From positions 62,181 through 126,180 of the forward strand of contig NZ_JAFG01000003.1 in NCBI RefSeq assembly GCF_000519305.1: DNA of 64,000 bases, read 5' to 3'. A program made the position numbers and the translations under genes. Positions 1-64,000 of the stretch are shown in pieces (within the stretch, counting starts at the first letter, position 1; every line of letters starts with the position of its first letter). The notes below the pieces were generated by a model. It worked only from the letters and a program-made list of their open reading frames with translations. It did no database searches and had not been told where the DNA came from. The stretch is from Mesorhizobium ciceri WSM4083 (GTDB lineage: Bacteria; Pseudomonadota; Alphaproteobacteria; Rhizobiales; Rhizobiaceae).

Positions 1-646
1 TGCGCAGGATCTGGTCGAGGTCGATGGCGCCGAGCAGCTTGAAGCTCGGATCGATGACGAAAATCTGGCTGAAGCGCTCGGGAAGGTTGTTGTCCTCGCG
101 CATGTAGTCGATGGTCTGGCCGATCGTCCAGAACGGCGGAACCGCGACGAACTCGGTCTGCATGCGGCGGCCGGCCGTCTCTTCGGGATAATCAAGCGAG
201 CGGCGCAGCCTGATCCGCTCGGTGAACGGCAGTTGCGACAGGATCTCGTCCTGGTCTTCCTGGTCGAGATCCTCGAGAATGTAGACGGCGTCGTCGGAAT
301 CGAGCTCCTGCACCGCCTGTGCGATCTGCGCATTGGGCAGATTGTCGACGATCTCCATACGGATCGCCTCGTCGACCTCCGTCAGCGAGGAGAAGTCGAA
401 ATCGGCGCCCAGGAGTTCGACCAGCGCGCGGCGCTGTTCGGGATGCAGCGCCTCGAGCAGGTCGCCGAGCTCCGACTGGTGCAGGTCGTCGACTTCATGC
501 TTGAGGGTCAGCGTGTCACGGTCGGCGATCGCCGCGCCAATCCGCGCCAGGAAGGACGAAAGCACGGCGCCGTCCTCGCCATAGATATCGGCGTGGTTGT
601 CCTCGGCGGCCCTGGCGCCGGTCGTCCGTTCGTGCTCGCCTTCCAC
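1..646 (-). CDS. mgtE: MgtE-type magnesium transporter, N-terminal part (partial)
   Basis: Partial gene running off the left edge; 215 N-terminal residues are visible. The protein has the helical MgtE N domain, with repeated phrases such as LLEALHPEQRR, LDSDDAVYILEDL and EILSQLPFTER, then the start of the CBS region (EETAGRRM, VPPFWTIGQTIDYMRE, IFVIDPSFKLLGAIDLDQIL). In this family these cytosolic domains sense Mg2+ and gate a membrane pore, which lies outside the window. The start chosen is GTG at 646-644, because GGGAGG sits five bases upstream and there is no in-frame ATG nearby. The family call is secure from the domain order; the exact start is less certain. Confidence 0.9.
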   Translation of the reverse strand, partial: MEGEHERTTGARAAEDNHADIYGEDGAVLSSFLARIGAAIADRDTLTLKHEVDDLHQSELGDLLEALHPEQRRALVELLGADFDFSSLTEVDEAIRMEIVDNLPNAQIAQAVQELDSDDAVYILEDLDQEDQDEILSQLPFTERIRLRRSLDYPEETAGRRMQTEFVAVPPFWTIGQTIDYMREDNNLPERFSQIFVIDPSFKLLGAIDLDQILR

Positions 647-693
647 CAGCGCCTCCCGCCACAAGAATCCCGGAAAAGGTGCAAATCAGGTCT

Positions 694-752
694 AGAGCAT
701 CGGACCCAAAAGGGGAAACCGGTTTTGGGAGAATCCGACGCTCAAAAAGAAA
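694..752. repeat. Short palindromic intergenic repeat, copy 1
   Basis: Imperfect inverted repeat: GAGC-TCGGA-CCCAAAA on the left mirrors TTTTGGG-TCCGA-GCTC on the right around an AAACCGG core. It resembles the small palindromes common between genes in Mesorhizobium and other rhizobia. It lies between mgtE and tRNA-Leu, and the rest of this intergenic stretch shows nothing else. Related copies are at 10152-10195 and 43504-43545. Confidence 0.7.
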
Positions 753-836
753 GTGGCGTAAAGTGCGGGAATATCAACGAAATGCGTCCGGCCCGCAGCG
801 GGCGAGACCGGCACAAATCGGATTCTGGGAAGAGAA

Positions 837-921
837 TGGTGCGGTCGAGAAGACTCGAACTTCCACGGGTTGCCCCACAGCGACCTCAACGCTGCGCGTC
901 TACCAATTCCGCCACGACCGC
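837..921 (-). tRNA. tRNA-Leu (anticodon GAG), CCA encoded
   Basis: The minus strand folds as a class II tRNA. Acceptor strands GCGGTCG and CGACCGC pair, the D arm contains GGTAGACGC, the anticodon stem CAGCG/CGCTG encloses loop TTGAGGT (anticodon GAG, leucine), there is a long variable arm, and the T arm has GTTCGAGTC. Discriminator A and an encoded CCA follow at 840-837. Anticodon and long variable arm agree on leucine. Confidence 0.95.
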
Positions 922-954
922 ACGTGGTAGAGCCGGAACCGACCGGCTCGCGGC

Positions 955-983
955 GTGTAGCAAATCGTTTCCGGTGAAACAAG
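955..983 (-). promoter_or_regulatory. Candidate promoter of tRNA-Leu
   Basis: On the minus strand CTTGTT (983-978), a 17-base spacer and CTACAC (960-955) resemble the rhizobial housekeeping consensus CTTGAC-N17-CTATAT. The expected transcription start lies about 25 bases before the tRNA 5' end. Confidence 0.5.
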
Positions 984-1156
984 TGCACGGCAAGCAATAA
1001 TGTCAGGCGATTGGCATAATGCTCCACAGGGCCCGAAAGCAGCGCCGGAACTGGACGTTTGCGCCTGATATCGCCATATGGAAGGCAAGTTGATGTCACC
1101 CAAAGGTGCGGCGCGGTTTTGGGACGCGACATGCATAAGCGAAAAGACGATACGCC

Positions 1157-1900
1157 ATGCCCGAACGCAGCCAGATCGCCACGTCGTTCCTGCCGCTTCC
1201 CGGTTCAGCACCGGTCGAATGGCTGATCGAACCCGGCCTCACCGCCTATCCCGAAGCACTTGCCTTCATGGAGGCGCGCGCCGAGGCGATCCGCAGCGGG
1301 GCTGCCGGCGAAATGGTCTGGCTGGTCGAACACCCGCCGCTCTACACGGCCGGCACCAGCGCCCGCGGCGAGGATCTGATCGACGCCAGCCGCTTCCCGG
1401 TGTTTTCGGCCGGCCGCGGCGGCGAGTACACCTATCATGGGCCTGGCCAGCGGGTCGCTTACGTCATGCTTGACCTGAAGCGGCGGCGCGAGGACGTCCG
1501 CGCCTTCGTCGCGGCGCTCGAACAGTGGATCATCGGCACGCTCGCCGCCTTCAATGTGCGGGGCGAGCGCCGCGAGGACCGGGTCGGCGTCTGGGTCGTG
1601 CGGCCGGATCGCCCTGCCCTGCCGGACGGCTCGCCGGCCGAGGACAAGATCGCGGCAATAGGCATCCGGCTGCGGCGCTGGGTGAGTTTTCACGGCATCG
1701 CCATCAATGTCGAGCCCGATCTCGACCATTTCAGCGGCATCGTGCCTTGCGGCGTGCAGGACCACGGCGTCACCAGCCTCGTCGACCTCGGCCTTCCCCT
1801 GGGAATGGCCGACCTTGACCTGGCGCTGAAATCCGCCTTCGAGGATGTGTTCGGTCCCGCCACGGCCTTGCCTGTCGAAGCCGAGCGCAAGGCCGGCTGA
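1157..1900 (+). CDS. lipB: Octanoyl-[acyl-carrier-protein]:protein transferase LipB
   Basis: A 247-residue LipB that moves octanoyl groups from acyl-carrier protein to lipoyl domains, the first step of protein lipoylation, in the cytosol. Family motifs are in order: [11 protein letters not shown] at residues 88-98, the KIAAIGI motif with the conserved lysine K164 followed by SFHGIAINV, and GIVPCGV with the catalytic cysteine at C198. Length is normal for the family, slightly long at the N terminus. The ATG at 1157 is the first in frame; no strong ribosome binding site precedes it. It stands alone on the plus strand and converges with the peptidase gene 11 bases away. Confidence 0.95.
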
Positions 1901-1911
1901 TCCGGTACGGC

Positions 1912-3162
1912 TCAAATCAGTTGGGCGGAGGCCCACAACACGCCATAGCCATGGATGGCGAACACCGCCAGCAACGCCGCCGCCATGGCGAGCCGGTCGA
2001 TGGTGCGGATCGGCTTCAGCTCGTAACGCGGCTTGACCCCGCTGCTCATCGTCAACAGGCTGAGGGTCGAAAACACCGCTCCCGTCGCGAGCAGGAAGTT
2101 GGAGGAAAAGCCGGCCTGCCAGCCGATAGCCAAGAAAGCCGAGAGCAGGAAGAACGAGGCCAGCGCCAGCCCGATCGGCCCCGGACAGATCTGGCGCAGC
2201 ACCTGGCCACCGTCGAACTTCCACACCGGCACCAGATTGGCGATGTTGAACAGTGCGGCGAAGCCCGCCAGGGTCGCCAGCAGGGCCGCCGCCAGCCGGT
2301 GACCTTCCGCGCCGGCAAAGGTGCTGGCAGCGATCACAACCGGCACCAGGAATGCGGAGAAGCCGGCCCCCATCAGCGCCACGAAAGCAACCTCGAAACG
2401 GCTGTCATAGGGCCGCCCGCCAATGGCGATGCCGCCGAGCAGCGGAATGAAGATCATCCGTGCCCGGTTGTGGCCCATAAGCCGGAACGCCGCCATATGG
2501 CCAAGCTCATGCAGGGCGACCACCGATGTGAGGATCCCGGCCAGTGCCAGGCCGCCGAAGTGAAGTCCGAAGAATGGCCACAGGATCAGCGCCGAAAGCC
2601 CGGCAAAGCCGACCTGGCTGAGCGGATGCTCGAACCAGCCGCCCTTGCGATACTTTCCGGTCCGCGCCCAGCGCTGCAGCTTGGAGAGTTCGCGGCGCAG
2701 GGCGAAATAGCGGAACACCAGGAAGGCGACGCCGCGATAGCGATCGGTCTGGCTGAGCGTCACCCGCGTGCCGTTGCCCTCGGAAACGAGTTCGGCGGTT
2801 TCGGAAAAGTCCTTCCAGAACGAAGCGTCGAGCGCCGTGTCCTCGATGACACGCATCGAGAAGCTGATACCTTCGACGACGTCTTCAAACCGCGACCTGC
2901 GTTCGATCGGCTTGCCGTCGCGACCTTCCCACGACAGCGTGATGCGGGCCACGCCCTCGCCGTCCAGCGCCTCGGCGGAAAGGATCTCACCGGACCAGCC
3001 GGCATCGCTGCCGAGCGGCCAAAGCGCCTGCCAGAGGCGCTGGCGGTCCGCTGCTATCACGCGGCTGAGCCGGACCGTGCACAGACCAAGCGGCACGGTC
3101 ATCAAGAGAAAGATCAGCCCGAGATTGCTGGCCACCAGAATGGCCGTGACTATGGGCGACAC
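1912..3162 (-). CDS. Site-2-protease-like M50 metallopeptidase with N-terminal SRPBCC-like domain
   Basis: A 416-residue membrane protein. After a short N-terminal hydrophobic segment comes a soluble stretch (about 30-150) that looks like a polyketide-cyclase/SRPBCC domain. The membrane part carries the zinc motif HELGH at 218-222 and the second S2P signature NLVPVWKFDGG at 309-319, so the metal ligands His, His and Asp are all present. Several further hydrophobic helices follow. S2P enzymes cut substrates inside the membrane; the substrate here is unknown. The start is GTG at 3162 with GGGAG nine bases upstream. No PDZ domain is visible, and the SRPBCC-plus-M50 pairing is less common than PDZ-M50. 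Confidence 0.8.
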   Translation of the reverse strand: MSPIVTAILVASNLGLIFLLMTVPLGLCTVRLSRVIAADRQRLWQALWPLGSDAGWSGEILSAEALDGEGVARITLSWEGRDGKPIERRSRFEDVVEGISFSMRVIEDTALDASFWKDFSETAELVSEGNGTRVTLSQTDRYRGVAFLVFRYFALRRELSKLQRWARTGKYRKGGWFEHPLSQVGFAGLSALILWPFFGLHFGGLALAGILTSVVALHELGHMAAFRLMGHNRARMIFIPLLGGIAIGGRPYDSRFEVAFVALMGAGFSAFLVPVVIAASTFAGAEGHRLAAALLATLAGFAALFNIANLVPVWKFDGGQVLRQICPGPIGLALASFFLLSAFLAIGWQAGFSSNFLLATGAVFSTLSLLTMSSGVKPRYELKPIRTIDRLAMAAALLAVFAIHGYGVLWASAQLI

Positions 3163-3227
3163 GCGACGCTGCTCCCTGTCTTTCAGGCACCCTAACGTCG
3201 CGGCGGCAAGAAAAGCTTAACGGCGGA

Positions 3228-3269
3228 GCGGTCTTCGACCGCATAGGACCCACGGCGGCGAACGCCGCC
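3228..3269 (-). terminator. Two GC hairpins downstream of the SOS micro-ORF
   Basis: GGCGGCG-AA-CGCCGCC (3254-3269) and GCGGTC-TTC-GACCGC (3228-3242) lie just after the stop codon of the 28-residue gene. Neither has a run of T on the minus strand, so they could be weak or Rho-assisted terminators, or mRNA-stabilising hairpins. Confidence 0.4.
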
Positions 3270-3272
3270 AAA

Positions 3273-3359
3273 TCACATGGCTCCGATCCAGATCGCCATG
3301 GAAACAAGGAACGTGCTCATGCAAACCAGTGAGATGACATCCTGAACCAGATCGGTCAT
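3273..3359 (-). CDS. 28-residue single-helix membrane peptide behind a LexA box (SidA-like candidate)
   Basis: A 29-codon frame (ATG 3359-3357, TGA 3275-3273) starts with MTDLVQD and then is almost wholly hydrophobic (ISLVCMSTFLVSM, AIWIGAM), a plausible single membrane-spanning helix with a short N-terminal tail. AGGAG lies six bases before the ATG, and a full promoter with a LexA site sits immediately upstream. Caulobacter SidA is a 29-residue LexA-controlled membrane peptide that blocks division; the size, topology and control match, but I cannot show sequence homology. It could be another SOS-induced toxin or inhibitor. It is an isolated gene, shorter than usual gene-calling cut-offs. Confidence 0.7.
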   Translation of the reverse strand: MTDLVQDVISLVCMSTFLVSMAIWIGAM

Positions 3360-3381
3360 AACTCTCTCCTGTTGTTGATAT

Positions 3382-3396
3382 GTTCGCATTTTGTTC
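3382..3396 (-). promoter_or_regulatory. LexA box (GTTC-N7-GTTC)
   Basis: GTTCGCATTTTGTTC exactly matches the alphaproteobacterial SOS operator GTTC-N7-GTTC. A second, imperfect half (GTTT at 3404-3407, again after seven bases) lies in the same phase. The box abuts the proposed -10 of the micro-ORF promoter. Confidence 0.8.
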
Positions 3397-3416
3397 TAAT
3401 TTTGTTTCAAAGTCAA
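3394..3416 (-). promoter_or_regulatory. Promoter of the SOS micro-ORF
   Basis: On the minus strand TTGACT (3416-3411), a 17-base spacer and a -10-like CAAAAT lie directly before and within the LexA box, so bound LexA would occlude RNA polymerase. Confidence 0.55.
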
Positions 3417-3510
3417 CGGGCACGATCCGCCCGCCTCCGGAATTTCCGGGCGATCAAATCGGCAGGGTTAAGGAAAGGTTGATGAGGGCGGCGGTTGGCC
3501 AGCGCCGACC

Positions 3511-3678
3511 AGGGCACGGCGAGACTGGGGTCAGGCCGAGCCGAGAATGGTGGATTTCGAGAACCGGAGCGGAGCGTACTTTTGGGTACGTGAGCACAGT
3601 TCTACCGCGACGGGTAGAACGGGAAGCGCAGGAAGCCGCCTTTCGCAGGCCGGCCTCACCCCAGTATCGCCGTGCCCT
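3511..3678 (+). repeat. 168-bp structured repeat, copy 1 (candidate non-coding RNA)
   Basis: The ends form a long stem: AGGGCACGGCGA pairs perfectly with TCGCCGTGCCCT, followed by ACTGGGGT with ACCCCAGT. Inside are hairpins CGTAC/GTACG and GTTCTACC/GGTAGAAC. A second copy of identical length lies at 63057-63224 with compensatory changes in the helices. The right end overlaps the TAG stop of lolD on the opposite strand. It could be a dispersed RNA gene or a non-autonomous mobile palindrome; one of the Rhizobiales RNA motifs in Rfam is a possible match that I cannot test. Confidence 0.75.
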
Positions 3679-4357
3679 AAAGCGGCACCACTTTGCCGTC
3701 GGCCAGCGTAACACGCCGGTCCATGCGCGATGCCAGTTCGTGATTGTGTGTGGCAATCAGTGCCGCAAGGCCCGATTGCTTGACCAGTGCGGCCAGCGCC
3801 TCGAACACATAAGACGCGGTGACCGGGTCGAGATTGCCGGTCGGCTCGTCCGCCAGCAGCACCAGCGGCGCATTGGCCACCGCACGCGCGATGGCGACGC
3901 GCTGCTGCTCGCCGCCGGAGAGTTCGGACGGCCGGTGCGACGCGCGCTTGCCGATCTGCATGTAGTCGAGCAGTTGTGCCGCGCGCTCGGCCGCGTCCTT
4001 GCGGCTGAGCCCCTTGATGAGCTGCGGCATCATGATGTTTTCCAGCGCCGAGAATTCCGGCAGCAGGTGATGGAACTGGTAGACGAAGCCGACATCGTTG
4101 CGGCGTATCGCCGTGCGCTCGTCGTCGGACAGCCGACCGCAGGCACGGCCGGCCAGGATGACGTCGCCGGCGTCGGGACGCTCCAGCAAGCCGGCGGTGT
4201 GCAGCAGCGTCGACTTGCCGGTGCCCGACGGCGCCACCAGCGCCACCATCTCGCCACGCTTCAGCGCGAAGTCGGCGCCATTGAGAATGGTGAGCTTGCG
4301 CGGCCCCTGGACATAGTGCCGCTCGACACTCTTCAGCTCGATAATGACCTCGGCCAC
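3677..4357 (-). CDS. lolD: Lipoprotein-releasing system ATP-binding protein LolD
   Basis: A 226-residue ABC ATPase of the LolCDE-type complex, which extracts outer-membrane-bound lipoproteins from the inner membrane. It has Walker [10 protein letters not shown] (42-50), the LolD-type phrase [17 protein letters not shown] (91-107), signature LSGGEQQ (146-152) and Walker B LLADEP (167-172) followed by TGNLD. The start chosen is GTG at 4357-4355, which shares its first base with the lolC stop TAG. A longer frame exists upstream but lies entirely within lolC. The stop codon lies inside the 168-bp structured repeat. Confidence 0.93.
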
Positions 4358-5643
4358 TACTCGTACCTCAAGGCTTCGACCGGATCGAGACGCGCGGCGC
4401 GCCATGCCGGGAACACCGTTGCCAGGAAGGACAGGCCGAGCGCCATCAGGACGACATAGGTCGTCTCGCGCGGATCCATCTTCGCCGGCAACTGGCTGAG
4501 GAAATAGAGTTCAGGATTGAACAGCACCTTGCCGGTCATCCATGAGAAGAACTGGCGGATGGATTCGATGTTGGTGCAGATCAGCACGCCGAGCAGCACA
4601 CCGGCGAGCGTGCCGGTCACGCCGATCGCCGCCCCCGTCATCAGGAAGATGCGCAGGATGGCGCCCCGCGACGCCCCCATGGTGCGCAGGATGGCGATGT
4701 CGTGGCCCTTATCCTTCACCAGCATGATCAGGCCGGAGATGATGTTCAGCGCCGCCACCAGCACGATCAGCGTCAGGATCATGAACATGACGTTGCGCTC
4801 GACCTGCAGCGCGGAGAAGAAGGTCTCGTTGCGCTGACGCCAATCGACCATGTCGATCGGCCGCTGCGCCGCCGCCTCCACCTTCGGTTTCAGCGCATCG
4901 ACATCGTCTGGATTGTCGACATAGATCTCGATCGTTTGCGCCCGCCCGTCCATGTTGAAATAGAGCTGCGCTTCGGAAAACGGCATGTAGACGATGGAGG
5001 TGTCATATTCGGACATGCCGACTTCGAAGATCGCCGCGATCTTGTAGCCCTTCATGCGCGGCGTGGTGCCGATCGGCGTCACGTCGCCGTCGGGCGAAAT
5101 CAAGGTGATGGTATCGCCAAGCGTCAGGCCGAGATTCTCGGCCATGCGCTTGCCGATGGCAACGCCGTCGCCGGAGTCGAAATCGGCGATCGAACCCTGC
5201 TTGATGTTGCTGGCAATGATGGCGATCTTGCTCAGGTCCTCACCGCGTATGCCGCGCACCAGCGCTCCGGTTCCGCCGCCGACATTGCCTTGCGCAAGCA
5301 CCTGGCCATCGATGAGCGGGATGGCGTATTTGACGCCCGGCACGCCATTGATGCGGCTGGCGACCTGAGCATAGTCCTCCAGCGGCGAATCGAGCGGCTG
5401 CACGATCAGGTGGCCGTTGACGCCGAGGATGCGCGTCAAAAGCTCGGCCCTGAAACCGTTCATCACCGCCATGACCACGATCAGCGTGGCAACGCCCAGC
5501 ATGATGCCGAGGAACGAGATCGAGGCGATCACCGAGATCACCGTCTCCTTCCGCCGCGAGCGCAGATAGCGCCACGCGACCATGCGCTCGAAGATGGAAA
5601 AGGGTCCCGCACCCGCCGGTCTTGCCGCCACCGCCTCGCTCAT
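4357..5643 (-). CDS. lolC: Lipoprotein-releasing system permease LolC/LolE
   Basis: A 428-residue permease with one N-terminal membrane helix ([20 protein letters not shown]), a large periplasmic MacB-like domain (about 60-270) and three C-terminal helices, the FtsX/LolE layout. It ends with the conserved [13 protein letters not shown]. With LolD it forms the inner-membrane lipoprotein exporter. As in most alphaproteobacteria only one permease gene is present, so it probably acts as a homodimer (LolF-like). The ATG at 5643-5641 overlaps the proS stop as ATGA, which fixes the start. Confidence 0.92.
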
Positions 5644-6968
5644 GCGGCGACACCGAAACGCTTCTTCGCGTCCGCGATCGGCAGCGTCTCGCGCTCGCCG
5701 GTCTTGCGATTCTTGATCTCGATCTCGCCGGCGGCGACACCACGCGGCCCGACGATCACTTGCCAGGGCAGGCCGATCAGATCGGCGGTGGCGAACTTGC
5801 CGCCCGGCCTCTGATCGGTGTCGTCGTAGAGCACGTCCTTGCCGGCGGCGACGAAAGCGGCATGCAGTTCGTCGCAGACGCGGTCGCACTCGGCGTCGCC
5901 CGCCTTCATGTTGATCAGCCCGATGTCGAACGGCGCCACCGCCTCCGGCCAGATGATGCCGTTATCGTCATGGCTGGCTTCGATGATCGCAGCGACCAGC
6001 CGCGACGGACCGATGCCGTAGGAGCCGCCGGAGACGAAATGATCCTTGCCGTCGGGCCCGGTCACCTTGGCGCCCATGGGCTTGGAATATTTGTCGCCGA
6101 AATGGAAGATGTGGCCGACCTCGATGCCGCGCGCCGAAACCTTGTCGCTCTCGCCGATCTTCCCCCACGCCGCCTCGTCATGCATCTCGTCGGTGGCCGC
6201 GTATGGTGTCGTCCATGTCTTGACGATGTCGGCGATCTCGCCGTCATTGGCAAAATCGGTGTTGGCGCCGGGCACATCGAGCGAGAGATAGTCGCGGTGG
6301 CAGTAGACCTGGCTCTCGCCGGTGTCGGCCAGGATGATGAACTCGTGGCTGAGATCGCCGCCGATCGGCCCGGTGTCGGCCCGCATCGGTATCGCCTGCA
6401 GCCCCATGCGCGTAAAAGTCCGGAGATAGGATACGAACATCCTGTTGTAGGCCGCCCTGGCGCCCTCGAAATCGAGGTCGAAGGAATAGGCGTCCTTCAT
6501 CAGGAACTCGCGCGAACGCATAACGCCGAAGCGCGGCCGCACTTCGTCGCGGAACTTCCACTGGATGTGGTAGAGATTGAGCGGCAGGTCCTTGTAGGAC
6601 TTCACATAGGCGCGGACGATCTCGGTGACCACTTCCTCATTGGTCGGGCCGTAGAGCATGTCGCGGTCCTGCCGGTCCTTGATGCGCAGCATCTCCTTGC
6701 CATAGTCGTCATAGCGGCCGCTTTCGCGCCACAGATCGGCCGACTGGATGGTCGGCATCAGGATTTCCAGCGCGCCGGCGCGATTCTGCTCCTCGCGGAT
6801 GATGCGGCAGACCTTGTCCAGCACCCGCTTGCCGAGTGGCAGCCACGAGAAACTGCCCTGCCCCTGCTGGCGGATCATGCCGGCGCGCAGCATCAGCCGG
6901 TGCGAGACGATCTCGGCCTCGCGCGGATTTTCTTTGAGGATCGGCAGGAAATAGCGCGACAAACGCAT
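5640..6968 (-). CDS. proS: Prolyl-tRNA synthetase, short alphaproteobacterial type
   Basis: A 442-residue class II synthetase that charges tRNA-Pro. Motif 2 ([26 protein letters not shown], about 137-162) and motif 3 ([16 protein letters not shown]) are clear, and the C-terminal anticodon-binding domain ends the protein. It lacks the large insertion editing domain of E. coli ProS, as usual for the shorter alphaproteobacterial form. The ATG at 6968 is followed by the expected MRLSRYFLP. It is the first gene after a roughly 630-base gap and is coupled to lolC by an ATGA overlap. Confidence 0.96.
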
Positions 6969-7314
6969 GGACAGGTCCGTGAGTGAGAAGGGCCGCGTCA
7001 GAATCGGCGCGACTTTGGCTTGCTTGACCCGGCTTCATAGCCATTTCAAGGCGGAATGGGAACCCGGACGCTTCAGCCCGAAAAGCGGCAATCGATTTTC
7101 AAAAAGCATGGGGTAGCCGGGATCAGAAGCGTCGCACCGTCCTTCGCCCGCCCAGAAGCCTACGGCGCTGCAAGGCATCCCGGTCACTCTGCGCGTCTTG
7201 ATGATCGTTCGCCAAGCAACGCCTGCCACACTATTGTGCAGTGCAGCACGAGAATGCCCGTTTCAAGGCAAAATTCTTCGTGACATTTTCATTCGCCTTA
7301 GGCTAATGTACCTC
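6969..7314. other. Intergenic stretch upstream of proS
   Basis: No convincing gene is visible here. It must hold the proS promoter (minus strand) and, at its right end, the promoter of the plus-strand sRNA candidate. Weak open frames in this stretch lack family features. Confidence 0.6.
7280..7309 (+). promoter_or_regulatory. Candidate promoter of the proS-linked sRNA
   Basis: GTGACA (7280-7285) and TAATGT (7304-7309) are separated by 18 bases; shifting the -10 by one gives CTAATG with a 17-base spacer. The expected transcription start is near 7315. Confidence 0.45.
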
Positions 7315-7464
7315 GATAACCGAGAGGGTAGAAAAAAATCTGCTCTCCTACGCGGTCAAAGTCTTGGGAGGATGCGATCTAGGCGCGGTTACTCGCTGCC
7401 GCCGGAAACCGGAAACAGATCGGACGCGTTTAAATTGCAAGGCCTTGTGCCTTGCATTTTTTTT
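7315..7464 (+). ncRNA. Candidate small RNA upstream of proS (possible alpha-r9 / Smr9C family)
   Basis: A plus-strand transcription unit of about 150 nt is bounded by a sigma70-like promoter and a strong intrinsic terminator, with both neighbours (the DUF1467 gene and proS) on the other strand. As I recall, the rhizobial alpha-r9 sRNA lies beside proS and is about this long, so that family is the first guess. The name rests on synteny, length and the terminator, not on an alignment. The 5' half contains GAGAGG and CTCTCC segments able to pair. Confidence 0.6.
7437..7464 (+). terminator. Intrinsic terminator of the sRNA
   Basis: GCAAGGC-CTTGT-GCCTTGC is a perfect 7-bp stem, followed after one A by eight T residues on the plus strand. 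Confidence 0.9.
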
Positions 7465-7602
7465 GTGCAATCATCTGCTTAGCGCAACGCGTTGCCAAAC
7501 CACCTTACCCAGCGTCAGCGCTCCTCCGGCAGCAAAACAGGACGGAAGCCCTGTTCGAAACCATGCACGCTTTCGACGAGCAAAACCGCCGCTGTCGGGC
7601 GT

Positions 7603-7887
7603 TTATTTGGTTGGAGTTTGGCTGAATTCCGGCACGATGTGCGGGATGTCGTTGAGGCTGTATCCCAGCCCATGCGTCAGGCCATAGAAAATGCCCATCA
7701 GGATCGCGGTGGCGATGGTCGTGCGGATCACGGCGCGCAGCATGTGAGGCCCACGCGGCGCGCTCGGAACCGTGCCGAGCGTCACGTCGTGATCGTCGTC
7801 CTGCGTCCTCACGCTGAACGGCAGCACGGCGAACAGCACCACCCACCAGGTCGCGAAAAACAGGGCGGTGAACGAAACCCAGCTCAT
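7603..7887 (-). CDS. DUF1467 family small membrane protein
   Basis: A 94-residue protein with a hydrophobic N-terminal helix (FTALFFATWWVVLFAVLPF), a short soluble loop with SVRTQDD and PRGPHML, and a second helix (TTIATAILMGIFYGL). This matches the small alphaproteobacterial DUF1467 family, whose function is unknown. The ATG at 7887-7885 overlaps the mce stop codon (ATGA), so the two are translationally coupled. The mce-DUF1467-proS-lolCD order suggests conserved co-transcription rather than shared function. Confidence 0.85.
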   Translation of the reverse strand: MSWVSFTALFFATWWVVLFAVLPFSVRTQDDDHDVTLGTVPSAPRGPHMLRAVIRTTIATAILMGIFYGLTHGLGYSLNDIPHIVPEFSQTPTK

Positions 7888-8288
7888 GATTGCTCCAGTT
7901 CGATCAGCGTGCCGAAGAAATCCTTCGGATGCAGGAACAGCACCGGCTTGCCGTGCGCGCCGATCTTCGGGTTGCCGTCGCCCAGCACGCGGGCGCCGGC
8001 GGCCTTGAGCTGATCGCGCGCGGCCAGGATGTCGTCGACCTCATAGCAAAGGTGATGCATGCCGCCGGAAGGGTTCTTCTCCAGGAAGGCGGCGATCGGC
8101 GATCCCTCGCCCAAAGGCTCCAGAAGTTCGACCTTGGTGTTGCCGACATTGACGAACACCACCGTCACCCCGTGCTCCGGTAGCGCCTGCGGCGCCGTCA
8201 CTTCCGCGCCGAGCGTGTTGCGATAGGCAGCGACGGCGGCCGTAAGGTCCGGCACGGCAAGCGCGACATGGTTCAGACGTCCGAGCAT
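7884..8288 (-). CDS. mce: Methylmalonyl-CoA epimerase
   Basis: A 134-residue glyoxalase-fold (VOC) enzyme that interconverts the (R) and (S) forms of methylmalonyl-CoA for propionyl-CoA use. It begins MLGRLNHVALAVPDL with the first metal-ligand histidine in NHVAL and has SGGMHHLCYEV and a C-terminal FGTLIELEQ supplying further ligands. The ATG at 8288-8286 is preferred because GGGAG lies five bases upstream; a TTG four codons earlier is also in frame. It follows the tandem-repeat spacer after rnj. It fits a cell that makes cobalamin, since methylmalonyl-CoA mutase needs it. Confidence 0.9.
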   Translation of the reverse strand: MLGRLNHVALAVPDLTAAVAAYRNTLGAEVTAPQALPEHGVTVVFVNVGNTKVELLEPLGEGSPIAAFLEKNPSGGMHHLCYEVDDILAARDQLKAAGARVLGDGNPKIGAHGKPVLFLHPKDFFGTLIELEQS

Positions 8289-8300
8289 TGGCACTCCCAA

Positions 8301-8437
8301 ACTAAGGGAGTAGGGGAATAGGGGAGTAAGGGAGTAGGGGAAAAGACAGATATATCAACTGTTTGCTCTCCCTACTCCCCTACTCCCCTACTCCCCTACT
8401 CCCCTACTCCCCTACTCCCTTACTCCCCTACTCCCTT
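8301..8437. repeat. CTACTCCCC tandem repeat with inverted G-rich arm
   Basis: A run of 9-bp units CTACTCCCC (variants CTACTCCCT and TTACTCCCC) occupies 8366-8437, and its complement (GGGAGTAGG units) occupies 8301-8340. The two arms are separated by about 25 mostly AT-rich bases, so the whole can fold into one long hairpin, and the G-rich strands could form quadruplexes. It lies between rnj and mce and fills most of that gap. Confidence 0.85.
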
Positions 8438-8438
8438 G

Positions 8439-8459
8439 TTCGTCACCTCGTGACGAACA
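8439..8459 (-). terminator. Hairpin over the rnj stop codon
   Basis: GTTCGTCAC-CTC-GTGACGAAC is a perfect 9-bp stem that includes the rnj TGA stop. No T run follows on the minus strand, so it may be a processing or stability hairpin rather than a terminator. Confidence 0.45.
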
Positions 8460-10113
8460 CCGTCACCAGCGGCTTCTTGCCCCAGGCTTCGTTGGCGGCG
8501 CCGCGCACGGCGCGCCGCACTGCTTCCTGCACCAGGTCGAGATCTTTTCGGCGCTGACGGGGAATCGAGTCCACCGCGCCGATTGCCGCATCGATCATGA
8601 GATCTTCCAGCGACTCGCCACGGCCATCGGCCTCGGCGACGCCGATGGCGACCAGGTCGGGGTCGCCGGCAAGCTCATATTTGTCGTCCAGCACGACATT
8701 GACCGCCACGTGGCCGGCAAAGGACAGCTTGCGCCGGTCGCGGATGCCCATCGCCTGATCGGTGCCGATCAGTCTGCCATCCTTGTAGATTCGGCCGAAC
8801 GGCACCTGATCCATGATGGTGGCTGGGCCGGGAGCAAGCCTCAGCATGTCACCGTCGCGCACCTGCGCCACCTGGCCGATGCCCGATGTCGACATCAGCG
8901 AGCCCTGCGCCACCAGATGTGCCGCCTCGCCATGCACGGGAACGCCGATCTGCGGGCGCACCCATTCATACATCTTGCGCAATTCGCTGCGCCGCGGATG
9001 GCCGGAGACATGCACCAGTGCATCGCCGTCCTCGATGATCTTGACGCCAAGATCGATGAGGCGGTTCTTGATCTCGAGGATCGCCTTCTCGTTGCCGGGA
9101 ATGGTGCGCGAGGAAAACACCACCGTGTCGCCCGCCGTCAGCGACACCGACTTCATCTCTTCGCGCGACAGCTTGGCCAGTGCGGCCAGCGGCTCGCCCT
9201 GGCTGCCGGTGCAGATGATGACCAGGTTTTCGCGCGGGATGAAGCCAAAATCCTCCTCGGCGATGAATTCCGGCAGACCGTCCATGTAGCCGAGTTCGCC
9301 GGCCACATCGATGACCCGCTTCAGCGAGCGGCCGAGCACCAGGCACTGGCGGCCGGCATCGCGCGCCGCTTTGGCGATCGAGACAATGCGTCCGACATTG
9401 GAGGAGAACGTGGTGACGGCGATACGGCCCTTGGCAGCCTGGATGACGCCCTTGAGGCCCTCGCCCACAGCCACTTCCGAAGGCGACTCGCCTTCGCGCA
9501 GCGCATTGGTCGAATCGCAGATCAGCGCCAGAACGCCCTTGTCGCCATAGGCGCGGAAACGCGCCTCGTCGGTCTTCGGCCCGATGGTCGGCTCCGGATC
9601 GATCTTCCAGTCACCGGTATGGATGACGGTGCCTGCCGGCGAGGTGATCGCCAGCGACATCGGCTCGGGAATCGAGTGCGCGACCGGAATGGCTTCGATC
9701 TCGAACGGGCCGACGGTGAATTTTTCGCCCGCCCGGTAGATCGTGACCGGTATTTTCGGCGCGCCCTGCTCGCCTTGCCGCTTGGCCTCCAGCAGGCCGG
9801 CGCTGAACGGCGTCATCCAGACCGGCGCCTTCAGCTTCGGCCATGTGTCGAGCAGCGCGCCATAATGGTCTTCATGCGCATGCGTGATGATGATGCCGCG
9901 CAGATTGGCGAGGTTCTCCTCGATGAAGCGCGTGTCGGGCAGCACAAGGTCGACGCCCGGCAGGCTGGCATCGGGGAAGGTCACCCCGACATCGATGACG
10001 ATCCATTCGCGCGCATTGGGCGGCCCGTAGCCGTAAAGAGCGAAGTTCATGCCGATCTCGCCGACGCCGCCGAGCGGCACGAAGACGAGTTCGGCGGTTT
10101 CCGCTTTCGCCAT
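8443..10113 (-). CDS. rnj: Ribonuclease J
   Basis: A 556-residue metallo-beta-lactamase/beta-CASP RNase, with 5'-3' exonuclease and endonuclease activity in mRNA decay and rRNA maturation. It shows FVPLGGVGEIGMN near the N terminus, the zinc motif THAHEDHYGA, HTGDWKID, the beta-CASP region with ICTGSQGEP, and VHVSGHPRR and PVHGEAAHL. Length matches alphaproteobacterial RNase J. The ATG at 10113 is chosen because a GGAAGG-type site precedes it and the residue run starts MAKAETAELVFVPLGG. It ends VFVTR inside a perfect hairpin. Confidence 0.95.
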   Translation of the reverse strand: MAKAETAELVFVPLGGVGEIGMNFALYGYGPPNAREWIVIDVGVTFPDASLPGVDLVLPDTRFIEENLANLRGIIITHAHEDHYGALLDTWPKLKAPVWMTPFSAGLLEAKRQGEQGAPKIPVTIYRAGEKFTVGPFEIEAIPVAHSIPEPMSLAITSPAGTVIHTGDWKIDPEPTIGPKTDEARFRAYGDKGVLALICDSTNALREGESPSEVAVGEGLKGVIQAAKGRIAVTTFSSNVGRIVSIAKAARDAGRQCLVLGRSLKRVIDVAGELGYMDGLPEFIAEEDFGFIPRENLVIICTGSQGEPLAALAKLSREEMKSVSLTAGDTVVFSSRTIPGNEKAILEIKNRLIDLGVKIIEDGDALVHVSGHPRRSELRKMYEWVRPQIGVPVHGEAAHLVAQGSLMSTSGIGQVAQVRDGDMLRLAPGPATIMDQVPFGRIYKDGRLIGTDQAMGIRDRRKLSFAGHVAVNVVLDDKYELAGDPDLVAIGVAEADGRGESLEDLMIDAAIGAVDSIPRQRRKDLDLVQEAVRRAVRGAANEAWGKKPLVTVFVTR

Positions 10114-10151
10114 GATTTTTCCCTTCCTGGCCCTCAGGCCAAGCCCAAAAA

Positions 10152-10195
10152 GCAATTCCGGGAAAAGTTTGTAACGGTTTTCCCACCGGAGTTGC
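10152..10195. repeat. Short palindromic intergenic repeat, copy 2
   Basis: Left arm GCAATTCCGG-GAAAA mirrors right arm TTTTCCC-ACCGGAGTTGC. It is of the same general type as the repeat at 694-752 (a purine-rich left arm and a CGGTTTTCC centre) and sits between birA and rnj. Confidence 0.7.
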
Positions 10196-10231
10196 GCAAA
10201 AACAAACAGCTAGAACCGTTCATGAACGGCC

Positions 10232-11053
10232 CTATGCCCTGGCCGAAGCGACCGCGCCGAAATGCACATCGCCGGCGGCGATCGTCCGAACCGAACCTTC
10301 ATCGTCGCGGATCACGAAACGGCAGTCCTCGTCAATGGTCTCAAACACCCCACGCACCACATTACCGTCAATTCTGACAGCAACTTCGCCGCCGAGCCCC
10401 GCGGCACGATCGAGCCACCGTCGCCTGACGGCCGCAAGTCCGCGCCCCTCGTCCCACAACCGGGCATTCTCGCTCCAGGCATCCGACAGCGCCAGGAACA
10501 GTGTTTCCGCATCGCATGCCGCGCCCAGCGCGCTGAGTGATGTTGCGGGATAGGGCAAATCCTCGGGGTATGCCACCACATTGACGCCTATGCCGACCGC
10601 CACCGCGAAACGGCCGCCCTCCAGGATTGCCGATTCCAGCAGGATGCCGGCCAGCTTGGCGCCGGAGGCAAGCACGTCGTTCGGCCATTTGAGTTCGAAA
10701 CGATTCTTTCCTTCGCTGCCACCGTCGAGGCCGATGGCGATCCGGCCCTTCGGCACCACGGCGTCGAGCGCATCGGCCAGCGCCAGTCCGGCGACGAAGC
10801 CCAGCGTCGCGGCAAGGCGAAGCTCTGCCTTGGTGATGACGAGCAGCGTCGCCGCGAGGTTGCCTTCGGGGGTCGCCCAGACGCGGCCGCGCCGGCCACG
10901 CCCGCTTTCCTGCTTCTTGGAAACGACCCACAATTTGCCGGGGTCGCCTGCCCTTGCGTGGTCCAGCGCCAACGCATTGGTGGAGCCGACGCTCTCATGC
11001 GCCTCGAGCCGGAACCCATCCGACGCCGAGGTTGGAGCCAGCCGAAATGCCAT
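10232..11053 (-). CDS. birA: Biotin--[acetyl-CoA carboxylase] ligase
   Basis: A 273-residue biotin-protein ligase that attaches biotin to carboxylases. Present are the substrate motif VGSTNALA near residue 21, the KKQESGRGRRGRVW biotinyl-AMP loop, FELKWPNDVL and KLAGILLES, and a small C-terminal domain. There is no N-terminal winged helix, so it is an enzyme only and not a BirA-type repressor. The ATG at 11053 lies five bases after the nuoN stop. It is commonly found directly behind nuoN in alphaproteobacteria. Confidence 0.93.
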   Translation of the reverse strand: MAFRLAPTSASDGFRLEAHESVGSTNALALDHARAGDPGKLWVVSKKQESGRGRRGRVWATPEGNLAATLLVITKAELRLAATLGFVAGLALADALDAVVPKGRIAIGLDGGSEGKNRFELKWPNDVLASGAKLAGILLESAILEGGRFAVAVGIGVNVVAYPEDLPYPATSLSALGAACDAETLFLALSDAWSENARLWDEGRGLAAVRRRWLDRAAGLGGEVAVRIDGNVVRGVFETIDEDCRFVIRDDEGSVRTIAAGDVHFGAVASARA

Positions 11054-11058
11054 GCCGA

Positions 11059-12495
11059 CTAGAAAAACGTCTTGGCGGCGGCTTCGGCATAGGTACCGAT
11101 CGGCCCACCGATCAGCACGTAGAACAGCACGAAGGCGCCGGAAACGCCGAGTACGACACGCAATTCCGTCGCCATCGGCACGAAGCCGCCGACCGGTTCG
11201 TCGAACCACATGATCTTGATGATGCGCAGGTAGTAATAGGCGCCCACCACCGAGGCCAGCACGCCGATGATCGCCAGCGCATAGAGATTGGCGTTGATGG
11301 CGGCGAGGAAGACGTACCATTTCCCCCAGAAGCCGGCGAGCGGCGGAATGCCGGCCAATGAGAACATCAGGATGGTCAGGATCGTCGCCATGATCGGATT
11401 GGTCGACGACAGGCCGGCCAGCTCGCTGATCTGCTCGACATTGCCTTCCTTGCGCCGCATGGCGAGGATGAAGGCGAAAGTGCCGAGCGTCATCACCAGA
11501 TAGATCAGCATGTAGATGGCAACGCCGCGCACGCCGGCCTGGCTGTTGGCGGCAAGGCCGACCAGCGCATAGCCCATATGGCCGATCGAGGAATAGGCCA
11601 TCAGCCGCTTGATGTTGGTCTGGCCGATGGCGGCGAAAGCACCAAGCGCCATCGAGGCGATCGAGATGAAGACGATGATCTGCTGCCAGTCCGCGGCGAT
11701 CGGCTTGAACGCGCCCATGGTGACGCGCACCATCAGCGCCATCGCCGCCATCTTCGGGGCCGCCGCCAAAAAGGCCGTCACCGGCGTCGGCGCACCTTCA
11801 TAGACGTCAGGCGTCCACATGTGGAACGGCACCGCCGAGATCTTGAAGGCAAGGCCGGCCAGCACGAAGACGAGACCGAAGACGAGACCGAGCTGGCGCT
11901 CGCCGCTGCCGAGCGCGGACGCGATCTCCTGGAAGCCGGTGTTGCCGGTGTAGCCATAGACCAGGCTGATGCCATAGAGCAGCATGCCCGACGACAGCGC
12001 GCCGAGAACGAAATATTTGAGGCCTGCTTCGGTCGACCGCAGATTGTCGCGATTGATCGCGCACAGCACATAGATCGCCAGCGACTGCAGCTCGAGGCCG
12101 AGATAGAGGCCGATCATGCTGTTGGCCGAGATCATCAGCATCATGCCGAGCGTGCAGAGCAGCACCAGCACCGGATATTCGAACTTGTCGAAACGCTCCG
12201 CCTTGGCGAAACGCATCGACATCACCAGCGTCACCGCCGAGCCGACCAGCGCCAGCACCTTCATGAAGCGGGCGAAGGAATCCTGGATGAAGGCATTGCC
12301 GTAAGCGCTGCCCTGCCCGGTCCGGAAGATCAGCCAGGCGCCTGCGATTGCCAGCACGGCAACCGCAAGGCCGGTTACCGTGTTGGCCGTGTTGGCGCGC
12401 GAATAGGCTCCGACCATCAGCAGCGCCAGCGCGCCGACGGCAAGGATCAGCTCTGGCGTCGAGAGCGACAGGCTGGAGAGAAGGTCCGGCGTCAT
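11059..12495 (-). CDS. nuoN: NADH-quinone oxidoreductase subunit N
   Basis: A 478-residue antiporter-like membrane subunit of complex I with about 14 hydrophobic helices. It carries the proton-channel features of the family: a glutamate helix ([15 protein letters not shown]), a conserved lysine region ([10 protein letters not shown]) and a second lysine ([18 protein letters not shown]). The ATG at 12495 is preferred over an in-frame TTG three codons earlier. It lies nine-odd bases after nuoM and is the last canonical nuo gene. Confidence 0.96.
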
Positions 12496-12513
12496 GGTTC
12501 GCAAAACCTCTGG

Positions 12514-14019
12514 TCAGTTCGCCGCCGCGGTCTGCGCGGCGCCGATGGATGCAGTGACATTGGTGACGAGCGACTTGACCGATTCGGCCGTCGCGTCGAA
12601 GACCGGGGCGGGATAGACGCCGAAGAAGATGACCAGAACGACCAGCGGGTAGATGATCACCTTCTCGCGCGGCGACAGGTCGAGCAGGCCCTTGAGGCTC
12701 TCCTTGGTCAGTGCGCCGAAGATCACCCGGCGGTAGAGCCAGAGCGCGTAGGCGGCCGACAGGATGACGCCGGTGGCGGCGAAGAACGCCACCCAGGTGT
12801 TGACCCGGAACACGCCCAGCATGGTCAGGAATTCGCCGACGAAGCCGCTGGTGCCGGGCAGGCCGACATTGGCCATGGTGAAGATCAGGAACACCGTGGC
12901 GTATTTCGGCATGTTGTTGACCAGGCCGCCATAGGCCGCGATCTCACGTGTGTGCATGCGGTCGTAGATGACGCCGACGCACAGGAACAGCGCGCCGGAG
13001 ACGAGGCCGTGGCTGAGCATCTGGAAGATCGCGCCCTGCACGCCTTCCTGGTTCATGGCGAAGATGCCCATGGTGACGAAGCCCATATGAGCAACCGACG
13101 AATAGGCGATCAGCTTCTTCATGTCCTCCTGCATCAGCGCCACCAGCGAGGTGTAGATGATGGCGACGACGGAGAGCGCGAAGACCAGCGGCGCGAACAT
13201 TTCCGACGCCAGCGGGAACATCGGCAAGGAGAAGCGCAGGAAGCCGTACCCGCCCATCTTCAACAGGATGCCGGCCAGGATGACGGAGCCCGCCGTCGGC
13301 GCCTCGACATGCGCGTCGGGCAGCCATGTGTGCACCGGCCACATTGGCATCTTCACCGCGAAGGAGGCGAAGAAGGCAAGCCATAGCCAGGTCTGCATGT
13401 TGGCCGGGAAGTTGTGGGTCAGCAGCGTCGGGATGTCGGTTGTTCCAGACTGGAAGAACATCGCCATGATGGCGAGCAGCATCAGCACCGAGCCGGCGAG
13501 CGTGTAGAGGAAGAACTTGAACGAGGCGTAGACGCGCCGCTTGCCGCCCCAGACGCCGATGATGATGAACATCGGGATCAGGCCGGCTTCGAAGAAGACG
13601 TAGAACAGCACGATGTCCAGCGCGCAGAAAACGCCGATCATCAGCGTTTCGAGCAGCAGGAAGGCGATCATGTAGGCCTTCACGCGCTTCTCGATCGATT
13701 CCCACGACGCCAGGATGCAAAGCGGCATCAGGAACGTCGTCAGGATGACGAACAGCATCGAGATGCCGTCAACGCCCATATGGTAGGAAATGCCGGAGTC
13801 GAGCCAGGCGACCTTCTCGACGAACTGGAAGCCGGACTGCGAATTGTCGAATCCGGTCCAGATGAACAGCGAGATGATGAAGGTGAACGTCGTCGTCAAC
13901 AGCGCGATGGCGCGGATGTTGCGGCGTGCATTTTCGCTGTCGTCATTGATGAACAGGATAAGCAGCACACCAACCAGCGGCAGGAAGGTGACCAGCGAGA
14001 GGATTGGCCAAGCGGTCAT
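12514..14019 (-). CDS. nuoM: NADH-quinone oxidoreductase subunit M
   Basis: A 501-residue antiporter-like complex I subunit. It has [17 protein letters not shown] (the conserved glutamate), the [19 protein letters not shown] signature, and [15 protein letters not shown] with the second-half lysine. The ATG at 14019-14017 overlaps the nuoL stop as TGATG, which decides the start over the longer upstream frame. Confidence 0.96.
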
Positions 14020-15992
14020 CAGAGCATCATCCAGGTGACGAGTGCGGCAACGCCGATCAGCATGGCGAAGGCGTAGTGGTAGAGATAGCCGGTCTGCAGC
14101 TTGACGACGCGGTCGGTGACATCGACGACGCGCGCCGAAATGCCATCCGGGCCGAGGCCGTCGATGATGGTGCCGTCGCCGGTCTTCCACAGGAAATGGC
14201 CGAGGCGCTTGGCGGGACGCACGAACAGGAAGTCGTAGAGCTCGTCGAAATACCACTTGTTGAGCAGGAAGGCGTAGAGCCCGCGATGCTGCGCGGCCAG
14301 GTTGACCGGCATTTCCGGCGAGCGGATGTAGAATTTCCAGGCCAGCGCGAAGCCGATCAGCATGGCGATGAAGGGCGACAGTTCGACCCACAGCGGCAAT
14401 TCGTGGATGTCGTGCAAGATGTGATTGTCAGGCAGTGTGAACAGCGATGCCTTCCAGAATTCGGCATAGCCCTCGCCGATGAAGGCGTTGTGGAAGATGA
14501 CGCCGGCAAACAGCGCGCCGGCAGCCAGGATGAACAGCGGCACCAGCATCACCGGCGGCGATTCATGGACATGGTGCATCACCTCATGGCTCGCCCGCGG
14601 CTTGCCGTGGAAGGTCATGAAGATCAGCCGCCAGGAGTAGAAGGAGGTGAAGCAGGCGGCGACGACCAGAGCCACGAAGGCCATGCCGGCAACCGCATTG
14701 TGGCCGGCAAAGGCGCTTTCGATGATGGCGTCCTTGGAGAAGAAGCCGGCGGTACCGATGACCGTTACCGGGATGCCGACGCCGGTCAGCGCCAGCGTGC
14801 CGATCACCATCATCCAGTAGGTGGTCGGGATCAGCTTGCGCAGCCCGCCCATCTTGCGCATGTCCTGCTCGTCGGACACGGCATGGATGACCGAGCCCGA
14901 GCCGAGGAACAGCAGGGCCTTGAAGAAGGCGTGCGTGAAAAGATGGAAGATCGCCGCGCCATAAGCGCCGACGCCGAGTGCCACGAACATGTAGCCGAGC
15001 TGCGAGCAGGTCGAGTAGGCGATGACACGCTTGATGTCGTTCTGGACCAGACCGACGGTCGCAGCGAAAAAGGCGGTGAAGGCGCCGATGAAGGTCACGA
15101 CCGTCAGCGCCGAATGCGACAGTTCGAACAGCGGCGACAGCCGGGCCAGCATGAACACGCCGGCCGTCACCATGGTGGCGGCATGGATCAGCGCGGAAAC
15201 CGGCGTCGGGCCTTCCATGGCATCCGGCAGCCAGGTGTGTAGCGGCACCTGCGCCGACTTGCCCATGGCGCCCATGAACAGCAGCAGGCAGACGATCGTC
15301 ATGGCCGCCTGCTTGTCCAGCGCATAGCCGAGGAAGGTCAGCACCGCGGCGCCGTGCGGGGCGCCTTCGGCGGGGATGAACGTCGCCGCATTGGCGAAGA
15401 TGGTGCCCAGATTGACCGAGCCGAACAGCACGAACACGCCGAAGATGCCGAGCGCGAAGCCGAAATCGCCGACGCGGTTGACGACAAAGGCCTTTATTGC
15501 CGCGGCATTGGCCGACGGCTTCTTGTACCAGAAGCCGATCAGCAGGTAGGACGCCAGCCCCACGCCTTCCCAGCCGAAGAACATCTGCACGAGGTTATCC
15601 GCCGTCACCAGCATCAGCATGGCGAAGGTGAACAGCGACAGATAGGCGAAGAAGCGCGGCCGGTTCGGATCGTGGTGCATGTAGCCGATCGAATAGATGT
15701 GGACCAGCGCCGACACGGTGTTGACCACCACCAGCATGACCACCGTCAGCGTGTCGATCCGCAGCGCCCAGGACGCTTCCAGTCCGCCCGACTGTATCCA
15801 GCGCAGCACCGGCACGGTGAACACCTCGCCATGGCCGAAACCGACGGTGAAGAAAGCGACCCACGACAGCACGGCCGCGATCACCAGGAAACCCGAGGTG
15901 ATGTATTCGGACGCCTTGGCGCCGAGCGACGTGCCGAACAGGCCGACAATCAGGAAGCCGAGCAGGGGAAGGAAGACGATGGCCTGATACAT
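14019..15992 (-). CDS. nuoL: NADH-quinone oxidoreductase subunit L
   Basis: A 657-residue antiporter-like subunit with the C-terminal extension that forms the long lateral helix of complex I. Visible motifs include [44 protein letters not shown] and [14 protein letters not shown]. Length is typical for NuoL. It starts ten bases after nuoK and overlaps nuoM at its stop. Confidence 0.96.
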
Positions 15993-16002
15993 GGTGGTTC
16001 CG

Positions 16003-16311
16003 TCAACCCTTCATCATGTTCACGTCTTCGACCGCGATCGAGCCGCGGTTGCGGAAGAAGACGACGAGAATGGCAAGTCCGATTGCGGCTTCGGCCGCCG
16101 CGACCGTCAGCACGAACAGCGCGAACACCTGGCCGACCAGATCGCCGAGTGCCGCCGAAAAGGCGACGAAGTTGATGTTGACCGCCAGCAGGATCAGCTC
16201 GACCGACATCAGGATGACGATGACGTTCTTGCGGTTCAGAAAGATGCCGAACACGCCGAGCGTGAACAGAACAGCCGATACGGTCAGATAATGTGCGATG
16301 CCGACGATCAT
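16003..16311 (-). CDS. nuoK: NADH-quinone oxidoreductase subunit K
   Basis: A 102-residue three-helix subunit, MrpC-like, of the complex I proton path. The conserved glutamates lie in [15 protein letters not shown] and in [13 protein letters not shown]. The ATG at 16311-16309 overlaps the stop of the preceding small membrane gene as ATGA. A longer upstream reading frame is only that neighbour's shadow. Confidence 0.95.
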
Positions 16312-16655
16312 GCTTTTACGACTCCTGCCTGAACCATGAAAGTGACTACGAACACTGCGGTAGCCGTCATCAGGGCGGCAACGTAAGGCAAGGTTCCAAT
16401 CGCGTCTTTCAAAGCCCCGAAAATGAATGACACTCCAACGACCGGAAGGGCGAAGAATAGCAAATAGAGCCCACTGAGCATGGACAGGGACTGCTCCTTC
16501 AACCCGAACAACATCCCGAAAACTCCAACGGCGATTACAAACGCAGCAGCAAACCGCAAAAGCAGCGTCATCAAGACTCCGTCTTCGAACGAGAAGAGCG
16601 CCGTCCAAGCAGACCAAAGCGCCAAGCCGCCGTATAGCAGTGGACCTGAACTCAT
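16308..16655 (-). CDS. Small four-helix membrane protein between nuoJ and nuoK, unknown function
   Basis: A 115-residue, strongly hydrophobic protein with about four predicted helices ([75 protein letters not shown]). It is coupled by ATGA overlaps to nuoJ upstream (ATG 16655-16653) and nuoK downstream (TGA 16310-16308), so it is read as part of the operon. I recognise no family, and it is not one of the 14 standard subunits. Its base composition is visibly less GC-rich than its neighbours. It could be a complex I accessory or assembly factor, or a late passenger. Confidence 0.8.
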
Positions 16656-17272
16656 ATTCCTTCGCCTGTCTTGACCTTGCGGATTTCCATGCCGGTCGCC
16701 GGCGTGCGGCCGACCTGGGCCGCGATCGACTGCCGCTTGACGCCTGGCTTGTGGCGCAGGGTCAGCACGATGGCGCCGATCATGGCGACCAGCAGCACGA
16801 GGCCCGAAATCTGGAAATAGTAGAGGTAGTCGGTATAGAGGATGTCGCCGAGCGCGGCGGTGTTGGTCCGCGTGGCGAGATCCGGAATGGGCTTGGAGAC
16901 CGTCGAAGCGAGCTGCGGTGCGAAGGTGTAGCCGCCGAGAACGACGATCAGCTCCGCCGCCAGGATCAGCCCGACCAGCGCGCCGATCGGCGCATATTGC
17001 AGGGCGCCGCTCTTGAGTTCGGCGAAATCGACGTCGAGCATCATGACGACGAACAGGAACAGAACCATCACCGCGCCGACATAGACGACGAGCAGGATCA
17101 TCGCCAGGAACTCGGCCCCGGTCAGCATGAACAGGCCGGCGGCATTGAAGAAGGTCAGGATCAGGAACAGCACCGAATGCACGGGGTTGCGCGACGAAAT
17201 GACCATGAACGCCGATGCCACCGCGACAAAGGCGAAGAGGTAGAAAAAGGCCGCCTCTAGTCCACTCAACAT
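16652..17272 (-). CDS. nuoJ: NADH-quinone oxidoreductase subunit J
   Basis: A 206-residue five-helix complex I subunit. The family core [29 protein letters not shown] is shown in short by [10 protein letters not shown] and [28 protein letters not shown], with the conserved pi-bulge helix. The ATG at 17272-17270 gives [11 protein letters not shown]; the upstream leader lies in a GGGGATCCCC palindrome that may cover the ribosome binding site. Unlike most junctions in this operon it is separated from nuoI by about 120 bases. Confidence 0.95.
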
Positions 17273-17393
17273 TGGGGATCCCCCGGGTTCCTGTCCGAAA
17301 CAGGACGCTCGTCCTGTTCGATTTTTGCGACCGCCTCCGGTCGGCAAGTTGTGTCCTTAGACGAGGCCCCTCGCCCCGTCCATGCGTCAAATA
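17273..17393 (-). other. Hairpin-rich spacer between nuoI and nuoJ
   Basis: This is the longest gap inside the nuo operon. On the minus strand it contains GCCGACCGGAGGCGGTCGC and CCTGT/ACAGG stem-loops and ends in the palindrome GGGGATCCCC just before the nuoJ start. It may tune the expression ratio of the peripheral-arm and membrane-arm genes. Confidence 0.5.
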
Positions 17394-17885
17394 TCAGCGG
17401 TAGGGCGAGTCCAGCGAGATGTTGCGCGCCAGTTCGCGCTCCCACCGGTCGCCATTCGCCAACAGCTTGTCCTTGTCGTAGTAGAGTTCCTCGCGCGTCT
17501 CCGTCGCGAATTCGAAATTCGGCCCCTCGACGATGGCGTCGACCGGGCAGGCTTCCTGGCAGAAGCCGCAATAGATGCACTTCACCATGTCGATGTCGTA
17601 GCGAACCGTACGGCGCGTGCCGTCGTTGCGGCGCGGGCCGGCCTCGATGGTGATGGCTTGCGCCGGGCAGATCGCCTCACACAATTTGCAGGCGATGCAG
17701 CGTTCCTCGCCGTTCGGATAGCGGCGCAGCGCATGCTCGCCCCGGAAGCGCGGGCTGGTCGGCCCCTTCTCGTGCGGATAGTTGATCGTCTCCTTCGGCG
17801 CGAAGAACTGGCGCATCGACAGGAAGAAGGCGCTGACGAAATCCTGCAGCAGCAGCGATTTTGCAGCTTGGGAAAGAGCGGACAT
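17394..17885 (-). CDS. nuoI: NADH-quinone oxidoreductase subunit I
   Basis: A 163-residue ferredoxin-like subunit carrying two [4Fe-4S] clusters (N6a and N6b), with both motifs intact: [12 protein letters not shown] and [12 protein letters not shown]. It links the peripheral arm to the quinone site. The ATG at 17885-17883 shares a base with the nuoH stop (TGATG). Length is typical. Confidence 0.97.
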
Positions 17886-18928
17886 CACGCAAACCCCGTG
17901 ATCTTGAGGAAGGCCGCGGTGGCGACCACCATGAACAGCGAGATCGGCAGGAACACTTTCCAGCCAAGCCGCATCAATTGGTCGTAGCGATAGCGCGGCA
18001 CGAAGGCCTTCACCATGGAGATGCCGAAGAACACGAAGCAGACTTTCAGCACGAACCAGATGACGCCCGGCACCCAGGTGAACGGCGCGAAGTCGAACGG
18101 AGGCAGCCAGCCGCCGAGGAACAGGATGGTGGCCAGCGCGCACATCAGCACGATGGCGACATACTCGCCGAGGAAGAACAAAAGGAACGGCGTCGACGAA
18201 TATTCGACCATGTGGCCGGCGACCAGTTCCGATTCGGCTTCCACCAGATCGAAAGGCGGCCGGTTGGTCTCGGCCAGTGCCGAGATGAAGAAGATGATGA
18301 ACATCGGGAACAGCGCCAGCCAGTTCCAGTCGAGGAAGGTGTTGGGCAGGCCAAGCCGCGTACCAATACCATCATGCTGCGACAAAACGATATCGGTGAG
18401 GTTGAGCGAGCCGGCGGTGAGCAGCACGGTGACGATGACGAAGCCGATCGAGACTTCGTAGGACACCATCTGCGCGGCCGAGCGCAGCGCGCCGAGGAAC
18501 GGATATTTCGAGTTCGACGCCCAGCCGCCCATGATCACGCCGTAGACCTCGAGCGAGGAGATAGCGAAGACATAGAGGATGCCGACATTGACGTTGGCGA
18601 TCGCCCAGCCCTGATTGACCGGGATGACCGCCCAGGCCGAGATCGCCAGCACGGCCGAGACCAGCGGCGCCAAAAGGAACACGCCCTTGTTGGCGCCGGA
18701 CGGGATGACCGGCTCCTTGAAGACGAATTTCAGCAGATCGGCGAAGGCCTGCAGCGTGCCCCAGGGGCCGACGACGTTCGGGCCACGGCGCAGTTGCACC
18801 GCCGCCCAGATCTTGCGGTCGGCATAGAGGATATAGGCGACGAAAATCAGCAGGATAACGATCAGCACGACCGATTTCAGCAGAATGATCAGCGCCGGCA
18901 GCACGTAGAAGGAGAAGAAAGTGTCCAT
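17885..18928 (-). CDS. nuoH: NADH-quinone oxidoreductase subunit H
   Basis: A 347-residue membrane subunit that forms the quinone chamber with NuoB and NuoD. It has [38 protein letters not shown] and the acidic loop [19 protein letters not shown], all standard NuoH signatures. The ATG at 18928-18926 follows the nuoG stop by two bases. It overlaps nuoI by one base. Confidence 0.97.
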
Positions 18929-18930
18929 GC

Positions 18931-21012
18931 TTATTCCGCCGCCTGCTTGAAGCCGCTTTTGGCCAGTGCCGAGCATTCCGCCATCACGGCCGATGCCCGC
19001 GCGATCGGGTTGGTCAGGTAGAAATCCGTCACCGGCGAGGTGAAGGTGCCCTTGTTCAGCCGTCCGCCGAGCTTCGCCACCCCAGCGATGTCCTCGGCAT
19101 TGCCGGCCGCGACCTGGTCGATACGGGCCAGATGCGGGTATTCGCCATAGAGCTTGGCGCGCAGCTGCGGCAGCGAATCGAACGGCAGTTTCTTGCCCAG
19201 CACATCCGACAGCGCCCGCAGGATCGCCCAGTCCTCGCGCGCCTCGCCCGGCGCGAAGCCGGCGCGGTTGGTCTGCTGCACACGCCCTTCGGTGTTGACA
19301 TAGGTGGCCGACTTTTCCGTGTAGGCGGCCGCCGGCAGGATGACATTGGCGCGGTGCGCGCCCTGGTCGCCATGCGTGCCGATATAGACGACGAAGGCGC
19401 CGCCGGTCTTGGCCATGTCGATCTCGTCGGCGCCGAGCAGGAACAAGAGCTCCATTTCGCCCAGCATGCCGGCAACGTTTCTGCCGCCCTCGCCCGGCAC
19501 GAAGCCGAGATCGAGACCGCCGACGCGGCCGGCCGCATTGTGCAGCACGGCAAAGCCGTTCCAATCCACGCGGGCAGCGTTGACGGCGGCGGCGAGCTTG
19601 GCCGCCTGACCGAGCACGGCCGCGCCATCGGCACGCGCCAGCGCGCCCTGGCCAACGATGATCAGAGGGTGTGTCGCCTTCTTCAGCGTCTGGAAGAACT
19701 TGCCGTTGCCGTCGGCCAAATCCTTCAGCGAATCCGGTCCGGCGCCCAGCTGTTCGTAGTCGTAGCGTGTGTCGCCGACATCGCCGATGACGCCGACCGG
19801 CAGATTGCCGATCCGCCAGCGCTTGCGGATACGGGCGTTGAGCACCGAGGCTTCATAGCGCGGGTTGGCGCCGATGATCAGCACCGCATCGGCCTGCTCG
19901 ATGCCTTCGATGGTCGGGTTGAAGATGTAGCTCGCACGGCCGAGCGCCGGGTCGAGTGCGGCGCCATCCTGGCGGCAATCGGTATTCTTCGAGCCGAGCG
20001 AAGCCATCAGCAGCTTGAGCGCATAGGTTTCCTCGACGGCAGCGAGATCGCCCGCGATAGCGCCGATCTTCTCGGGCGCCGTCCTCGACACCGCGTCCTT
20101 GATCGCGGCGAAGGCCTCGGCCCAGGTGGCGGCAACCAGTCTGCCGTCCTTGCGCACATAGGGGCGGTCGAGGCGCTGCGTGCGCAGGCCGTCCCAGATA
20201 AAGCGGGTCTTGTCGGAGATCCACTCCTCGTTCACCGCCTCGTTGACGCGCGGCAGGATGCGCATCACTTCGCGGCCCCGGCTATCGACGCGGATCGCCG
20301 AGCCGACCGCATCCATCACGTCGATGGATTCGGTCTTGGTCAGCTCCCACGGCCGCGCCTGGAAGGCGAATGGCTTCGAGGTCAGCGCGCCGACCGGGCA
20401 AAGGTCGATGACATTGCCCTGCAGCTCCGAGGTCATCGCCTGTTCGAGATAGGTGGTGATCTCTGCATCCTCGCCACGGCCGATCAGGCCCAGTTCGGAA
20501 ATGCCGGCAACTTCGGTGGTGAAGCGGACGCAGCGCGTGCAGTGGATGCAGCGGTTCATCACCGTCTTCACCAGCGGTCCGATGTATTTGTCTTCGACCG
20601 CGCGCTTGTTCTCGTGATAGCGCGAGGAATCGACGCCGAAGGCCATCGCCTGGTCCTGCAGGTCGCATTCGCCGCCCTGGTCGCAGATCGGGCAATCCAG
20701 CGGATGGTTGATCAGCAGGAACTCCATCACGCCTTCCCGGGCCTTCTTGACCATCGGCGTGTTGGTGAAGATTTCCGGCGCCTCGCCATTCGGGCCGGGA
20801 CGCAGGTCGCGCACGTTCATGGCGCAGGATGCCTGCGGCTTGGGCGGCCCGCCCTTCACCTCGATCAGGCACATGCGGCAATTGCCGGCGATCGACAGCC
20901 GCTCATGGAAGCAGAAGCGCGGCACTTCCGCGCCAGCGTCTTCCGCCGCCTGCAGCAGCGTGTAGTGGTCGGGCACAGTGATCTCTTTCCCGTCGACCTT
21001 GAGCTTTGCCAT
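18931..21012 (-). CDS. nuoG: NADH-quinone oxidoreductase subunit G
   Basis: A 693-residue iron-sulfur subunit of the peripheral arm. The N-terminal [2Fe-2S] ferredoxin domain shows [15 protein letters not shown], then [17 protein letters not shown] and [12 protein letters not shown] supply the [4Fe-4S] ligands, and a molybdopterin-oxidoreductase-like domain without cofactor use fills the rest. The length is usual for alphaproteobacteria, shorter than E. coli NuoG. The start [11 protein letters not shown] at 21012 is chosen over an arginine-rich upstream extension. Confidence 0.97.
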
Positions 21013-21085
21013 TCGCCTCAAACCCCTGCGGAGTTCCCGCAATCTCTTTTTCCGGACGCGGTCGAGACCACGTCGGGCACTTCAT

Positions 21086-21775
21086 TCACTTCTTGACGGC
21101 GAGCGCCGCCGCTTGGGCTGTCCAATCGTCGCGGCCGATGCGGCCGCCGAGCGACAGATAGTCCTCGACCCAGGCAACCTCTTGCGGCGTCCATGCCGCG
21201 ATCTGGGCATACGTCCAGATGCCGAGGCCGTTGAGGACCTTTTCCAGCTTCGGCCCGATGCCCGAGATGGCCTTGAGATCCGCCGGTTTGGCCGGCTTCT
21301 CCATGGCGTTGGGCTGCCTGAAATCCTCGGGCATCAGCGCATCGCCGGCGCCGCTTGTCGCCGGAGCGGCGTTGGCGGCCGGCACGGCAGTGGCGGCTTC
21401 CTTGGCGGCAATATCAGTGACCTCCCGGGCGAAGGACTGCGCCTCGGCGATCATGCTTTTCGCCGTCGCCCGCGCCTTGGTGGAGGAAGAGTTCGGATCG
21501 TCGAACTGCGCGACGCGCGCCTCGAAATCATCGACGATCGGCTGCAGCAGCCGCTGCGAGGCTTCCGCCGCGCCTGAAAACGCGCCCAGCCAGACGCCGA
21601 AAGCATGATTGGCGAGCCCGAGGCCAAGCGCCGACATCGCCGCCGCACCCGCCACAGGATGCACGAAAAGGTTGACGGCGCTGGCCATCTCCTTCGGCAT
21701 CATCCTGGTCAAGTCCTGGTTCATTTGCTCGATCTGGTCCAAATTGGGCATCAGCGGGTTCGAATACGGCGCCAT
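21086..21775 (-). CDS. Phasin-like/helix-hairpin-helix protein encoded between nuoF and nuoG
   Basis: A 229-residue protein. The N-terminal half (about 20-125) is alanine-rich and helical and looks phasin-like. After a low-complexity linker, the C terminus (about 165-229) has a helix-hairpin-helix fold with DLKAISGIGPKLEKVL, LGIWTYAQIAAWT and GRIGRDDWTAQA. The same domain ends NuoE of this operon. Such proteins sit in many alphaproteobacterial nuo operons and are often annotated only as NADH dehydrogenase-related. A structural role in complex I is plausible but unproven. It is separated from nuoF and nuoG by about 70 bases each side. Confidence 0.75.
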   Translation of the reverse strand: MAPYSNPLMPNLDQIEQMNQDLTRMMPKEMASAVNLFVHPVAGAAAMSALGLGLANHAFGVWLGAFSGAAEASQRLLQPIVDDFEARVAQFDDPNSSSTKARATAKSMIAEAQSFAREVTDIAAKEAATAVPAANAAPATSGAGDALMPEDFRQPNAMEKPAKPADLKAISGIGPKLEKVLNGLGIWTYAQIAAWTPQEVAWVEDYLSLGGRIGRDDWTAQAAALAVKK

Positions 21776-21847
21776 AGAGTTCTCCTGGTCGTTTCTTCGT
21801 TCGCCCCGCCCTTCGCTGCGGACTTTCGTCCGCGTAAAACGTTCTTT

Positions 21848-23152
21848 CTATTCCGCCGCCACCATCACAGGCTCGGCCCGGTGCGCATTGCGCGAAAACT
21901 CGTCGATGCGCCGCTCCACTTCGCCGCGGAAATGCCGCATCAGGCCCTGGATCGGCCATGCCGCCGCGTCGCCCAGCGCGCAGATCGTGTGGCCCTCGAT
22001 CTGCTTGGTGACGTCGAGCAGCATATCGATCTCGCGCTTCTGCGCCTCGCCGCGCACCAGCCGTTCCATCACCCGCCACATCCAGCCGGTGCCTTCGCGG
22101 CATGGCGTGCACTGGCCGCAGCTCTCGTGCTTGTAGAAATAGGAAAGCCGCGCGATCGCCTTCACGACATCGGTCGACTTGTCCATGACGATGACAGCCG
22201 CGGTTCCAAGGCCGGATTTGAGGTCGCGCAGCGCGTCGAAATCCATCGGCGCGTCGATGATCTGCTCGGCCGGCACCAGCGGCACCGAGGCGCCGCCTGG
22301 TATGACCGCCAAAAGATTATCCCAGCCGCCGCGAATGCCGCCGCAATGCGTCTCGATGAGCTCGCGGAACGGAATCGACATCGCCTCTTCGACCGTGCAC
22401 GGATTGTTGACGTGGCCGGAGATGCAAAACAGCTTGGTGCCGACATTGTTGGGCCGGCCGAAGGACGAGAACCAGGCCGCACCGCGGCGCAGGATGGTCG
22501 GCGCGACCGCGATCGATTCGACATTGTTGACCGTGGTCGGGCAGCCATAGAGGCCGACATTGGCCGGAAATGGCGGCTTCAGCCGGGGCTGGCCCTTCTT
22601 GCCTTCGAGGCTTTCGAGGAGGGCTGTCTCCTCGCCGCAGATATAGGCGCCGGCGCCGTGGTGCATGTAGATGTCGAAATCGTAGCCGGAGGTGTTGTTC
22701 TTGCCGATCAGCTTGGCCTCATAGGCCTCCTCGATCGCGCGCTGCAGCGCCTCGCGCTCGCGGATGAACTCGCCGCGTACATAGATGTAGGCGGCAATCG
22801 CGCCCATGGCGAAACCGGCAAGCAGCGCGCCCTCGACCAGCGTGTGCGGGTCGTTGCGCAGGATGTCGCGGTCCTTGCAGGTGCCGGGCTCGGATTCGTC
22901 GGCATTGATGACGAGATAGCTCGGCCGGCCATCGCTCTGCTTGGGCATGAACGACCATTTGAGGCCCGTCGGGAAGCCGGCGCCGCCGCGGCCGCGCAGG
23001 CCCGACGCCTTCATCTCGTTGACGATCCACTCGCGCCCCTTGGCGACGATGCCGGGCGTGTTGTCCCAGGCGCCGCGCGCCATCGCGCCGGCCAAGGACT
23101 TGTCGAACAGGCCGTAGATATTGGTGAAGATGCGGTCTTTATCCCCGAGCAT
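21848..23152 (-). CDS. nuoF: NADH-quinone oxidoreductase subunit F
   Basis: A 434-residue flavoprotein subunit that oxidises NADH. It shows the NADH/FMN-binding stretch [34 protein letters not shown], and the N3 [4Fe-4S] ligands in [14 protein letters not shown] plus a later [13 protein letters not shown]. The ATG at 23152-23150 gives [14 protein letters not shown] and is preferred to a basic, low-complexity upstream frame that lies over nuoE. Confidence 0.97.
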
Positions 23153-23162
23153 TTTTCGTCCC

Positions 23163-24443
23163 TCAGACCGGCTTCTTGCCGAAGACGCGGATGTATTCGG
23201 CGACGCCACCCTTGGCGAGCGCCTTGGCCTGCTTGACCCAGTCGTCGCGATCGATGCGGCCTTGGAAGGAGAGGTAGCCATCCACCCACTCGCGTTCGGC
23301 CTTCTTCCACGACGCGACCTGCGCGAAGGTGAAAATGCCCAGCGTATGCAGGATGCCCTCGATCTTGGGGCCAACGCCGGAGATCAGCTTGAGGTCGTCG
23401 ACCTGTGCCGGTCTAGCGATGCCGGCCGGACGGTTCTTGTCCTCGAGCGACGGTTTGGCCGGCTTGGCTGCCGGTACCTTGACCTCCGGCGCCTTGAAGG
23501 CGGATGCCGGCTCGGCCTTGGTTATTGGACCGTTGCGCTGCTTGGAAATCTGCTCGACCTTGGAGTCCGCCTTGTTGGCATTGGCGGCCGAATGCAGCGG
23601 GGCGGCAACGCTCGCCGCCTTTTCAACCGCCGGCGCGACCTTGGTTTTTGAAGGTGTCTTCAACGCCGGGCTGGTTTCAGGGGCGTCGGTCTTCGGCTTG
23701 CTGGTGTTGGACGGTGCGACAGGGGCCGCGGCCGGCCCCGGCACGGGCGCCGCGATGATCGCGTCGGGCGCCGCCCTGGCGGCCTTGGCCGCCTCCCTGG
23801 CTTCCCTTTCGCGGGTCGATTTGAGGATCGCCTTTTCGCTCTTCAGCGTGGTGAGGCCGGAGGCCGGCTCCGAGCCGGTGCGGCCGTTCTGCGGCCCCGG
23901 TTCCACCGAAGCACCCTTGCCGGCGTCATAGAGATCGATGATTTCAGCCAGGCGTTCCGGCGTCAGATCCTCGAACGTGTCCTTGAAGACCATCACCATC
24001 GGCGCGTTGACGCAGGCGCCGAGGCATTCAACCTCTTCCCACGACAAGGTGCCCTTGTCGTTGGTGTGGAACTGGTCGTGATGGATCTTTGACCGGCAGA
24101 CATCCATCAGCGCTTCCGAGCCGCGCAGCATGCAGGGCGTTGTGCCGCAGACCTGGATGTGCGCACGCGTACCGACCGGATTCAATTGGTACTGCGTGTA
24201 GAAGGTCGCGACTTCGAGCCCGCGGATGCGCGGCATGCCGAGCATGTCGGAGATCGTCTCGATCGCCGCCTTCGTCACCCAGCCTTCCTGCTCCTGCGCT
24301 ATCATCAGCAAGGGAATGATCGCCGACTGCTCACGGCCCTTCGGGTACTTCTTGATCCATTGCTTCGCCGCAGCCGCGTTCGCCCGGTTGAAGGCGAAGG
24401 ATGCTGGCTGGACGCTGGCTTCTGCGAGACGGCGGACTGACAT
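23163..24443 (-). CDS. nuoE: NADH-quinone oxidoreductase subunit E with long C-terminal extension
   Basis: A 426-residue protein, far longer than the roughly 160-240 residues of standard NuoE. Residues 1-180 are the thioredoxin-like [2Fe-2S] domain with CGTTPC and CLGAC ligands. Residues about 180-345 are an Ala/Pro/Lys-rich linker. The last 80 residues repeat the helix-hairpin-helix domain ([41 protein letters not shown]). The extension is known in alphaproteobacterial NuoE but its role is unclear. It lies between a small exported-protein gene and nuoF, ten bases before the latter. Confidence 0.95.
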
Positions 24444-24464
24444 TGCGATTCGCTTCTTATGTTT

Positions 24465-24878
24465 CTACTGGGCGGAGCTATAGGCGCGGTAGCAATCCTC
24501 AGATCGCCCTGACACGCATACGAACTCTTCATTTCCACGCTTCAAGCGGACGTATTCGTCGTAACGATCATTCCACCATGTTACGTGTCCGCAATCGCGG
24601 GGCCGAGCCAAGCTCGGCACCTCTGCGACCAAGGTCCTCTCACCCTTGCAACTGGATTGCTCCGGCGGAGCGAGTACAAAAATTCCAGAATCCAGAAGCA
24701 CATCGCCACCGAATTCACGCACTGTGAGCAGATCGCCTTCCGCTACCAGTTCGAACCCCTCCTTGAGAAGATCCGTCGACGACAGACCATCACCGGATCC
24801 AGCAAGGGACGCTTCAGCGGAAGCGGCAAGGCAAGCCGCCGCTAGAAACACTTTGGATGGCCGGAGGGCTCCCATCAT
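24465..24878 (-). CDS. Small exported protein between nuoD and nuoE, unknown function
   Basis: A 137-residue protein with a signal peptide (KVFLAAACLAASAEASLAGS, likely cut after ASLA) and a mature part with four cysteines (SSCKGE, RDCGHV, EFVCVSG, EDCYRAY), which may form two disulfides. TGATG couples it to the nuoD stop; start ATG 24878. I recognise no family. Its base composition is less GC-rich than the nuo genes around it. It would be periplasmic, an odd location for a complex I partner, so it may be an assembly or passenger gene. Confidence 0.75.
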   Translation of the reverse strand: MMGALRPSKVFLAAACLAASAEASLAGSGDGLSSTDLLKEGFELVAEGDLLTVREFGGDVLLDSGIFVLAPPEQSSCKGERTLVAEVPSLARPRDCGHVTWWNDRYDEYVRLKRGNEEFVCVSGRSEDCYRAYSSAQ

Positions 24879-26068
24879 CACCGATCCACCTCACCGAACA
24901 CGATGTCGAGCGACCCCAGAACGGCTGTGACGTCGGCCAACATGTGGCCACGACACAAAAAGTCCATGGCCTGGAGATGCGCGAAACCCGGCGCGCGCAG
25001 CTTGCAGCGGTAGGGCTTGTTGGAGCCGTCGGAAACGAGATAGACGCCGAATTCGCCCTTCGGCGCCTCGACCGCGGCGTAAACCTCGCCGGCCGGCACG
25101 CGATAACCCTCGGTGTAGAGCTTGAAGTGATGGATCAGCGCTTCCATCGAGCGCTTCATCGCCTGGCGCTTGGGCGGCACCACCTTGCCGTCGAGATTCG
25201 ACACCGGCCCGGTGCTTTCCTTGCCGAGCAGGAGATCGACGCACTGGCGCATGATCTTCGCCGACTGGCGCATTTCTTCCATGCGCACGAGGTAGCGGTC
25301 GAAACAGTCGCCGTTCTTGCCGATCGGGATGTCGAAATCCATTTCCGAATAGCATTCGTAGGGCTGCGACTTGCGCAAGTCCCAGGCAGCGCCCGAACCG
25401 CGCACCATCACGCCCGAAAAGCCCCAGGCCCAGGCATCCTCCAGCGAGACGATGCCGATGTCGACATTGCGCTGCTTGAAGATGCGGTTGCCGGTCAGCA
25501 GCTGATCGAGGTCGTCGATCGACTTCAGGAACGGGTCGATCCACTTGCCGATGTCCTCGACCAGTTTCTGCGGCAGGTCCTGGTGGACGCCGCCGGGACG
25601 GAAATAGGCGGCATGCATGCGCGAACCCGAGGCGCGCTCATAGAACACCATCAGCTTTTCGCGCTCGACGAAGCCCCACAGCGGCGGCGTCAGCGCGCCG
25701 ACGTCCATCGCCTGCGTCGTCACATTGAGGATGTGCGACATGATGCGGCCGATTTCGCAGTAGAGAACGCGGATCAGCTGGCCGCGCTTCGGCACGTCGA
25801 TGCCGAGCAGGCGCTCGGCGGCGAGTGCGAAGGCGTGCTCCTGGTTCATCGGCGCGCAATAGTCGAGCCGGTCGAGATAAGGGATCGCCTGCAAATAGGT
25901 TTTGGCCTCGATCAGCTTTTCGGTGCCGCGATGCAAGAGCCCGATATGCGGATCGACGCGGTCGACGACTTCGCCGTCCAGCTCCAGCACAAGGCGCAAA
26001 ACGCCGTGCGCCGCAGGGTGTTGCGGGCCGAAATTGATGTTGAAGTTGCGGACCGAGGTTTCAGCCAT
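24878..26068 (-). CDS. nuoD: NADH-quinone oxidoreductase subunit D
   Basis: A 396-residue subunit that lines the quinone-binding site. It begins with [23 protein letters not shown] and has [14 protein letters not shown] and [17 protein letters not shown], the signatures of the 49-kDa family. The terminal stretch [30 protein letters not shown] is typical. It is a separate gene from nuoC, as in other alphaproteobacteria. Confidence 0.97.
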
Positions 26069-26671
26069 TTACTGCTTTGCCTTCTCGTCACCCGGCAGCA
26101 CGTAATCCGTACCTTCCCACGGGGACAAAAAATCGAAATTGCGGAATTCCTGCTTGAGCTCGACCGGCTCGTAGATAACGCGCTTGGCTTCGTCGTCGTA
26201 GCGCACCTCGACGAAGCCGGTCAGCGGGAAATCCTTGCGCAGCGGATGGCCTTCGAAACCATAATCGGTCAACAGGCGGCGCAGGTCGGGATGGCCCGAG
26301 AACAAAACGCCGTAGAGATCGTAGGTCTCGCGCTCGAACCAGTCTGCGCCGGGAAACACGCCGGTGATCGACGGCACCATGGTTTCCTCGTCGGCCTGCA
26401 CCTTGACGCGGACGCGCACATTCTGCTTCGGCGACAACAGGTGATAGACGACGTCGAAACGCTTGGGCCGCGACGGATAGTCGGCGCCGCAGACATCGAT
26501 GATCGAGATGAACTGGCAGCGCGCATCGTCGCGCAGGAAGGTCATCACCTCGACCAGATCGCGCGGCTCGACATGGATGGTGAGTTCGCCATAGGCGATA
26601 TCAGCCTCGTTCACGCGGCCGATCAGCTTCTCGCCGAGATAGGTCGACAGTTCGCTCAGGGATGCGGTCAT
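26069..26671 (-). CDS. nuoC: NADH-quinone oxidoreductase subunit C
   Basis: A 200-residue 30-kDa subunit of the peripheral arm with the family signature [38 protein letters not shown], visible here as [10 protein letters not shown] and [13 protein letters not shown]. The ATG at 26671-26669 gives [16 protein letters not shown]; the upstream frame overlaps nuoB. It lies four bases after nuoB. Confidence 0.96.
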
Positions 26672-26675
26672 GGAT

Positions 26676-27257
26676 TTACCGTTCGATCGTGCCGGTGCGG
26701 CGGATCTTCTTCTGCAGGAGAAGAATGCCGTAGAGCAGCGCCTCGGCGCTCGGCGGGCAGCCGGGCACATAGATGTCGACCGGCACGATGCGGTCGCAGC
26801 CGCGCACCACCGAATAGGAATAGTGGTAATAGCCGCCGCCATTGGCGCAGGAGCCCATCGAGATGACGTAGCGCGGCTCCGGCATCTGGTCGTAGACCTT
26901 GCGCAGCGCCGGCGCCATCTTGTTGGTCAGCGTGCCGGCGACGATCATGATGTCGGACTGGCGCGGAGACGCGCGCGGCGCGACACCGAACCGCTCCGAA
27001 TCATAGCGCGGCATCGAGGTGTGGATCATTTCGACCGCGCAGCAGGCGAGGCCGAAGGTCATGAACATCAGCGACCCGCTGCGCGCCCAGGTGATCAGCG
27101 CCTCGGTCGAAGTGACCAGAAAGCCCTTGTCGGCCAACTCATTGTTGATCTCGAGGAAGAAGGGATCGTCCTCCCCCACCGGCCTGCCGGTGTTGGGATC
27201 GATAATACCCTTGGGCTTCGGCGCGACGAGGGTGCCTGAACTGTCGTTCAATCCCAT
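26676..27257 (-). CDS. nuoB: NADH-quinone oxidoreductase subunit B
   Basis: A 193-residue subunit carrying the N2 [4Fe-4S] cluster that reduces quinone. Ligand motifs are [20 protein letters not shown] and [15 protein letters not shown]. The start is ATG 27257-27255, giving [11 protein letters not shown]; it lies inside the end of nuoA, a 10-base overlap, with GGAG eight bases upstream. A longer frame starting MEKRSAG would overlap nuoA further and lacks a better signal. Confidence 0.96.
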
Positions 27258-27613
27258 TCCAGCGCTCCTTTTTTCCATTCATAGGCAAAGCCGATGGTCA
27301 GCACCGCCAAAAACACCATCATCGACCAGAAACCGAGCATGCCAATCTTCGAAAACGAAACCGCCCACGGAAACAGGAAGGCCACTTCCAGGTCGAAGAT
27401 GATGAACAGGATCGACACCAGGTAGAAACGGATGTCGAACTTCATGCGCGCGTCGTCGAACGAGTTGAAACCGCACTCGTAGGCGGAAAGCTTTTCGGGA
27501 TCGGGATTGCGGTAAGCCACCAGGAAGGGCGCGGCCAGCAGCGCCAGGCCGACAACCAGCGCCACGCCTATGAACAGGACGATGGGCAGGTATGAGCTCA
27601 AGAGTGCGTTCAT
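27248..27613 (-). CDS. nuoA: NADH-quinone oxidoreductase subunit A
   Basis: A 121-residue three-helix subunit and the first gene of the nuo operon. It has [43 protein letters not shown], shown in parts by [12 protein letters not shown] and [11 protein letters not shown], the family hallmark. The ATG at 27613-27611 ([10 protein letters not shown]) is chosen over a nine-residue extension. Confidence 0.96.
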
Positions 27614-27943
27614 GCTCGGCTTTCCGTTGGCGCAATCCACTTTGATTACAGCACCGGACCCTAATGCGGAAGCGTGACAGTTTAACCGCTGAACCGTTTT
27701 AAGGGCCTATGCTGCAACGCGGCGAGGGTTAGCGCAGCACTTCCAGCGAAGCAAGTCAAACCTTGTTCAAAACATCGACCTGGACGGCATATCGCGGCAA
27801 ACTGGTCCGATCCGCTCTTGTTTGATTTCCTTCGCTTTTTACTCCACTTTTCTCTCCTGACATGGATGCCGCCAAAACCCTGCTAGCATGGGTTGGAATC
27901 AGCCATTCGACCCTCGGTCAAAACACTTCAAAGTGATGCCTGC
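27614..27943. other. Divergent intergenic region between nuoA and the ycaQ-like gene
   Basis: About 330 bases with no gene. It must contain the promoters of the nuo operon (minus) and probably of the glycosylase gene (plus). A TTGACT at 27759-27754 could be a minus-strand -35, but I see no -10 at the right distance, so no promoter is called. Confidence 0.55.
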
Positions 27944-29143
27944 ATGAAGGAAAAGATCTCGCTCCCCACGGCCAGGCGCATCGCACTTGCCGCCCAGGGG
28001 TTCCTCGATCCCCGCCCGGCCGGCACGCCCGACCGCCGGCATTTTGCCCGCACCCTCTCCCGCACCGGCCTGTTGCAGATCGATTCCGTCAGTGCGGTGG
28101 TGCGCGCTCATTACATGCCGCTTTATTCGCGCCTTGGCCCCTACCCGTTCTCGCTGCTCGACAACGCGGCCGTGACGCGCAAGCGCACGGTTTTCGAATA
28201 CTGGGCGCATGAGGCCTCCTTCCTGCCGGTCGAGACATACCCGCTGATGCGCTGGCGCATGCAGCGCGCCGAGCGCGGCGATGAAATGTATCTGGGGCTC
28301 GCCAAATGGGGCCGCGAACATGCCGCCTACATCGAGGAGATCTACCGCCAGGTCGCCGAGCGGGGCCCGATCGCCGCTTCCGCGCTGGAAGGCCAGAAAG
28401 GTTCGGGCGGCTGGTGGGGCTGGAGCCACGCCAAGCATGCCTTCGAATGGCTGTTCTGGGCCGGCCGCATCACCACGGCGCACCGTCGCGGGTTCGAGCG
28501 CTTCTATGATCTGCCCGAGCGCGTGCTGCCGCAGGCGGTCCTCGATTTGCCGGTGCCGACGCCTGAGGACGCGCACCGCGAATTGCTGCGCATTTCCGCC
28601 CGCGCCCACGGCGTGGCGACATCAGGCGATTTGCGCGACTATTTCCGCCTGTCGCCGGCCGACATGAAAGGCCGGCTGGAGGAACTGGTTGAAACAGGCG
28701 AATTGCTGCCGGTGCGTGTCGAAGGCTGGGACAAGCCGGCCTATCTTCACCGGGATGCCCGCCTGCCGCGCAAAGTCGAGGCCCGCGCCTTGCTGGCGCC
28801 GTTCGATCCGGTAGTCTTCGAACGGTCGCGCACGGAGCGGCTGTTCGATTTCCACTACCGCATCGAGATCTACACGCCGGCCGACAAGCGGCAATACGGT
28901 TATTATGTCCTGCCCTTCCTGCTCGGCGACCGGATCGTGGCGCGCGTCGACCTCAAGGCCGATCGCCCGGCCAGCATACTGCGCGTCCATGCGGCCTATG
29001 CGGAGGCTGGCGCGCCGCCTGAAACCGCTGCAGAACTGTTCGAGGAATTGAAGCAGATGCAGGGCTGGCTTGGCCTTGAGCGCATGGAAGTGACCCCGGC
29101 CGGCGATTTGGGCCCGGCGCTGGCCGACATCGCCGTGTCGTAA
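27944..29143 (+). CDS. YcaQ/AlkX-type winged-helix DNA glycosylase
   Basis: A 399-residue HTH_42-family protein. The family includes AlkZ and E. coli YcaQ, which unhook interstrand DNA crosslinks and remove alkylated bases. The catalytic QxD motif appears as QID at 45-47 in GLLQIDSVSAVVRAHY, the YcaQ (AlkX) form rather than the QxQ of AlkZ. Other family features are YWAHEASFLP and ALLAPFDPVVFERSRTERLFDFHYRIEIYTP. The ATG at 27944 places QID where E. coli YcaQ has it; a TTG 17 codons upstream is also open. It stands alone between nuo and cob. Confidence 0.88.
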   Translation: MKEKISLPTARRIALAAQGFLDPRPAGTPDRRHFARTLSRTGLLQIDSVSAVVRAHYMPLYSRLGPYPFSLLDNAAVTRKRTVFEYWAHEASFLPVETYPLMRWRMQRAERGDEMYLGLAKWGREHAAYIEEIYRQVAERGPIAASALEGQKGSGGWWGWSHAKHAFEWLFWAGRITTAHRRGFERFYDLPERVLPQAVLDLPVPTPEDAHRELLRISARAHGVATSGDLRDYFRLSPADMKGRLEELVETGELLPVRVEGWDKPAYLHRDARLPRKVEARALLAPFDPVVFERSRTERLFDFHYRIEIYTPADKRQYGYYVLPFLLGDRIVARVDLKADRPASILRVHAAYAEAGAPPETAAELFEELKQMQGWLGLERMEVTPAGDLGPALADIAVS

Positions 29144-29184
29144 GCTCGCGTTGACACCGCCGCCCGCAAAAGCCTAAATCCGGT

Positions 29185-29372
29185 TCCAGATGGTCCCTTG
29201 CCCGCAACGGCAAGGGCTAAGAGGGAATGCGGTGCGGGCAAAAATCCCAAATCCGCGGCTGTCCCCGCAACTGTAAGCGAAGAGCCAAGGCCGAAAGCCA
29301 CTGGGAGTTCCCGGGAAGGCGGCTACCCAAGGCGATGACCCGCGAGCCAGGAGACCTGCCGTCTGCGACTTT
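29185..29372 (+). promoter_or_regulatory. Cobalamin riboswitch
   Basis: The conserved aptamer parts follow in order: GGGAATGCGGTG, AATCCGCGGCTGTCCCCGCA followed by ACTGTAAGCG (the B12 box region), GCCACTGGGAGTTCCCGGGAAGGC, and GATGACCCGCGAGCCAGGAGACCTGCC. After it, a CCCGGCGGGTTTCCGGGCAAGGAG segment could hide the ribosome binding site of the next gene. It should repress the cob operon when adenosylcobalamin is abundant. Confidence 0.95.
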
Positions 29373-29416
29373 AGAATCCGATCGCCCGGCGGGTTTCCGG
29401 GCAAGGAGCCCGATCT

Positions 29417-29845
29417 TTGGACCACGACAGCAGTTTTTCGGCTGGCACAGCGGATATTTCGTCCGGCCATGATGATGCCTTGGCCGGCGTCACCATCATC
29501 GTCTGCGCCTCCTGCCGCAATGAGACCGGCTCCGACGCTCATCCCCGCGCCGGCGAATTGCTGGCGGACGACACGCGCCGCGCCGCATCCGGCGAAGACA
29601 TCCGCATCCGCAGCGTCGAATGCCTCGGCAATTGCAAGCGGCGCCTCAGCGCCGCGATCCTGCGCGACGGCTGCTGGAGCTACGTCTTCGGCGACCTGAC
29701 CACGACCAGCGGCGCCGATCTCGTCACGGGCGCCAAGCTCTTCTCCACCTCGAAGGACGGCCTCATTCCCTGGCGCGGCCGCCCTGATAGCCTGAAGCGT
29801 GGCCTCGTTGCCCGCATCCCTCCCCTCGACCTGTTGAAGGACTGA
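29417..29845 (+). CDS. DUF1636 metal-binding protein, first gene after the B12 riboswitch
   Basis: A 142-residue protein with cysteine pairs in IIVCASCRNE (C30, C33) and VECLGNCKRR, the spacing of thioredoxin-like [2Fe-2S] ferredoxins. DUF1636 genes commonly sit beside cobW in B12 operons; the function is not known. The start is TTG at 29417 with AGGAG nine bases upstream in the riboswitch expression platform. No nearby in-frame ATG exists. It ends two bases before cobW. A role in handling cobalt or as a redox partner is inference from position. Confidence 0.8.
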   Translation: MDHDSSFSAGTADISSGHDDALAGVTIIVCASCRNETGSDAHPRAGELLADDTRRAASGEDIRIRSVECLGNCKRRLSAAILRDGCWSYVFGDLTTTSGADLVTGAKLFSTSKDGLIPWRGRPDSLKRGLVARIPPLDLLKD

Positions 29846-29847
29846 TC

Positions 29848-30885
29848 ATGACTGCTTCCGTCTCGCGCGTTCCCTGCACCGTCGTCACCGGCTTCCTCGG
29901 CGCCGGCAAGACGACGCTGGTCCGCCATCTCCTGGAAAACGCCGGCGGCAAGCGCATTGCCATCATCGTCAACGAGTTTGGCGACATCGGCATCGACGGC
30001 GAGATTTTGAAGGGCTGCGGCATCGACACCTGCCCGGAGGAAAACATCGTCGAACTGGCCAATGGCTGCATCTGCTGCACCGTCGCCGACGATTTCGTGC
30101 CGGCGCTTGACAAGATCCTGTCGCTGACGCCGAGGGTCGACCATATCCTGATCGAAACCTCGGGCCTGGCGCTGCCCAAGCCGCTGGTCCAGGCCTTTCA
30201 GTGGCCGAGCGTGAAAAGCCGCGTCACAGTCGACGGCGTCATCGCCGTGGTCGACGGCCCGGCCTTGGCCGAGGGTCGCGTCGCCAACGACATGGATGCC
30301 CTGCAGGCGCAGCGCGCCGGGGACGAGACGCTCGACCACGACGATCCGGTGGAAGAAGTGTTCGAGGATCAGATAGCCTGCGCCGACCTGATCATCCTGT
30401 CGAAGAGCGACCTGATGGACGCCGCCGGCACCGCCCGCGCCAATGCCATCATTGGCGAACACTCCGCCCGCGCGGTGAAGATCGTGCCGACGTCGCATGG
30501 CAAGGTCGATCCCTCGGTGCTGCTCGGGCTCGGTCTCGCCGTCGAGGACGACATCGAAAACCGCAAATCCCATCATGACGGCGCCTTCGACCATGAGCAT
30601 GACGACTTCGACACGTTCATTGTCGACATTGCCTCGGTCGCCAATCCCGATGAACTGGCAAAGCGTGTCGCCACGGTCGCCGAAGAAGAGAACGTGCTGC
30701 GCGTGAAAGGCTTCGTCGAAGTCGGCGGCAAGCCGATGCGGCTCTTGCTGCAGGCCGTCGGGCCGCGCGTCAACCACTACTATGACCGCGCCTGGACCGC
30801 CACGGACGACCGCCGCTCCCGCCTCGTCGTCATCGGCCTGAAAGGGCTGAACCGCCCGGCGATCGAGCGTATACTCGCCGGCTGA
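29848..30885 (+). CDS. cobW: Cobalamin biosynthesis GTPase CobW
   Basis: A 345-residue G3E-family GTPase and metallochaperone thought to deliver cobalt for cobalamin synthesis. Walker A is GFLGAGKTT (15-23), the metal motif is CICC (74-77), followed by ETSG (switch II region) and SKSD (base recognition), and a His/Asp-rich metal-binding loop HHDGAFDHEHDDFD lies near 250. The C-terminal CobW_C domain is present. Length is normal. Confidence 0.95.
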   Translation: MTASVSRVPCTVVTGFLGAGKTTLVRHLLENAGGKRIAIIVNEFGDIGIDGEILKGCGIDTCPEENIVELANGCICCTVADDFVPALDKILSLTPRVDHILIETSGLALPKPLVQAFQWPSVKSRVTVDGVIAVVDGPALAEGRVANDMDALQAQRAGDETLDHDDPVEEVFEDQIACADLIILSKSDLMDAAGTARANAIIGEHSARAVKIVPTSHGKVDPSVLLGLGLAVEDDIENRKSHHDGAFDHEHDDFDTFIVDIASVANPDELAKRVATVAEEENVLRVKGFVEVGGKPMRLLLQAVGPRVNHYYDRAWTATDDRRSRLVVIGLKGLNRPAIERILAG

Positions 30886-30903
30886 TTTCGGACACGGATT
30901 GCG

Positions 30904-33900
30904 ATGCACATCCTAACCACGACATCCGCCTCGCTCGACGACCTCGCCGAGCCGGTCGATCTGCGGCAGATGCCGGCGGATATCGTGGCCCTGTCCTTCA
31001 CCGACAGCGACCTCGCCGGACTGTCGGCGGCGTGGAAGGCCGATGCCGACCGCCTGCCCTCGATGCGACTGGCCGCACTGCGCGACCTGCGCCATCCCAT
31101 GTCCGTCGACCTCTGGGTGGACAGCGTCGCCCGCCACGCCAAGATCATCCTCGTGCGCATCCTCGGCGGCTACGACTGGTGGCGCTACGGCTGCGACCAG
31201 CTTGCCTCGACCGCCCGCGCGCACGGCATAAAGCTGGCGCTGCTGCCCGGCGAATGCCGCGACGAGGATCTGCGCCTGATCGAAGCCTCTACGCTGCCGC
31301 GACAGGAACTCGACGACCTGCTCGACTATTTCCGCGAGGGCGGCCCGGCGAATATGAGCGCGCTGGTGCGGAGGCTGGCGCGGCTGGCGGGACAGGATGC
31401 GGAGGTAGCAGAGCCGGTCGCTGTGCCGAAAGTTGGCTACTACGAACCCGGCCGCGGCGTCGTCCCCCTCCCCCTCGAGGGGAGGGTCCGGCCGCAGGCC
31501 GGGGGTGGGGTCCTCTCCGAAACGCGCCGACCTAAAGAAACGTCGAGTCCGGTCGTATCGACCCCACCCGGCCCTGCGGGCCACCCTCCCCTCGAGGGGG
31601 AGGGAAAGGTCGTGCCTATCCTGTTCTACCGCTCGATGCTGCTGGCCGCCGATGTCGCGCCGATCGACGCACTTTTTGAAGCTCTGCGACAGCGCGGCAT
31701 CAACCCAGTCCCCATCTTCGTCTCCAGCCTCAAGGACCCCGCATCCCTGGCGTTCGTGGAAACCGCGCTGGCCTGGCTGAAACCCTCGGCGATCATCACC
31801 GCGACCGCTTTCGCGTCCGGTGCCGAACCGGGCGTCGAGACCCTGTTCGACCGCGCCGGCGTGCCTGTCTTCCAGGTCATCGTCGCCACCACCCGCCGTG
31901 ACGTCTGGGAAACCAACCAGCGCGGCCTGGCGCCCGCCGACCTTGCCATGCATGTCGTGCTGCCCGAGCTCGACGGCCGCATCCTGGCTGGCGCCATTTC
32001 CTTCAAGGGCGAGAGCGAGATCGATCCCGCACTTGGCCACCGCGCCTTCGCCAACCGGCCGGAACCGGATCGTGTGGCGCAAGTGGCTGACCGCGTCGCG
32101 GCCTTCATCCGGTTGCAGGAGACGCCCCGCGCCGATCGCAAACTGGCGATCCTGATACCCGATTATCCCAGCGCCCCCGGCCGCACCGGCTATGCCGTCG
32201 GCCTTGATGTGCCGTCCAGCGTGCTGGCCATGCTGCAGGACCTGCGGGATCAGGGCTATGCGGTTGAGGGGATTCCGGAGACGCCGCGTGAGTTGCTGGG
32301 GCTGCTGGGGTTGAGCGGCGATGGGCTGGGGCTGGACGATTATCTCGCTCTTTCGACGGAGTTGCCGACGGGTGCGATTACAGCGGTAGAAGCCGCTTGG
32401 GGTACGGCAGAAGATGACACAGGGCTGTGCGAGGCACCCCCCTCTGTCCTGCCGGACATCTCCCCCTCAAGGGGGGAGATTGCGCTGTCATTGCGGCTTT
32501 CGCCAATCTCCAACGTTGCGGGAGGGGGCGAAGCGTCAAAACTGCCAATCTCCCCCCTTGAGGGGGAGATGTCCGGCAGGACAGAGAGGGGCGCCTCGCG
32601 CGGAAGCTTCCCCTTCCGCGCCGCCACCTTCGGCAACGTCACCGTCGCCCTCGCCCCGGATCGCGGCCGCTCCGCCGACCGCCGCGCCGACTACCACGAC
32701 CCGACGCTCCCGCCACGCCATGCGCTGATCGCCTTCGGCCTGTGGCTGCGCAAATCGCTCGGTGTCCACGCGCTGGTCCATGTCGGCGCCCATGGCACGC
32801 TGGAGTGGCTGCCGGGCAAGACCGTTGCGCTGTCGGAAAACTGCTTTCCAGAGATCCTCACGGGTCCCCTGCCCGTCATCTATCCCTTCATCGTCTCCAA
32901 CCCAGGCGAAGCGGCGCAAGCCAAGCGCCGCATCGCCGCCGTCACCCTTGGCCATCTGCCACCGCCGCTGACCGGCGCCGGGCTCGACGAAAACCAACAC
33001 AAGCTCGAGCGGCTGGTCGATGAATATGCCCAGGCCGACGGGCTCGACCGCCGCCGCCGCGACCGTCTGGCGAAACTGATCGTCGACACCGCGCAAAAAA
33101 CCGGCCTCGCCTCCGAAGCCGGCGTCGCCGGGACCGACGCTCCGGACGAAGCGCTGCGCCGCATCGACGCCTGGCTCTGCGACCTCAAGGATTTTGCCAT
33201 CAAGGATGGGCTGCATATCTATGGCCGCGCCCCTGAGGACGAACCCGACGCCATGCGCCGCCAAAGTGCTGAAGCCGAGAAAGCGGCACTGCTCGCCGCG
33301 CTCGATGGCCGCCACGTCAAGGCCGGCCCGGCCGGCGCGCCCGCGCGGGGTCGCTCGGACGTTCTGCCCACCGGCCGCAATCTGTTCACGTCGGACCCGC
33401 GCACCATGCCGACACCGACCGCCTATGATCTGGGCAAGGCCGCGGCGGAGGAAGTCGTGCGCGGCTACATGCAGTCGCATGGCGACTGGCCGCGCTCGCT
33501 GGTCATCGATCTCTGGGGCTCGGCTTCGCTGCGCACCGGCGGCGAGGAAATCGCCCAAGGCCTGGCGCTGATGGGCTGCCGGCCGCAATGGGATTCGGCG
33601 ACCGGCCGCATCACCGGCATCGAAGTGCTGCCGCCGGCCACGCTCGGCCGGCCGCGCGTCGACGTCACCTGGCGCATATCGGGCCTGTTCCGCGACATGT
33701 TCCCGACCCAGATCGCACTGATCGATGCCGCCGCCAACGCGGTCGCCTCCCGTGACGAGGACGATGCGGAAAACCCGCTCGCGGCCAAAACCCGCGCCGA
33801 CGGCAAGATCAGCCCGCGCATCTTCGGCACCTCGCCCGGCACGTATGGCGCCGGCGTCGAGGATCTCATGTCCTCCGGCAACTGGGCGGCGCGCGAAGAA

Positions 33901-34533
33901 ATCGGCCGCGCCTATCTCGACGCCACATCGCACGCCTATGGCGGTGCCGAGGGCGAAGGCGTATCGGTGCCCGGCGCCTTCGAAACCCGCATCGCCGAGG
34001 CCGATCTTCTCGTCCACACCGGCGACGACCCCGGCCGCGACATCCTCGAAGGCTCCGCCGACGTCGCCTTCATCGGCGGCTTTTCGGCTGCCCTTGCAGC
34101 CCTTGGCAGGAATGCCGACGTCATCGTGCTCGACACCACGGACCCGCAAAGGCCGAAGCCGCGCTCGGTCGGCGAGGCCGTATCGCGCGTCGTGCGTGCT
34201 CGCGCCGTCAATCCACGCTTCATATCAGGCCAGATGCGGCACGGCCCACGCGGCGCCTCGGAATTCGCAGAAACCGTCGACCGGCTGGTCGGCTTCGCCG
34301 AAACCACGCACGCCATTTCGGGCACGCTGATCGAGGCGGTTCATGATGCCTATCTCGGCGATCCCATGGTCCGCGCCTTCATCCTGCGCGAGAACCCAGC
34401 CGCGGCCAAAGTCATCGCCGAGCGCTTCCTCTCGGCGCGCCGGCGCGGCCTCTGGCATCCCCTGCGCAATTCCATCGACGACGATTTGACCGCCCTGATT
34501 GCCGAGGCAGAAGCACTTGGGGTGGCGGCATGA
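30904..34533 (+). CDS. cobN: Cobaltochelatase subunit CobN, with two in-frame repeat insertions
   Basis: A 1209-residue large subunit of the ATP-dependent cobaltochelatase, which inserts cobalt into hydrogenobyrinate a,c-diamide. Typical motifs are HVGAHGTLEWLPGK, YPFIVSNPGEAAQAKRR, RNLFTSDPRTMPTPTAYDLG and RIFGTSPGTYGAG. CobN acts with CobS and CobT chelatase subunits, which are not in this window. Two stretches are foreign to the family: residues about 187-235 and 510-566 are encoded by palindromic repeats (31461-31607 and 32431-32600). Both preserve the frame. The stop overlaps cobG as ATGA. Confidence 0.95.
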   Translation: MHILTTTSASLDDLAEPVDLRQMPADIVALSFTDSDLAGLSAAWKADADRLPSMRLAALRDLRHPMSVDLWVDSVARHAKIILVRILGGYDWWRYGCDQLASTARAHGIKLALLPGECRDEDLRLIEASTLPRQELDDLLDYFREGGPANMSALVRRLARLAGQDAEVAEPVAVPKVGYYEPGRGVVPLPLEGRVRPQAGGGVLSETRRPKETSSPVVSTPPGPAGHPPLEGEGKVVPILFYRSMLLAADVAPIDALFEALRQRGINPVPIFVSSLKDPASLAFVETALAWLKPSAIITATAFASGAEPGVETLFDRAGVPVFQVIVATTRRDVWETNQRGLAPADLAMHVVLPELDGRILAGAISFKGESEIDPALGHRAFANRPEPDRVAQVADRVAAFIRLQETPRADRKLAILIPDYPSAPGRTGYAVGLDVPSSVLAMLQDLRDQGYAVEGIPETPRELLGLLGLSGDGLGLDDYLALSTELPTGAITAVEAAWGTAEDDTGLCEAPPSVLPDISPSRGEIALSLRLSPISNVAGGGEASKLPISPLEGEMSGRTERGASRGSFPFRAATFGNVTVALAPDRGRSADRRADYHDPTLPPRHALIAFGLWLRKSLGVHALVHVGAHGTLEWLPGKTVALSENCFPEILTGPLPVIYPFIVSNPGEAAQAKRRIAAVTLGHLPPPLTGAGLDENQHKLERLVDEYAQADGLDRRRRDRLAKLIVDTAQKTGLASEAGVAGTDAPDEALRRIDAWLCDLKDFAIKDGLHIYGRAPEDEPDAMRRQSAEAEKAALLAALDGRHVKAGPAGAPARGRSDVLPTGRNLFTSDPRTMPTPTAYDLGKAAAEEVVRGYMQSHGDWPRSLVIDLWGSASLRTGGEEIAQGLALMGCRPQWDSATGRITGIEVLPPATLGRPRVDVTWRISGLFRDMFPTQIALIDAAANAVASRDEDDAENPLAAKTRADGKISPRIFGTSPGTYGAGVEDLMSSGNWAAREEIGRAYLDATSHAYGGAEGEGVSVPGAFETRIAEADLLVHTGDDPGRDILEGSADVAFIGGFSAALAALGRNADVIVLDTTDPQRPKPRSVGEAVSRVVRARAVNPRFISGQMRHGPRGASEFAETVDRLVGFAETTHAISGTLIEAVHDAYLGDPMVRAFILRENPAAAKVIAERFLSARRRGLWHPLRNSIDDDLTALIAEAEALGVAA
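31461..31607. repeat. Palindromic repeat inserted in cobN (type A)
   Basis: The left arm (CCCTCCCCCTCGAGGGGAGG, then GTCCGGCCGCAGGCC and GGGTGGGG) is mirrored by the right arm (CCCCACC, GGCCCTGCGGGCC, CCTCCCCTCGAGGGGGAGGG). The centre is unrelated sequence. It reads through as GVVPLPLEGRVRPQAGGGVL to GPAGHPPLEGEGKVV without a stop. Confidence 0.85.
32431..32600. repeat. Palindromic repeat inserted in cobN (type B)
   Basis: Arms of about 50 bases are mirror images: CCTCTGTCCTGCCGGACATC then TCCCCCTCAAGGGGGGAGAT on the left and the complement on the right, ending AGGACAGAGAGGGGCGCCTC. It encodes PSVLPDISPSRGEIALS and ASKLPISPLEGEMSGR. A close relative in the same reading frame lies in cobG. 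Confidence 0.9.
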
Positions 34534-36008
34534 ACGCCTTCTCGCGTCGCGGCGCCTGCCCGGCTTTGTCCGCGCCGATGCAGACCGGCGACGGCCTGCT
34601 GGTGCGGCTCAACCCGGTCGCTGGAGGATTGTCTCCCAAGCTTTTGATCGGACTCGCGGAATCCGCTTTGCGTCACGGCAACGGCATCATGGAGGTCACC
34701 GCGCGCGGCAGCCTGCAGATACGCGGCCTGACGGCGGAAAGCGCGGCGTTGCTGGCAGCGGAGGTCGATGCACTGGCCATTGCGGTTCACACAGACGTGC
34801 CGGTCGAGACCGGGCCGCTGGCCGGCATTGATCCGCAGGAGATTGCCGATCCCCGACCGCTGGCGGAACGGATCAGGGCGGCGGTCGAGGATGCTGGGCT
34901 GACGCAACGGTTAGGGCCCAAGGTTTCGGTGGTTGTCGACGGCGGCGGGCAACTGACAATGGATGCGGTGACGGCCGATGTGCGGCTTGCTGCAACGCGC
35001 ACCGATGCCGGAGTTCGTTGGCGAGTGTCTGTCGCGGGTGACGGGTGGAATGCGAGGCGGCTTGTCACTGCCGATGAAGGCTCGGCATGCGACATCACCG
35101 TCGCGGCCCTAAGAATGGTGGCCGAAAAAGGCCGTGAGGCCCATGCAAGGGATCTGTCTGAGAGACAACTAGCCTCTCTCGCAGGTTGGCATTCTATGGC
35201 GCCCCCCTCTGTCCTGCCGGACATCTCCCCCTCTAGGGGGGAGATTGCGCTGTCACCGATGGTTTCGCCAGTCTCCGATGTTGTTAAGGAAAAGCCGGCG
35301 TCGAAGCTGCCAATCTCCCCCCTAGAGGGGGAGATGTCTGGCAGGGCAGAGGGGGGCGCCTCGCGCAAACCTATCGGCCTTTTCCCCTTAGCCGGCAACA
35401 CTTTCGCCCTCGGCGTCGCCCTCCCCTACGGCAGCATGCCCGCCGACAAGCTCATCGCCCTCGCGCAAGCCGCCCACACCCTCGGCACAACCGAAATCCG
35501 CCTAGCCCCCGGCCGCGCCCTGCTCCTCCTCGGACAGCCACCGGCCGCTAACCAACCACTCCAACACACCGCCGCCACCCTCGGCTTCGTCATCTCCCCC
35601 ACCGACCCGCGCACGCGCATCGCCGCTTGCCCCGGCACGCCGGCCTGCGCCTCCGGCCGCATCGCCACGCGCGACATCGCCGAGACGATCGCGGCTGAAA
35701 ACGCCGACATCCTCGAATTCACCTTGCACATTTCCGGATGCGCCAAGGGCTGCGCCCACCCCGGTCCGGCGACGCTGACGATCGTCGGCGGCGAAAACGG
35801 AGCCGGACTTGTCGTGAACGCGATGGCAAAGGCTCTTCCTGCGGGCTACAGGCCGGGCTATGACGCCGCGCGCGGCATCGGCCGCGTCGCGGCAATGATC
35901 CGCAGCACACGATATCAAGGCGAAACCGCCGCTGCTTGCCTGACAAGGCTCGGGCCGGTGGCAATCGCCGAGGCTTACCGACAGGCCCAAACTGAAAAAC
36001 GGAAATGA
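34530..36008 (+). CDS. cobG: Precorrin-3B synthase CobG, with in-frame repeat insertion
   Basis: A 492-residue siroheme/iron-sulfur oxygenase of the nitrite/sulfite-reductase fold that starts ring contraction in aerobic B12 synthesis. The C-terminal half holds the cluster ligands in ACPGTPACASG and HISGCAKGCAHPG. N-terminal ferredoxin-like half-domain features include GDGLLVRLNPVAGGLSP. Residues about 224-279 come from a palindromic repeat at 35199-35366 and interrupt the linker between halves; without it the length would be about 436, near family size. ATGA overlaps join it to cobN and cobH. Confidence 0.93.
   Translation: MNAFSRRGACPALSAPMQTGDGLLVRLNPVAGGLSPKLLIGLAESALRHGNGIMEVTARGSLQIRGLTAESAALLAAEVDALAIAVHTDVPVETGPLAGIDPQEIADPRPLAERIRAAVEDAGLTQRLGPKVSVVVDGGGQLTMDAVTADVRLAATRTDAGVRWRVSVAGDGWNARRLVTADEGSACDITVAALRMVAEKGREAHARDLSERQLASLAGWHSMAPPSVLPDISPSRGEIALSPMVSPVSDVVKEKPASKLPISPLEGEMSGRAEGGASRKPIGLFPLAGNTFALGVALPYGSMPADKLIALAQAAHTLGTTEIRLAPGRALLLLGQPPAANQPLQHTAATLGFVISPTDPRTRIAACPGTPACASGRIATRDIAETIAAENADILEFTLHISGCAKGCAHPGPATLTIVGGENGAGLVVNAMAKALPAGYRPGYDAARGIGRVAAMIRSTRYQGETAAACLTRLGPVAIAEAYRQAQTEKRK
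35199..35366. repeat. Palindromic repeat inserted in cobG (type B)
   Basis: The arms are nearly identical to those of the cobN insertion at 32431-32600, while the centre differs by many substitutions. It encodes PSVLPDISPSRGEIALS and ASKLPISPLEGEMSGR, the same frame as in cobN. Confidence 0.9.
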
Positions 36009-36643
36009 GCATGGCCGCCTACGACTATATCCATGACGGTACGGCGATCTACGAGCGCTCCTTCGCTATCATCCGCGCCGAGGCTGACCTTTCGCGCTTC
36101 TCAGAAGCCGAGGCCGATGTCGCCATCCGCATGATCCATGCCTGCGGGCAGGTCGAAGCTTCAAGTCATTTTGTGTTCTCCAAGGATTTCGTTGCCGCCG
36201 CCCGCGCCGCTTTGGCGGCCGGCGCGCCGATTTTCTGCGATGCGGAAATGGTCTCGCATGGCGTCACCCGCGCCAGGCTGCCGGCGGGCAACGAGGTGAT
36301 CTGCACCTTGCGCGATCCGCGCACGCACGACATCGCCAGGGAGATCGGCAACACCCGTTCGGCCGCCGCGATCGATTTGTGGGGCGAGCGCATGGCGGGC
36401 TCGGTGATTGCCATCGGCAATGCACCGACCGCGCTGTTCTATCTATTGGAAAAACTGCGCGACGGCGCGCCGAAGCCTGCGGCCATCATCGGCATGCCGG
36501 TCGGCTTCGTCGGCGCTGCCGAATCCAAGGACGCGCTGGCCGAGAATTCCTACGGCGTGCCCTACGCCATCGTGCGCGGCCGGCTTGGCGGTAGCGCCAT
36601 GACCGCCGCCGCGCTCAATTCATTGGCGAGGCCCGGCCTGTGA
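36005..36643 (+). CDS. cobH: Precorrin-8X methylmutase
   Basis: A 212-residue enzyme that moves the C11 methyl group to C12, giving hydrogenobyrinate. Family motifs are RMIHACGQVEASSHFVFS (with the catalytic histidine region) and PAAIIGMPVGFVGAAESK. ATGA and GTGA overlaps tie it to cobG and cobI. Confidence 0.96.
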   Translation: MSMAAYDYIHDGTAIYERSFAIIRAEADLSRFSEAEADVAIRMIHACGQVEASSHFVFSKDFVAAARAALAAGAPIFCDAEMVSHGVTRARLPAGNEVICTLRDPRTHDIAREIGNTRSAAAIDLWGERMAGSVIAIGNAPTALFYLLEKLRDGAPKPAAIIGMPVGFVGAAESKDALAENSYGVPYAIVRGRLGGSAMTAAALNSLARPGL

Positions 36644-37398
36644 ACACGCTTGCCAAAGGTCGTCTCGTTGGCGTCGGCACCGGTCCCGGCGACCCCGAAC
36701 TGCTGACGCTGAAAGCCGCGCGCGCCTTGGCCGAAGCCGATGTCGTGGCCTATTTCGCCAAGCGCGGCAACAACAGCAACGCGCGCGCCATCGTCGAAAC
36801 ACGTTTCCGGCCGGATATGCTGGAGTTGCCGCTGCTCTATCCCGTCACCACCGAGATCGCTAGGGATCACGACGACTACCGCTCGCAGATCACGGCTTTC
36901 TATGAGGAGTCGGCCGAGCGGGTCGCCGAGCACCTCGAAGCCGGCAGGATGGTTGCGGTGCTGTCGGAGGGCGATCCTCTGTTCTATGGCTCCTACATGC
37001 ATCTGCATGTGCGGCTCGCCCATCGCTTCCCGACCGAAGTCATTCCCGGCGTTACCGCCATGTCGGGCTGCTGGTCGCAGACTGGTATTCCGATCGTCCA
37101 GGGCGACGATGTGCTGACCGTTCTGCCCGGCACGATGAGCGAGTTCGAGCTGACACGCCGGCTGGCCGACACCGATGCCGCCGTCATCATGAAGGTCGGC
37201 CGCAACCTGCCCAAGATCAGGCGGGCGCTTGAAGCTACGGCCAAGCTGTCGCGCGCCGTCTATGTCGAGCGCGGCACCATGGCCGGCAGCGTCTCCATGA
37301 AGCTTGCCGACAAGCAGGATGACAAGGCGCCCTATTTCGCCATCGTGCTGGTCGCCGGCTGGTCCGGCCGCCCCGGCGTTTTGGGAGGCGAAGCATGA
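36640..37398 (+). CDS. cobI: Precorrin-2 C20-methyltransferase
   Basis: A 252-residue SAM-dependent tetrapyrrole methylase. It has GVGTGPGDPELLTLKAARAL at the N terminus, the SEGDPLFYGSYMHL motif and PGVTAMSGCW, typical of CobI/CbiL. The start is GTG at 36640, overlapping the cobH stop as GTGA. Confidence 0.95.
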   Translation: MNTLAKGRLVGVGTGPGDPELLTLKAARALAEADVVAYFAKRGNNSNARAIVETRFRPDMLELPLLYPVTTEIARDHDDYRSQITAFYEESAERVAEHLEAGRMVAVLSEGDPLFYGSYMHLHVRLAHRFPTEVIPGVTAMSGCWSQTGIPIVQGDDVLTVLPGTMSEFELTRRLADTDAAVIMKVGRNLPKIRRALEATAKLSRAVYVERGTMAGSVSMKLADKQDDKAPYFAIVLVAGWSGRPGVLGGEA

Positions 37399-38159
37399 GC
37401 GGCCGTCTCACAGTCATTGGCCTTGGCCCTGGCAATCCCGAACAGGTCACGCCGGAAGCCAGCCGCGCTGTCGCCGAGGCGAAATTCTTCTATGGCTACA
37501 AACCCTATATCGACCGGCTCGAGCTCCGCCCGGACCAGACGCGCGTCGCTTCCGAGAATCGCGAGGAACTTGCCCGCTCCAAGGACGCACTGGTCAAAGC
37601 CGCCGAGGGCCACGACGTCGCGGTCGTCTCCGGCGGCGATCCCGGCGTGTTCGCGATGGCGGCGGCCGTCTGCGAGGCGATCGAGGCCGGTCCGGCCGAA
37701 TGGCGCGCGGTCGATGTCACCGTGGTGCCCGGCATCACCGCCATGCTCGCCGTCGCCGCCCGCATCGGCGCGCCGCTCGGCCATGATTTCTGCGCCATCT
37801 CGCTGTCCGACAATCTGAAGCCGTGGGAGCTGATCGAATTGCGCCTGCTGGCGGCGGCCGGCGCCGGCTTCGTCATCGCGCTCTACAACCCGATCAGCAA
37901 GGCGCGCCCCTGGCAGCTCGGCCGTGCCTTCGAATGCCTCACTGCGATCCTGCCGGGCACCACGCCGGTGATTTTTGGCCGCGCTGCCGGCCGCCCGGAC
38001 GAGCACATCGAGGTCTATCTGCTGGCCGATGTTGACGCGCAAAAGGCCGACATGGCGACTTGCATCATCATCGGCTCGCCGGAAACCCGGATCATCAAGC
38101 GCGGCGACAAACGGGCGCTGGTCTACACGCCGCGTTCGGCAGCAGGCTCGACAAAATGA
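37395..38159 (+). CDS. cobJ: Precorrin-3B C17-methyltransferase
   Basis: A 254-residue SAM methylase that contracts the ring while methylating C17. It has VIGLGPGNPEQVTPEASRAV, VVSGGDPGVFAMAAAV, VVPGITAMLAVAARIGAPLGHDF and ALYNPISKARPWQL, all CobJ/CbiH features. It starts with ATGA overlap on cobI. Its last 37 bases overlap cobK, which runs the other way. Confidence 0.96.
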   Translation: MSGRLTVIGLGPGNPEQVTPEASRAVAEAKFFYGYKPYIDRLELRPDQTRVASENREELARSKDALVKAAEGHDVAVVSGGDPGVFAMAAAVCEAIEAGPAEWRAVDVTVVPGITAMLAVAARIGAPLGHDFCAISLSDNLKPWELIELRLLAAAGAGFVIALYNPISKARPWQLGRAFECLTAILPGTTPVIFGRAAGRPDEHIEVYLLADVDAQKADMATCIIIGSPETRIIKRGDKRALVYTPRSAAGSTK

Positions 38160-38893
38160 TCGACCATCACGGCCAGCGCCTCCACGGTTTCAGCCGACGG
38201 CACGTCCGGCAAGGCTGGCCGTTGGACCATCACAACGTCGAGGCCAAGCGCCCTTGCGGCGGCGATCTTGCCGTAGGTAGCCTTGCCGCCGCTATTCTTG
38301 GACACGACGACATCGATGCGATGCTTTTCAAGCAGCGCGCGTTCCTCCGCCTCGCGAAACGGGCCACGGGCCAAGAGATAGACGGCATCGGGCACGGCCA
38401 GTTTAGGCTCGACGGGATCGACGCTGCGGATGAGATAATGGTGCTGCGGTGCTGCCTCGAAAGAGGCGACCTCCTGCCGGCCGAGCGCCAGAAAAACGCG
38501 ACGCGGCGCAGGTCCAAGCGCTTGCGCGGCCTCGCCAGACGTATCGACCTGCGTCCAGCGGTCGTCCTCGACAGGCTCCCAGCCGGGGCGCCGCAGGGCA
38601 AGGATCGGCACGCCGGCCATGCGCGCGGCTTGCGCGGCATTGGTGGAGATTTGCGCCGCATAGGGGTGCGTGGCGTCAATCAGCAGGTCGGTATGTTCTT
38701 TCCGCAAATAATCGGCCAATCCATCGGCACCGCCAAAGCCCCCCGTTCGCACCGGCACGCCTTGCGCGACCGGGCTTTCGGTGCGCCCGGCCAGGGACAG
38801 CGTAACCGAGATATCCGCGCGCGCTGCCAGTTTTCCGGCCAGTTGCCGCGCTTCCGTGGTGCCGCCGAGGATCAGAATACGGTGGGTCATCAT
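38123..38893 (-). CDS. cobK: Precorrin-6A reductase
   Basis: A 256-residue NADPH-dependent reductase of the aerobic pathway, starting MTHRILILGGTTEARQLAGKL with LIDATHPYAAQISTNAAQAA and VSKNSGG further on. It is the only cob gene on the minus strand. Its ATG (38893-38891) overlaps the cobL ATG (38892-38894) on the other strand, and its 3' end overlaps cobJ, so it has no intergenic space at all. It must be transcribed from a promoter inside cobL, antisense to the operon. A second ATG follows directly and could also serve. Confidence 0.93.
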   Translation of the reverse strand: MMTHRILILGGTTEARQLAGKLAARADISVTLSLAGRTESPVAQGVPVRTGGFGGADGLADYLRKEHTDLLIDATHPYAAQISTNAAQAARMAGVPILALRRPGWEPVEDDRWTQVDTSGEAAQALGPAPRRVFLALGRQEVASFEAAPQHHYLIRSVDPVEPKLAVPDAVYLLARGPFREAEERALLEKHRIDVVVSKNSGGKATYGKIAAARALGLDVVMVQRPALPDVPSAETVEALAVMVDHFVEPAAERGV

Positions 38894-40121
38894 GCCTGCT
38901 GAGCGTCAATCGCGAGCCGCCTGGCTGACGGTCGTCGGTATCGGCGAGGACGGTTTAGCGGGTCTCGGCGACGAGGCCAAGCAGCGGATTGCCGAAGCAG
39001 AAATCATCTTCGGCGGCAAGCGGCACCTGGCGCTGGTCGCGTCCTTCGCCAAGGGCGAGCCGCGACCCTGGCCAGTGCCTTTCGATACCGAGATGGCCGA
39101 CGTGCTGGCGCTTGCCGGCCGAAACGTCTGCGTGCTTGCCTCCGGCGATCCATTCTTCCACGGTGTCGGCGCCACCCTCGCCCGCAAGGTCAAGCCACAG
39201 GAGATGCATGTCATCCCCGCGCCGTCGGCCGTTTCCCTGGCGGCCGCCCGGCTTGGCTGGGCGCTGCAGGATATCGAGACCGTCTCATTGCATGGCCGGC
39301 CGCTCGACCTGATCCGGCCGCTGCTGCAGCCCTGCGCCCGTATCCTTGCCCTGACCTCGGACGCCAACGCACCGGCGGCGATCGCGCGCCTGCTGACGGA
39401 ACTCGACTTCGGCGCCTCGCAGCTGACGGTGCTGGAAGCGTTGGGTGGTCCGAACGAAAACCTGCACACCGCGCGTGCCGACGCCTTCGATCTCGAAAAC
39501 ATCAATCCGCTCAACGTCCTGGCGATCGAGATTGAATCCGGCCCGGATGCGCGCGTCCTGCCGCTCACATCAGGCCTTGCCGATCATCTGTTCGACCATG
39601 ACGGCCAGATCACCAAACGCGAAATCCGTGCGATCACCTTGTCGGCGCTGGCGCCGAGGCGCGGCGAATTGCTGTGGGACATCGGCGCCGGCTCCGGTTC
39701 CATCGGCATCGAATGGATGCTGGCCCACCCTTCCATGCGCACTATTGCCATCGAGGCCGATCCGGCCCGCGCCGCCCGCATTGGCCGCAACGCCGCCGCC
39801 TGTGGCGTTCCCGGCCTTGTCGTGGTCGAAGGCAGCGCCCCCAAGGCGCTTGCCAGGCTGGACACGCCTGATGCGATTTTCATTGGCGGCGGCGGCAGCG
39901 ATGCCGGTGTCTTGAACGCCGCCATCAAGGCGCTGCACACTGGCGGCCGTCTCGTGGCAAACGCGGTGACGCTGGAGATGGAAACCCTGCTCCTTGCCCG
40001 ACACATCTCGCTTGGCGGTGACCTTGCCCGGATCGCCATCTCCCGCGCGGCGCCAGTTGGCTCGATGCAGGCCTGGCGGCCGGCCATGCCGGTCACCCAA
40101 TGGTGCTGGGTGAAGCCATGA
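38892..40121 (+). CDS. cobL: Precorrin-6Y C5,15-methyltransferase (decarboxylating)
   Basis: A 409-residue fusion. The N-terminal half is a CbiE-like tetrapyrrole methylase (VVGIGEDGLAGL, LASGDPFFHGVG, IPAPSAVSLAAARLGW). The C-terminal half is a CbiT-like class I methyltransferase (LWDIGAGSGSIGIEWML, AIEADPARAARIGRNA). Together they methylate C5 and C15 and decarboxylate. The start at 38892 gives MPAERQSRAAWLTVVGIGED; a longer frame upstream is antisense to cobK. Confidence 0.95.
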   Translation: MPAERQSRAAWLTVVGIGEDGLAGLGDEAKQRIAEAEIIFGGKRHLALVASFAKGEPRPWPVPFDTEMADVLALAGRNVCVLASGDPFFHGVGATLARKVKPQEMHVIPAPSAVSLAAARLGWALQDIETVSLHGRPLDLIRPLLQPCARILALTSDANAPAAIARLLTELDFGASQLTVLEALGGPNENLHTARADAFDLENINPLNVLAIEIESGPDARVLPLTSGLADHLFDHDGQITKREIRAITLSALAPRRGELLWDIGAGSGSIGIEWMLAHPSMRTIAIEADPARAARIGRNAAACGVPGLVVVEGSAPKALARLDTPDAIFIGGGGSDAGVLNAAIKALHTGGRLVANAVTLEMETLLLARHISLGGDLARIAISRAAPVGSMQAWRPAMPVTQWCWVKP

Positions 40122-40615
40122 TGGTCGCAGGCATAGGCTGCCGAAAGGGCGTGAGAGTCGAAGACGTGCTTGCGGCGATCGAAACCGCGCTCGAGGCGCA
40201 TGGGCTGGTGATGACAGCGCTTTCGGCGCTGGCCACGACTGAATTCAAGCGCAACGAAGAGGCCATTTTCGCTGCCGGCCGTAAACTCGACCTCCCTGTC
40301 ATAGTGGTGGACGTTGCCGGATCCGAACCGGCGCTCCCCCTCACCCAGCCTCCGCTTCGCTCGGCTGACCTCTCCCCGAGGGGAGAGGAGATTGCCAGCG
40401 GCGGTGCCAATCTCTTCTCCCCAGCGGGGAGAAGGTGGCCCGAAGGGCCGGATGAGGGGGCCACGCGCAATCTCTCGCAGGATGTTGCCGGCACGCCCTC
40501 GGTTTCCGAGGCGTCAGCCCTCGCCGTTGCTGGCACCGGGGCAAAACTGCTCGGCCCCCGCACGGTGCTCGGCCCGGTCACTTGTGCCATCGCCATCAGC
40601 GGAGATGCGCCATGA
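40118..40615 (+). CDS. cobE: Cobalamin biosynthesis protein CobE, with in-frame repeat insertion
   Basis: A 165-residue CobE/CbiG-C-terminal-like protein ([65 protein letters not shown]). It is required for the aerobic pathway but its exact reaction is unclear. Residues about 72-115 are encoded by a palindromic repeat at 40333-40461 and split the domain; removal would leave about 120 residues, close to family size. The start ATG 40118 overlaps the cobL stop as ATGA. Whether the protein still works is open. Confidence 0.88.
40333..40461. repeat. Palindromic repeat inserted in cobE (type D)
   Basis: The left arm (GCTCCCCCTCACCC, CTCTCCCCGAGGGGAGAGGA, GATTG) mirrors the right arm (CCAATCTCTTCTCCCC, GGGGAGAAGG, GGCCCGAAGGGCC, ATGAGGGGG). 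It is read as [20 protein letters not shown] in cobE. The arms differ from types A and B, but the design is the same. Confidence 0.8.
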
Positions 40616-41376
40616 CCGTTCATTTCATCGGCGCCGGTCCCGGTGCCGCCGATCTCATCACGCTGCGCGGCGCAAGGCTGCTGGCGAGTTGCCCGGTCTG
40701 CCTCCATGCCGGCTCGATCGTCGCACCCGAATTGCTTCAGCACTGCGCGCCGGGGACAAAACTGATCGACACCGCACCGATGTCGCTCGACGAAATCGAG
40801 GCCGCCTATCTCGAGGCGCACAAATCAGGCCATGATGTCGCGCGGCTGCATTCCGGCGACCTGTCGGTGTGGAGCGCCGTGGCCGAGCAGATCCGCCGGC
40901 TGGAAAAGCACGGCATTGCCTACACGCTGACGCCGGGCGTGCCCTCCTTCGCCGCCGCCGCCGCCGCATTGCGCCGCGAGCTGACCATTCCCGAAGTCGC
41001 GCAAAGCCTGGTGCTGACCCGCATTTCCGGACGTGCGTCAAAGATGCCGCTGGGCGAAACGCTGGCCGGCTTCGGCCGCACCGGCGCCACGCTGGCCATT
41101 CATCTGGCCATCCACGCCATCGACCGCGTCGTCGCCGAACTCACACCGCACTATGGCGGCGATTGCCCGGTGGCGATCGTCTTCCGCGCGTCCTGGCCGG
41201 ACGAGCGTGTGCTGACCGGCACGCTGGCGACGATCGAGGCGCTGCTGACCGCCGATCCTATGGAACGCACGGCGATCATCTTCGTCGGCCGCTCGCTGGC
41301 CGCGGAAGGTTTTGGCGAGAGTTCACTATACGACGCCCATTACCAGCGGCGTTTTCGCGGACGGGACGGATTGTGA
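40612..41376 (+). CDS. cobM: Precorrin-4 C11-methyltransferase
   Basis: A 254-residue SAM methylase with [52 protein letters not shown] and [12 protein letters not shown], the CobM/CbiF signature set. ATG 40612 overlaps the cobE stop (ATGA); its stop overlaps the cobA GTG start (GTGA). Confidence 0.96.
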
Positions 41377-42191
41377 GCGGCAGCACCAAAGACATCGGCG
41401 AAAACGCCACGCTCGAAAAAGCCTTGTCACGGCTGAATTTCAAGCCGCGCCGGCTCGAACCCGGCCATGTCTGGCTGGCCGGCGCCGGCCCCGGCGACCC
41501 CGGCTGCCTGACGCTCGAAGTGTTGGCGGCGTTGGCCGAAGCGGATGCATTGGTCTACGACGCGCTGGTTTCATCCGATGTCGTCGCCGTTGCCGAAAAA
41601 GCCGAGCTTTTCTTTGCCGGCAAGCGTGGCGGAAAACCGTCGATGAAACAGGACGACATCACCGCCCTTTTGGTGCGGCTGGCGCGCGATGGCCGTCGCG
41701 TCATCAGGTTGAAGGGCGGCGACCCCTATATTTTCGGCCGTGGCGGCGAAGAAGCTCTGGCGCTCGCGCGGGAAGGTATTCCCTTCCGCGTCCTGCCCGG
41801 CCTGACGTCCGGCCTCAGCGCGCTGGCCGCGACCGGCATCCCGGCCACCATGCGCGGCATCAACAAGGCTGTGATCCTGGCCACCGGTCACGCTGCCGGC
41901 ACCGATGACGATCTCGACTGGGCGGCGATCGCCCGCACCGGCCAGCCTGTCGTCGTCTATATGGGCATGGCCAATCTGCCCCTGATCGCCGCGGCACTGC
42001 TCGATGGCGGTCTGGCGCCGTCGACACCAGCGGCTGTGATCGTCGCCGCAACGACGCCGCAGGAACGAACCGTCGTCGCCACGCTCGCCACTATTGCCGA
42101 GGAAGCGGCCGCCGCCGGTCTTGCCTCGCCGGCACTGATCGTCGTTGGCGGCATCGTTGCCATGCGCGCGGCACTGGCGGGGCAAGCATGA
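41373..42191 (+). CDS. cobA: Uroporphyrinogen-III C-methyltransferase
   Basis: A 272-residue SUMT that makes precorrin-2, the entry to B12 and siroheme. It shows [57 protein letters not shown] and GIPATMRG. The GTG at 41373 overlaps the cobM stop. A longer frame upstream is out of phase with cobM coding and is discarded. No CysG dehydrogenase domain is attached. Confidence 0.95.
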
Positions 42192-43501
42192 CGGCCCGCG
42201 CCATCATCATCGGCGCGCCGCGCTCCGGCTCCGGCAAGACCAGTGTCACCATCGGCATCCTGCGCGCGCTGACCCGGCGCGGGCTGAAGGTGCGCGGCGC
42301 CAAATCCGGCCCCGACTATATCGACCCCGGCTTCCACACCGCCGCCACGGGGCTGTCCGGCGTCAATCTGGACAGCTGGGCGATGCCGCCCTCGCTGCTC
42401 AATGCGCTCGCCGCGCAGGCCGCCGACGACACCGATTTCGTCATCCTCGAAAGCGCCATGGGACTGTTCGACGGCATTCCGGCCGCAACGGGCCGCACCG
42501 GCTCGGCGGCCGACCTAGCGCGCCTCTATGGCCTGCCGGTGCTGCTGGTGCTCGACGTTTCCGGCCAGTCGACCACCGCGGCAGCCGTTGCGAAGGGTTT
42601 TGCCACCTATGACCTGGATGTGCGCATGGCCGGTGTCGTACTCAACCGGTTGGGCAGTGAGCGGCACCGCAAGCTGTGCAGCGAGGCCATCGAGGCGATC
42701 GGCCTGCCGGTCGTCGGCGCCATCCTGCGCGACCCCACGCTCAACCTGCCCGAGCGCCATCTCGGTCTTGTCCAGGCGGGCGAATACGACGACCTGATGG
42801 CGCATCTCGACCGGCTGGCCGACATGGCGGAAAAGTCGCTCGACCTCGATGCGATCATGGCCCTGGCAACGCCCCTCACCCCGGCGTCTGGCGGTTTCGC
42901 CGGCGCGCTGCAGCCGCCCGGCCAGCGCATCGCGCTGGCCGAGGATGCCGCCTTCACCTTCCTCTATCCGCATGTCGCCGCCTACTGGCGCAAGGCTGGC
43001 GCGGAAATTATCCCGTTCTCGCCGCTCGCCGACGAGGTGCCCGGCGAGGACTGCGATGTCTGCTGGCTGCCCGGCGGCTATCCCGAGCTTCACGCCGGCC
43101 GCCTCGCCGCCGCCGCGACTTTCCGCGCCGGCATGGCGCGTTTCGCCGCGACGAAGCCCATCCATGGCGAGTGCGGTGGCTTCATGGTGCTTGGCGAAGC
43201 GCTGGAGGATGCCTCCGGCGAAACGCATCGCATGCTGGGCCTGCTCGGCCATTCCACTAGCTTCGCCAAACGCAAGATGAACCTCGGCTATCGCGAGGCG
43301 CGGTTGCGTGCCGATTGCCCGCTGGGCTCAGCTGGCGCGCTGATCCGTGGCCACGAATTCCACTATGCCCAGATGACCTCTACCGGCAATGACGAGCCGC
43401 TGGCCGACCTCGCCGACGGCCAGGGCAATCCGATCGGCGCCTCCGGCTATCGGCGTGGCCATGTCAGCGGTACCTTTTTCCACGCCATTGCGAGGGGCTA
43501 G
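42188..43501 (+). CDS. cobB: Cobyrinate / hydrogenobyrinate a,c-diamide synthase
   Basis: A 437-residue glutamine amidotransferase fused to a dethiobiotin-synthetase-like ATPase. It has IIGAPRSGSGKTSVTIGIL (P-loop), GAKSGPDYIDPGFH, ESAMGLFDG, a class I amidotransferase part with PGGYPELHA and the nucleophile in HGECGGFMVLGEAL, and the closing HYAQM and GHVSGTFFH. ATGA overlap with cobA. Aerobic substrates are hydrogenobyrinate forms. Confidence 0.95.
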   Translation: MTARAIIIGAPRSGSGKTSVTIGILRALTRRGLKVRGAKSGPDYIDPGFHTAATGLSGVNLDSWAMPPSLLNALAAQAADDTDFVILESAMGLFDGIPAATGRTGSAADLARLYGLPVLLVLDVSGQSTTAAAVAKGFATYDLDVRMAGVVLNRLGSERHRKLCSEAIEAIGLPVVGAILRDPTLNLPERHLGLVQAGEYDDLMAHLDRLADMAEKSLDLDAIMALATPLTPASGGFAGALQPPGQRIALAEDAAFTFLYPHVAAYWRKAGAEIIPFSPLADEVPGEDCDVCWLPGGYPELHAGRLAAAATFRAGMARFAATKPIHGECGGFMVLGEALEDASGETHRMLGLLGHSTSFAKRKMNLGYREARLRADCPLGSAGALIRGHEFHYAQMTSTGNDEPLADLADGQGNPIGASGYRRGHVSGTFFHAIARG

Positions 43502-43503
43502 AA

Positions 43504-43545
43504 TAAGATGCCGAAAAATGGCGACCGGTTTTCGGAAAAGATCAG
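43504..43545. repeat. Short palindromic repeat spanning the cobS start (copy 3)
   Basis: GATGCCGAAAAATGG and CCGGTTTTCGGAAAAGATC form the two arms of the rhizobial-type short palindrome also seen at 694-752. It covers the first codons of cobS and supplies its ATG. Confidence 0.75.
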
Positions 43546-44323
43546 GCTCATGGTCCGGAACATCATCGTTTCGCCACGACAAATCCCCAGCGACATCGCG
43601 CTCTGCCTGGTCTTCTTCACCAGACTGCCGCTCCCTGTCCTCGACTTTCGCGGCCGCAGCCTTGCCGCCGCGATCTGGGCCGCCCCTGTTGCCGGCCTCG
43701 TCGTCGGCCTTATCGGCGCCATCGTCTTTGCCACGGCGGAGCGGTTTGGCCTTGCCATGGGGCCTGCGGCCGCCCTCGCCCTCGTCGCAACCGTGCTCAC
43801 CACCGGCTGCCTGCATGAGGACGGCCTGTCCGACGTCGCCGACGGCTTTGGCGGCGGCAAGTCGCGCGGCCGCAAACTCGAGATCATGCGCGACAGCCGC
43901 ATCGGCGCCTACGGTGCCATGGCGCTGGGCCTGTCGCTGCTCATCCGCTGGAGCGCGCTGTCGCAGCTCGTCGACCCCACACAGGCACTGTTCGCCCTCC
44001 TGGCCGCACACGCGGCCTCGCGCGGCCTGCTCGGCGCCTTTATGCATCTCTTGCCCCCAGCGCGGATCGATGGCCTGTCGGCCGATGCCGGCACCGTCTC
44101 GCAGGAAACAGCCATCGCCGGCGCCGTGCTCGGCGCGATCCCGCTGCTCTTGCTTGGGCTCGGCGGCGCCGTTTTCGCGCTGATCCTGCTTGGCCTGCTG
44201 TTTGCCGCGTTCCGCGCCCTTTGCCTCAACCAAATCGATGGCCAGACCGGCGACACGATCGGCGCCTTGCAGCAGGCAAGCGAGATCGCGGTGCTGCTTG
44301 TCGCATCCGTAGCGCTTTCCTGA
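43508..44323 (+). CDS. cobS: Adenosylcobinamide-GDP ribazoletransferase (cobalamin synthase)
   Basis: A 271-residue integral membrane enzyme (CobV in Pseudomonas denitrificans naming) that joins alpha-ribazole to adenosylcobinamide-GDP. It has FFTRLPLPVLDF, TGCLHEDGLSDVADGFGGGKSRGRKLEIMRDSRIGAYG shown by HEDGLSDVADG and MRDSRIGAYG, and five or so hydrophobic helices. The first 15 residues (MPKNGDRFSEKIRLM) are encoded by a palindromic repeat; the next in-frame ATG at 43550 is an equally plausible start. Gap to cobB is six bases. Confidence 0.93.
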   Translation: MPKNGDRFSEKIRLMVRNIIVSPRQIPSDIALCLVFFTRLPLPVLDFRGRSLAAAIWAAPVAGLVVGLIGAIVFATAERFGLAMGPAAALALVATVLTTGCLHEDGLSDVADGFGGGKSRGRKLEIMRDSRIGAYGAMALGLSLLIRWSALSQLVDPTQALFALLAAHAASRGLLGAFMHLLPPARIDGLSADAGTVSQETAIAGAVLGAIPLLLLGLGGAVFALILLGLLFAAFRALCLNQIDGQTGDTIGALQQASEIAVLLVASVALS

Positions 44324-44361
44324 CCCCCTTGGCCTGATTCCCTTTCGGAGACTTTGCCCCC

Positions 44362-45372
44362 ATGCCCTTCAAATCGCTTAGTGAATTGCGCGCCGCCTGC
44401 CTCGACTTGCCGGCCGGCAGCGACGGAGCGGCCAATGCGGTCGCCCGCCGCCAGGACACGCTGACCAAGCCGCAAGGCAGTCTCGGCCGGCTGGAGACCA
44501 TCGCCGCCTGGCTGGCGCGCTGGCAGGGCCGCGACATGCCGAAACTCGACCGCGTAAAAGTCTTCGTCTTCGCCGGCAACCACGGCGTCACCGCGCAAGG
44601 CGTGTCGGCCTATCCCTCGGAAGTCACCGTGCAGATGGTGGCGAACTTCGCCGGCGGCGGCGCCGCCATCAACCAGCTTGCCCGCATGGCCGGCGCCGAA
44701 CTCGACGTCATCCCGCTCGATCTCGACCATCCGACCGGCGACTTCACGCAAGGGCCGGCGATGGACGAAGCGGCCTTTCTGGCGGCGGTCTCGGCCGGCT
44801 ATGATGCGATGACGAAGGATCTCGACCTGATCTGCTTCGGCGAGATGGGCATCGGCAACACCACGCCGGCAGCCGCCATTTCAGCGGCGCTGTTCGGCGG
44901 TGGCGCGGAAAAGTGGACCGGGCGTGGCACCGGTGTCGACGACGTCGGCCTCAAGCGCAAGGTGGTCGCCATCGAAGCCGGCCTGAAGCGCCACGCCGCC
45001 GCCCTTGCCGACCCGCTGGGCATTGCTGCCGCACTCGGTGGCCGCGAGCTCGCCGCCATCTTCGGCGCCACGCTGGCGGCCCGCCATCTGGGCATCCCTG
45101 TGCTGCTCGACGGCTTCGTCTGCACCGCCGCCGCAGCCCCACTGGCAAAGATGCACCCAACCGGCCTCGCCCACACAATCGCCGCTCACGTTTCGGCCGA
45201 ATCGGGCCATCGCGGCCTGCTCGAAGCCCTCGGCCTGCCGCCGCTGCTCGATCTCGGCATGCGGCTCGGCGAAGGCTCCGGCGCCTGCCTGGCCGTCAAC
45301 ATCGTCCGTTCGGCGCTGGAGTGCCATGCCCGCATGGCAAGCTTTGCCGAGGCTGGTGTGTCGGAGAAGTAA
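44362..45372 (+). CDS. cobT: Nicotinate-nucleotide--dimethylbenzimidazole phosphoribosyltransferase
   Basis: A 336-residue enzyme (CobU in Pseudomonas denitrificans naming) that makes alpha-ribazole phosphate. It shows RQDTLTKPQGSLGRLE, FAGNHGVTAQGVSAYPSEVT, EMGIGNTTPAAAISAAL and LLDLGMRLGEGSGA, with the catalytic glutamate in the last motif. It is the last recognisable gene of the cob run. Confidence 0.96.
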   Translation: MPFKSLSELRAACLDLPAGSDGAANAVARRQDTLTKPQGSLGRLETIAAWLARWQGRDMPKLDRVKVFVFAGNHGVTAQGVSAYPSEVTVQMVANFAGGGAAINQLARMAGAELDVIPLDLDHPTGDFTQGPAMDEAAFLAAVSAGYDAMTKDLDLICFGEMGIGNTTPAAAISAALFGGGAEKWTGRGTGVDDVGLKRKVVAIEAGLKRHAAALADPLGIAAALGGRELAAIFGATLAARHLGIPVLLDGFVCTAAAAPLAKMHPTGLAHTIAAHVSAESGHRGLLEALGLPPLLDLGMRLGEGSGACLAVNIVRSALECHARMASFAEAGVSEK

Positions 45373-45512
45373 ATACGAGACTCTACTGCACCGACGGGTG
45401 AGCCGATGAAGGCTCTCCACGAACGCCTTGCCGGGCCGCAACTCTCACGTCGTCTCCTAGATTCGGATGACGGAGAAATCTATAGTGGGGCACAGAGTCG
45501 GAGAGGTATCCC

Positions 45513-46700
45513 TTGGAAAGCGACTTTCAAGTTTTCATAAGCTACGCTAGGCCGGACCGTGAGGCGGCGGGGGAATTATACGATTGGCTTAAGCAAAACG
45601 GCTTTGAAAGCTGGGTTGACTTCAAGAAAATTAAAGGCGGGCAAAATTGGGATTTTGAAATTAAACGCGCTCTGGATAGGTCATCTATCATTGTCATTCT
45701 TTGGTCGAAAAATTCGCGCGACCGTCGAGGCTATATCCAAAGACAGCTGAAGCTGTCTTTGGAAAAATATCAAGAAAAATTGATTGATGATATTTTTATA
45801 ATACCAGTCCTTATTGATGACAGCCCCATTCCTGAACAATTTAAAAGCATTCAAGCTTTATTCACCAGCCAATCTGATTTTAGAGAAGCGTTATCCGATG
45901 CAATATCTCATCAGATCGAGCGGCTGGGCGGCGAGCGTGAGCGCGTGCAGTTGGATCAGAAAATCACCTGGCACTCCTCTTTAATCAAGGAAGAGTGGGA
46001 GGGGACACCGGGTTATGCGGTTGAACTTCAGATATTGGATTTTTCTTCCACAATAATTCCGAACGTAGCTCAGATCGGCCAGCACGTTAGAGGTGCTCTG
46101 ATCGAAAATTTATTTTCTTACCGTCGAAGCAAATTTGAACAAAGATCGGAAACTTATAACTATGCCCAGGACAAATGGTCTCGAACCAGCACATTCGACG
46201 CCCATTGCGGAGACCCTATATTTTGCAATAAAATTGTTACACTTCTATACAATATGAATTGGTATGGTGCCGGGGCAGCGCACCCTACGCACGGCCATAA
46301 GACTTTTGCATTTCTGCTTGAACCACTTATCAGAATCGAATCGCTTGAAAGTGTTTTCGTGACGCCCGATGTTGCGTTTTCAATTTTACAAAAGGAAGTT
46401 CGTCAGCGGTTGGTAAAATACAATCCGTGGGGAGACGAGGAGCCAGACCCCGGCACCGTGATCGGCTTAGAAGAGGAGTGGGTAAACGAAGGAACGGAAA
46501 AATGGTCGGATTTTCGATCGTTCGTTTTCAGCGAAAACAGCCTTGATATCCACTTCTCGTCCTATCAAGTCGCCTATTATGCGGCGGGCACGCCCCACGT
46601 TTCAATCCCGTACCCCTTGGTCGTCAAATTAATGCGGGAAGAGTACATCGTCGCCCTCAATATCAAGAGATACACATATGACCAGCAGCCTGTTGCCTAG
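45513..46700 (+). CDS. TIR domain protein with C-terminal RsiV/PdaC-like (DUF3298-type) domain
   Basis: A 395-residue protein. Residues 1-135 are a TIR_2-type domain (FQVFISYARPDREAAGELYDWL, GFESWVDFKKIKGGQNWDFEI, SIIVILWSKNSRDRRGYIQRQL, FIIPVLIDD). Residues about 150-395 resemble the PdaC/DUF4163 plus DUF3298 unit of the anti-sigma factor RsiV, with NMNWYGAGAAHPTHGHKTFAFLL and SLDIHFSSYQVAYYAAGTPHVSIPYPLV. No signal peptide or membrane helix is visible. The usual glutamate of the GYVQKEL-like motif is Q78 here. Start is TTG 45513 with GGAGAGG six bases upstream. The gene is much more AT-rich than its surroundings and ends 78 bases from tRNA-Lys, suggesting transfer. A defence role is inferred. 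Confidence 0.85.
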   Translation: MESDFQVFISYARPDREAAGELYDWLKQNGFESWVDFKKIKGGQNWDFEIKRALDRSSIIVILWSKNSRDRRGYIQRQLKLSLEKYQEKLIDDIFIIPVLIDDSPIPEQFKSIQALFTSQSDFREALSDAISHQIERLGGERERVQLDQKITWHSSLIKEEWEGTPGYAVELQILDFSSTIIPNVAQIGQHVRGALIENLFSYRRSKFEQRSETYNYAQDKWSRTSTFDAHCGDPIFCNKIVTLLYNMNWYGAGAAHPTHGHKTFAFLLEPLIRIESLESVFVTPDVAFSILQKEVRQRLVKYNPWGDEEPDPGTVIGLEEEWVNEGTEKWSDFRSFVFSENSLDIHFSSYQVAYYAAGTPHVSIPYPLVVKLMREEYIVALNIKRYTYDQQPVA

Positions 46701-46778
46701 GGAGCTGCCTTTTTGCGGATTTGACGCGGGGCTCGTGACCCCGCTTCGCTTGCAACACATTGAAATATCAGCGGAAAA

Positions 46779-46854
<76 letters not shown>

Positions 46855-46885
46855 ACTCGGCCGGCAAAAACCGGCGTTGGCGGGC

Positions 46886-46914
46886 ATATAGCCGCCACCA
46901 TCGGTCCTGTCCAG
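46886..46914 (-). promoter_or_regulatory. Promoter of tRNA-Lys
   Basis: CTGGAC (46914-46909), a 17-base spacer and CTATAT (46891-46886) match the rhizobial CTTGAC-N17-CTATAT promoter at 11 of 12 positions. Transcription would start about 25 bases before the tRNA. Confidence 0.7.
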
Positions 46915-46960
46915 CCCTGCCGGAATCATTTCCCGACAAATCGACCGAGCATGCGTTCGA

Positions 46961-47869
46961 TCACACGAACAGCTTGCCCTCCGCCACCTTGATCGCGTTG
47001 CCGCCAATGCGCGCCGAGGCCAGTTTTCCGCCTTGCACGGTCAGTTCGAGGCGGATGCGCGATGGTCGGCCCATCTCCAGCCCCTGCTCGATCCACAGCT
47101 GCGAAATGCCGTCGGTCGGTGCGTCGAAATGCATGATGGCGCCGGCAAAGGCCGCAGCCGCCGAGCCGGTCGCCGGATCCTCGTAGGAAGGCGTGCCGGG
47201 CACGATCATGCGCACATGGAAGGCGCTTTCGTGGTTCACCGTCTCGCGGCAGTAGACATAGGGGCTGGCAAAGGCCCACTCGCTCTTGCGCGGCGCCAGT
47301 TCCGACCAGGCCTGGTTGTCCAGCCTGATGCGGCCCGCCGCCTCCAGATTGGCAACCGGGATGGTGACGTAGGGCACGCCCGCCGACCAGAACGCGACGC
47401 GGTGATTCTCGAAGCCGATCTCATGCGGCGTCAGCCCAAGCGCGGCACCGATCGCCTCCGGATCGGCTTCGAGCTTCAGCGGCTCCGGCAGCTTGGCCAA
47501 GTCGAACTCGGCAAAAGTGTTGCCGTCGTGCTCGCTGACGGCGCACCGCACCGGGCCGATATTTTCCTCCAGCACGAAAATGCCGGCGCCGCCCTCTTGC
47601 GCCAGTTCGGCCAGCGCGATCGCGGCGCCGACCGTTGGATGGCCGGCGAACGGCATTTCATAGTCGGGGGTGAAGATGCGGATGCGGTTTTTGTGCTTGG
47701 GATTGTCCGGCGGCAGCACGAAAACCGATTCGGAAAGGTTGAATTCGCGCGCGATGGCCTGCATCGCGGCCGTGTCCAATCCCTTGCTGTCCAGCACGAC
47801 GGCCAAAGGATTGCCGGCCAGTCGCTCGGTCGTAAACACATCGTAAAGTAAGTAATTCCGGGTTTTCAT
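46961..47869 (-). CDS. PhzF-family isomerase/epimerase-like protein
   Basis: A 302-residue PhzF-like protein with two diaminopimelate-epimerase-type halves. It begins YLLYDVFTTERLAGNPLAVV, has REFNLSESVFVLP with the catalytic glutamate of PhzF, MPFAGHPTVGAA and the late DPATGSAAAAFAG motif. Most members outside phenazine clusters have no known substrate, and no phenazine genes are here. ATG 47869-47867 is preferred over a 29-residue extension that runs into the promoter region of the next gene. Confidence 0.9.
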   Translation of the reverse strand: MKTRNYLLYDVFTTERLAGNPLAVVLDSKGLDTAAMQAIAREFNLSESVFVLPPDNPKHKNRIRIFTPDYEMPFAGHPTVGAAIALAELAQEGGAGIFVLEENIGPVRCAVSEHDGNTFAEFDLAKLPEPLKLEADPEAIGAALGLTPHEIGFENHRVAFWSAGVPYVTIPVANLEAAGRIRLDNQAWSELAPRKSEWAFASPYVYCRETVNHESAFHVRMIVPGTPSYEDPATGSAAAAFAGAIMHFDAPTDGISQLWIEQGLEMGRPSRIRLELTVQGGKLASARIGGNAIKVAEGKLFV

Positions 47870-47927
47870 TCCTGCCTCAATCCCAACATGGGCGAAATTT
47901 AATTTGATATTTGAACCAGTAAGCCTG

Positions 47928-47941
47928 ATCTGTGCACAGAT
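47928..47941. promoter_or_regulatory. Perfect 14-bp palindrome, candidate operator
   Basis: ATCTGTGCACAGAT is a perfect palindrome in the divergent space between the phzF-like gene and the adaptor gene. No regulator gene is next to it, so its protein is unknown. Confidence 0.45.
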
Positions 47942-47970
47942 AGGGACATTGCGCATTATAGGGGTCCAGC

Positions 47971-49263
47971 GTGGACCAGATTGTCAATCTGCCAAGGACG
48001 GAATCGGATTCCGCCATCGAGACGGCGCTCGGGCTCGACAGAACGGGTCAGCGCAAGTCGCGCCGGCGCGGCTGGCTCTATGCGCTGCTGGCGCTGATCG
48101 TGCTCGTCGCCGGGCTCGGCGTCTATCAGTGGTATGCCGGCTCGCCGGCCAGGATCGACTACACCACCGTGCCTGCCGCCAAGGCCGACCTCACCGTCGC
48201 GGTATCGGCGACCGGCACGCTGCAGCCACTCACCCAGGTTGACATTTCAAGCGAACTGTCCGGTATCATCCGCTCCGTCTCGGCCGAGGAGAACCAGCAG
48301 GTCAAGAAGGGTGACGTGCTGGCGACACTCGACACGGTGAAACTCGAAGTCCAGATCGAGCGCGCCGAAGCTTCGGCCAAGGGCGCCGCCGCCAATGTCG
48401 AGGACGCCACGGTCACGCTGGCCGAAAACGAGAAGGCGCTTGTCCGCGCAGCAGCGCTGACCAAGCGCGGCATGGCGACCGACCAGTCGCTTGAAGCAGC
48501 AACCGCCACGCGCGACCGTTCCAAGGCAGCGCTCGACAGTGCGCAGGCCAACCTCGCCATCGCCCAGGCCGACCTCAAGGCGCAGCAGACCGACCTTGCC
48601 AAGAGCACCATCTATGCGCCGATCGACGGCATCGTGCTGACGCGATCGGTCGATCCCGGCCAGACGGTTGCCTCCTCACTGCAGGCGCCGGTGCTGTTCA
48701 TCATCGCCGCCGATCTCAGGAACATGGAACTGGTGGCGGCGGTCGACGAAGCCGATATCGGCGCGGTCAAGTCCGGCCAGCATGCCCGCTTCACCGTGGA
48801 TGCCTTCCCCGAGCGGCCGTTCGATGCCGAGATCCGCGACATCTCCTATGCCTCGGTGACCACCGACGGCGTCGTCACCTACAATGCGCGGCTCGAGGTC
48901 GACAACAACGAGCTGTTGCTGCGGCCCGGCATGACCGCCACCGTTTCGGTCGTCACAAAGCAGGCCAAGGGCGTGCTCACCGTGCCGGCCACCGCCTTCC
49001 GATATCGTCCGGCGCAGCAGGCCGCCCGCGGCTGGAGCCTGAGCGACCTGTTCACCGGCCGCATGGGGCGCCCCGGCGGCAACCGCCAACGCCAGGCCGC
49101 GACAGCGCCCACCGACGGCTCTCGCACGCTCTACGTGCTGGAGAACGGGCGTCCGCACCCGGTCAATGTCAAGATCGGCTCCACCGACGGCGAACTGACC
49201 GAGATCATTTCGGGTCTGGACGAAGGCGCACAAATTATCACCGCGTCGCAGCAGCGGAGCTGA
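47971..49263 (+). CDS. MacA-like periplasmic adaptor (HlyD family)
   Basis: A 430-residue membrane fusion protein. One N-terminal helix (WLYALLALIVLVAGLGVY, about 35-52) anchors it; the lipoyl/barrel part has ATGTLQPLTQVDISSELSGII, then a long coiled coil (about 130-215, rich in Ala, Glu and Gln), then IYAPIDGIVLTRSVDPGQTVA. It would link the MacB-type transporter to an outer-membrane channel, which is not encoded here. Start is GTG 47971, placed inside a GGTCCA/TGGACC hairpin. Substrate unknown. Confidence 0.9.
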   Translation: MDQIVNLPRTESDSAIETALGLDRTGQRKSRRRGWLYALLALIVLVAGLGVYQWYAGSPARIDYTTVPAAKADLTVAVSATGTLQPLTQVDISSELSGIIRSVSAEENQQVKKGDVLATLDTVKLEVQIERAEASAKGAAANVEDATVTLAENEKALVRAAALTKRGMATDQSLEAATATRDRSKAALDSAQANLAIAQADLKAQQTDLAKSTIYAPIDGIVLTRSVDPGQTVASSLQAPVLFIIAADLRNMELVAAVDEADIGAVKSGQHARFTVDAFPERPFDAEIRDISYASVTTDGVVTYNARLEVDNNELLLRPGMTATVSVVTKQAKGVLTVPATAFRYRPAQQAARGWSLSDLFTGRMGRPGGNRQRQAATAPTDGSRTLYVLENGRPHPVNVKIGSTDGELTEIISGLDEGAQIITASQQRS

Positions 49264-49267
49264 TACC

Positions 49268-49981
49268 GTGGCTGCGGGCGCGACCCTCATCACCTTCGAC
49301 AAGGTCTGGAAGAGCTATGGCCAGGGCGAGGCCAAGGTGCATGCGCTGGCCGGCGTCGATCTTGCCATCCGGCGTGGCGAATTCGTCGCCATCATGGGGC
49401 CGTCCGGCTCGGGCAAGTCGACGGCGATGAACATCATCGGCTGCCTCGACACGCCGACGGCCGGAACCTACTCCTTCATGGGCATCGACGCCGGCCGCCT
49501 CGACCGCAACCGCCGCGCCATGCTGCGCAACCTCTATGTCGGCTTCGTCTTCCAGGGCTACAATCTGCTGGCCCGCACCACGGCAGCCGAAAATGTCGAA
49601 CTGCCGCTGATCTATCGCGGTGTTGCCGCGCGAGAGCGCCGCGACCTCGCCATGCAGGCCTTGGCGGAGGTCGGCCTTGTCGGCCGCGAGCACCACACGC
49701 CGGCCGAACTGTCCGGCGGCCAGCAGCAGCGCGTGGCGATCGCGCGCGCCATCGTCACCCGCCCGACACTCCTGGTCGCAGACGAGCCGACCGGCAATCT
49801 CGACACCGCCCGCACGCACGAGATCATGGAGCTGCTGACTAGGCTCAACACCGAGCTTGGCCTGACCATCGCCATGGTCACGCATGAGGCCGACGTCGCC
49901 GACTATGCCGAACGCACCATCCGCTTCCTCGACGGCCACGTCGCCTCTGATTCCAGGAAGCTGGAGATCGCACAACCATGA
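49268..49981 (+). CDS. MacB-type ABC transporter ATP-binding protein
   Basis: A 237-residue ATPase with Walker [10 protein letters not shown], the FQGYNLL Q-loop, [14 protein letters not shown] and [12 protein letters not shown]. It pairs with the adjacent permease to give a split MacB. Start is GTG 49268, four bases after the adaptor gene. The gene order adaptor-ATPase-permease is standard for MacAB-like exporters. Confidence 0.92.
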
Positions 49982-51195
49982 TCTGGGAAACCGTCCGCCT
50001 CTCGCTGCGCTCGATCCGCCGCAACGTGCTGCGCTCGTTCCTGACCTTGCTTGGCATCGTCATCGGCGTTGCCGCCGTCATCGCCATGCTCACCATCGGC
50101 TCGGGCACCACAGCAAAGGTCAAGGCCGACATCTCCAAGCTCGGCAGCAATCTGCTGGTCGTCCGCTCCGGCCGCCCGGCCGGCCCCGGCGGTCCGGGCG
50201 GGCTCGACCAGGTGGTGCGTCCGCTGGCCGAAAAGGACCTGGCGGCACTGGTTGCGCATCTCAGCGGTGCCCGCGCGATTTCGCCGGCCTCGCAAAAGCA
50301 GGTCCGCGTCATCTTCGGCACCGAGAGCCTGACCTCGGGCGTCACCGGCACCGACAGCGCCTATCTCGATGCGCGCGACTGGAAGCTGGTATCGGGCCGC
50401 CCGTTCAGCGATTCCGAGACCCGCTCGGGCACCGGCGTATGCCTGATCGGCGAGACGGTGCGCCAGCAATTCTTCGGCGCCGGCGATCCGGAGAGCGAGA
50501 TCATCCGCGTCAACCGCACCTCCTGCAAGATCATCGGCCTGCTCGAGCCCAAGGGCTATACCGGCTTCGGCCAGGACCAGGACAATGTCGTGCTGATGCC
50601 GCTGCATGCCTATCAGCGCCGCATCGCCGGCAACCGCGACATCGACAACATCTACATCGCCGCCGACGACCGCACACCGACCAGCGAGTTGCAGCCCCGC
50701 GTCGAGGACATTTTGCGCGATGCGCGCCGCATCACGCCCGACCGCGAGAGCGATTTCGCCATCCGCGACATGACGCAGATCGCCGACGCCATGGCCAGCG
50801 CCACAACCACCATGACCGGCATGCTGGGCGCCGTCGCCGGCGTCAGCCTGCTGGTCGGCGGCATCGGCATCATGAACATCATGCTGGTGTCGGTCACCGA
50901 GCGCACCCGCGAGATTGGCATCAGGCTCGCCATCGGCGCGCATGAAAAGCACATCCTGATCCAGTTCCTGGTCGAGGCGACGGTGCTGTCGCTGCTTGGC
51001 GGCATCATCGGCATCCTGATCGGGCTGGCGCTGGCCGGCCTCGCCGCGGTGACGCTGACCATCCCCTTCGCGCCGAGCCCGGCGGTGATCCTGCTCGCCG
51101 TCGGCTTTTCCGCGCTGATCGGCATGGTGTTCGGCTTCTTCCCGGCGCTGCGCGGCGCCAGGCTCGACCCGATCGACGCGCTAAGGCACGAATAG
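49978..51195 (+). CDS. MacB-type ABC transporter permease
   Basis: A 405-residue permease with one N-terminal helix (FLTLLGIVIGVAAVIAML), a large periplasmic MacB_PCD domain (about 50-270) and three C-terminal helices (GAVAGVSLLVGGIGIMNIMLV and following) in the FtsX arrangement, ending GARLDPIDALRHE. ATGA overlap with the ATPase gene. Confidence 0.92.
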   Translation: MIWETVRLSLRSIRRNVLRSFLTLLGIVIGVAAVIAMLTIGSGTTAKVKADISKLGSNLLVVRSGRPAGPGGPGGLDQVVRPLAEKDLAALVAHLSGARAISPASQKQVRVIFGTESLTSGVTGTDSAYLDARDWKLVSGRPFSDSETRSGTGVCLIGETVRQQFFGAGDPESEIIRVNRTSCKIIGLLEPKGYTGFGQDQDNVVLMPLHAYQRRIAGNRDIDNIYIAADDRTPTSELQPRVEDILRDARRITPDRESDFAIRDMTQIADAMASATTTMTGMLGAVAGVSLLVGGIGIMNIMLVSVTERTREIGIRLAIGAHEKHILIQFLVEATVLSLLGGIIGILIGLALAGLAAVTLTIPFAPSPAVILLAVGFSALIGMVFGFFPALRGARLDPIDALRHE

Positions 51196-51327
51196 GGCAA
51201 CCCGGTCGGAAATGCGGCCAGCGCTCCAACCGGTTTTGCACAGTCTTCGGTGTTTCCACCCTGCCCGCCACTGTCGCCGCACCGTTCGCGATGCTAGGGC
51301 AATTCACCCTGGGTGGAGGAATAGCCA

Positions 51328-51570
51328 ATGAGCAAGAAGGCGCGACTGGTCCTGGCGATGGTGATCATCGAGGCAGGTCTTGCAGGCATCTGGTGGTATC
51401 TCGCCCGCTACGGTATGGCCAATCCCGATCGCGTCACCGCCGACTTCCAGGCAGTCGTCGGCCAGACCATGGGAATGGCGATGGGCGGCTTGCTGGGCAT
51501 CGGCTTTATCCTGTTCCTCGTCGCCGCCCGCAACGATCGCAACGCGGCACAGAACAAGACGCGCCCTTAA
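51328..51570 (+). CDS. Small two-helix membrane protein, unknown function
   Basis: An 80-residue protein with two hydrophobic helices (LVLAMVIIEAGLAGIWWYL and MGMAMGGLLGIGFILFLVAA) joined by a short polar loop and a basic C terminus. No family recognised. A GGTGGAGGAAT-type site precedes the ATG. It converges with the NUDIX gene, overlapping it by four bases. Confidence 0.7.
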   Translation: MSKKARLVLAMVIIEAGLAGIWWYLARYGMANPDRVTADFQAVVGQTMGMAMGGLLGIGFILFLVAARNDRNAAQNKTRP

Positions 51571-52283
51571 TTCCCGTTTGCGAAATGCCACTCGATCAGC
51601 GGCTTCATGTGCGGCGAGAGTCCATCCGGCAGGTCGGCGGCATGGCGGATGATCACCGGTCCCTCGATCTCCGGCTCGGTCTCGGCGGCAACGAAGGCTG
51701 AGATGCGCCTGGCGATCTCGTCGGCAGGCGCCGCCGCATGGTAGCGGCGAAAGATCACCGTGCCGCCGCTGGTCGACATGGCATGGTAGCGCTTGCCGCG
51801 TTCCGCACCTGACAGGTCGAGCCCGGTTTCCTCGCGCACTTCGCGGATCATGTTGAAGTCGACATCGACCAGCCCGTCGCGAAAATCGACAGGCTCGAAC
51901 GAGCCGGCGGCGAAATAGACGCGCCCGGCATTGACCGTGTGCGGTCCCATGCGGATCGCCACCAGCGCATTGTCGCCGGCCACCAGCATGGCATGCGCAT
52001 AGGCATGCTCGGCGCCCGAATTCTCGCGCCGCTTACGCCACAGCATGAAGGTCGAGTAGTTGACCGCATGGCAACGGCCGACCAGACGGTTGTCGCGGTA
52101 GGCAAGTTGCGATAGCAGCACCACCGTGCCGTCGAACAGCGCCGGATTGGCGGCGATTTCGCGCTGCCAGTTCTCGGCGATCGCCCCCGCATTGTTCAAG
52201 GCGAAGGGATGCGGACCGGGATCGAGCCGGACGTCGACGGCATCGACCGGCAGGATGACATTGCGCGGAAGGTCGAAACTCAT
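51567..52283 (-). CDS. NUDIX-like hydrolase
   Basis: A 238-residue protein with a Nudix-type core: AAGSFEPVDFRDGLVDVDFNMIREVREETGLDLSG, seen here by the REVREETGL part of the Nudix box. The first half of the box is stretched and its usual GX5E element is not clear, so the substrate class cannot be assigned. It is encoded three bases after the endonuclease-like gene, probably as one unit. Confidence 0.75.
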   Translation of the reverse strand: MSFDLPRNVILPVDAVDVRLDPGPHPFALNNAGAIAENWQREIAANPALFDGTVVLLSQLAYRDNRLVGRCHAVNYSTFMLWRKRRENSGAEHAYAHAMLVAGDNALVAIRMGPHTVNAGRVYFAAGSFEPVDFRDGLVDVDFNMIREVREETGLDLSGAERGKRYHAMSTSGGTVIFRRYHAAAPADEIARRISAFVAAETEPEIEGPVIIRHAADLPDGLSPHMKPLIEWHFANGN

Positions 52284-52286
52284 GCG

Positions 52287-53399
52287 TCAGGTCATGTCCA
52301 GCGTGATCGCCACCGGACAATGATCCGATGCCTTCGGCCGGTCCCAGCCGGCGCGCGGAAACCGCTCCACTTCCTGCCCCGGCGGAAAGATGGTGCGCCA
52401 GGGCTGGCCGTTGCGGATGATGTCGGGAACGGCCGTCGCGTTGCTGGCGGCGAGCCCCTTCGACAGCAGGATGTAGTCGAGCTGGCACAGATGCCGCTCT
52501 TCGGGTCCTCGCGTGTGGTAAAAACTCCAGCGGTTCATCTCCGGCCGCCGCTCGACGACGTTTTCGCAGAAGCCCCCTGCCGTCAGCACGTTGATGCAGG
52601 ACAGGGCTTCATCGACCACCTCGAAGCGGTAGCCGTCGATCGCATCGCCGGCCACCTTCACGCGCTGCCGATAATCATTCATGTCGCCGCATATCGCCCA
52701 GTGTTTGTCGGCGGCATAGTCCTTGCCGAAGCGCTCCTCGATGATCCGTCGCACGGCCCGCGCCTCGGCGATGCGCACCGGCATCGTCGCCTCGCGACCG
52801 TCGAGCCCATTGCGCGGCGAGCCCATCGACTTGAAGTGCACGAGGTAGAGCGTCAACGGCACGCCGCCCACGGTGAGGTCGATCTCCAGGCAGTCGCGCC
52901 GGAAGATGCGCTCATTGGCCAGGTTGCCGAGTGTCGCCAGCTCCGGCGTGTGCAGCCCGAACTGCTCGTAGGTGACGTAGGCGTGGCTGGTCATGCGCAC
53001 GAATTCGATCGGCTGGCCCTGCGCGGTCTCGTTGCGCATCATCACGGCAACGTCGATGCCGCGCGAATCATTGCCCGATGTAGTGTATTTCTGCCGGTAG
53101 CCCTGCCCCACCATCTTGAACAGATAGCCGTATTCGAAGGCCTTCAGCGCCTCGATGTTGTCGACCTCCTGCATGCAGATGATGTCGGCCCGGGTGGCAG
53201 CGATTGCCAGCGCCGTCAGCTGACGCGTGTCGTCGGACTGGGCGATGGCGCGGGCCTGCTCCAGAATCCTGTATTCCGCCTCGCTCTGGATATCGAACAG
53301 CGCCAGCGTCCGATCCTCGTTGAGCTGGTTGCGATAGCCGGAATAATCGAACCTGTTCATCAGGTTCTCGACATTGAAGGTGGCAAGGCGCAGCGACAT
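52287..53399 (-). CDS. Endonuclease/exonuclease/phosphatase family protein
   Basis: A 370-residue EEP-fold protein: RLATFNVENLMNRF, ADIICMQEVDN (the metal-binding glutamate), GIDVAVMMRN, HWAICGDMNDYR, and the closing DYILLS and SDHCPVAITLDM. Members hydrolyse phosphodiester bonds in nucleic acids or lipids; which applies is not clear. ATG 53399-53397 gives MSLRLATFNVENL and is chosen over a 12-residue extension. Confidence 0.88.
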   Translation of the reverse strand: MSLRLATFNVENLMNRFDYSGYRNQLNEDRTLALFDIQSEAEYRILEQARAIAQSDDTRQLTALAIAATRADIICMQEVDNIEALKAFEYGYLFKMVGQGYRQKYTTSGNDSRGIDVAVMMRNETAQGQPIEFVRMTSHAYVTYEQFGLHTPELATLGNLANERIFRRDCLEIDLTVGGVPLTLYLVHFKSMGSPRNGLDGREATMPVRIAEARAVRRIIEERFGKDYAADKHWAICGDMNDYRQRVKVAGDAIDGYRFEVVDEALSCINVLTAGGFCENVVERRPEMNRWSFYHTRGPEERHLCQLDYILLSKGLAASNATAVPDIIRNGQPWRTIFPPGQEVERFPRAGWDRPKASDHCPVAITLDMT

Positions 53400-53494
53400 G
53401 CCATGACCTTTGCCCGCAAGTGCTTCGGAAAACAAGCGCGCAGAACCACCAGCTGAGATCGATTGGTCCTGGGCGCGTTCGCGTCATGGTTGAC

Positions 53495-53519
53495 GGAACC
53501 TTTCCGTTCATCCGCCGTT
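53495..53519 (+). promoter_or_regulatory. EcfG-type general stress response promoter
   Basis: GGAAC (53495-53499), 16 bases, CGTT (53516-53519) is an exact match to the alphaproteobacterial EcfG/RpoE2 promoter. It lies about 70 bases before the BA14K gene start. Confidence 0.75.
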
Positions 53520-53587
53520 CAGATGCAAACATCCATTGTTGCCCCATCCTCGGGTGGGCGTGGGGCCTGTAACTCTTGGAGAGTGCA

Positions 53588-54151
53588 ATGAATTCGCTCT
53601 TTTCTTCCACGGTCAAATCGGGGCTGATAGCCCTCGGTATCCTCTCCGGCATCACGGCACCGTCCGCCGCTGGGCCGATCATGCAGCCGAACATGTCGCT
53701 TCCCACCAGCACCGCAGCGCCGAATGTCACGCCGGTCCGCGATAGCTGGGCGGGCGGCAACAACAACCAGCAGTACAATGACAATTGGAGATGGCGCCGG
53801 TCGGGCAATTGGAACGGCAGCCGTCGACACTGGAATGGCGGCGGCGGTAACTGGAATGGTGGAGACAACTGGCGGTGGCGCCATGGTCGCCATCACTACC
53901 GCGGCGGCCGTTACTATGATGATGGCGCGAGTGCCGCGATCCTGGGCCTTGGCCTGGGGCTAGGCCTCGGCAGCATGTACAACAATAACGACTACTACGA
54001 CCGGCCGGCGCCGCGCCGCTACTACCGCGCGGGACGGCTTTCGAGCGCCCATGTCCAATGGTGCTACAACCGCTACCGGTCGTACCGGGCCTACGACAAC
54101 ACGTTCCAGCCCTACAACGGCCCGCGCCAGCAGTGCTACTCACCCTATTGA
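53588..54151 (+). CDS. BA14K family exported protein
   Basis: A 187-residue protein with a signal peptide ([18 protein letters not shown]), a long Gly/Asn/Trp/Arg-rich low-complexity middle, a glycine zipper-like hydrophobic stretch ([13 protein letters not shown]) and a C-terminal BA14K domain ([29 protein letters not shown] with paired cysteines). BA14K proteins were found as Brucella antigens with lectin-like activity. Start ATG 53588 with GGAG upstream. Promoter type suggests stress induction. Confidence 0.88.
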
Positions 54152-54187
54152 TGCGCTGGCCCTGTAGCTGAGCTGACCGACAGAATG

Positions 54188-54220
54188 AAAAACGGCGCCG
54201 CGTGGCGCCGTTTCTTGTTT
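54188..54220. terminator. Bidirectional intrinsic terminator
   Basis: AAACGGCGCC-GCGT-GGCGCCGTTT is a perfect 10-bp stem with T-rich tails on the plus strand and A-run (T on minus) on the other. It sits between the convergent BA14K gene and ilvC and can stop both. Confidence 0.9.
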
Positions 54221-54257
54221 ATGGAAGCTGCTGTTTTCCAGCGCTTGTGGATTTCGC

Positions 54258-55984
<1,727 letters not shown>

Positions 55985-56000
55985 CACTCGGCAAGCCGTA

Positions 56001-56013
56001 CCGTACGTTACGG
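56001..56013. promoter_or_regulatory. Palindromic candidate TetR operator
   Basis: CCGTACGTTACGG (CCGTA-CGT-TACGG) lies 17 bases upstream of the TetR gene start, with an extra CCGTA half-site directly before it. Confidence 0.5.
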
Positions 56014-56106
56014 TTCGGCATATTGCTCATTCCAAGGCCGTACGCAAGAGGACGAGAGCAAAATATCTGCAAGTGGATGAGCGTTGCCGCGCGCGACAAG
56101 CCTCGC

Positions 56107-56565
56107 CTAGTCGCCGGCTGGCGGTAGACGCAACCGTCCAAGCAATGCCGAGACCATGGTCAGCTCATCCGCCGACAATTTGGCGCCTACCAGTTCCGCA
56201 ATCGAGCGTCCGTAGACAGCCCACATCTGGCGGCGTGTCTCTCGCCCGCTGGCGGTGACGCGGATGGTCTGGCCACGGCCGTCATCGGCCACCGGCAGTT
56301 TCTCGACGAGCCCATCGGCCTCGAGCCGGGCCAGCAGGCGCGAAATGTTGTATTGCGCAAACAGCGTGCGCTCGATGAGCTGGAACGGCCGCAGCCCGCC
56401 CTCGCCCGCCTCGGCGAGCTCATGCAGCACGTCGTACCAGGCAAGCGGCGGCAGGCCGGCGGCCTTCAACGCTTCTTCAGCGCTTTCCATCAGTTGGCGC
56501 GAAACGCGCATCAGGCGAGCCCAGGCCTTGATGGCTTCTGGCGAAGGCGTGGCTTTCTCGGTCAT
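56107..56565 (-). CDS. MarR family transcriptional regulator
   Basis: A 152-residue winged-helix regulator with MRVSRQLMESAEEAL, LAWYDVLHELAEAG, FAQYNISRLLARLEADGLVEKLPVADDGRG (recognition helix and wing) and typical C-terminal dimer helix. ATG 56565 is preferred to a TTG two codons upstream. It is divergent from the GST gene, with three shared palindromes between them, the usual arrangement for a local repressor. Confidence 0.9.
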   Translation of the reverse strand: MTEKATPSPEAIKAWARLMRVSRQLMESAEEALKAAGLPPLAWYDVLHELAEAGEGGLRPFQLIERTLFAQYNISRLLARLEADGLVEKLPVADDGRGQTIRVTASGRETRRQMWAVYGRSIAELVGAKLSADELTMVSALLGRLRLPPAGD

Positions 56566-56583
56566 GGCCAAGCATAGGCAGTA

Positions 56584-56644
56584 GATGCATCTGCATCAAG
56601 CTTGACGATCGATGCATATGTATCCATATAGATGCAAATGCATT
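56584..56644. promoter_or_regulatory. Three MarR-type operator palindromes
   Basis: GATGCA-N2-TGCATC appears perfectly at 56584-56597 and with single mismatches at 56611-56624 (GATGCATATGTATC) and 56631-56644 (GATGCAAATGCATT). The second lies in the spacer and the third directly after the -10 of the GST promoter. Confidence 0.75.
56601..56629 (+). promoter_or_regulatory. Promoter of the GST gene
   Basis: CTTGAC (56601-56606), 17 bases, CCATAT (56624-56629) matches rhizobial CTTGAC-N17-CTATAT at 11 of 12 positions and is overlapped by the operators. Confidence 0.75.
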
Positions 56645-56660
56645 AACTTTGGAAAATCTC

Positions 56661-57386
56661 ATGAAACACAAGCTCATTCTCGTCAGCCATCACCTTTGTC
56701 CCTATGTGCAGCGCGCCGCGATTTCGCTGGCCGAAAAGGGCGTGCCGTTCGAGCGCATCGATATCGACCTCGCCAACAAGCCGGACTGGTTCAAAGCGAT
56801 CTCGCCGCTCGGCAAGGTGCCGCTGCTGCGCGTGCAGCGGAATGGCGAGGAAACGGCGATCTTCGAATCGGCCGTCATCCTCGAATTCCTCGAAGAGACG
56901 CAAGCCAATCCCCTCCACCCTGCCGACCCCTATGCCCGCGCCCGTCATCGCGCCTGGATCGAGTTCGGTTCGGCAACCCTCAACGCCATCGGCCGGTTCT
57001 ATTCAGCCTCGACCGAAGCTGGCTTCCTTGCCGAATCCAGCGCGCTGTCCGCCATGTTCGACCGTCTCGAAGCCGAATTGGCCGACGAGCCTGGCGGCCC
57101 CTGGTTCGCCAGCAGGCACTTTTCGCTGGTCGATGCCGTTTACGGTCCGGTCTTCCGCTATCTCGATGCCTTTGACCGCATCGGTGATTTCGGCATTCTG
57201 GACGGCAAACCGCTCGTCCGAGCCTGGCGCAAAGCGTTGAGTGAGCGCCCGTCGATCAGGCAAGCTGTGGCGCCGGACTATCCGCAGCGCCTGCATGCTT
57301 TCCTGCAAGCGAAGGGATCGCACCTTTCAGGCCTCATCCGGCAAAACGATCCGGCCACCGCGCCTCGGTCAGCCCGATCCGCTTGA
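56661..57386 (+). CDS. Glutathione S-transferase family protein, omega/beta-like
   Basis: A 241-residue GST. The thioredoxin-like N domain has LILVSHHLCPYVQRAAISLAEKG with a candidate catalytic cysteine at C13, GKVPLL (cis-proline) and AIFESAVILEFLEE (glutathione binding); a helical C domain follows. The Cys-Pro-Tyr start suggests omega-type thiol transfer or dehalogenase-like activity rather than classic conjugation. ATG 56661 is used; an in-frame TTG lies four codons upstream. Likely repressed by the divergent MarR protein. Confidence 0.88.
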   Translation: MKHKLILVSHHLCPYVQRAAISLAEKGVPFERIDIDLANKPDWFKAISPLGKVPLLRVQRNGEETAIFESAVILEFLEETQANPLHPADPYARARHRAWIEFGSATLNAIGRFYSASTEAGFLAESSALSAMFDRLEAELADEPGGPWFASRHFSLVDAVYGPVFRYLDAFDRIGDFGILDGKPLVRAWRKALSERPSIRQAVAPDYPQRLHAFLQAKGSHLSGLIRQNDPATAPRSARSA

Positions 57387-57395
57387 ACGGATCGA
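57374..57395 (-). repeat. Copy of a monooxygenase 3' end downstream of the CHAT gene
   Basis: This 22-bp segment is identical to 60332-60353 in the FAD monooxygenase. Translated on the minus strand, the surroundings give AIDPFKRIGLTEARW, like VVDPFKRIGLKETRW of the monooxygenase C terminus, followed by a stop. It appears to be a gene relic between CHAT and GST. Confidence 0.65.
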
Positions 57396-57422
57396 TCGCG
57401 AGCAAGCGTTGGTTTGCAGCCG

Positions 57423-60245
57423 TCAGTTTTCGAACATGACGAAGGCGGCCCATACCCGCGGGTCCTGCGCGCCTGATATCTTGCCGTCGCGGGCATCGCG
57501 ACGGGCCTGGCGCAGCGCTTCCGGATAAGTCCGCCCGGCGGCGAGATGGCCGTAGAAGCTCACCATGAAGGCAGCAGTTCCCGCATCGTCCACAGGCCAA
57601 AGGGCGAGCAACGAGCGCTTCGCACCGGCAATGTTGATTGCCGTCGGCAGGCCGCGCAAACCGCCGACGAATGTCTCCTGGCCACGGGCCGTCTCGCAGG
57701 CGGAGAGCACAAGCAGGTCGAGGTTCGACAGGTCCCACATCATCAGCTCCATGCCATAGAGCCGGCCGTCATCATCATCGCGCTTCATCGATTGCCGGTT
57801 CCCAGACCGGGACAGCACGACCTCACTCTGCCATAGCGCATTCACGGCGCCGACGCCGCCCTCTTTCTCGTCGCGGTAGGCACCGTGTGTGGCCAGATGC
57901 GCAACCGTGGCCTGCTCCATGTCCTTGCGCAGCGCCCGTTCGCCGGCAGCGGTTCCGGTAAGGGTCTCGACCGAATAGTGATCGCCGTGCAGGATCGAGG
58001 CGATCGCGTCGACCTCCTTGCGGGTACCCGGTAGCGGCTCGGCACCCTTCTCCGCACCCCGTGCGTAATCCAGGCCGCCGGCCAGCAGGGCCTTGCCGGA
58101 CTTGGGAAAACTCTGATCGATGCCTGCGTTCAACAGCGATTCCGGCCGGGTCAGCATGCGCACCAGGAAGCGATCGTCGAGCGACGCGCCCTTGCTGTCC
58201 TGCAGCAAGGGGAATGGCACCGAAAACAGCTTGCCGTCCGGCACCACGAAAAGCGTGTCGGCGCCGCCAAGCGACGGCTCCAGAGGTGCGATCAGACCGG
58301 CGTAAAGCCCTGTGAATGTCGCGTTCAGATCGACCAGGGTCACAGCGCCACGCTCCTGCGCGAAGCGGGTCGACCTGAGGTTTGCCATGCGGGTTTCCCG
58401 GGCGGCGGGGATGAGCCGGCGCGGATCGCCGAGGTCATAGAGCGACGGCTGCTGGTCCTTGCGCGTGACGATCGCGTAGAGCCGTTCGTCTTCCAGCGGA
58501 TCGGCGCTCTCGCGATCCGCCCGCCACTTGCGAGTGATGAAATAATCGATCAGCGCCTCGTTGGGCTGCAGCAGCGTGTTGGCGGATGGCAGTGGCTTGT
58601 CCACCACGCTTTGGTCGAATCTGTACTTCGTCGTGACTCTCGTGATCGCCTTTTCGTACGCCGCCTGAGCCTGGTCGGGCCGCACCGCACCTGGATCGTC
58701 GGCACTGTCGCCACTGGAAGCAGCCTCCTGGTAGGCCAGGGACAGCCGTATCCCGGCCTGGATCAAATGGCGTGTCTCCATATCGTTCGGATCGATCAAA
58801 CGCGACAGTCTGCGCAACTGATCCCGTTTGTCGTTTTCGAGTGTCGGCCAGCGACGCACCGCTTCAGCGAATGCCGGCACTGCCGATGCGTTGTTTTTTG
58901 CCAGCCGCGCATAGTCGTAGAGCATGTCATCGGCCAAGGCGCGGCTGGCTTCAGCGACGACCGGGTTGGCGGCCGTGCTTACCTGGAACCAATTCCAACG
59001 CAACATGTCATCGTTGAGGGCCGCGAAATCGGTGGCTGCAGCCTCGGGATTCGACTTCGCCTTGAGGTTGGCCATGGCGTGCCGCGCGGCAAAGGTCAGC
59101 GGGTGTACCGAGCCGTATGTCGATCCGGCGATGCTATAGGCCCGATCGAGTTGGTTCATGCTGTTTTCGGTATCGCCCATGGCGGCGAAATGCGCGGCGA
59201 GCAGGTTGGCGATCTTGATTGCCAATATCTCGGGATAACTCGCGTCGTTGGTCAGCGGCAACAAGCGTGCGAGCGTCGGCGCGTCGAGCGGCTGTGCACC
59301 GGAAAGAGCCCTGGTGTAGAGCAGCCAGGCATCGGCCTGCTCAATCAAATTGCCTTCCTGCTTGAGGACGACAGCGATATCCCGGTCCTGCTGGAAATAG
59401 CGCAAGGCCTCGTCGTACTTGGCGAGGTCGAGATAATCCTGAGCCGTGTTGTTGGCGCTAACCAGAACGTTGAAGTGATTTGGCCCGTAGTAGCCGATAC
59501 GTTTCTCGAGCACATTCAGGTCGTACTGTAAGGCGCGTGTCGGTGCCCCGATCTGACGCAACATGTCGGCAAGATTGTTCTGCAGCTTCCAGGTGAAGCG
59601 ATCATCCTGGCCAAGCACCCGCTCCGCAATCTCCAGATTGCGCTGGTCAACGTTGATCGCCGCAGCGATTTGACCGAATGCAGCGATCCCTGTCGCCAGC
59701 ACATCGTTGGCATACATGAGTTCCGGGGATTCCGTGCCATGATAGCGGGCGTAAAGATTGGTTGCTGTAGCGCACATGGAAACGAAGCCCTGGTAGTCTT
59801 TCTCGGCCTGTTTCAGCATTGCGTAATTGAGATAGAAATCGGCACGCTTCGCGACATCCTGCTGCATCGCCCTGGTTTTCAGGCCTTCGGCAAAAATCTC
59901 CTCGGCGTTGTCGAGGATCTGGTTGTTGAGAAATGTCGCGCCGGCGTTCGAGTAACTCTCGACCGTAAATTCATAGAGGTCGCTCCTAGCCGCATCGAGC
60001 AGCGCTGCCCGCAACTGCACGTAACCGTGGTCGAAACGCACCACCTCCATCATCAGCTTGTAGGCCGCATCGATCCGAGCCTTCAGCGCCGCTTCACTGT
60101 CTGCCGGAGCCTGCTGGCTGGCCTGACCTGGCGTCTGGGCTTGCGCCTGCGGCAAGGGCAGCATCACGACCGACGTGGCCAGGACAGACGCAACGACCCG
60201 TATCAGGTCTAGCGATTTTCGGACCCTGGAGATGACAACGTTCAT
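57423..60245 (-). CDS. Exported TPR-CHAT protease-like protein
   Basis: A 940-residue protein. A signal peptide (basic RVRK, then VVASVLATSVVMLPLP, cleavage near AQAQ) directs it out of the cytoplasm. The middle (about 60-600) is helical with tetratricopeptide-type repeats (for example ALQYDLNVLEKRIGYYGPNH, YDEALRYFQQD). The C terminus is a CHAT caspase-like domain with both catalytic residues: H787 in HLATHGAY and C850 in LSACETARG. Start ATG 60245 is chosen for the signal peptide; ATG 60290 would overlap the monooxygenase gene. Substrate unknown. Flanking repeats suggest insertion. Confidence 0.88.
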   Translation of the reverse strand: MNVVISRVRKSLDLIRVVASVLATSVVMLPLPQAQAQTPGQASQQAPADSEAALKARIDAAYKLMMEVVRFDHGYVQLRAALLDAARSDLYEFTVESYSNAGATFLNNQILDNAEEIFAEGLKTRAMQQDVAKRADFYLNYAMLKQAEKDYQGFVSMCATATNLYARYHGTESPELMYANDVLATGIAAFGQIAAAINVDQRNLEIAERVLGQDDRFTWKLQNNLADMLRQIGAPTRALQYDLNVLEKRIGYYGPNHFNVLVSANNTAQDYLDLAKYDEALRYFQQDRDIAVVLKQEGNLIEQADAWLLYTRALSGAQPLDAPTLARLLPLTNDASYPEILAIKIANLLAAHFAAMGDTENSMNQLDRAYSIAGSTYGSVHPLTFAARHAMANLKAKSNPEAAATDFAALNDDMLRWNWFQVSTAANPVVAEASRALADDMLYDYARLAKNNASAVPAFAEAVRRWPTLENDKRDQLRRLSRLIDPNDMETRHLIQAGIRLSLAYQEAASSGDSADDPGAVRPDQAQAAYEKAITRVTTKYRFDQSVVDKPLPSANTLLQPNEALIDYFITRKWRADRESADPLEDERLYAIVTRKDQQPSLYDLGDPRRLIPAARETRMANLRSTRFAQERGAVTLVDLNATFTGLYAGLIAPLEPSLGGADTLFVVPDGKLFSVPFPLLQDSKGASLDDRFLVRMLTRPESLLNAGIDQSFPKSGKALLAGGLDYARGAEKGAEPLPGTRKEVDAIASILHGDHYSVETLTGTAAGERALRKDMEQATVAHLATHGAYRDEKEGGVGAVNALWQSEVVLSRSGNRQSMKRDDDDGRLYGMELMMWDLSNLDLLVLSACETARGQETFVGGLRGLPTAINIAGAKRSLLALWPVDDAGTAAFMVSFYGHLAAGRTYPEALRQARRDARDGKISGAQDPRVWAAFVMFEN

Positions 60246-60270
60246 ACGGATCGGTCCGAGGCGAAAAACT

Positions 60271-61554
60271 CTAGGATGCGGTCGTATCATGACCCGGACT
60301 TTGTCCGAAATTCCACCGTGTTTCCTTGAGTCCGATCCGCTTGAACGGATCGACCACCGTGCCCGCCACCATCGAGGCAAGGAATTGCGGCGCCGGCGGG
60401 ATTTTTGCCACCGTCGCCACCAGCCTGTCGCGGATGAAGGGCAGCGCCACCGAATCCGACTGGTAGAACGGCGTGAATGCCAGCGACAGCGCCTGGAAGA
60501 TGCGGACATGCCAGCGCCGCGCCCTCGCATAGGCTTCCAGTGCTGCCTCGACGTTTGACGCCCGCGCCAGCGCATGGCTGAGCGCCGCGGCGTCGAGCAG
60601 CGCCATGTTGGCGCCTTGCCCGAGTTGGGGGCTGGTCGAGTGCGCCGCGTCACCGATGATGGCCAGCCGCCGCCCTACGGGCCGCTTCATCGTGTGGTGG
60701 CCATAGCGCGCCAGCGAGAGCTGGTCGAAACTGTCGATCTGGCTGGTGAACGCCTCGCTCTGCGGCCACAGCCCGACCACCCTTTCCTTCCAGGCGTTCA
60801 GACCGCGGACGCGCACCTCATCGGCATCCGACGGCTTCAGGCTCCAGAAGAAGGCCGCCATCTTTTCAGCGCCCGGCTGCGGCCGGCCGATCGGCAGCAC
60901 GCCGATCATCACGCTCGCTCTGTCGTAGCGTTGCAGCAGCGCGTGCTCGTCGAAACCATCGCCGCGCCAGCCGAGCGAGGCCCAGAACGCGCCATAGGTG
61001 AGTGGCAGCGGCTCGCCTGGAGCGCTTTCGCGGCGCAGTTTCGAGCGCGAACCGCTGGCGTCGACGACGAGGTCGAACGGCCCTGCCCTTCGTCCGTTGC
61101 CGCATATCAGCGTCGCCCGTTCGCCAGTCTCCAGGGCCTCGATCTCGACGCCGGTCTCGATGGCGATCGCTTCGCGCTGCGCAGCGCGGAAGAGCACGCC
61201 GAACAAGGCCGCCCGGTGCACCGCCAGCCCGAAGCGGCCACCGCGTTGCGCATCATAGCGGACATCGAGCACGGTACGGCCTGTCGTGGCATCGGCGCCA
61301 TGAAGGCGGTCGATGCGGCTGCCCAGCGCCAGTATGTCGTCAAGCAGGCCAAGATCGGCTAAGACCGTCAGCCCTGTCGGCTGCAGGATCAGCCCGGAGC
61401 CGACAGGCTTCGGCTCATCGAAGCGCTCGAAGACCGTGACCCGATGCCCGGCGCGCTTGAGATAGAGCGCCATGGCCAGTCCCGCCGGCCCGGCGCCTGC
61501 AATTGCGATGTCGTAGGAAATGCCAATGCCCCCAAAGCCGAATGGCCGGGACAA
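60271..61554 (-). CDS. FAD-dependent monooxygenase
   Basis: A 427-residue group A aromatic-hydroxylase-like flavoprotein: AIAGAGPAGLAMALYLKRAGHRVTVFE (FAD Rossmann, about 17-43), the DASGSRSKLR region, and LAIIGDAAHSTSPQLGQGANMALLDA (FAD ribityl motif). Substrate not evident. The only in-frame start near the fold is TTG 61554; no ATG exists before the Rossmann motif, so the start is uncertain. A copy of its last 20 or so codons lies beyond the CHAT gene. Confidence 0.85.
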   Translation of the reverse strand: MSRPFGFGGIGISYDIAIAGAGPAGLAMALYLKRAGHRVTVFERFDEPKPVGSGLILQPTGLTVLADLGLLDDILALGSRIDRLHGADATTGRTVLDVRYDAQRGGRFGLAVHRAALFGVLFRAAQREAIAIETGVEIEALETGERATLICGNGRRAGPFDLVVDASGSRSKLRRESAPGEPLPLTYGAFWASLGWRGDGFDEHALLQRYDRASVMIGVLPIGRPQPGAEKMAAFFWSLKPSDADEVRVRGLNAWKERVVGLWPQSEAFTSQIDSFDQLSLARYGHHTMKRPVGRRLAIIGDAAHSTSPQLGQGANMALLDAAALSHALARASNVEAALEAYARARRWHVRIFQALSLAFTPFYQSDSVALPFIRDRLVATVAKIPPAPQFLASMVAGTVVDPFKRIGLKETRWNFGQSPGHDTTAS

Positions 61555-61600
61555 TCCTTCAGCGGAAGGACGAAATCAAGTCGCGGCGCCGTCCAGAGGC

Positions 61601-62011
61601 TTACGCTTGGGCGGCATCAAAATCGGCGCGTGCGCCGCGCACCGCATCATGATTGAGCTCGGCCCACAGGATCAGCTGATGCAAGGCGCCGAACATCGAT
61701 TGTCCGAGATCGGTCAGGCTGTATTCGACGCTCGGCGGCTTGGTCGGGAACACCTCGCGATGCACATAGCCGTCGCGCTGCAAATCGTAGAGCGTCTGCG
61801 TCAGCATGCGCTGTGAAATGTCCGGCACCAGCCGCCGCAACTCGCCGAAGCGATAGGGCTGCTCGGCCAAAGCCATCATCAGCAGCGAGCTCCATTTGCC
61901 GCTCACGCCCTGGATGACCTCACGGACCGGACAATTGGAGAAGTTGCCGCCGCCGGAGACCGCCTTGTAGACCTCCAACTTCGATCTCAGATTGACGATC
62001 TTGCTGTCCAC
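61601..62011 (-). CDS. HxlR family regulator, YtfH/QorR-like
   Basis: A 136-residue winged-helix regulator with NCPVREVIQGVSGKWSSLLMMAL, RFGELRRLVPDISQRMLTQTL and DGYVHREVFPTKPPSVEYSLTDLG, the HxlR core. The single conserved cysteine C27 is the redox sensor in related QorR/YodB proteins. Start is GTG 62011. It is divergent from a QorB-like quinone reductase, as ytfH is from ytfG in E. coli. Confidence 0.9.
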   Translation of the reverse strand: MDSKIVNLRSKLEVYKAVSGGGNFSNCPVREVIQGVSGKWSSLLMMALAEQPYRFGELRRLVPDISQRMLTQTLYDLQRDGYVHREVFPTKPPSVEYSLTDLGQSMFGALHQLILWAELNHDAVRGARADFDAAQA

Positions 62012-62088
62012 CGCTGGTTCCCTGCGCGTGCCTACCTCCCGAAAAACTGCCTTCTTTACGGCTCCGGGTCAATTCCTATTTTAGTGCT

Positions 62089-62105
62089 GGTCTCTTTTTG
62101 AGACC
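62089..62105. promoter_or_regulatory. Candidate HxlR operator
   Basis: GGTCTC-TTTTT-GAGACC is a perfect 6-bp inverted repeat in the divergent hxlR/qorB space, 42 bases before the qorB start. Confidence 0.5.
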
Positions 62106-62146
62106 GCCACTCGAACCGCCTTAGCGGCGCAACGTCAGGATCTTCC

Positions 62147-63040
62147 ATGACCCAAACCCTTCTCGTCACCGGCGCCTCCGGCCAGCTCGGCCGCGGCGTC
62201 ATCCACTATCTCCTGGACACGCACAAAGTTCCGCCAGCAAAGATCATCGCCACCACACGCAATCCGGAAAACGTGGCCGATCTTGCGCTGCGCGGCGTCG
62301 TTGTCAGGGCCGCCGACTTCAACGACGCGGCCTCGCTGGAAACCGCATTCGAGGGCGCCGACAAGGTGCTGATCATTTCGACAGGGGATCTCGATCTCAA
62401 AAGCGGCAGGCGCCTGAAGCAGCACGAAAATGCCGTTGCCGCAGCCAAAAACGCCGGCATTTCGCATCTGCTTTACACCTCGATGCCCAATCCGGAGCCG
62501 GTGTCGCCGGTCCTGTTTGCCGATGACCACTACAGTACCGAGCAGGCCATCAAGGCGAGCGGCATTCCCTACACGATCTTCCGCAACGGCTGGTACCAGG
62601 AGAACCTGTTCCTGGGGCTGCCACACGCCATCGCCTCGGGACACTGGTATACGTCCGCCGGCGACGGCCGCGTTGCGCCTGGTGCGCGCGACGACATGGC
62701 AGCAGCGATCGCCGCCGGTCTCGCTGCCGTTTCCAACGAAAGCAAGACCTACACCTTGACCGGCCCGCAGGCCTACACCACGGCCGAGATCGCCGCCCTG
62801 GTAAGCGAGGTCACCGGCAAGCCGCTCGATGTCGTCCAGGTTTCGGATGAAGCCTTGACCGAAGGCGTGAAGGCATCAGGCGTTCCCGAGGATTTCGCTG
62901 AGGTCATCGTGTCCTTCGACGCCAACACGCGCGCCGGCCGTATCGCCATGGTGACGGACGCGGTCGAGACGCTCTCCGGCCGCAAGTCGAAGACGCTGAA
63001 GCAGTTCCTCGAGGCGAACAAGGCCGCGCTGGCCAGTTAA
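62147..63040 (+). CDS. qorB: NAD(P)H:quinone oxidoreductase, QorB/NmrA type
   Basis: A 297-residue atypical short-chain dehydrogenase: TLLVTGASGQLGRGVIHYLL (cofactor binding), ATTRNPENVADLALRGVVVRAADF, and SHLLYTSM, closely matching E. coli YtfG/QorB in plan. It probably reduces quinones and protects against their toxicity. It is divergent from the HxlR regulator and preceded by AGGA. Confidence 0.88.
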   Translation: MTQTLLVTGASGQLGRGVIHYLLDTHKVPPAKIIATTRNPENVADLALRGVVVRAADFNDAASLETAFEGADKVLIISTGDLDLKSGRRLKQHENAVAAAKNAGISHLLYTSMPNPEPVSPVLFADDHYSTEQAIKASGIPYTIFRNGWYQENLFLGLPHAIASGHWYTSAGDGRVAPGARDDMAAAIAAGLAAVSNESKTYTLTGPQAYTTAEIAALVSEVTGKPLDVVQVSDEALTEGVKASGVPEDFAEVIVSFDANTRAGRIAMVTDAVETLSGRKSKTLKQFLEANKAALAS

Positions 63041-63056
63041 GATCGGCGTCTTCGTG

Positions 63057-63224
63057 AGGGCGTGTCGAGATTCAGGTCAGGCTGAGCCGAGAATGGTGGG
63101 TTCCGAGAACCGGAACGGAGCGGACATTTGGTCCGTGAGTACAGTTCTACCGCGATGCGGTAGAACGGGGAAGCGCAGGAACCTGCCGTTCGCAGGCCGG
63201 CCTCACCTGAATATCGGCATGCCT
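63057..63224 (+). repeat. 168-bp structured repeat, copy 2 (candidate non-coding RNA)
   Basis: Colinear with 3511-3678 and of equal length. The terminal stem here is AGGGCGTGTCGA/TCGGCATGCCT with G-U pairs and one bulge, then ATTCAGGT/ACCTGAAT. Internal hairpins are CGGAC/GTCCG and GTTCTACCGC/GCGGTAGAAC. It follows qorB on the same strand and its end overlaps the kup stop codon on the other. Confidence 0.75.
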
Positions 63225-64000
63225 AGATCGCCACCTGCGTGCCGATCTCCACCACGCGCCCGGTCGGGATCTGAAAATACTCCGTCGCGTCGGCCGCCGT
63301 GCGCGCCAGGCCGATGAACAGCCGGTCCTGCCACACCGGCATGCCGGAATTTGGCGAGGCCTTGAGCGAACGCCGCGACAGGAAGAACGAGGTCGTCATG
63401 ATGTCGAACTTCCAGCCCTGCTTGCGGCAGATCGCCAGCGCGCGCGGGATGTTGGGCTGCTCCATGTAGCCGAAGGTCAGCGTCACCCGCATGAACAGCT
63501 CGTTGACGTTCTCCATCTTGACCCTGTCGCTGTCGGGCACCACCGGCTGCGGTGCCGTCACCACCGAAAGGATGACGTTCTGCTCATGCAGCACCTTGTA
63601 GTGCTTCAGGCTGTGCATCAGCGCGGTCGGCGCGCTTAGCGGATCGCTGGTGAGGAAGACGGCGGTGCCGGAGACCAGCTGCGGCTTCTTCTTCAACAAA
63701 TTGCCGGCAAGGAAATCGAGCGGGATCTCGTTGCGGCGGGTCTTGTCGAACAGATAGCGGCTGCCGCGCACCCAGGTCCACATGGCCAGCACGACGGTGA
63801 AGGCCACGGCTAGCGAGGCCCAGCCGCCCTCGAACACCTTGACGATGTTGGAGGCAAAGAAGCCGATATCGATGAAGCCGAACAGCGCCGTCAGCGATAC
63901 CGCCAGCCACAGCTTCCATTTCCAGATGCGTGTCATCACCACAAACAACAGCACCGTAGTCACCAGCATGTTGCCGGTTACCGAGATGCCGTAGGCCGAT
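63223..64000 (-). CDS. kup: KUP-family potassium uptake protein, C-terminal part (partial)
   Basis: The gene runs off the right edge; about 259 C-terminal residues are visible. They begin [20 protein letters not shown], include the last membrane helices ([22 protein letters not shown] and following), and the cytosolic domain with [33 protein letters not shown] and [23 protein letters not shown], typical of Kup. It imports K+ with protons. The stop codon falls inside the structured repeat. Confidence 0.93.

Follow-up and report, generated by a model that had tools for sequence, protein, structure and literature searches.

The window, the whole stretch of 64,000 nucleotides of Mesorhizobium ciceri WSM4083 that was analysed, carries a gene that fuses a TIR domain to an RsiV-like domain, and this fusion is probably a horizontally spread, single-gene sensor-effector protein that acts against phages in the cytosol. 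We infer its anti-phage function, ligand-triggered assembly, NADase activity and binding face, which would combine as follows. In the cytoplasm, the RsiV-like domain would recognise a protein that arises in the course of phage infection, probably via its conserved GAGAAH and Y..A..A.G motifs, and this binding would let the TIR domains assemble; the assembled TIR domains would destroy or convert NAD+, and the cell would stop before phage release. TIR domains are a common killing part of bacterial immunity. Among the PubMed Central papers searched, we found none joining DUF3298 with TIR; the initial annotation knew of no described system with this architecture. The DUF3298 papers there included work on RsiV and lysozyme and, by title, none on phage defence; DUF4163 with phage returned a proteome paper only, and RsiV with TIR domain returned fish and amphibian papers only, in which RsiV is probably an iridovirus name. 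Feature coordinates are collected in Table 1.

Table 1. Features of the fusion gene and of the genes that flank it (window positions).
Feature	Position	Strand	Evidence or remark
cobT-like gene, near side of the apparent cargo slot	44362..45372	+	PF02277, E 2.1e-112
TIR-RsiV-like fusion gene	45513..46700	+	ORF reading; 395 aa, TTG start
TIR_2 (PF13676), residues 7-126	45531..45890	+	Pfam: E 1.4e-21, 77.7 bits, cut-off 28
Codon 78 (CAG, Gln)	45744..45746	+	Glu in 15/15 relatives; aligns with Glu77 of SPARTA TIR chain 8ifk
Long helix joining the two halves, residues 123-149	45879..45959	+	structure model
DUF4163/PdaC-like part of RsiV-like domain, residues 149-287	45957..46373	+	fold, not Pfam
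GAGAAH motif, in DUF4163/PdaC-like part	46266-46283	+	
DUF3298 (PF11738), residues 288-367	46374..46613	+	Pfam: E 8.8e-12, 46.2 bits, cut-off 24.1
YQVAYYAAG motif, in DUF3298 domain	46563-46589	+	
tRNA-Lys(CTT), far side of the apparent cargo slot	46779..46854	-	3' end toward fusion gene

As the initial annotation had proposed, a TIR domain and an RsiV/PdaC-like domain are joined in a single gene: the open reading frame runs exactly from 45513 to 46700, and both TIR_2 and DUF3298 score over their cut-offs. At the matching place, the start codon is TTG in one Mesorhizobium relative (L014) and GTG in another (L015, from M. helmanticense). The gene had also been described as richer in AT than its neighbours, and this was borne out by a GC content of 0.455 against 0.641 in the rest of the window. 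A single one of 629 equal-length segments was as low in GC, and it begins at 45501, overlying the gene; the lowest value among segments clear of the gene was 0.575. The same bias recurs elsewhere, the fusion gene being lower in GC than its surroundings in all 13 other loci measured. The fusion frame is under purifying selection, with a dN/dS of 0.087 against L015 (83% DNA identity) and of 0.122 against L014 (97.6% DNA identity). Because of the low ratio against an orthologue only 83% identical, and because 15 full-length relatives exist, the fusion is not a chance product. Promoter and terminator scans remained near chance (3 found against means of 2.0 and 1.6).

By profile, the closest solved relatives of the TIR half are SPARTA-type TIR proteins (8j8h, 1.2e-10; 8ifk, 3.7e-10), and the top PADLOC match of the window protein is the TIR part of Aga_TIR-PNTD1-PNTD2 (1.8e-14). 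Weak matches in the TIR region were obtained with ThsB in PADLOC (1.4e-7) and with ThcB4 in NCBIfam (33.8 bits, cut-off 220), and in both collections the best matched stretches fall between residues 3 and 163, in the TIR half plus the linker. The protein is like SPARTA TIR-APAZ in that a TIR and a C-terminal partner share one chain, but APAZ stands behind the TIR in SPARTA, whereas the RsiV fold and DUF3298 do so here; SPARTA also has a short Argonaute, and no Argonaute family was found among the eight Pfam-scanned neighbours of the window gene. Its likeness to Thoeris ThsB and to the type III Thoeris TIR lies in the weak TIR-region matches; however, it falls far below the ThcB4 cut-off for the type III protein, and a ThsA-type, SIR2- or other effector-type family was absent among the same eight neighbours, scanned with Pfam only.

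We aligned the window protein with 15 full-length relatives, whose sources range from other Mesorhizobium through betaproteobacteria to plasmids and viral contigs. Besides L014 and L015, they comprise L004 (Mesorhizobium), L016 (Corticimicrobacter), L017 (Hyphomicrobiales MAG), L018 (Sphingopyxis), L019 (Polaromonas), L020 (Sphingomonas), L022 and L023 (both from the same taxonomic family), the plasmids L067 (Rhizobium) and L068 (Agrobacterium), and the viral contigs L062-L064, with L064 viral by its collection alone. In the tree, L022, L023, L067 and L068 split off as a distant clade (100/100). The TIR-only matches L005-L013, L054, L055, L061, L065 and L066 were left out of the family, L054 and L066 being among those set aside without reading their proteins, and L002 and L003 duplicate the contigs of L014 and L015. 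One of these TIR-only matches, L065, comes from the edge of a viral contig, and its gene at 22-1077 joins a truncated TIR-like start to what resembles by eye a formylglycine-generating-enzyme-like domain.

The fusion has a sparse, scattered distribution: 7 loci came out of a pattern scan that covered the genomes of 84,980 species. Within the genus, a full-length relative occurs in 4 of 146 genomes, the window genome counted; in the taxonomic family, 3 of 394 sampled genomes match at E 1e-20 (again with the window genome counted), and in the phylum 3 of 398 sampled genomes match at E 1e-18, two of them in the TIR part only. Since the family and phylum searches scored at most four candidates per genome, this rarity may be overstated. 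L018 is the sole full-length match among 298 genomes of its own family, and neither the window protein nor that of L062 found a match in 50,697 phage records. Of 144 Mesorhizobium genomes, 4 contain DUF3298 itself, each time at the site of the fusion, and the domain was also detected in two of 14 control genomes (B. subtilis and Bacteroides).

The alignment of these 16 proteins revealed a peculiarity of the window copy, in which position 78 is Gln and the other 15 proteins, the distant clade of four among them, have Glu; the codon is CAG in the window gene and GAG in both L014 and L015. Position 78 is a putative catalytic glutamate site, assigned by alignment only, as it falls on Glu77 of 8ifk in the profile alignment. 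In PMC10474274, E77A is named as the catalytic mutant of a TIR-APAZ/Ago complex, whose chain (8i87/8i88) is another sequence than 8ifk and was matched by profile. With Gln at this position, the window copy may lack NADase activity, and we accordingly consider that it may be enzymatically dead or altered, while the fusion family overall looks active. The initial annotation had read the TIR domain as the responding half and missed the Gln at this site. We see an even chance that the window copy is a decayed allele, in which the Glu to Gln change removed the NADase and left a dead, regulatory or decoy version in an otherwise active family. The exclusive Gln, its place on Glu77 and the E77A mutant all speak for decay; against it, the frame is otherwise intact and gives a dN/dS of 0.12 with its nearest relative, the Gln codon could be a sequencing error, and the structure model is poorly defined at residues 76-78 (pLDDT below 50), where the catalytic residue is placed by alignment.

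We now turn to the C-terminal half, for which DUF3298 was matched in all 11 copies scanned. For DUF4163/PdaC (PF13739), Pfam listed nothing in the window protein up to E 10, with HMMER filters that drop most weak matches; the Agrobacterium relative L068 does pass the PdaC cut-off (32.7 bits against 29.1). In the model of the whole protein (mean pLDDT 76.6, pTM 0.70), Foldseek ranked lysozyme-bound RsiV first (E 3.5e-10), and this match spans both parts of the domain, with model residues 149-384 lying on RsiV 75-285. When modelled alone (residues 149-395), the C-terminal half reached a pLDDT of 83.8 and a pTM of 0.81, and among 1000 chains compared it aligned with RsiV (5jen) at Z 15.8 and rmsd 3.4 over 199 residues. 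The other top chains in this comparison were 3cyg (Z 17.1), 4e72 (15.5) and 3s5t (14.8), followed by two PgdA entries (Z 9.9 for 2c1i over 162 residues, and 9.6) and MPT64 (6.9); unrelated folds start at Z 4.1. PgdA aside, these are relatives named in the accessible part of the RsiV paper, which lists 3CYG, 3S5T, PA4972 and 2HHI (PMC5014341). The expected kinship with RsiV and PdaC was thus recovered by structure comparison (Z 15.8 for RsiV, 9.9 for PgdA), and on the models the initial domain call is right for both parts, for the first by fold only.

Two known protein types frame what this fold may do here. RsiV, the anti-sigma factor and lysozyme receptor of Bacillus subtilis, has the same two-part DUF4163 plus DUF3298 fold, but it sits in the membrane, the domain facing outward and the part that binds the sigma factor lying within the cell (PMC5014341), whereas in the fusion the RsiV-like domain stands behind a TIR, lacks a hydrophobic N-terminus ahead of it and is 13% identical. 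PgdA/PdaC peptidoglycan deacetylases are envelope enzymes. The N-terminal domain of PgdA has the fold of the C-terminal half, but no deacetylase domain was found in the window protein with Pfam. RsiV was matched weakly by sequence (E 0.14 and 0.34), too weakly for its lysozyme contacts to be transferred onto the window protein, and therefore we claim no lysozyme-contact residue in it. In a viral structure library, none of the matches listed is RsiV-like by name, many of them carrying no name, and two reach E 0.001.

What the domain binds is a separate matter. The RsiV-like fold could be a generic protein- or glycan-binding scaffold, with a trigger other than lysozyme, for example a capsid or tail protein, and the arguments for and against such a scaffold leave us evenly divided. 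Capsid or tail-tube proteins trigger some bacterial immune proteins, as reported in PMC9712102, PMC11312562 and PMC11263360, and sequence identity of the C-terminal half to RsiV is only about 12-14%. In addition, the motifs of the fusion family are also present in 3cyg and 3s5t, which the RsiV paper describes as uncharacterised or of unknown function (PMC5014341). Nothing specific speaks against such a scaffold; the sole ligand complex of this fold among the matches is that with lysozyme (5jen).

The location of the protein separates it from ordinary members of the domain family. RsiV binds lysozyme outside the cell, with a Kd of 70 nM, its sensor being beyond the membrane (PMC5014341). In the window protein, no transmembrane segment precedes the sensor domain by simple Kyte-Doolittle hydropathy, the measure used throughout (19-residue mean, maximum -0.26 in the first 45 residues), and the highest value of the chain, 1.29, lies at residue 265 in the sensor half. 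Across the 16 aligned fusion proteins, none has a hydrophobic N-terminus: the maxima over the first 45 residues range from -0.28 to 0.66, and the highest value of any whole chain, 1.42, lies away from the N-terminus. As a comparison, we inspected 19 of 26 non-HNH DUF3298 matches in the taxonomic family of a genome designated G716 (see below); 18 of these ordinary ORFs have a lipoprotein- or signal-like start by eye and score 0.44 to 2.99 on the same first-45-residue measure, and the 19th is a wrong-frame read. The fusion protein is therefore predicted to be cytoplasmic, and a wall-degrading trigger would be met in the cytoplasm. The initial idea of an immune switch is supported in part, for its architecture, its RsiV/PdaC kinship and a defence-like setting, while sensing of a wall-degrading protein by the C-terminal half stays a proposal.

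We also used the C-terminal half as a query against 249 genomes of the phylum, which gave four matching genomes: the window's own, G716 (locus L072), and two with ordinary proteins (L073 and L074) that have signal-like N-termini by eye. In L072, an HNH endonuclease domain (1.2e-9) rather than a TIR precedes DUF3298 (1.3e-8), so that the C-terminal domain looks like an exchangeable sensor; exchange of the effector with retention of the other half is what would be expected if the C-terminal half is the sensor, the swap being seen in one genome (n=1). This HNH fusion adjoins an FRG-domain gene and lies near a DUF4062-TPR gene, a kind of neighbourhood seen in defence islands. A low-GC cluster at L079 3907-8539, beside a rho-like gene (by eye), holds an FRG-domain gene, the HNH-DUF3298 fusion, a 222-aa gene with no match, a gene that resembles an acetyltransferase by eye, and a DUF4062-TPR gene, and looks like a small defence island. 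When searched with the HNH-fusion protein, viral contigs gave 14 pattern matches and no relative, and plasmids gave 16 records, none covering 80% of the query, with all 16 matches within its first 111 residues, on the HNH side.

In the window, as in L014 and L015, the fusion gene sits between the cobT-like gene and tRNA-Lys(CTT), here in the interval 45373-46778. Across Mesorhizobium this interval looks like a variable cargo slot: in 30 loci compared (L024-L053, out of 61 cobT loci), its length varies between 122 bases (L025) and more than 1.4 kb, with differing ORFs, the tRNA is visible within the stretch in 23 of the 30, and a TIR gene occurs in the window locus only. Partial duplications were noted in this region, with a 46-base partial tRNA copy near cobT in L044 and additional copies of the cobT 3' end in G125 and G111. 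A comparison of the interval with the tRNA and 60 bases beyond gave no exact match of 11-20 bases (the longest being 10), so no integrase-style boundary is shown at the fusion gene. Identity to L014 is 97.6% for the gene and 91.4% for the 3' half of cobT, and since the downstream gene is also 96.9% identical, the case for a recent transfer drawn from this comparison is weak. The window gene's own neighbours are housekeeping genes (cobalamin, PhzF-like, transporter) or unmatched, the eight being CobB-, CobS-, CobT-, PhzF-, HlyD-, ABC- and MacB-like by Pfam, with one unmatched.

The setting of the relatives is of another kind. Of 11 homologous loci surveyed (with L022 and L023 left out), 8 lie in stretches that also hold defence or mobile-element genes, as judged from family matches or annotation. 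In the viral contig L062, the fusion gene is directly preceded by a tape-measure gene and two tail genes of phage, and a phage DNA primase gene follows 3.3 kb downstream. The L063 stretch includes a phage head protease together with the ATPase of a PADLOC candidate system (PDC-S06), and that of L020 an MmeI-type IIG restriction enzyme and a gene for a phage head protein. In L019, an HNH gene and PtuA (Septu-like) start 0.2 kb downstream, and in L016 a ThsB-like gene lies at about 7 kb on the upstream side. In L080, a larger stretch around L004, MobA relaxase, AlpA and integrase genes mark an integrative element, with a tRNA-Thr gene adjoining the integrase, and the plasmids L067 and L068 carry, as annotated, DarT, RES/Xre, HEPN, GIY-YIG and recombinase or integrase genes. 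For L017 and L018, there was no PADLOC match in four neighbours each and no mobile or defence gene among the ORFs read. Homologues are thus not confined to housekeeping contexts, and the search for their setting that the initial annotation had called for found mobile or defence genes at 8 of 11 loci, but housekeeping genes around the window copy itself. The link to defence drawn from these neighbourhoods is guilt by association.

Further genes in these stretches deserve mention in their own right. A gene of 249-260 aa with a D...ELK stretch overlaps the end of the fusion gene in L063 (9218-9967) and L064 (5243-6025) and resembles a PD-(D/E)xK nuclease by eye; the L063 copy has no Pfam or PADLOC match, and the L064 copy has no PADLOC match and matches one unnamed PHROG only. 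At L016 193-1511, the ThsB-like TIR gene is followed by a 293-aa gene whose product looks membrane-bound by eye and is unmatched in PADLOC; the pair may form a two-gene system and lies close to genes that, by eye, are of conjugation type.

These data bear on two accounts that do not involve phages. The first is a housekeeping or envelope-stress protein that answers cell-wall fragments or host lysozyme, as the housekeeping neighbours in the window and the envelope location of ordinary DUF3298 proteins (18 of the 19 ORFs inspected by eye) might suggest; we consider it improbable, given the N-terminal hydropathy of the 16 fusions (-0.28 to 0.66, against 0.44 to 2.99 in the 18 ORFs), the rarity of the fusion within the genus (4 of 144 genomes) and the mobile settings of the relatives. 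The second, a TIR effector delivered by a plant symbiont into its eukaryotic host, draws on the host genus being Mesorhizobium and on TIR effectors known in other bacteria, and is very improbable in view of relatives from viral contigs and from the genomes of Polaromonas and Sphingopyxis, and of the lack of a hydrophobic N-terminus.

A cytosolic sensor-effector protein directed against phages thus remains our preferred reading. Phage lysozymes and endolysins build up in the cytoplasm before holins open the membrane. A more specific version, which we put forward tentatively and hold to be rather unlikely, is that the lysozyme-receptor fold of RsiV was relocated to the cytoplasm and joined there to killing domains that can be exchanged (TIR, HNH); its trigger would be phage lysozyme or endolysin accumulating before lysis, cells would die first, and prophages would carry the gene to exclude competitors. 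The sensed trigger is known for few bacterial TIR proteins (PMC11312562). Here, the fold of the sensor half can be recognised, and one complex of this fold with a ligand has been solved, which makes the question of the trigger directly testable. Altogether, with the pairing found in distantly related bacteria as well as in prophages, a lysozyme-receptor fold may serve some bacteria to detect viral proteins inside the cell. If true, a protein that senses lysins would monitor the phage cycle at a late step that is hard to avoid, and the HNH version suggests a reusable sensor module that could be used for finding further systems.
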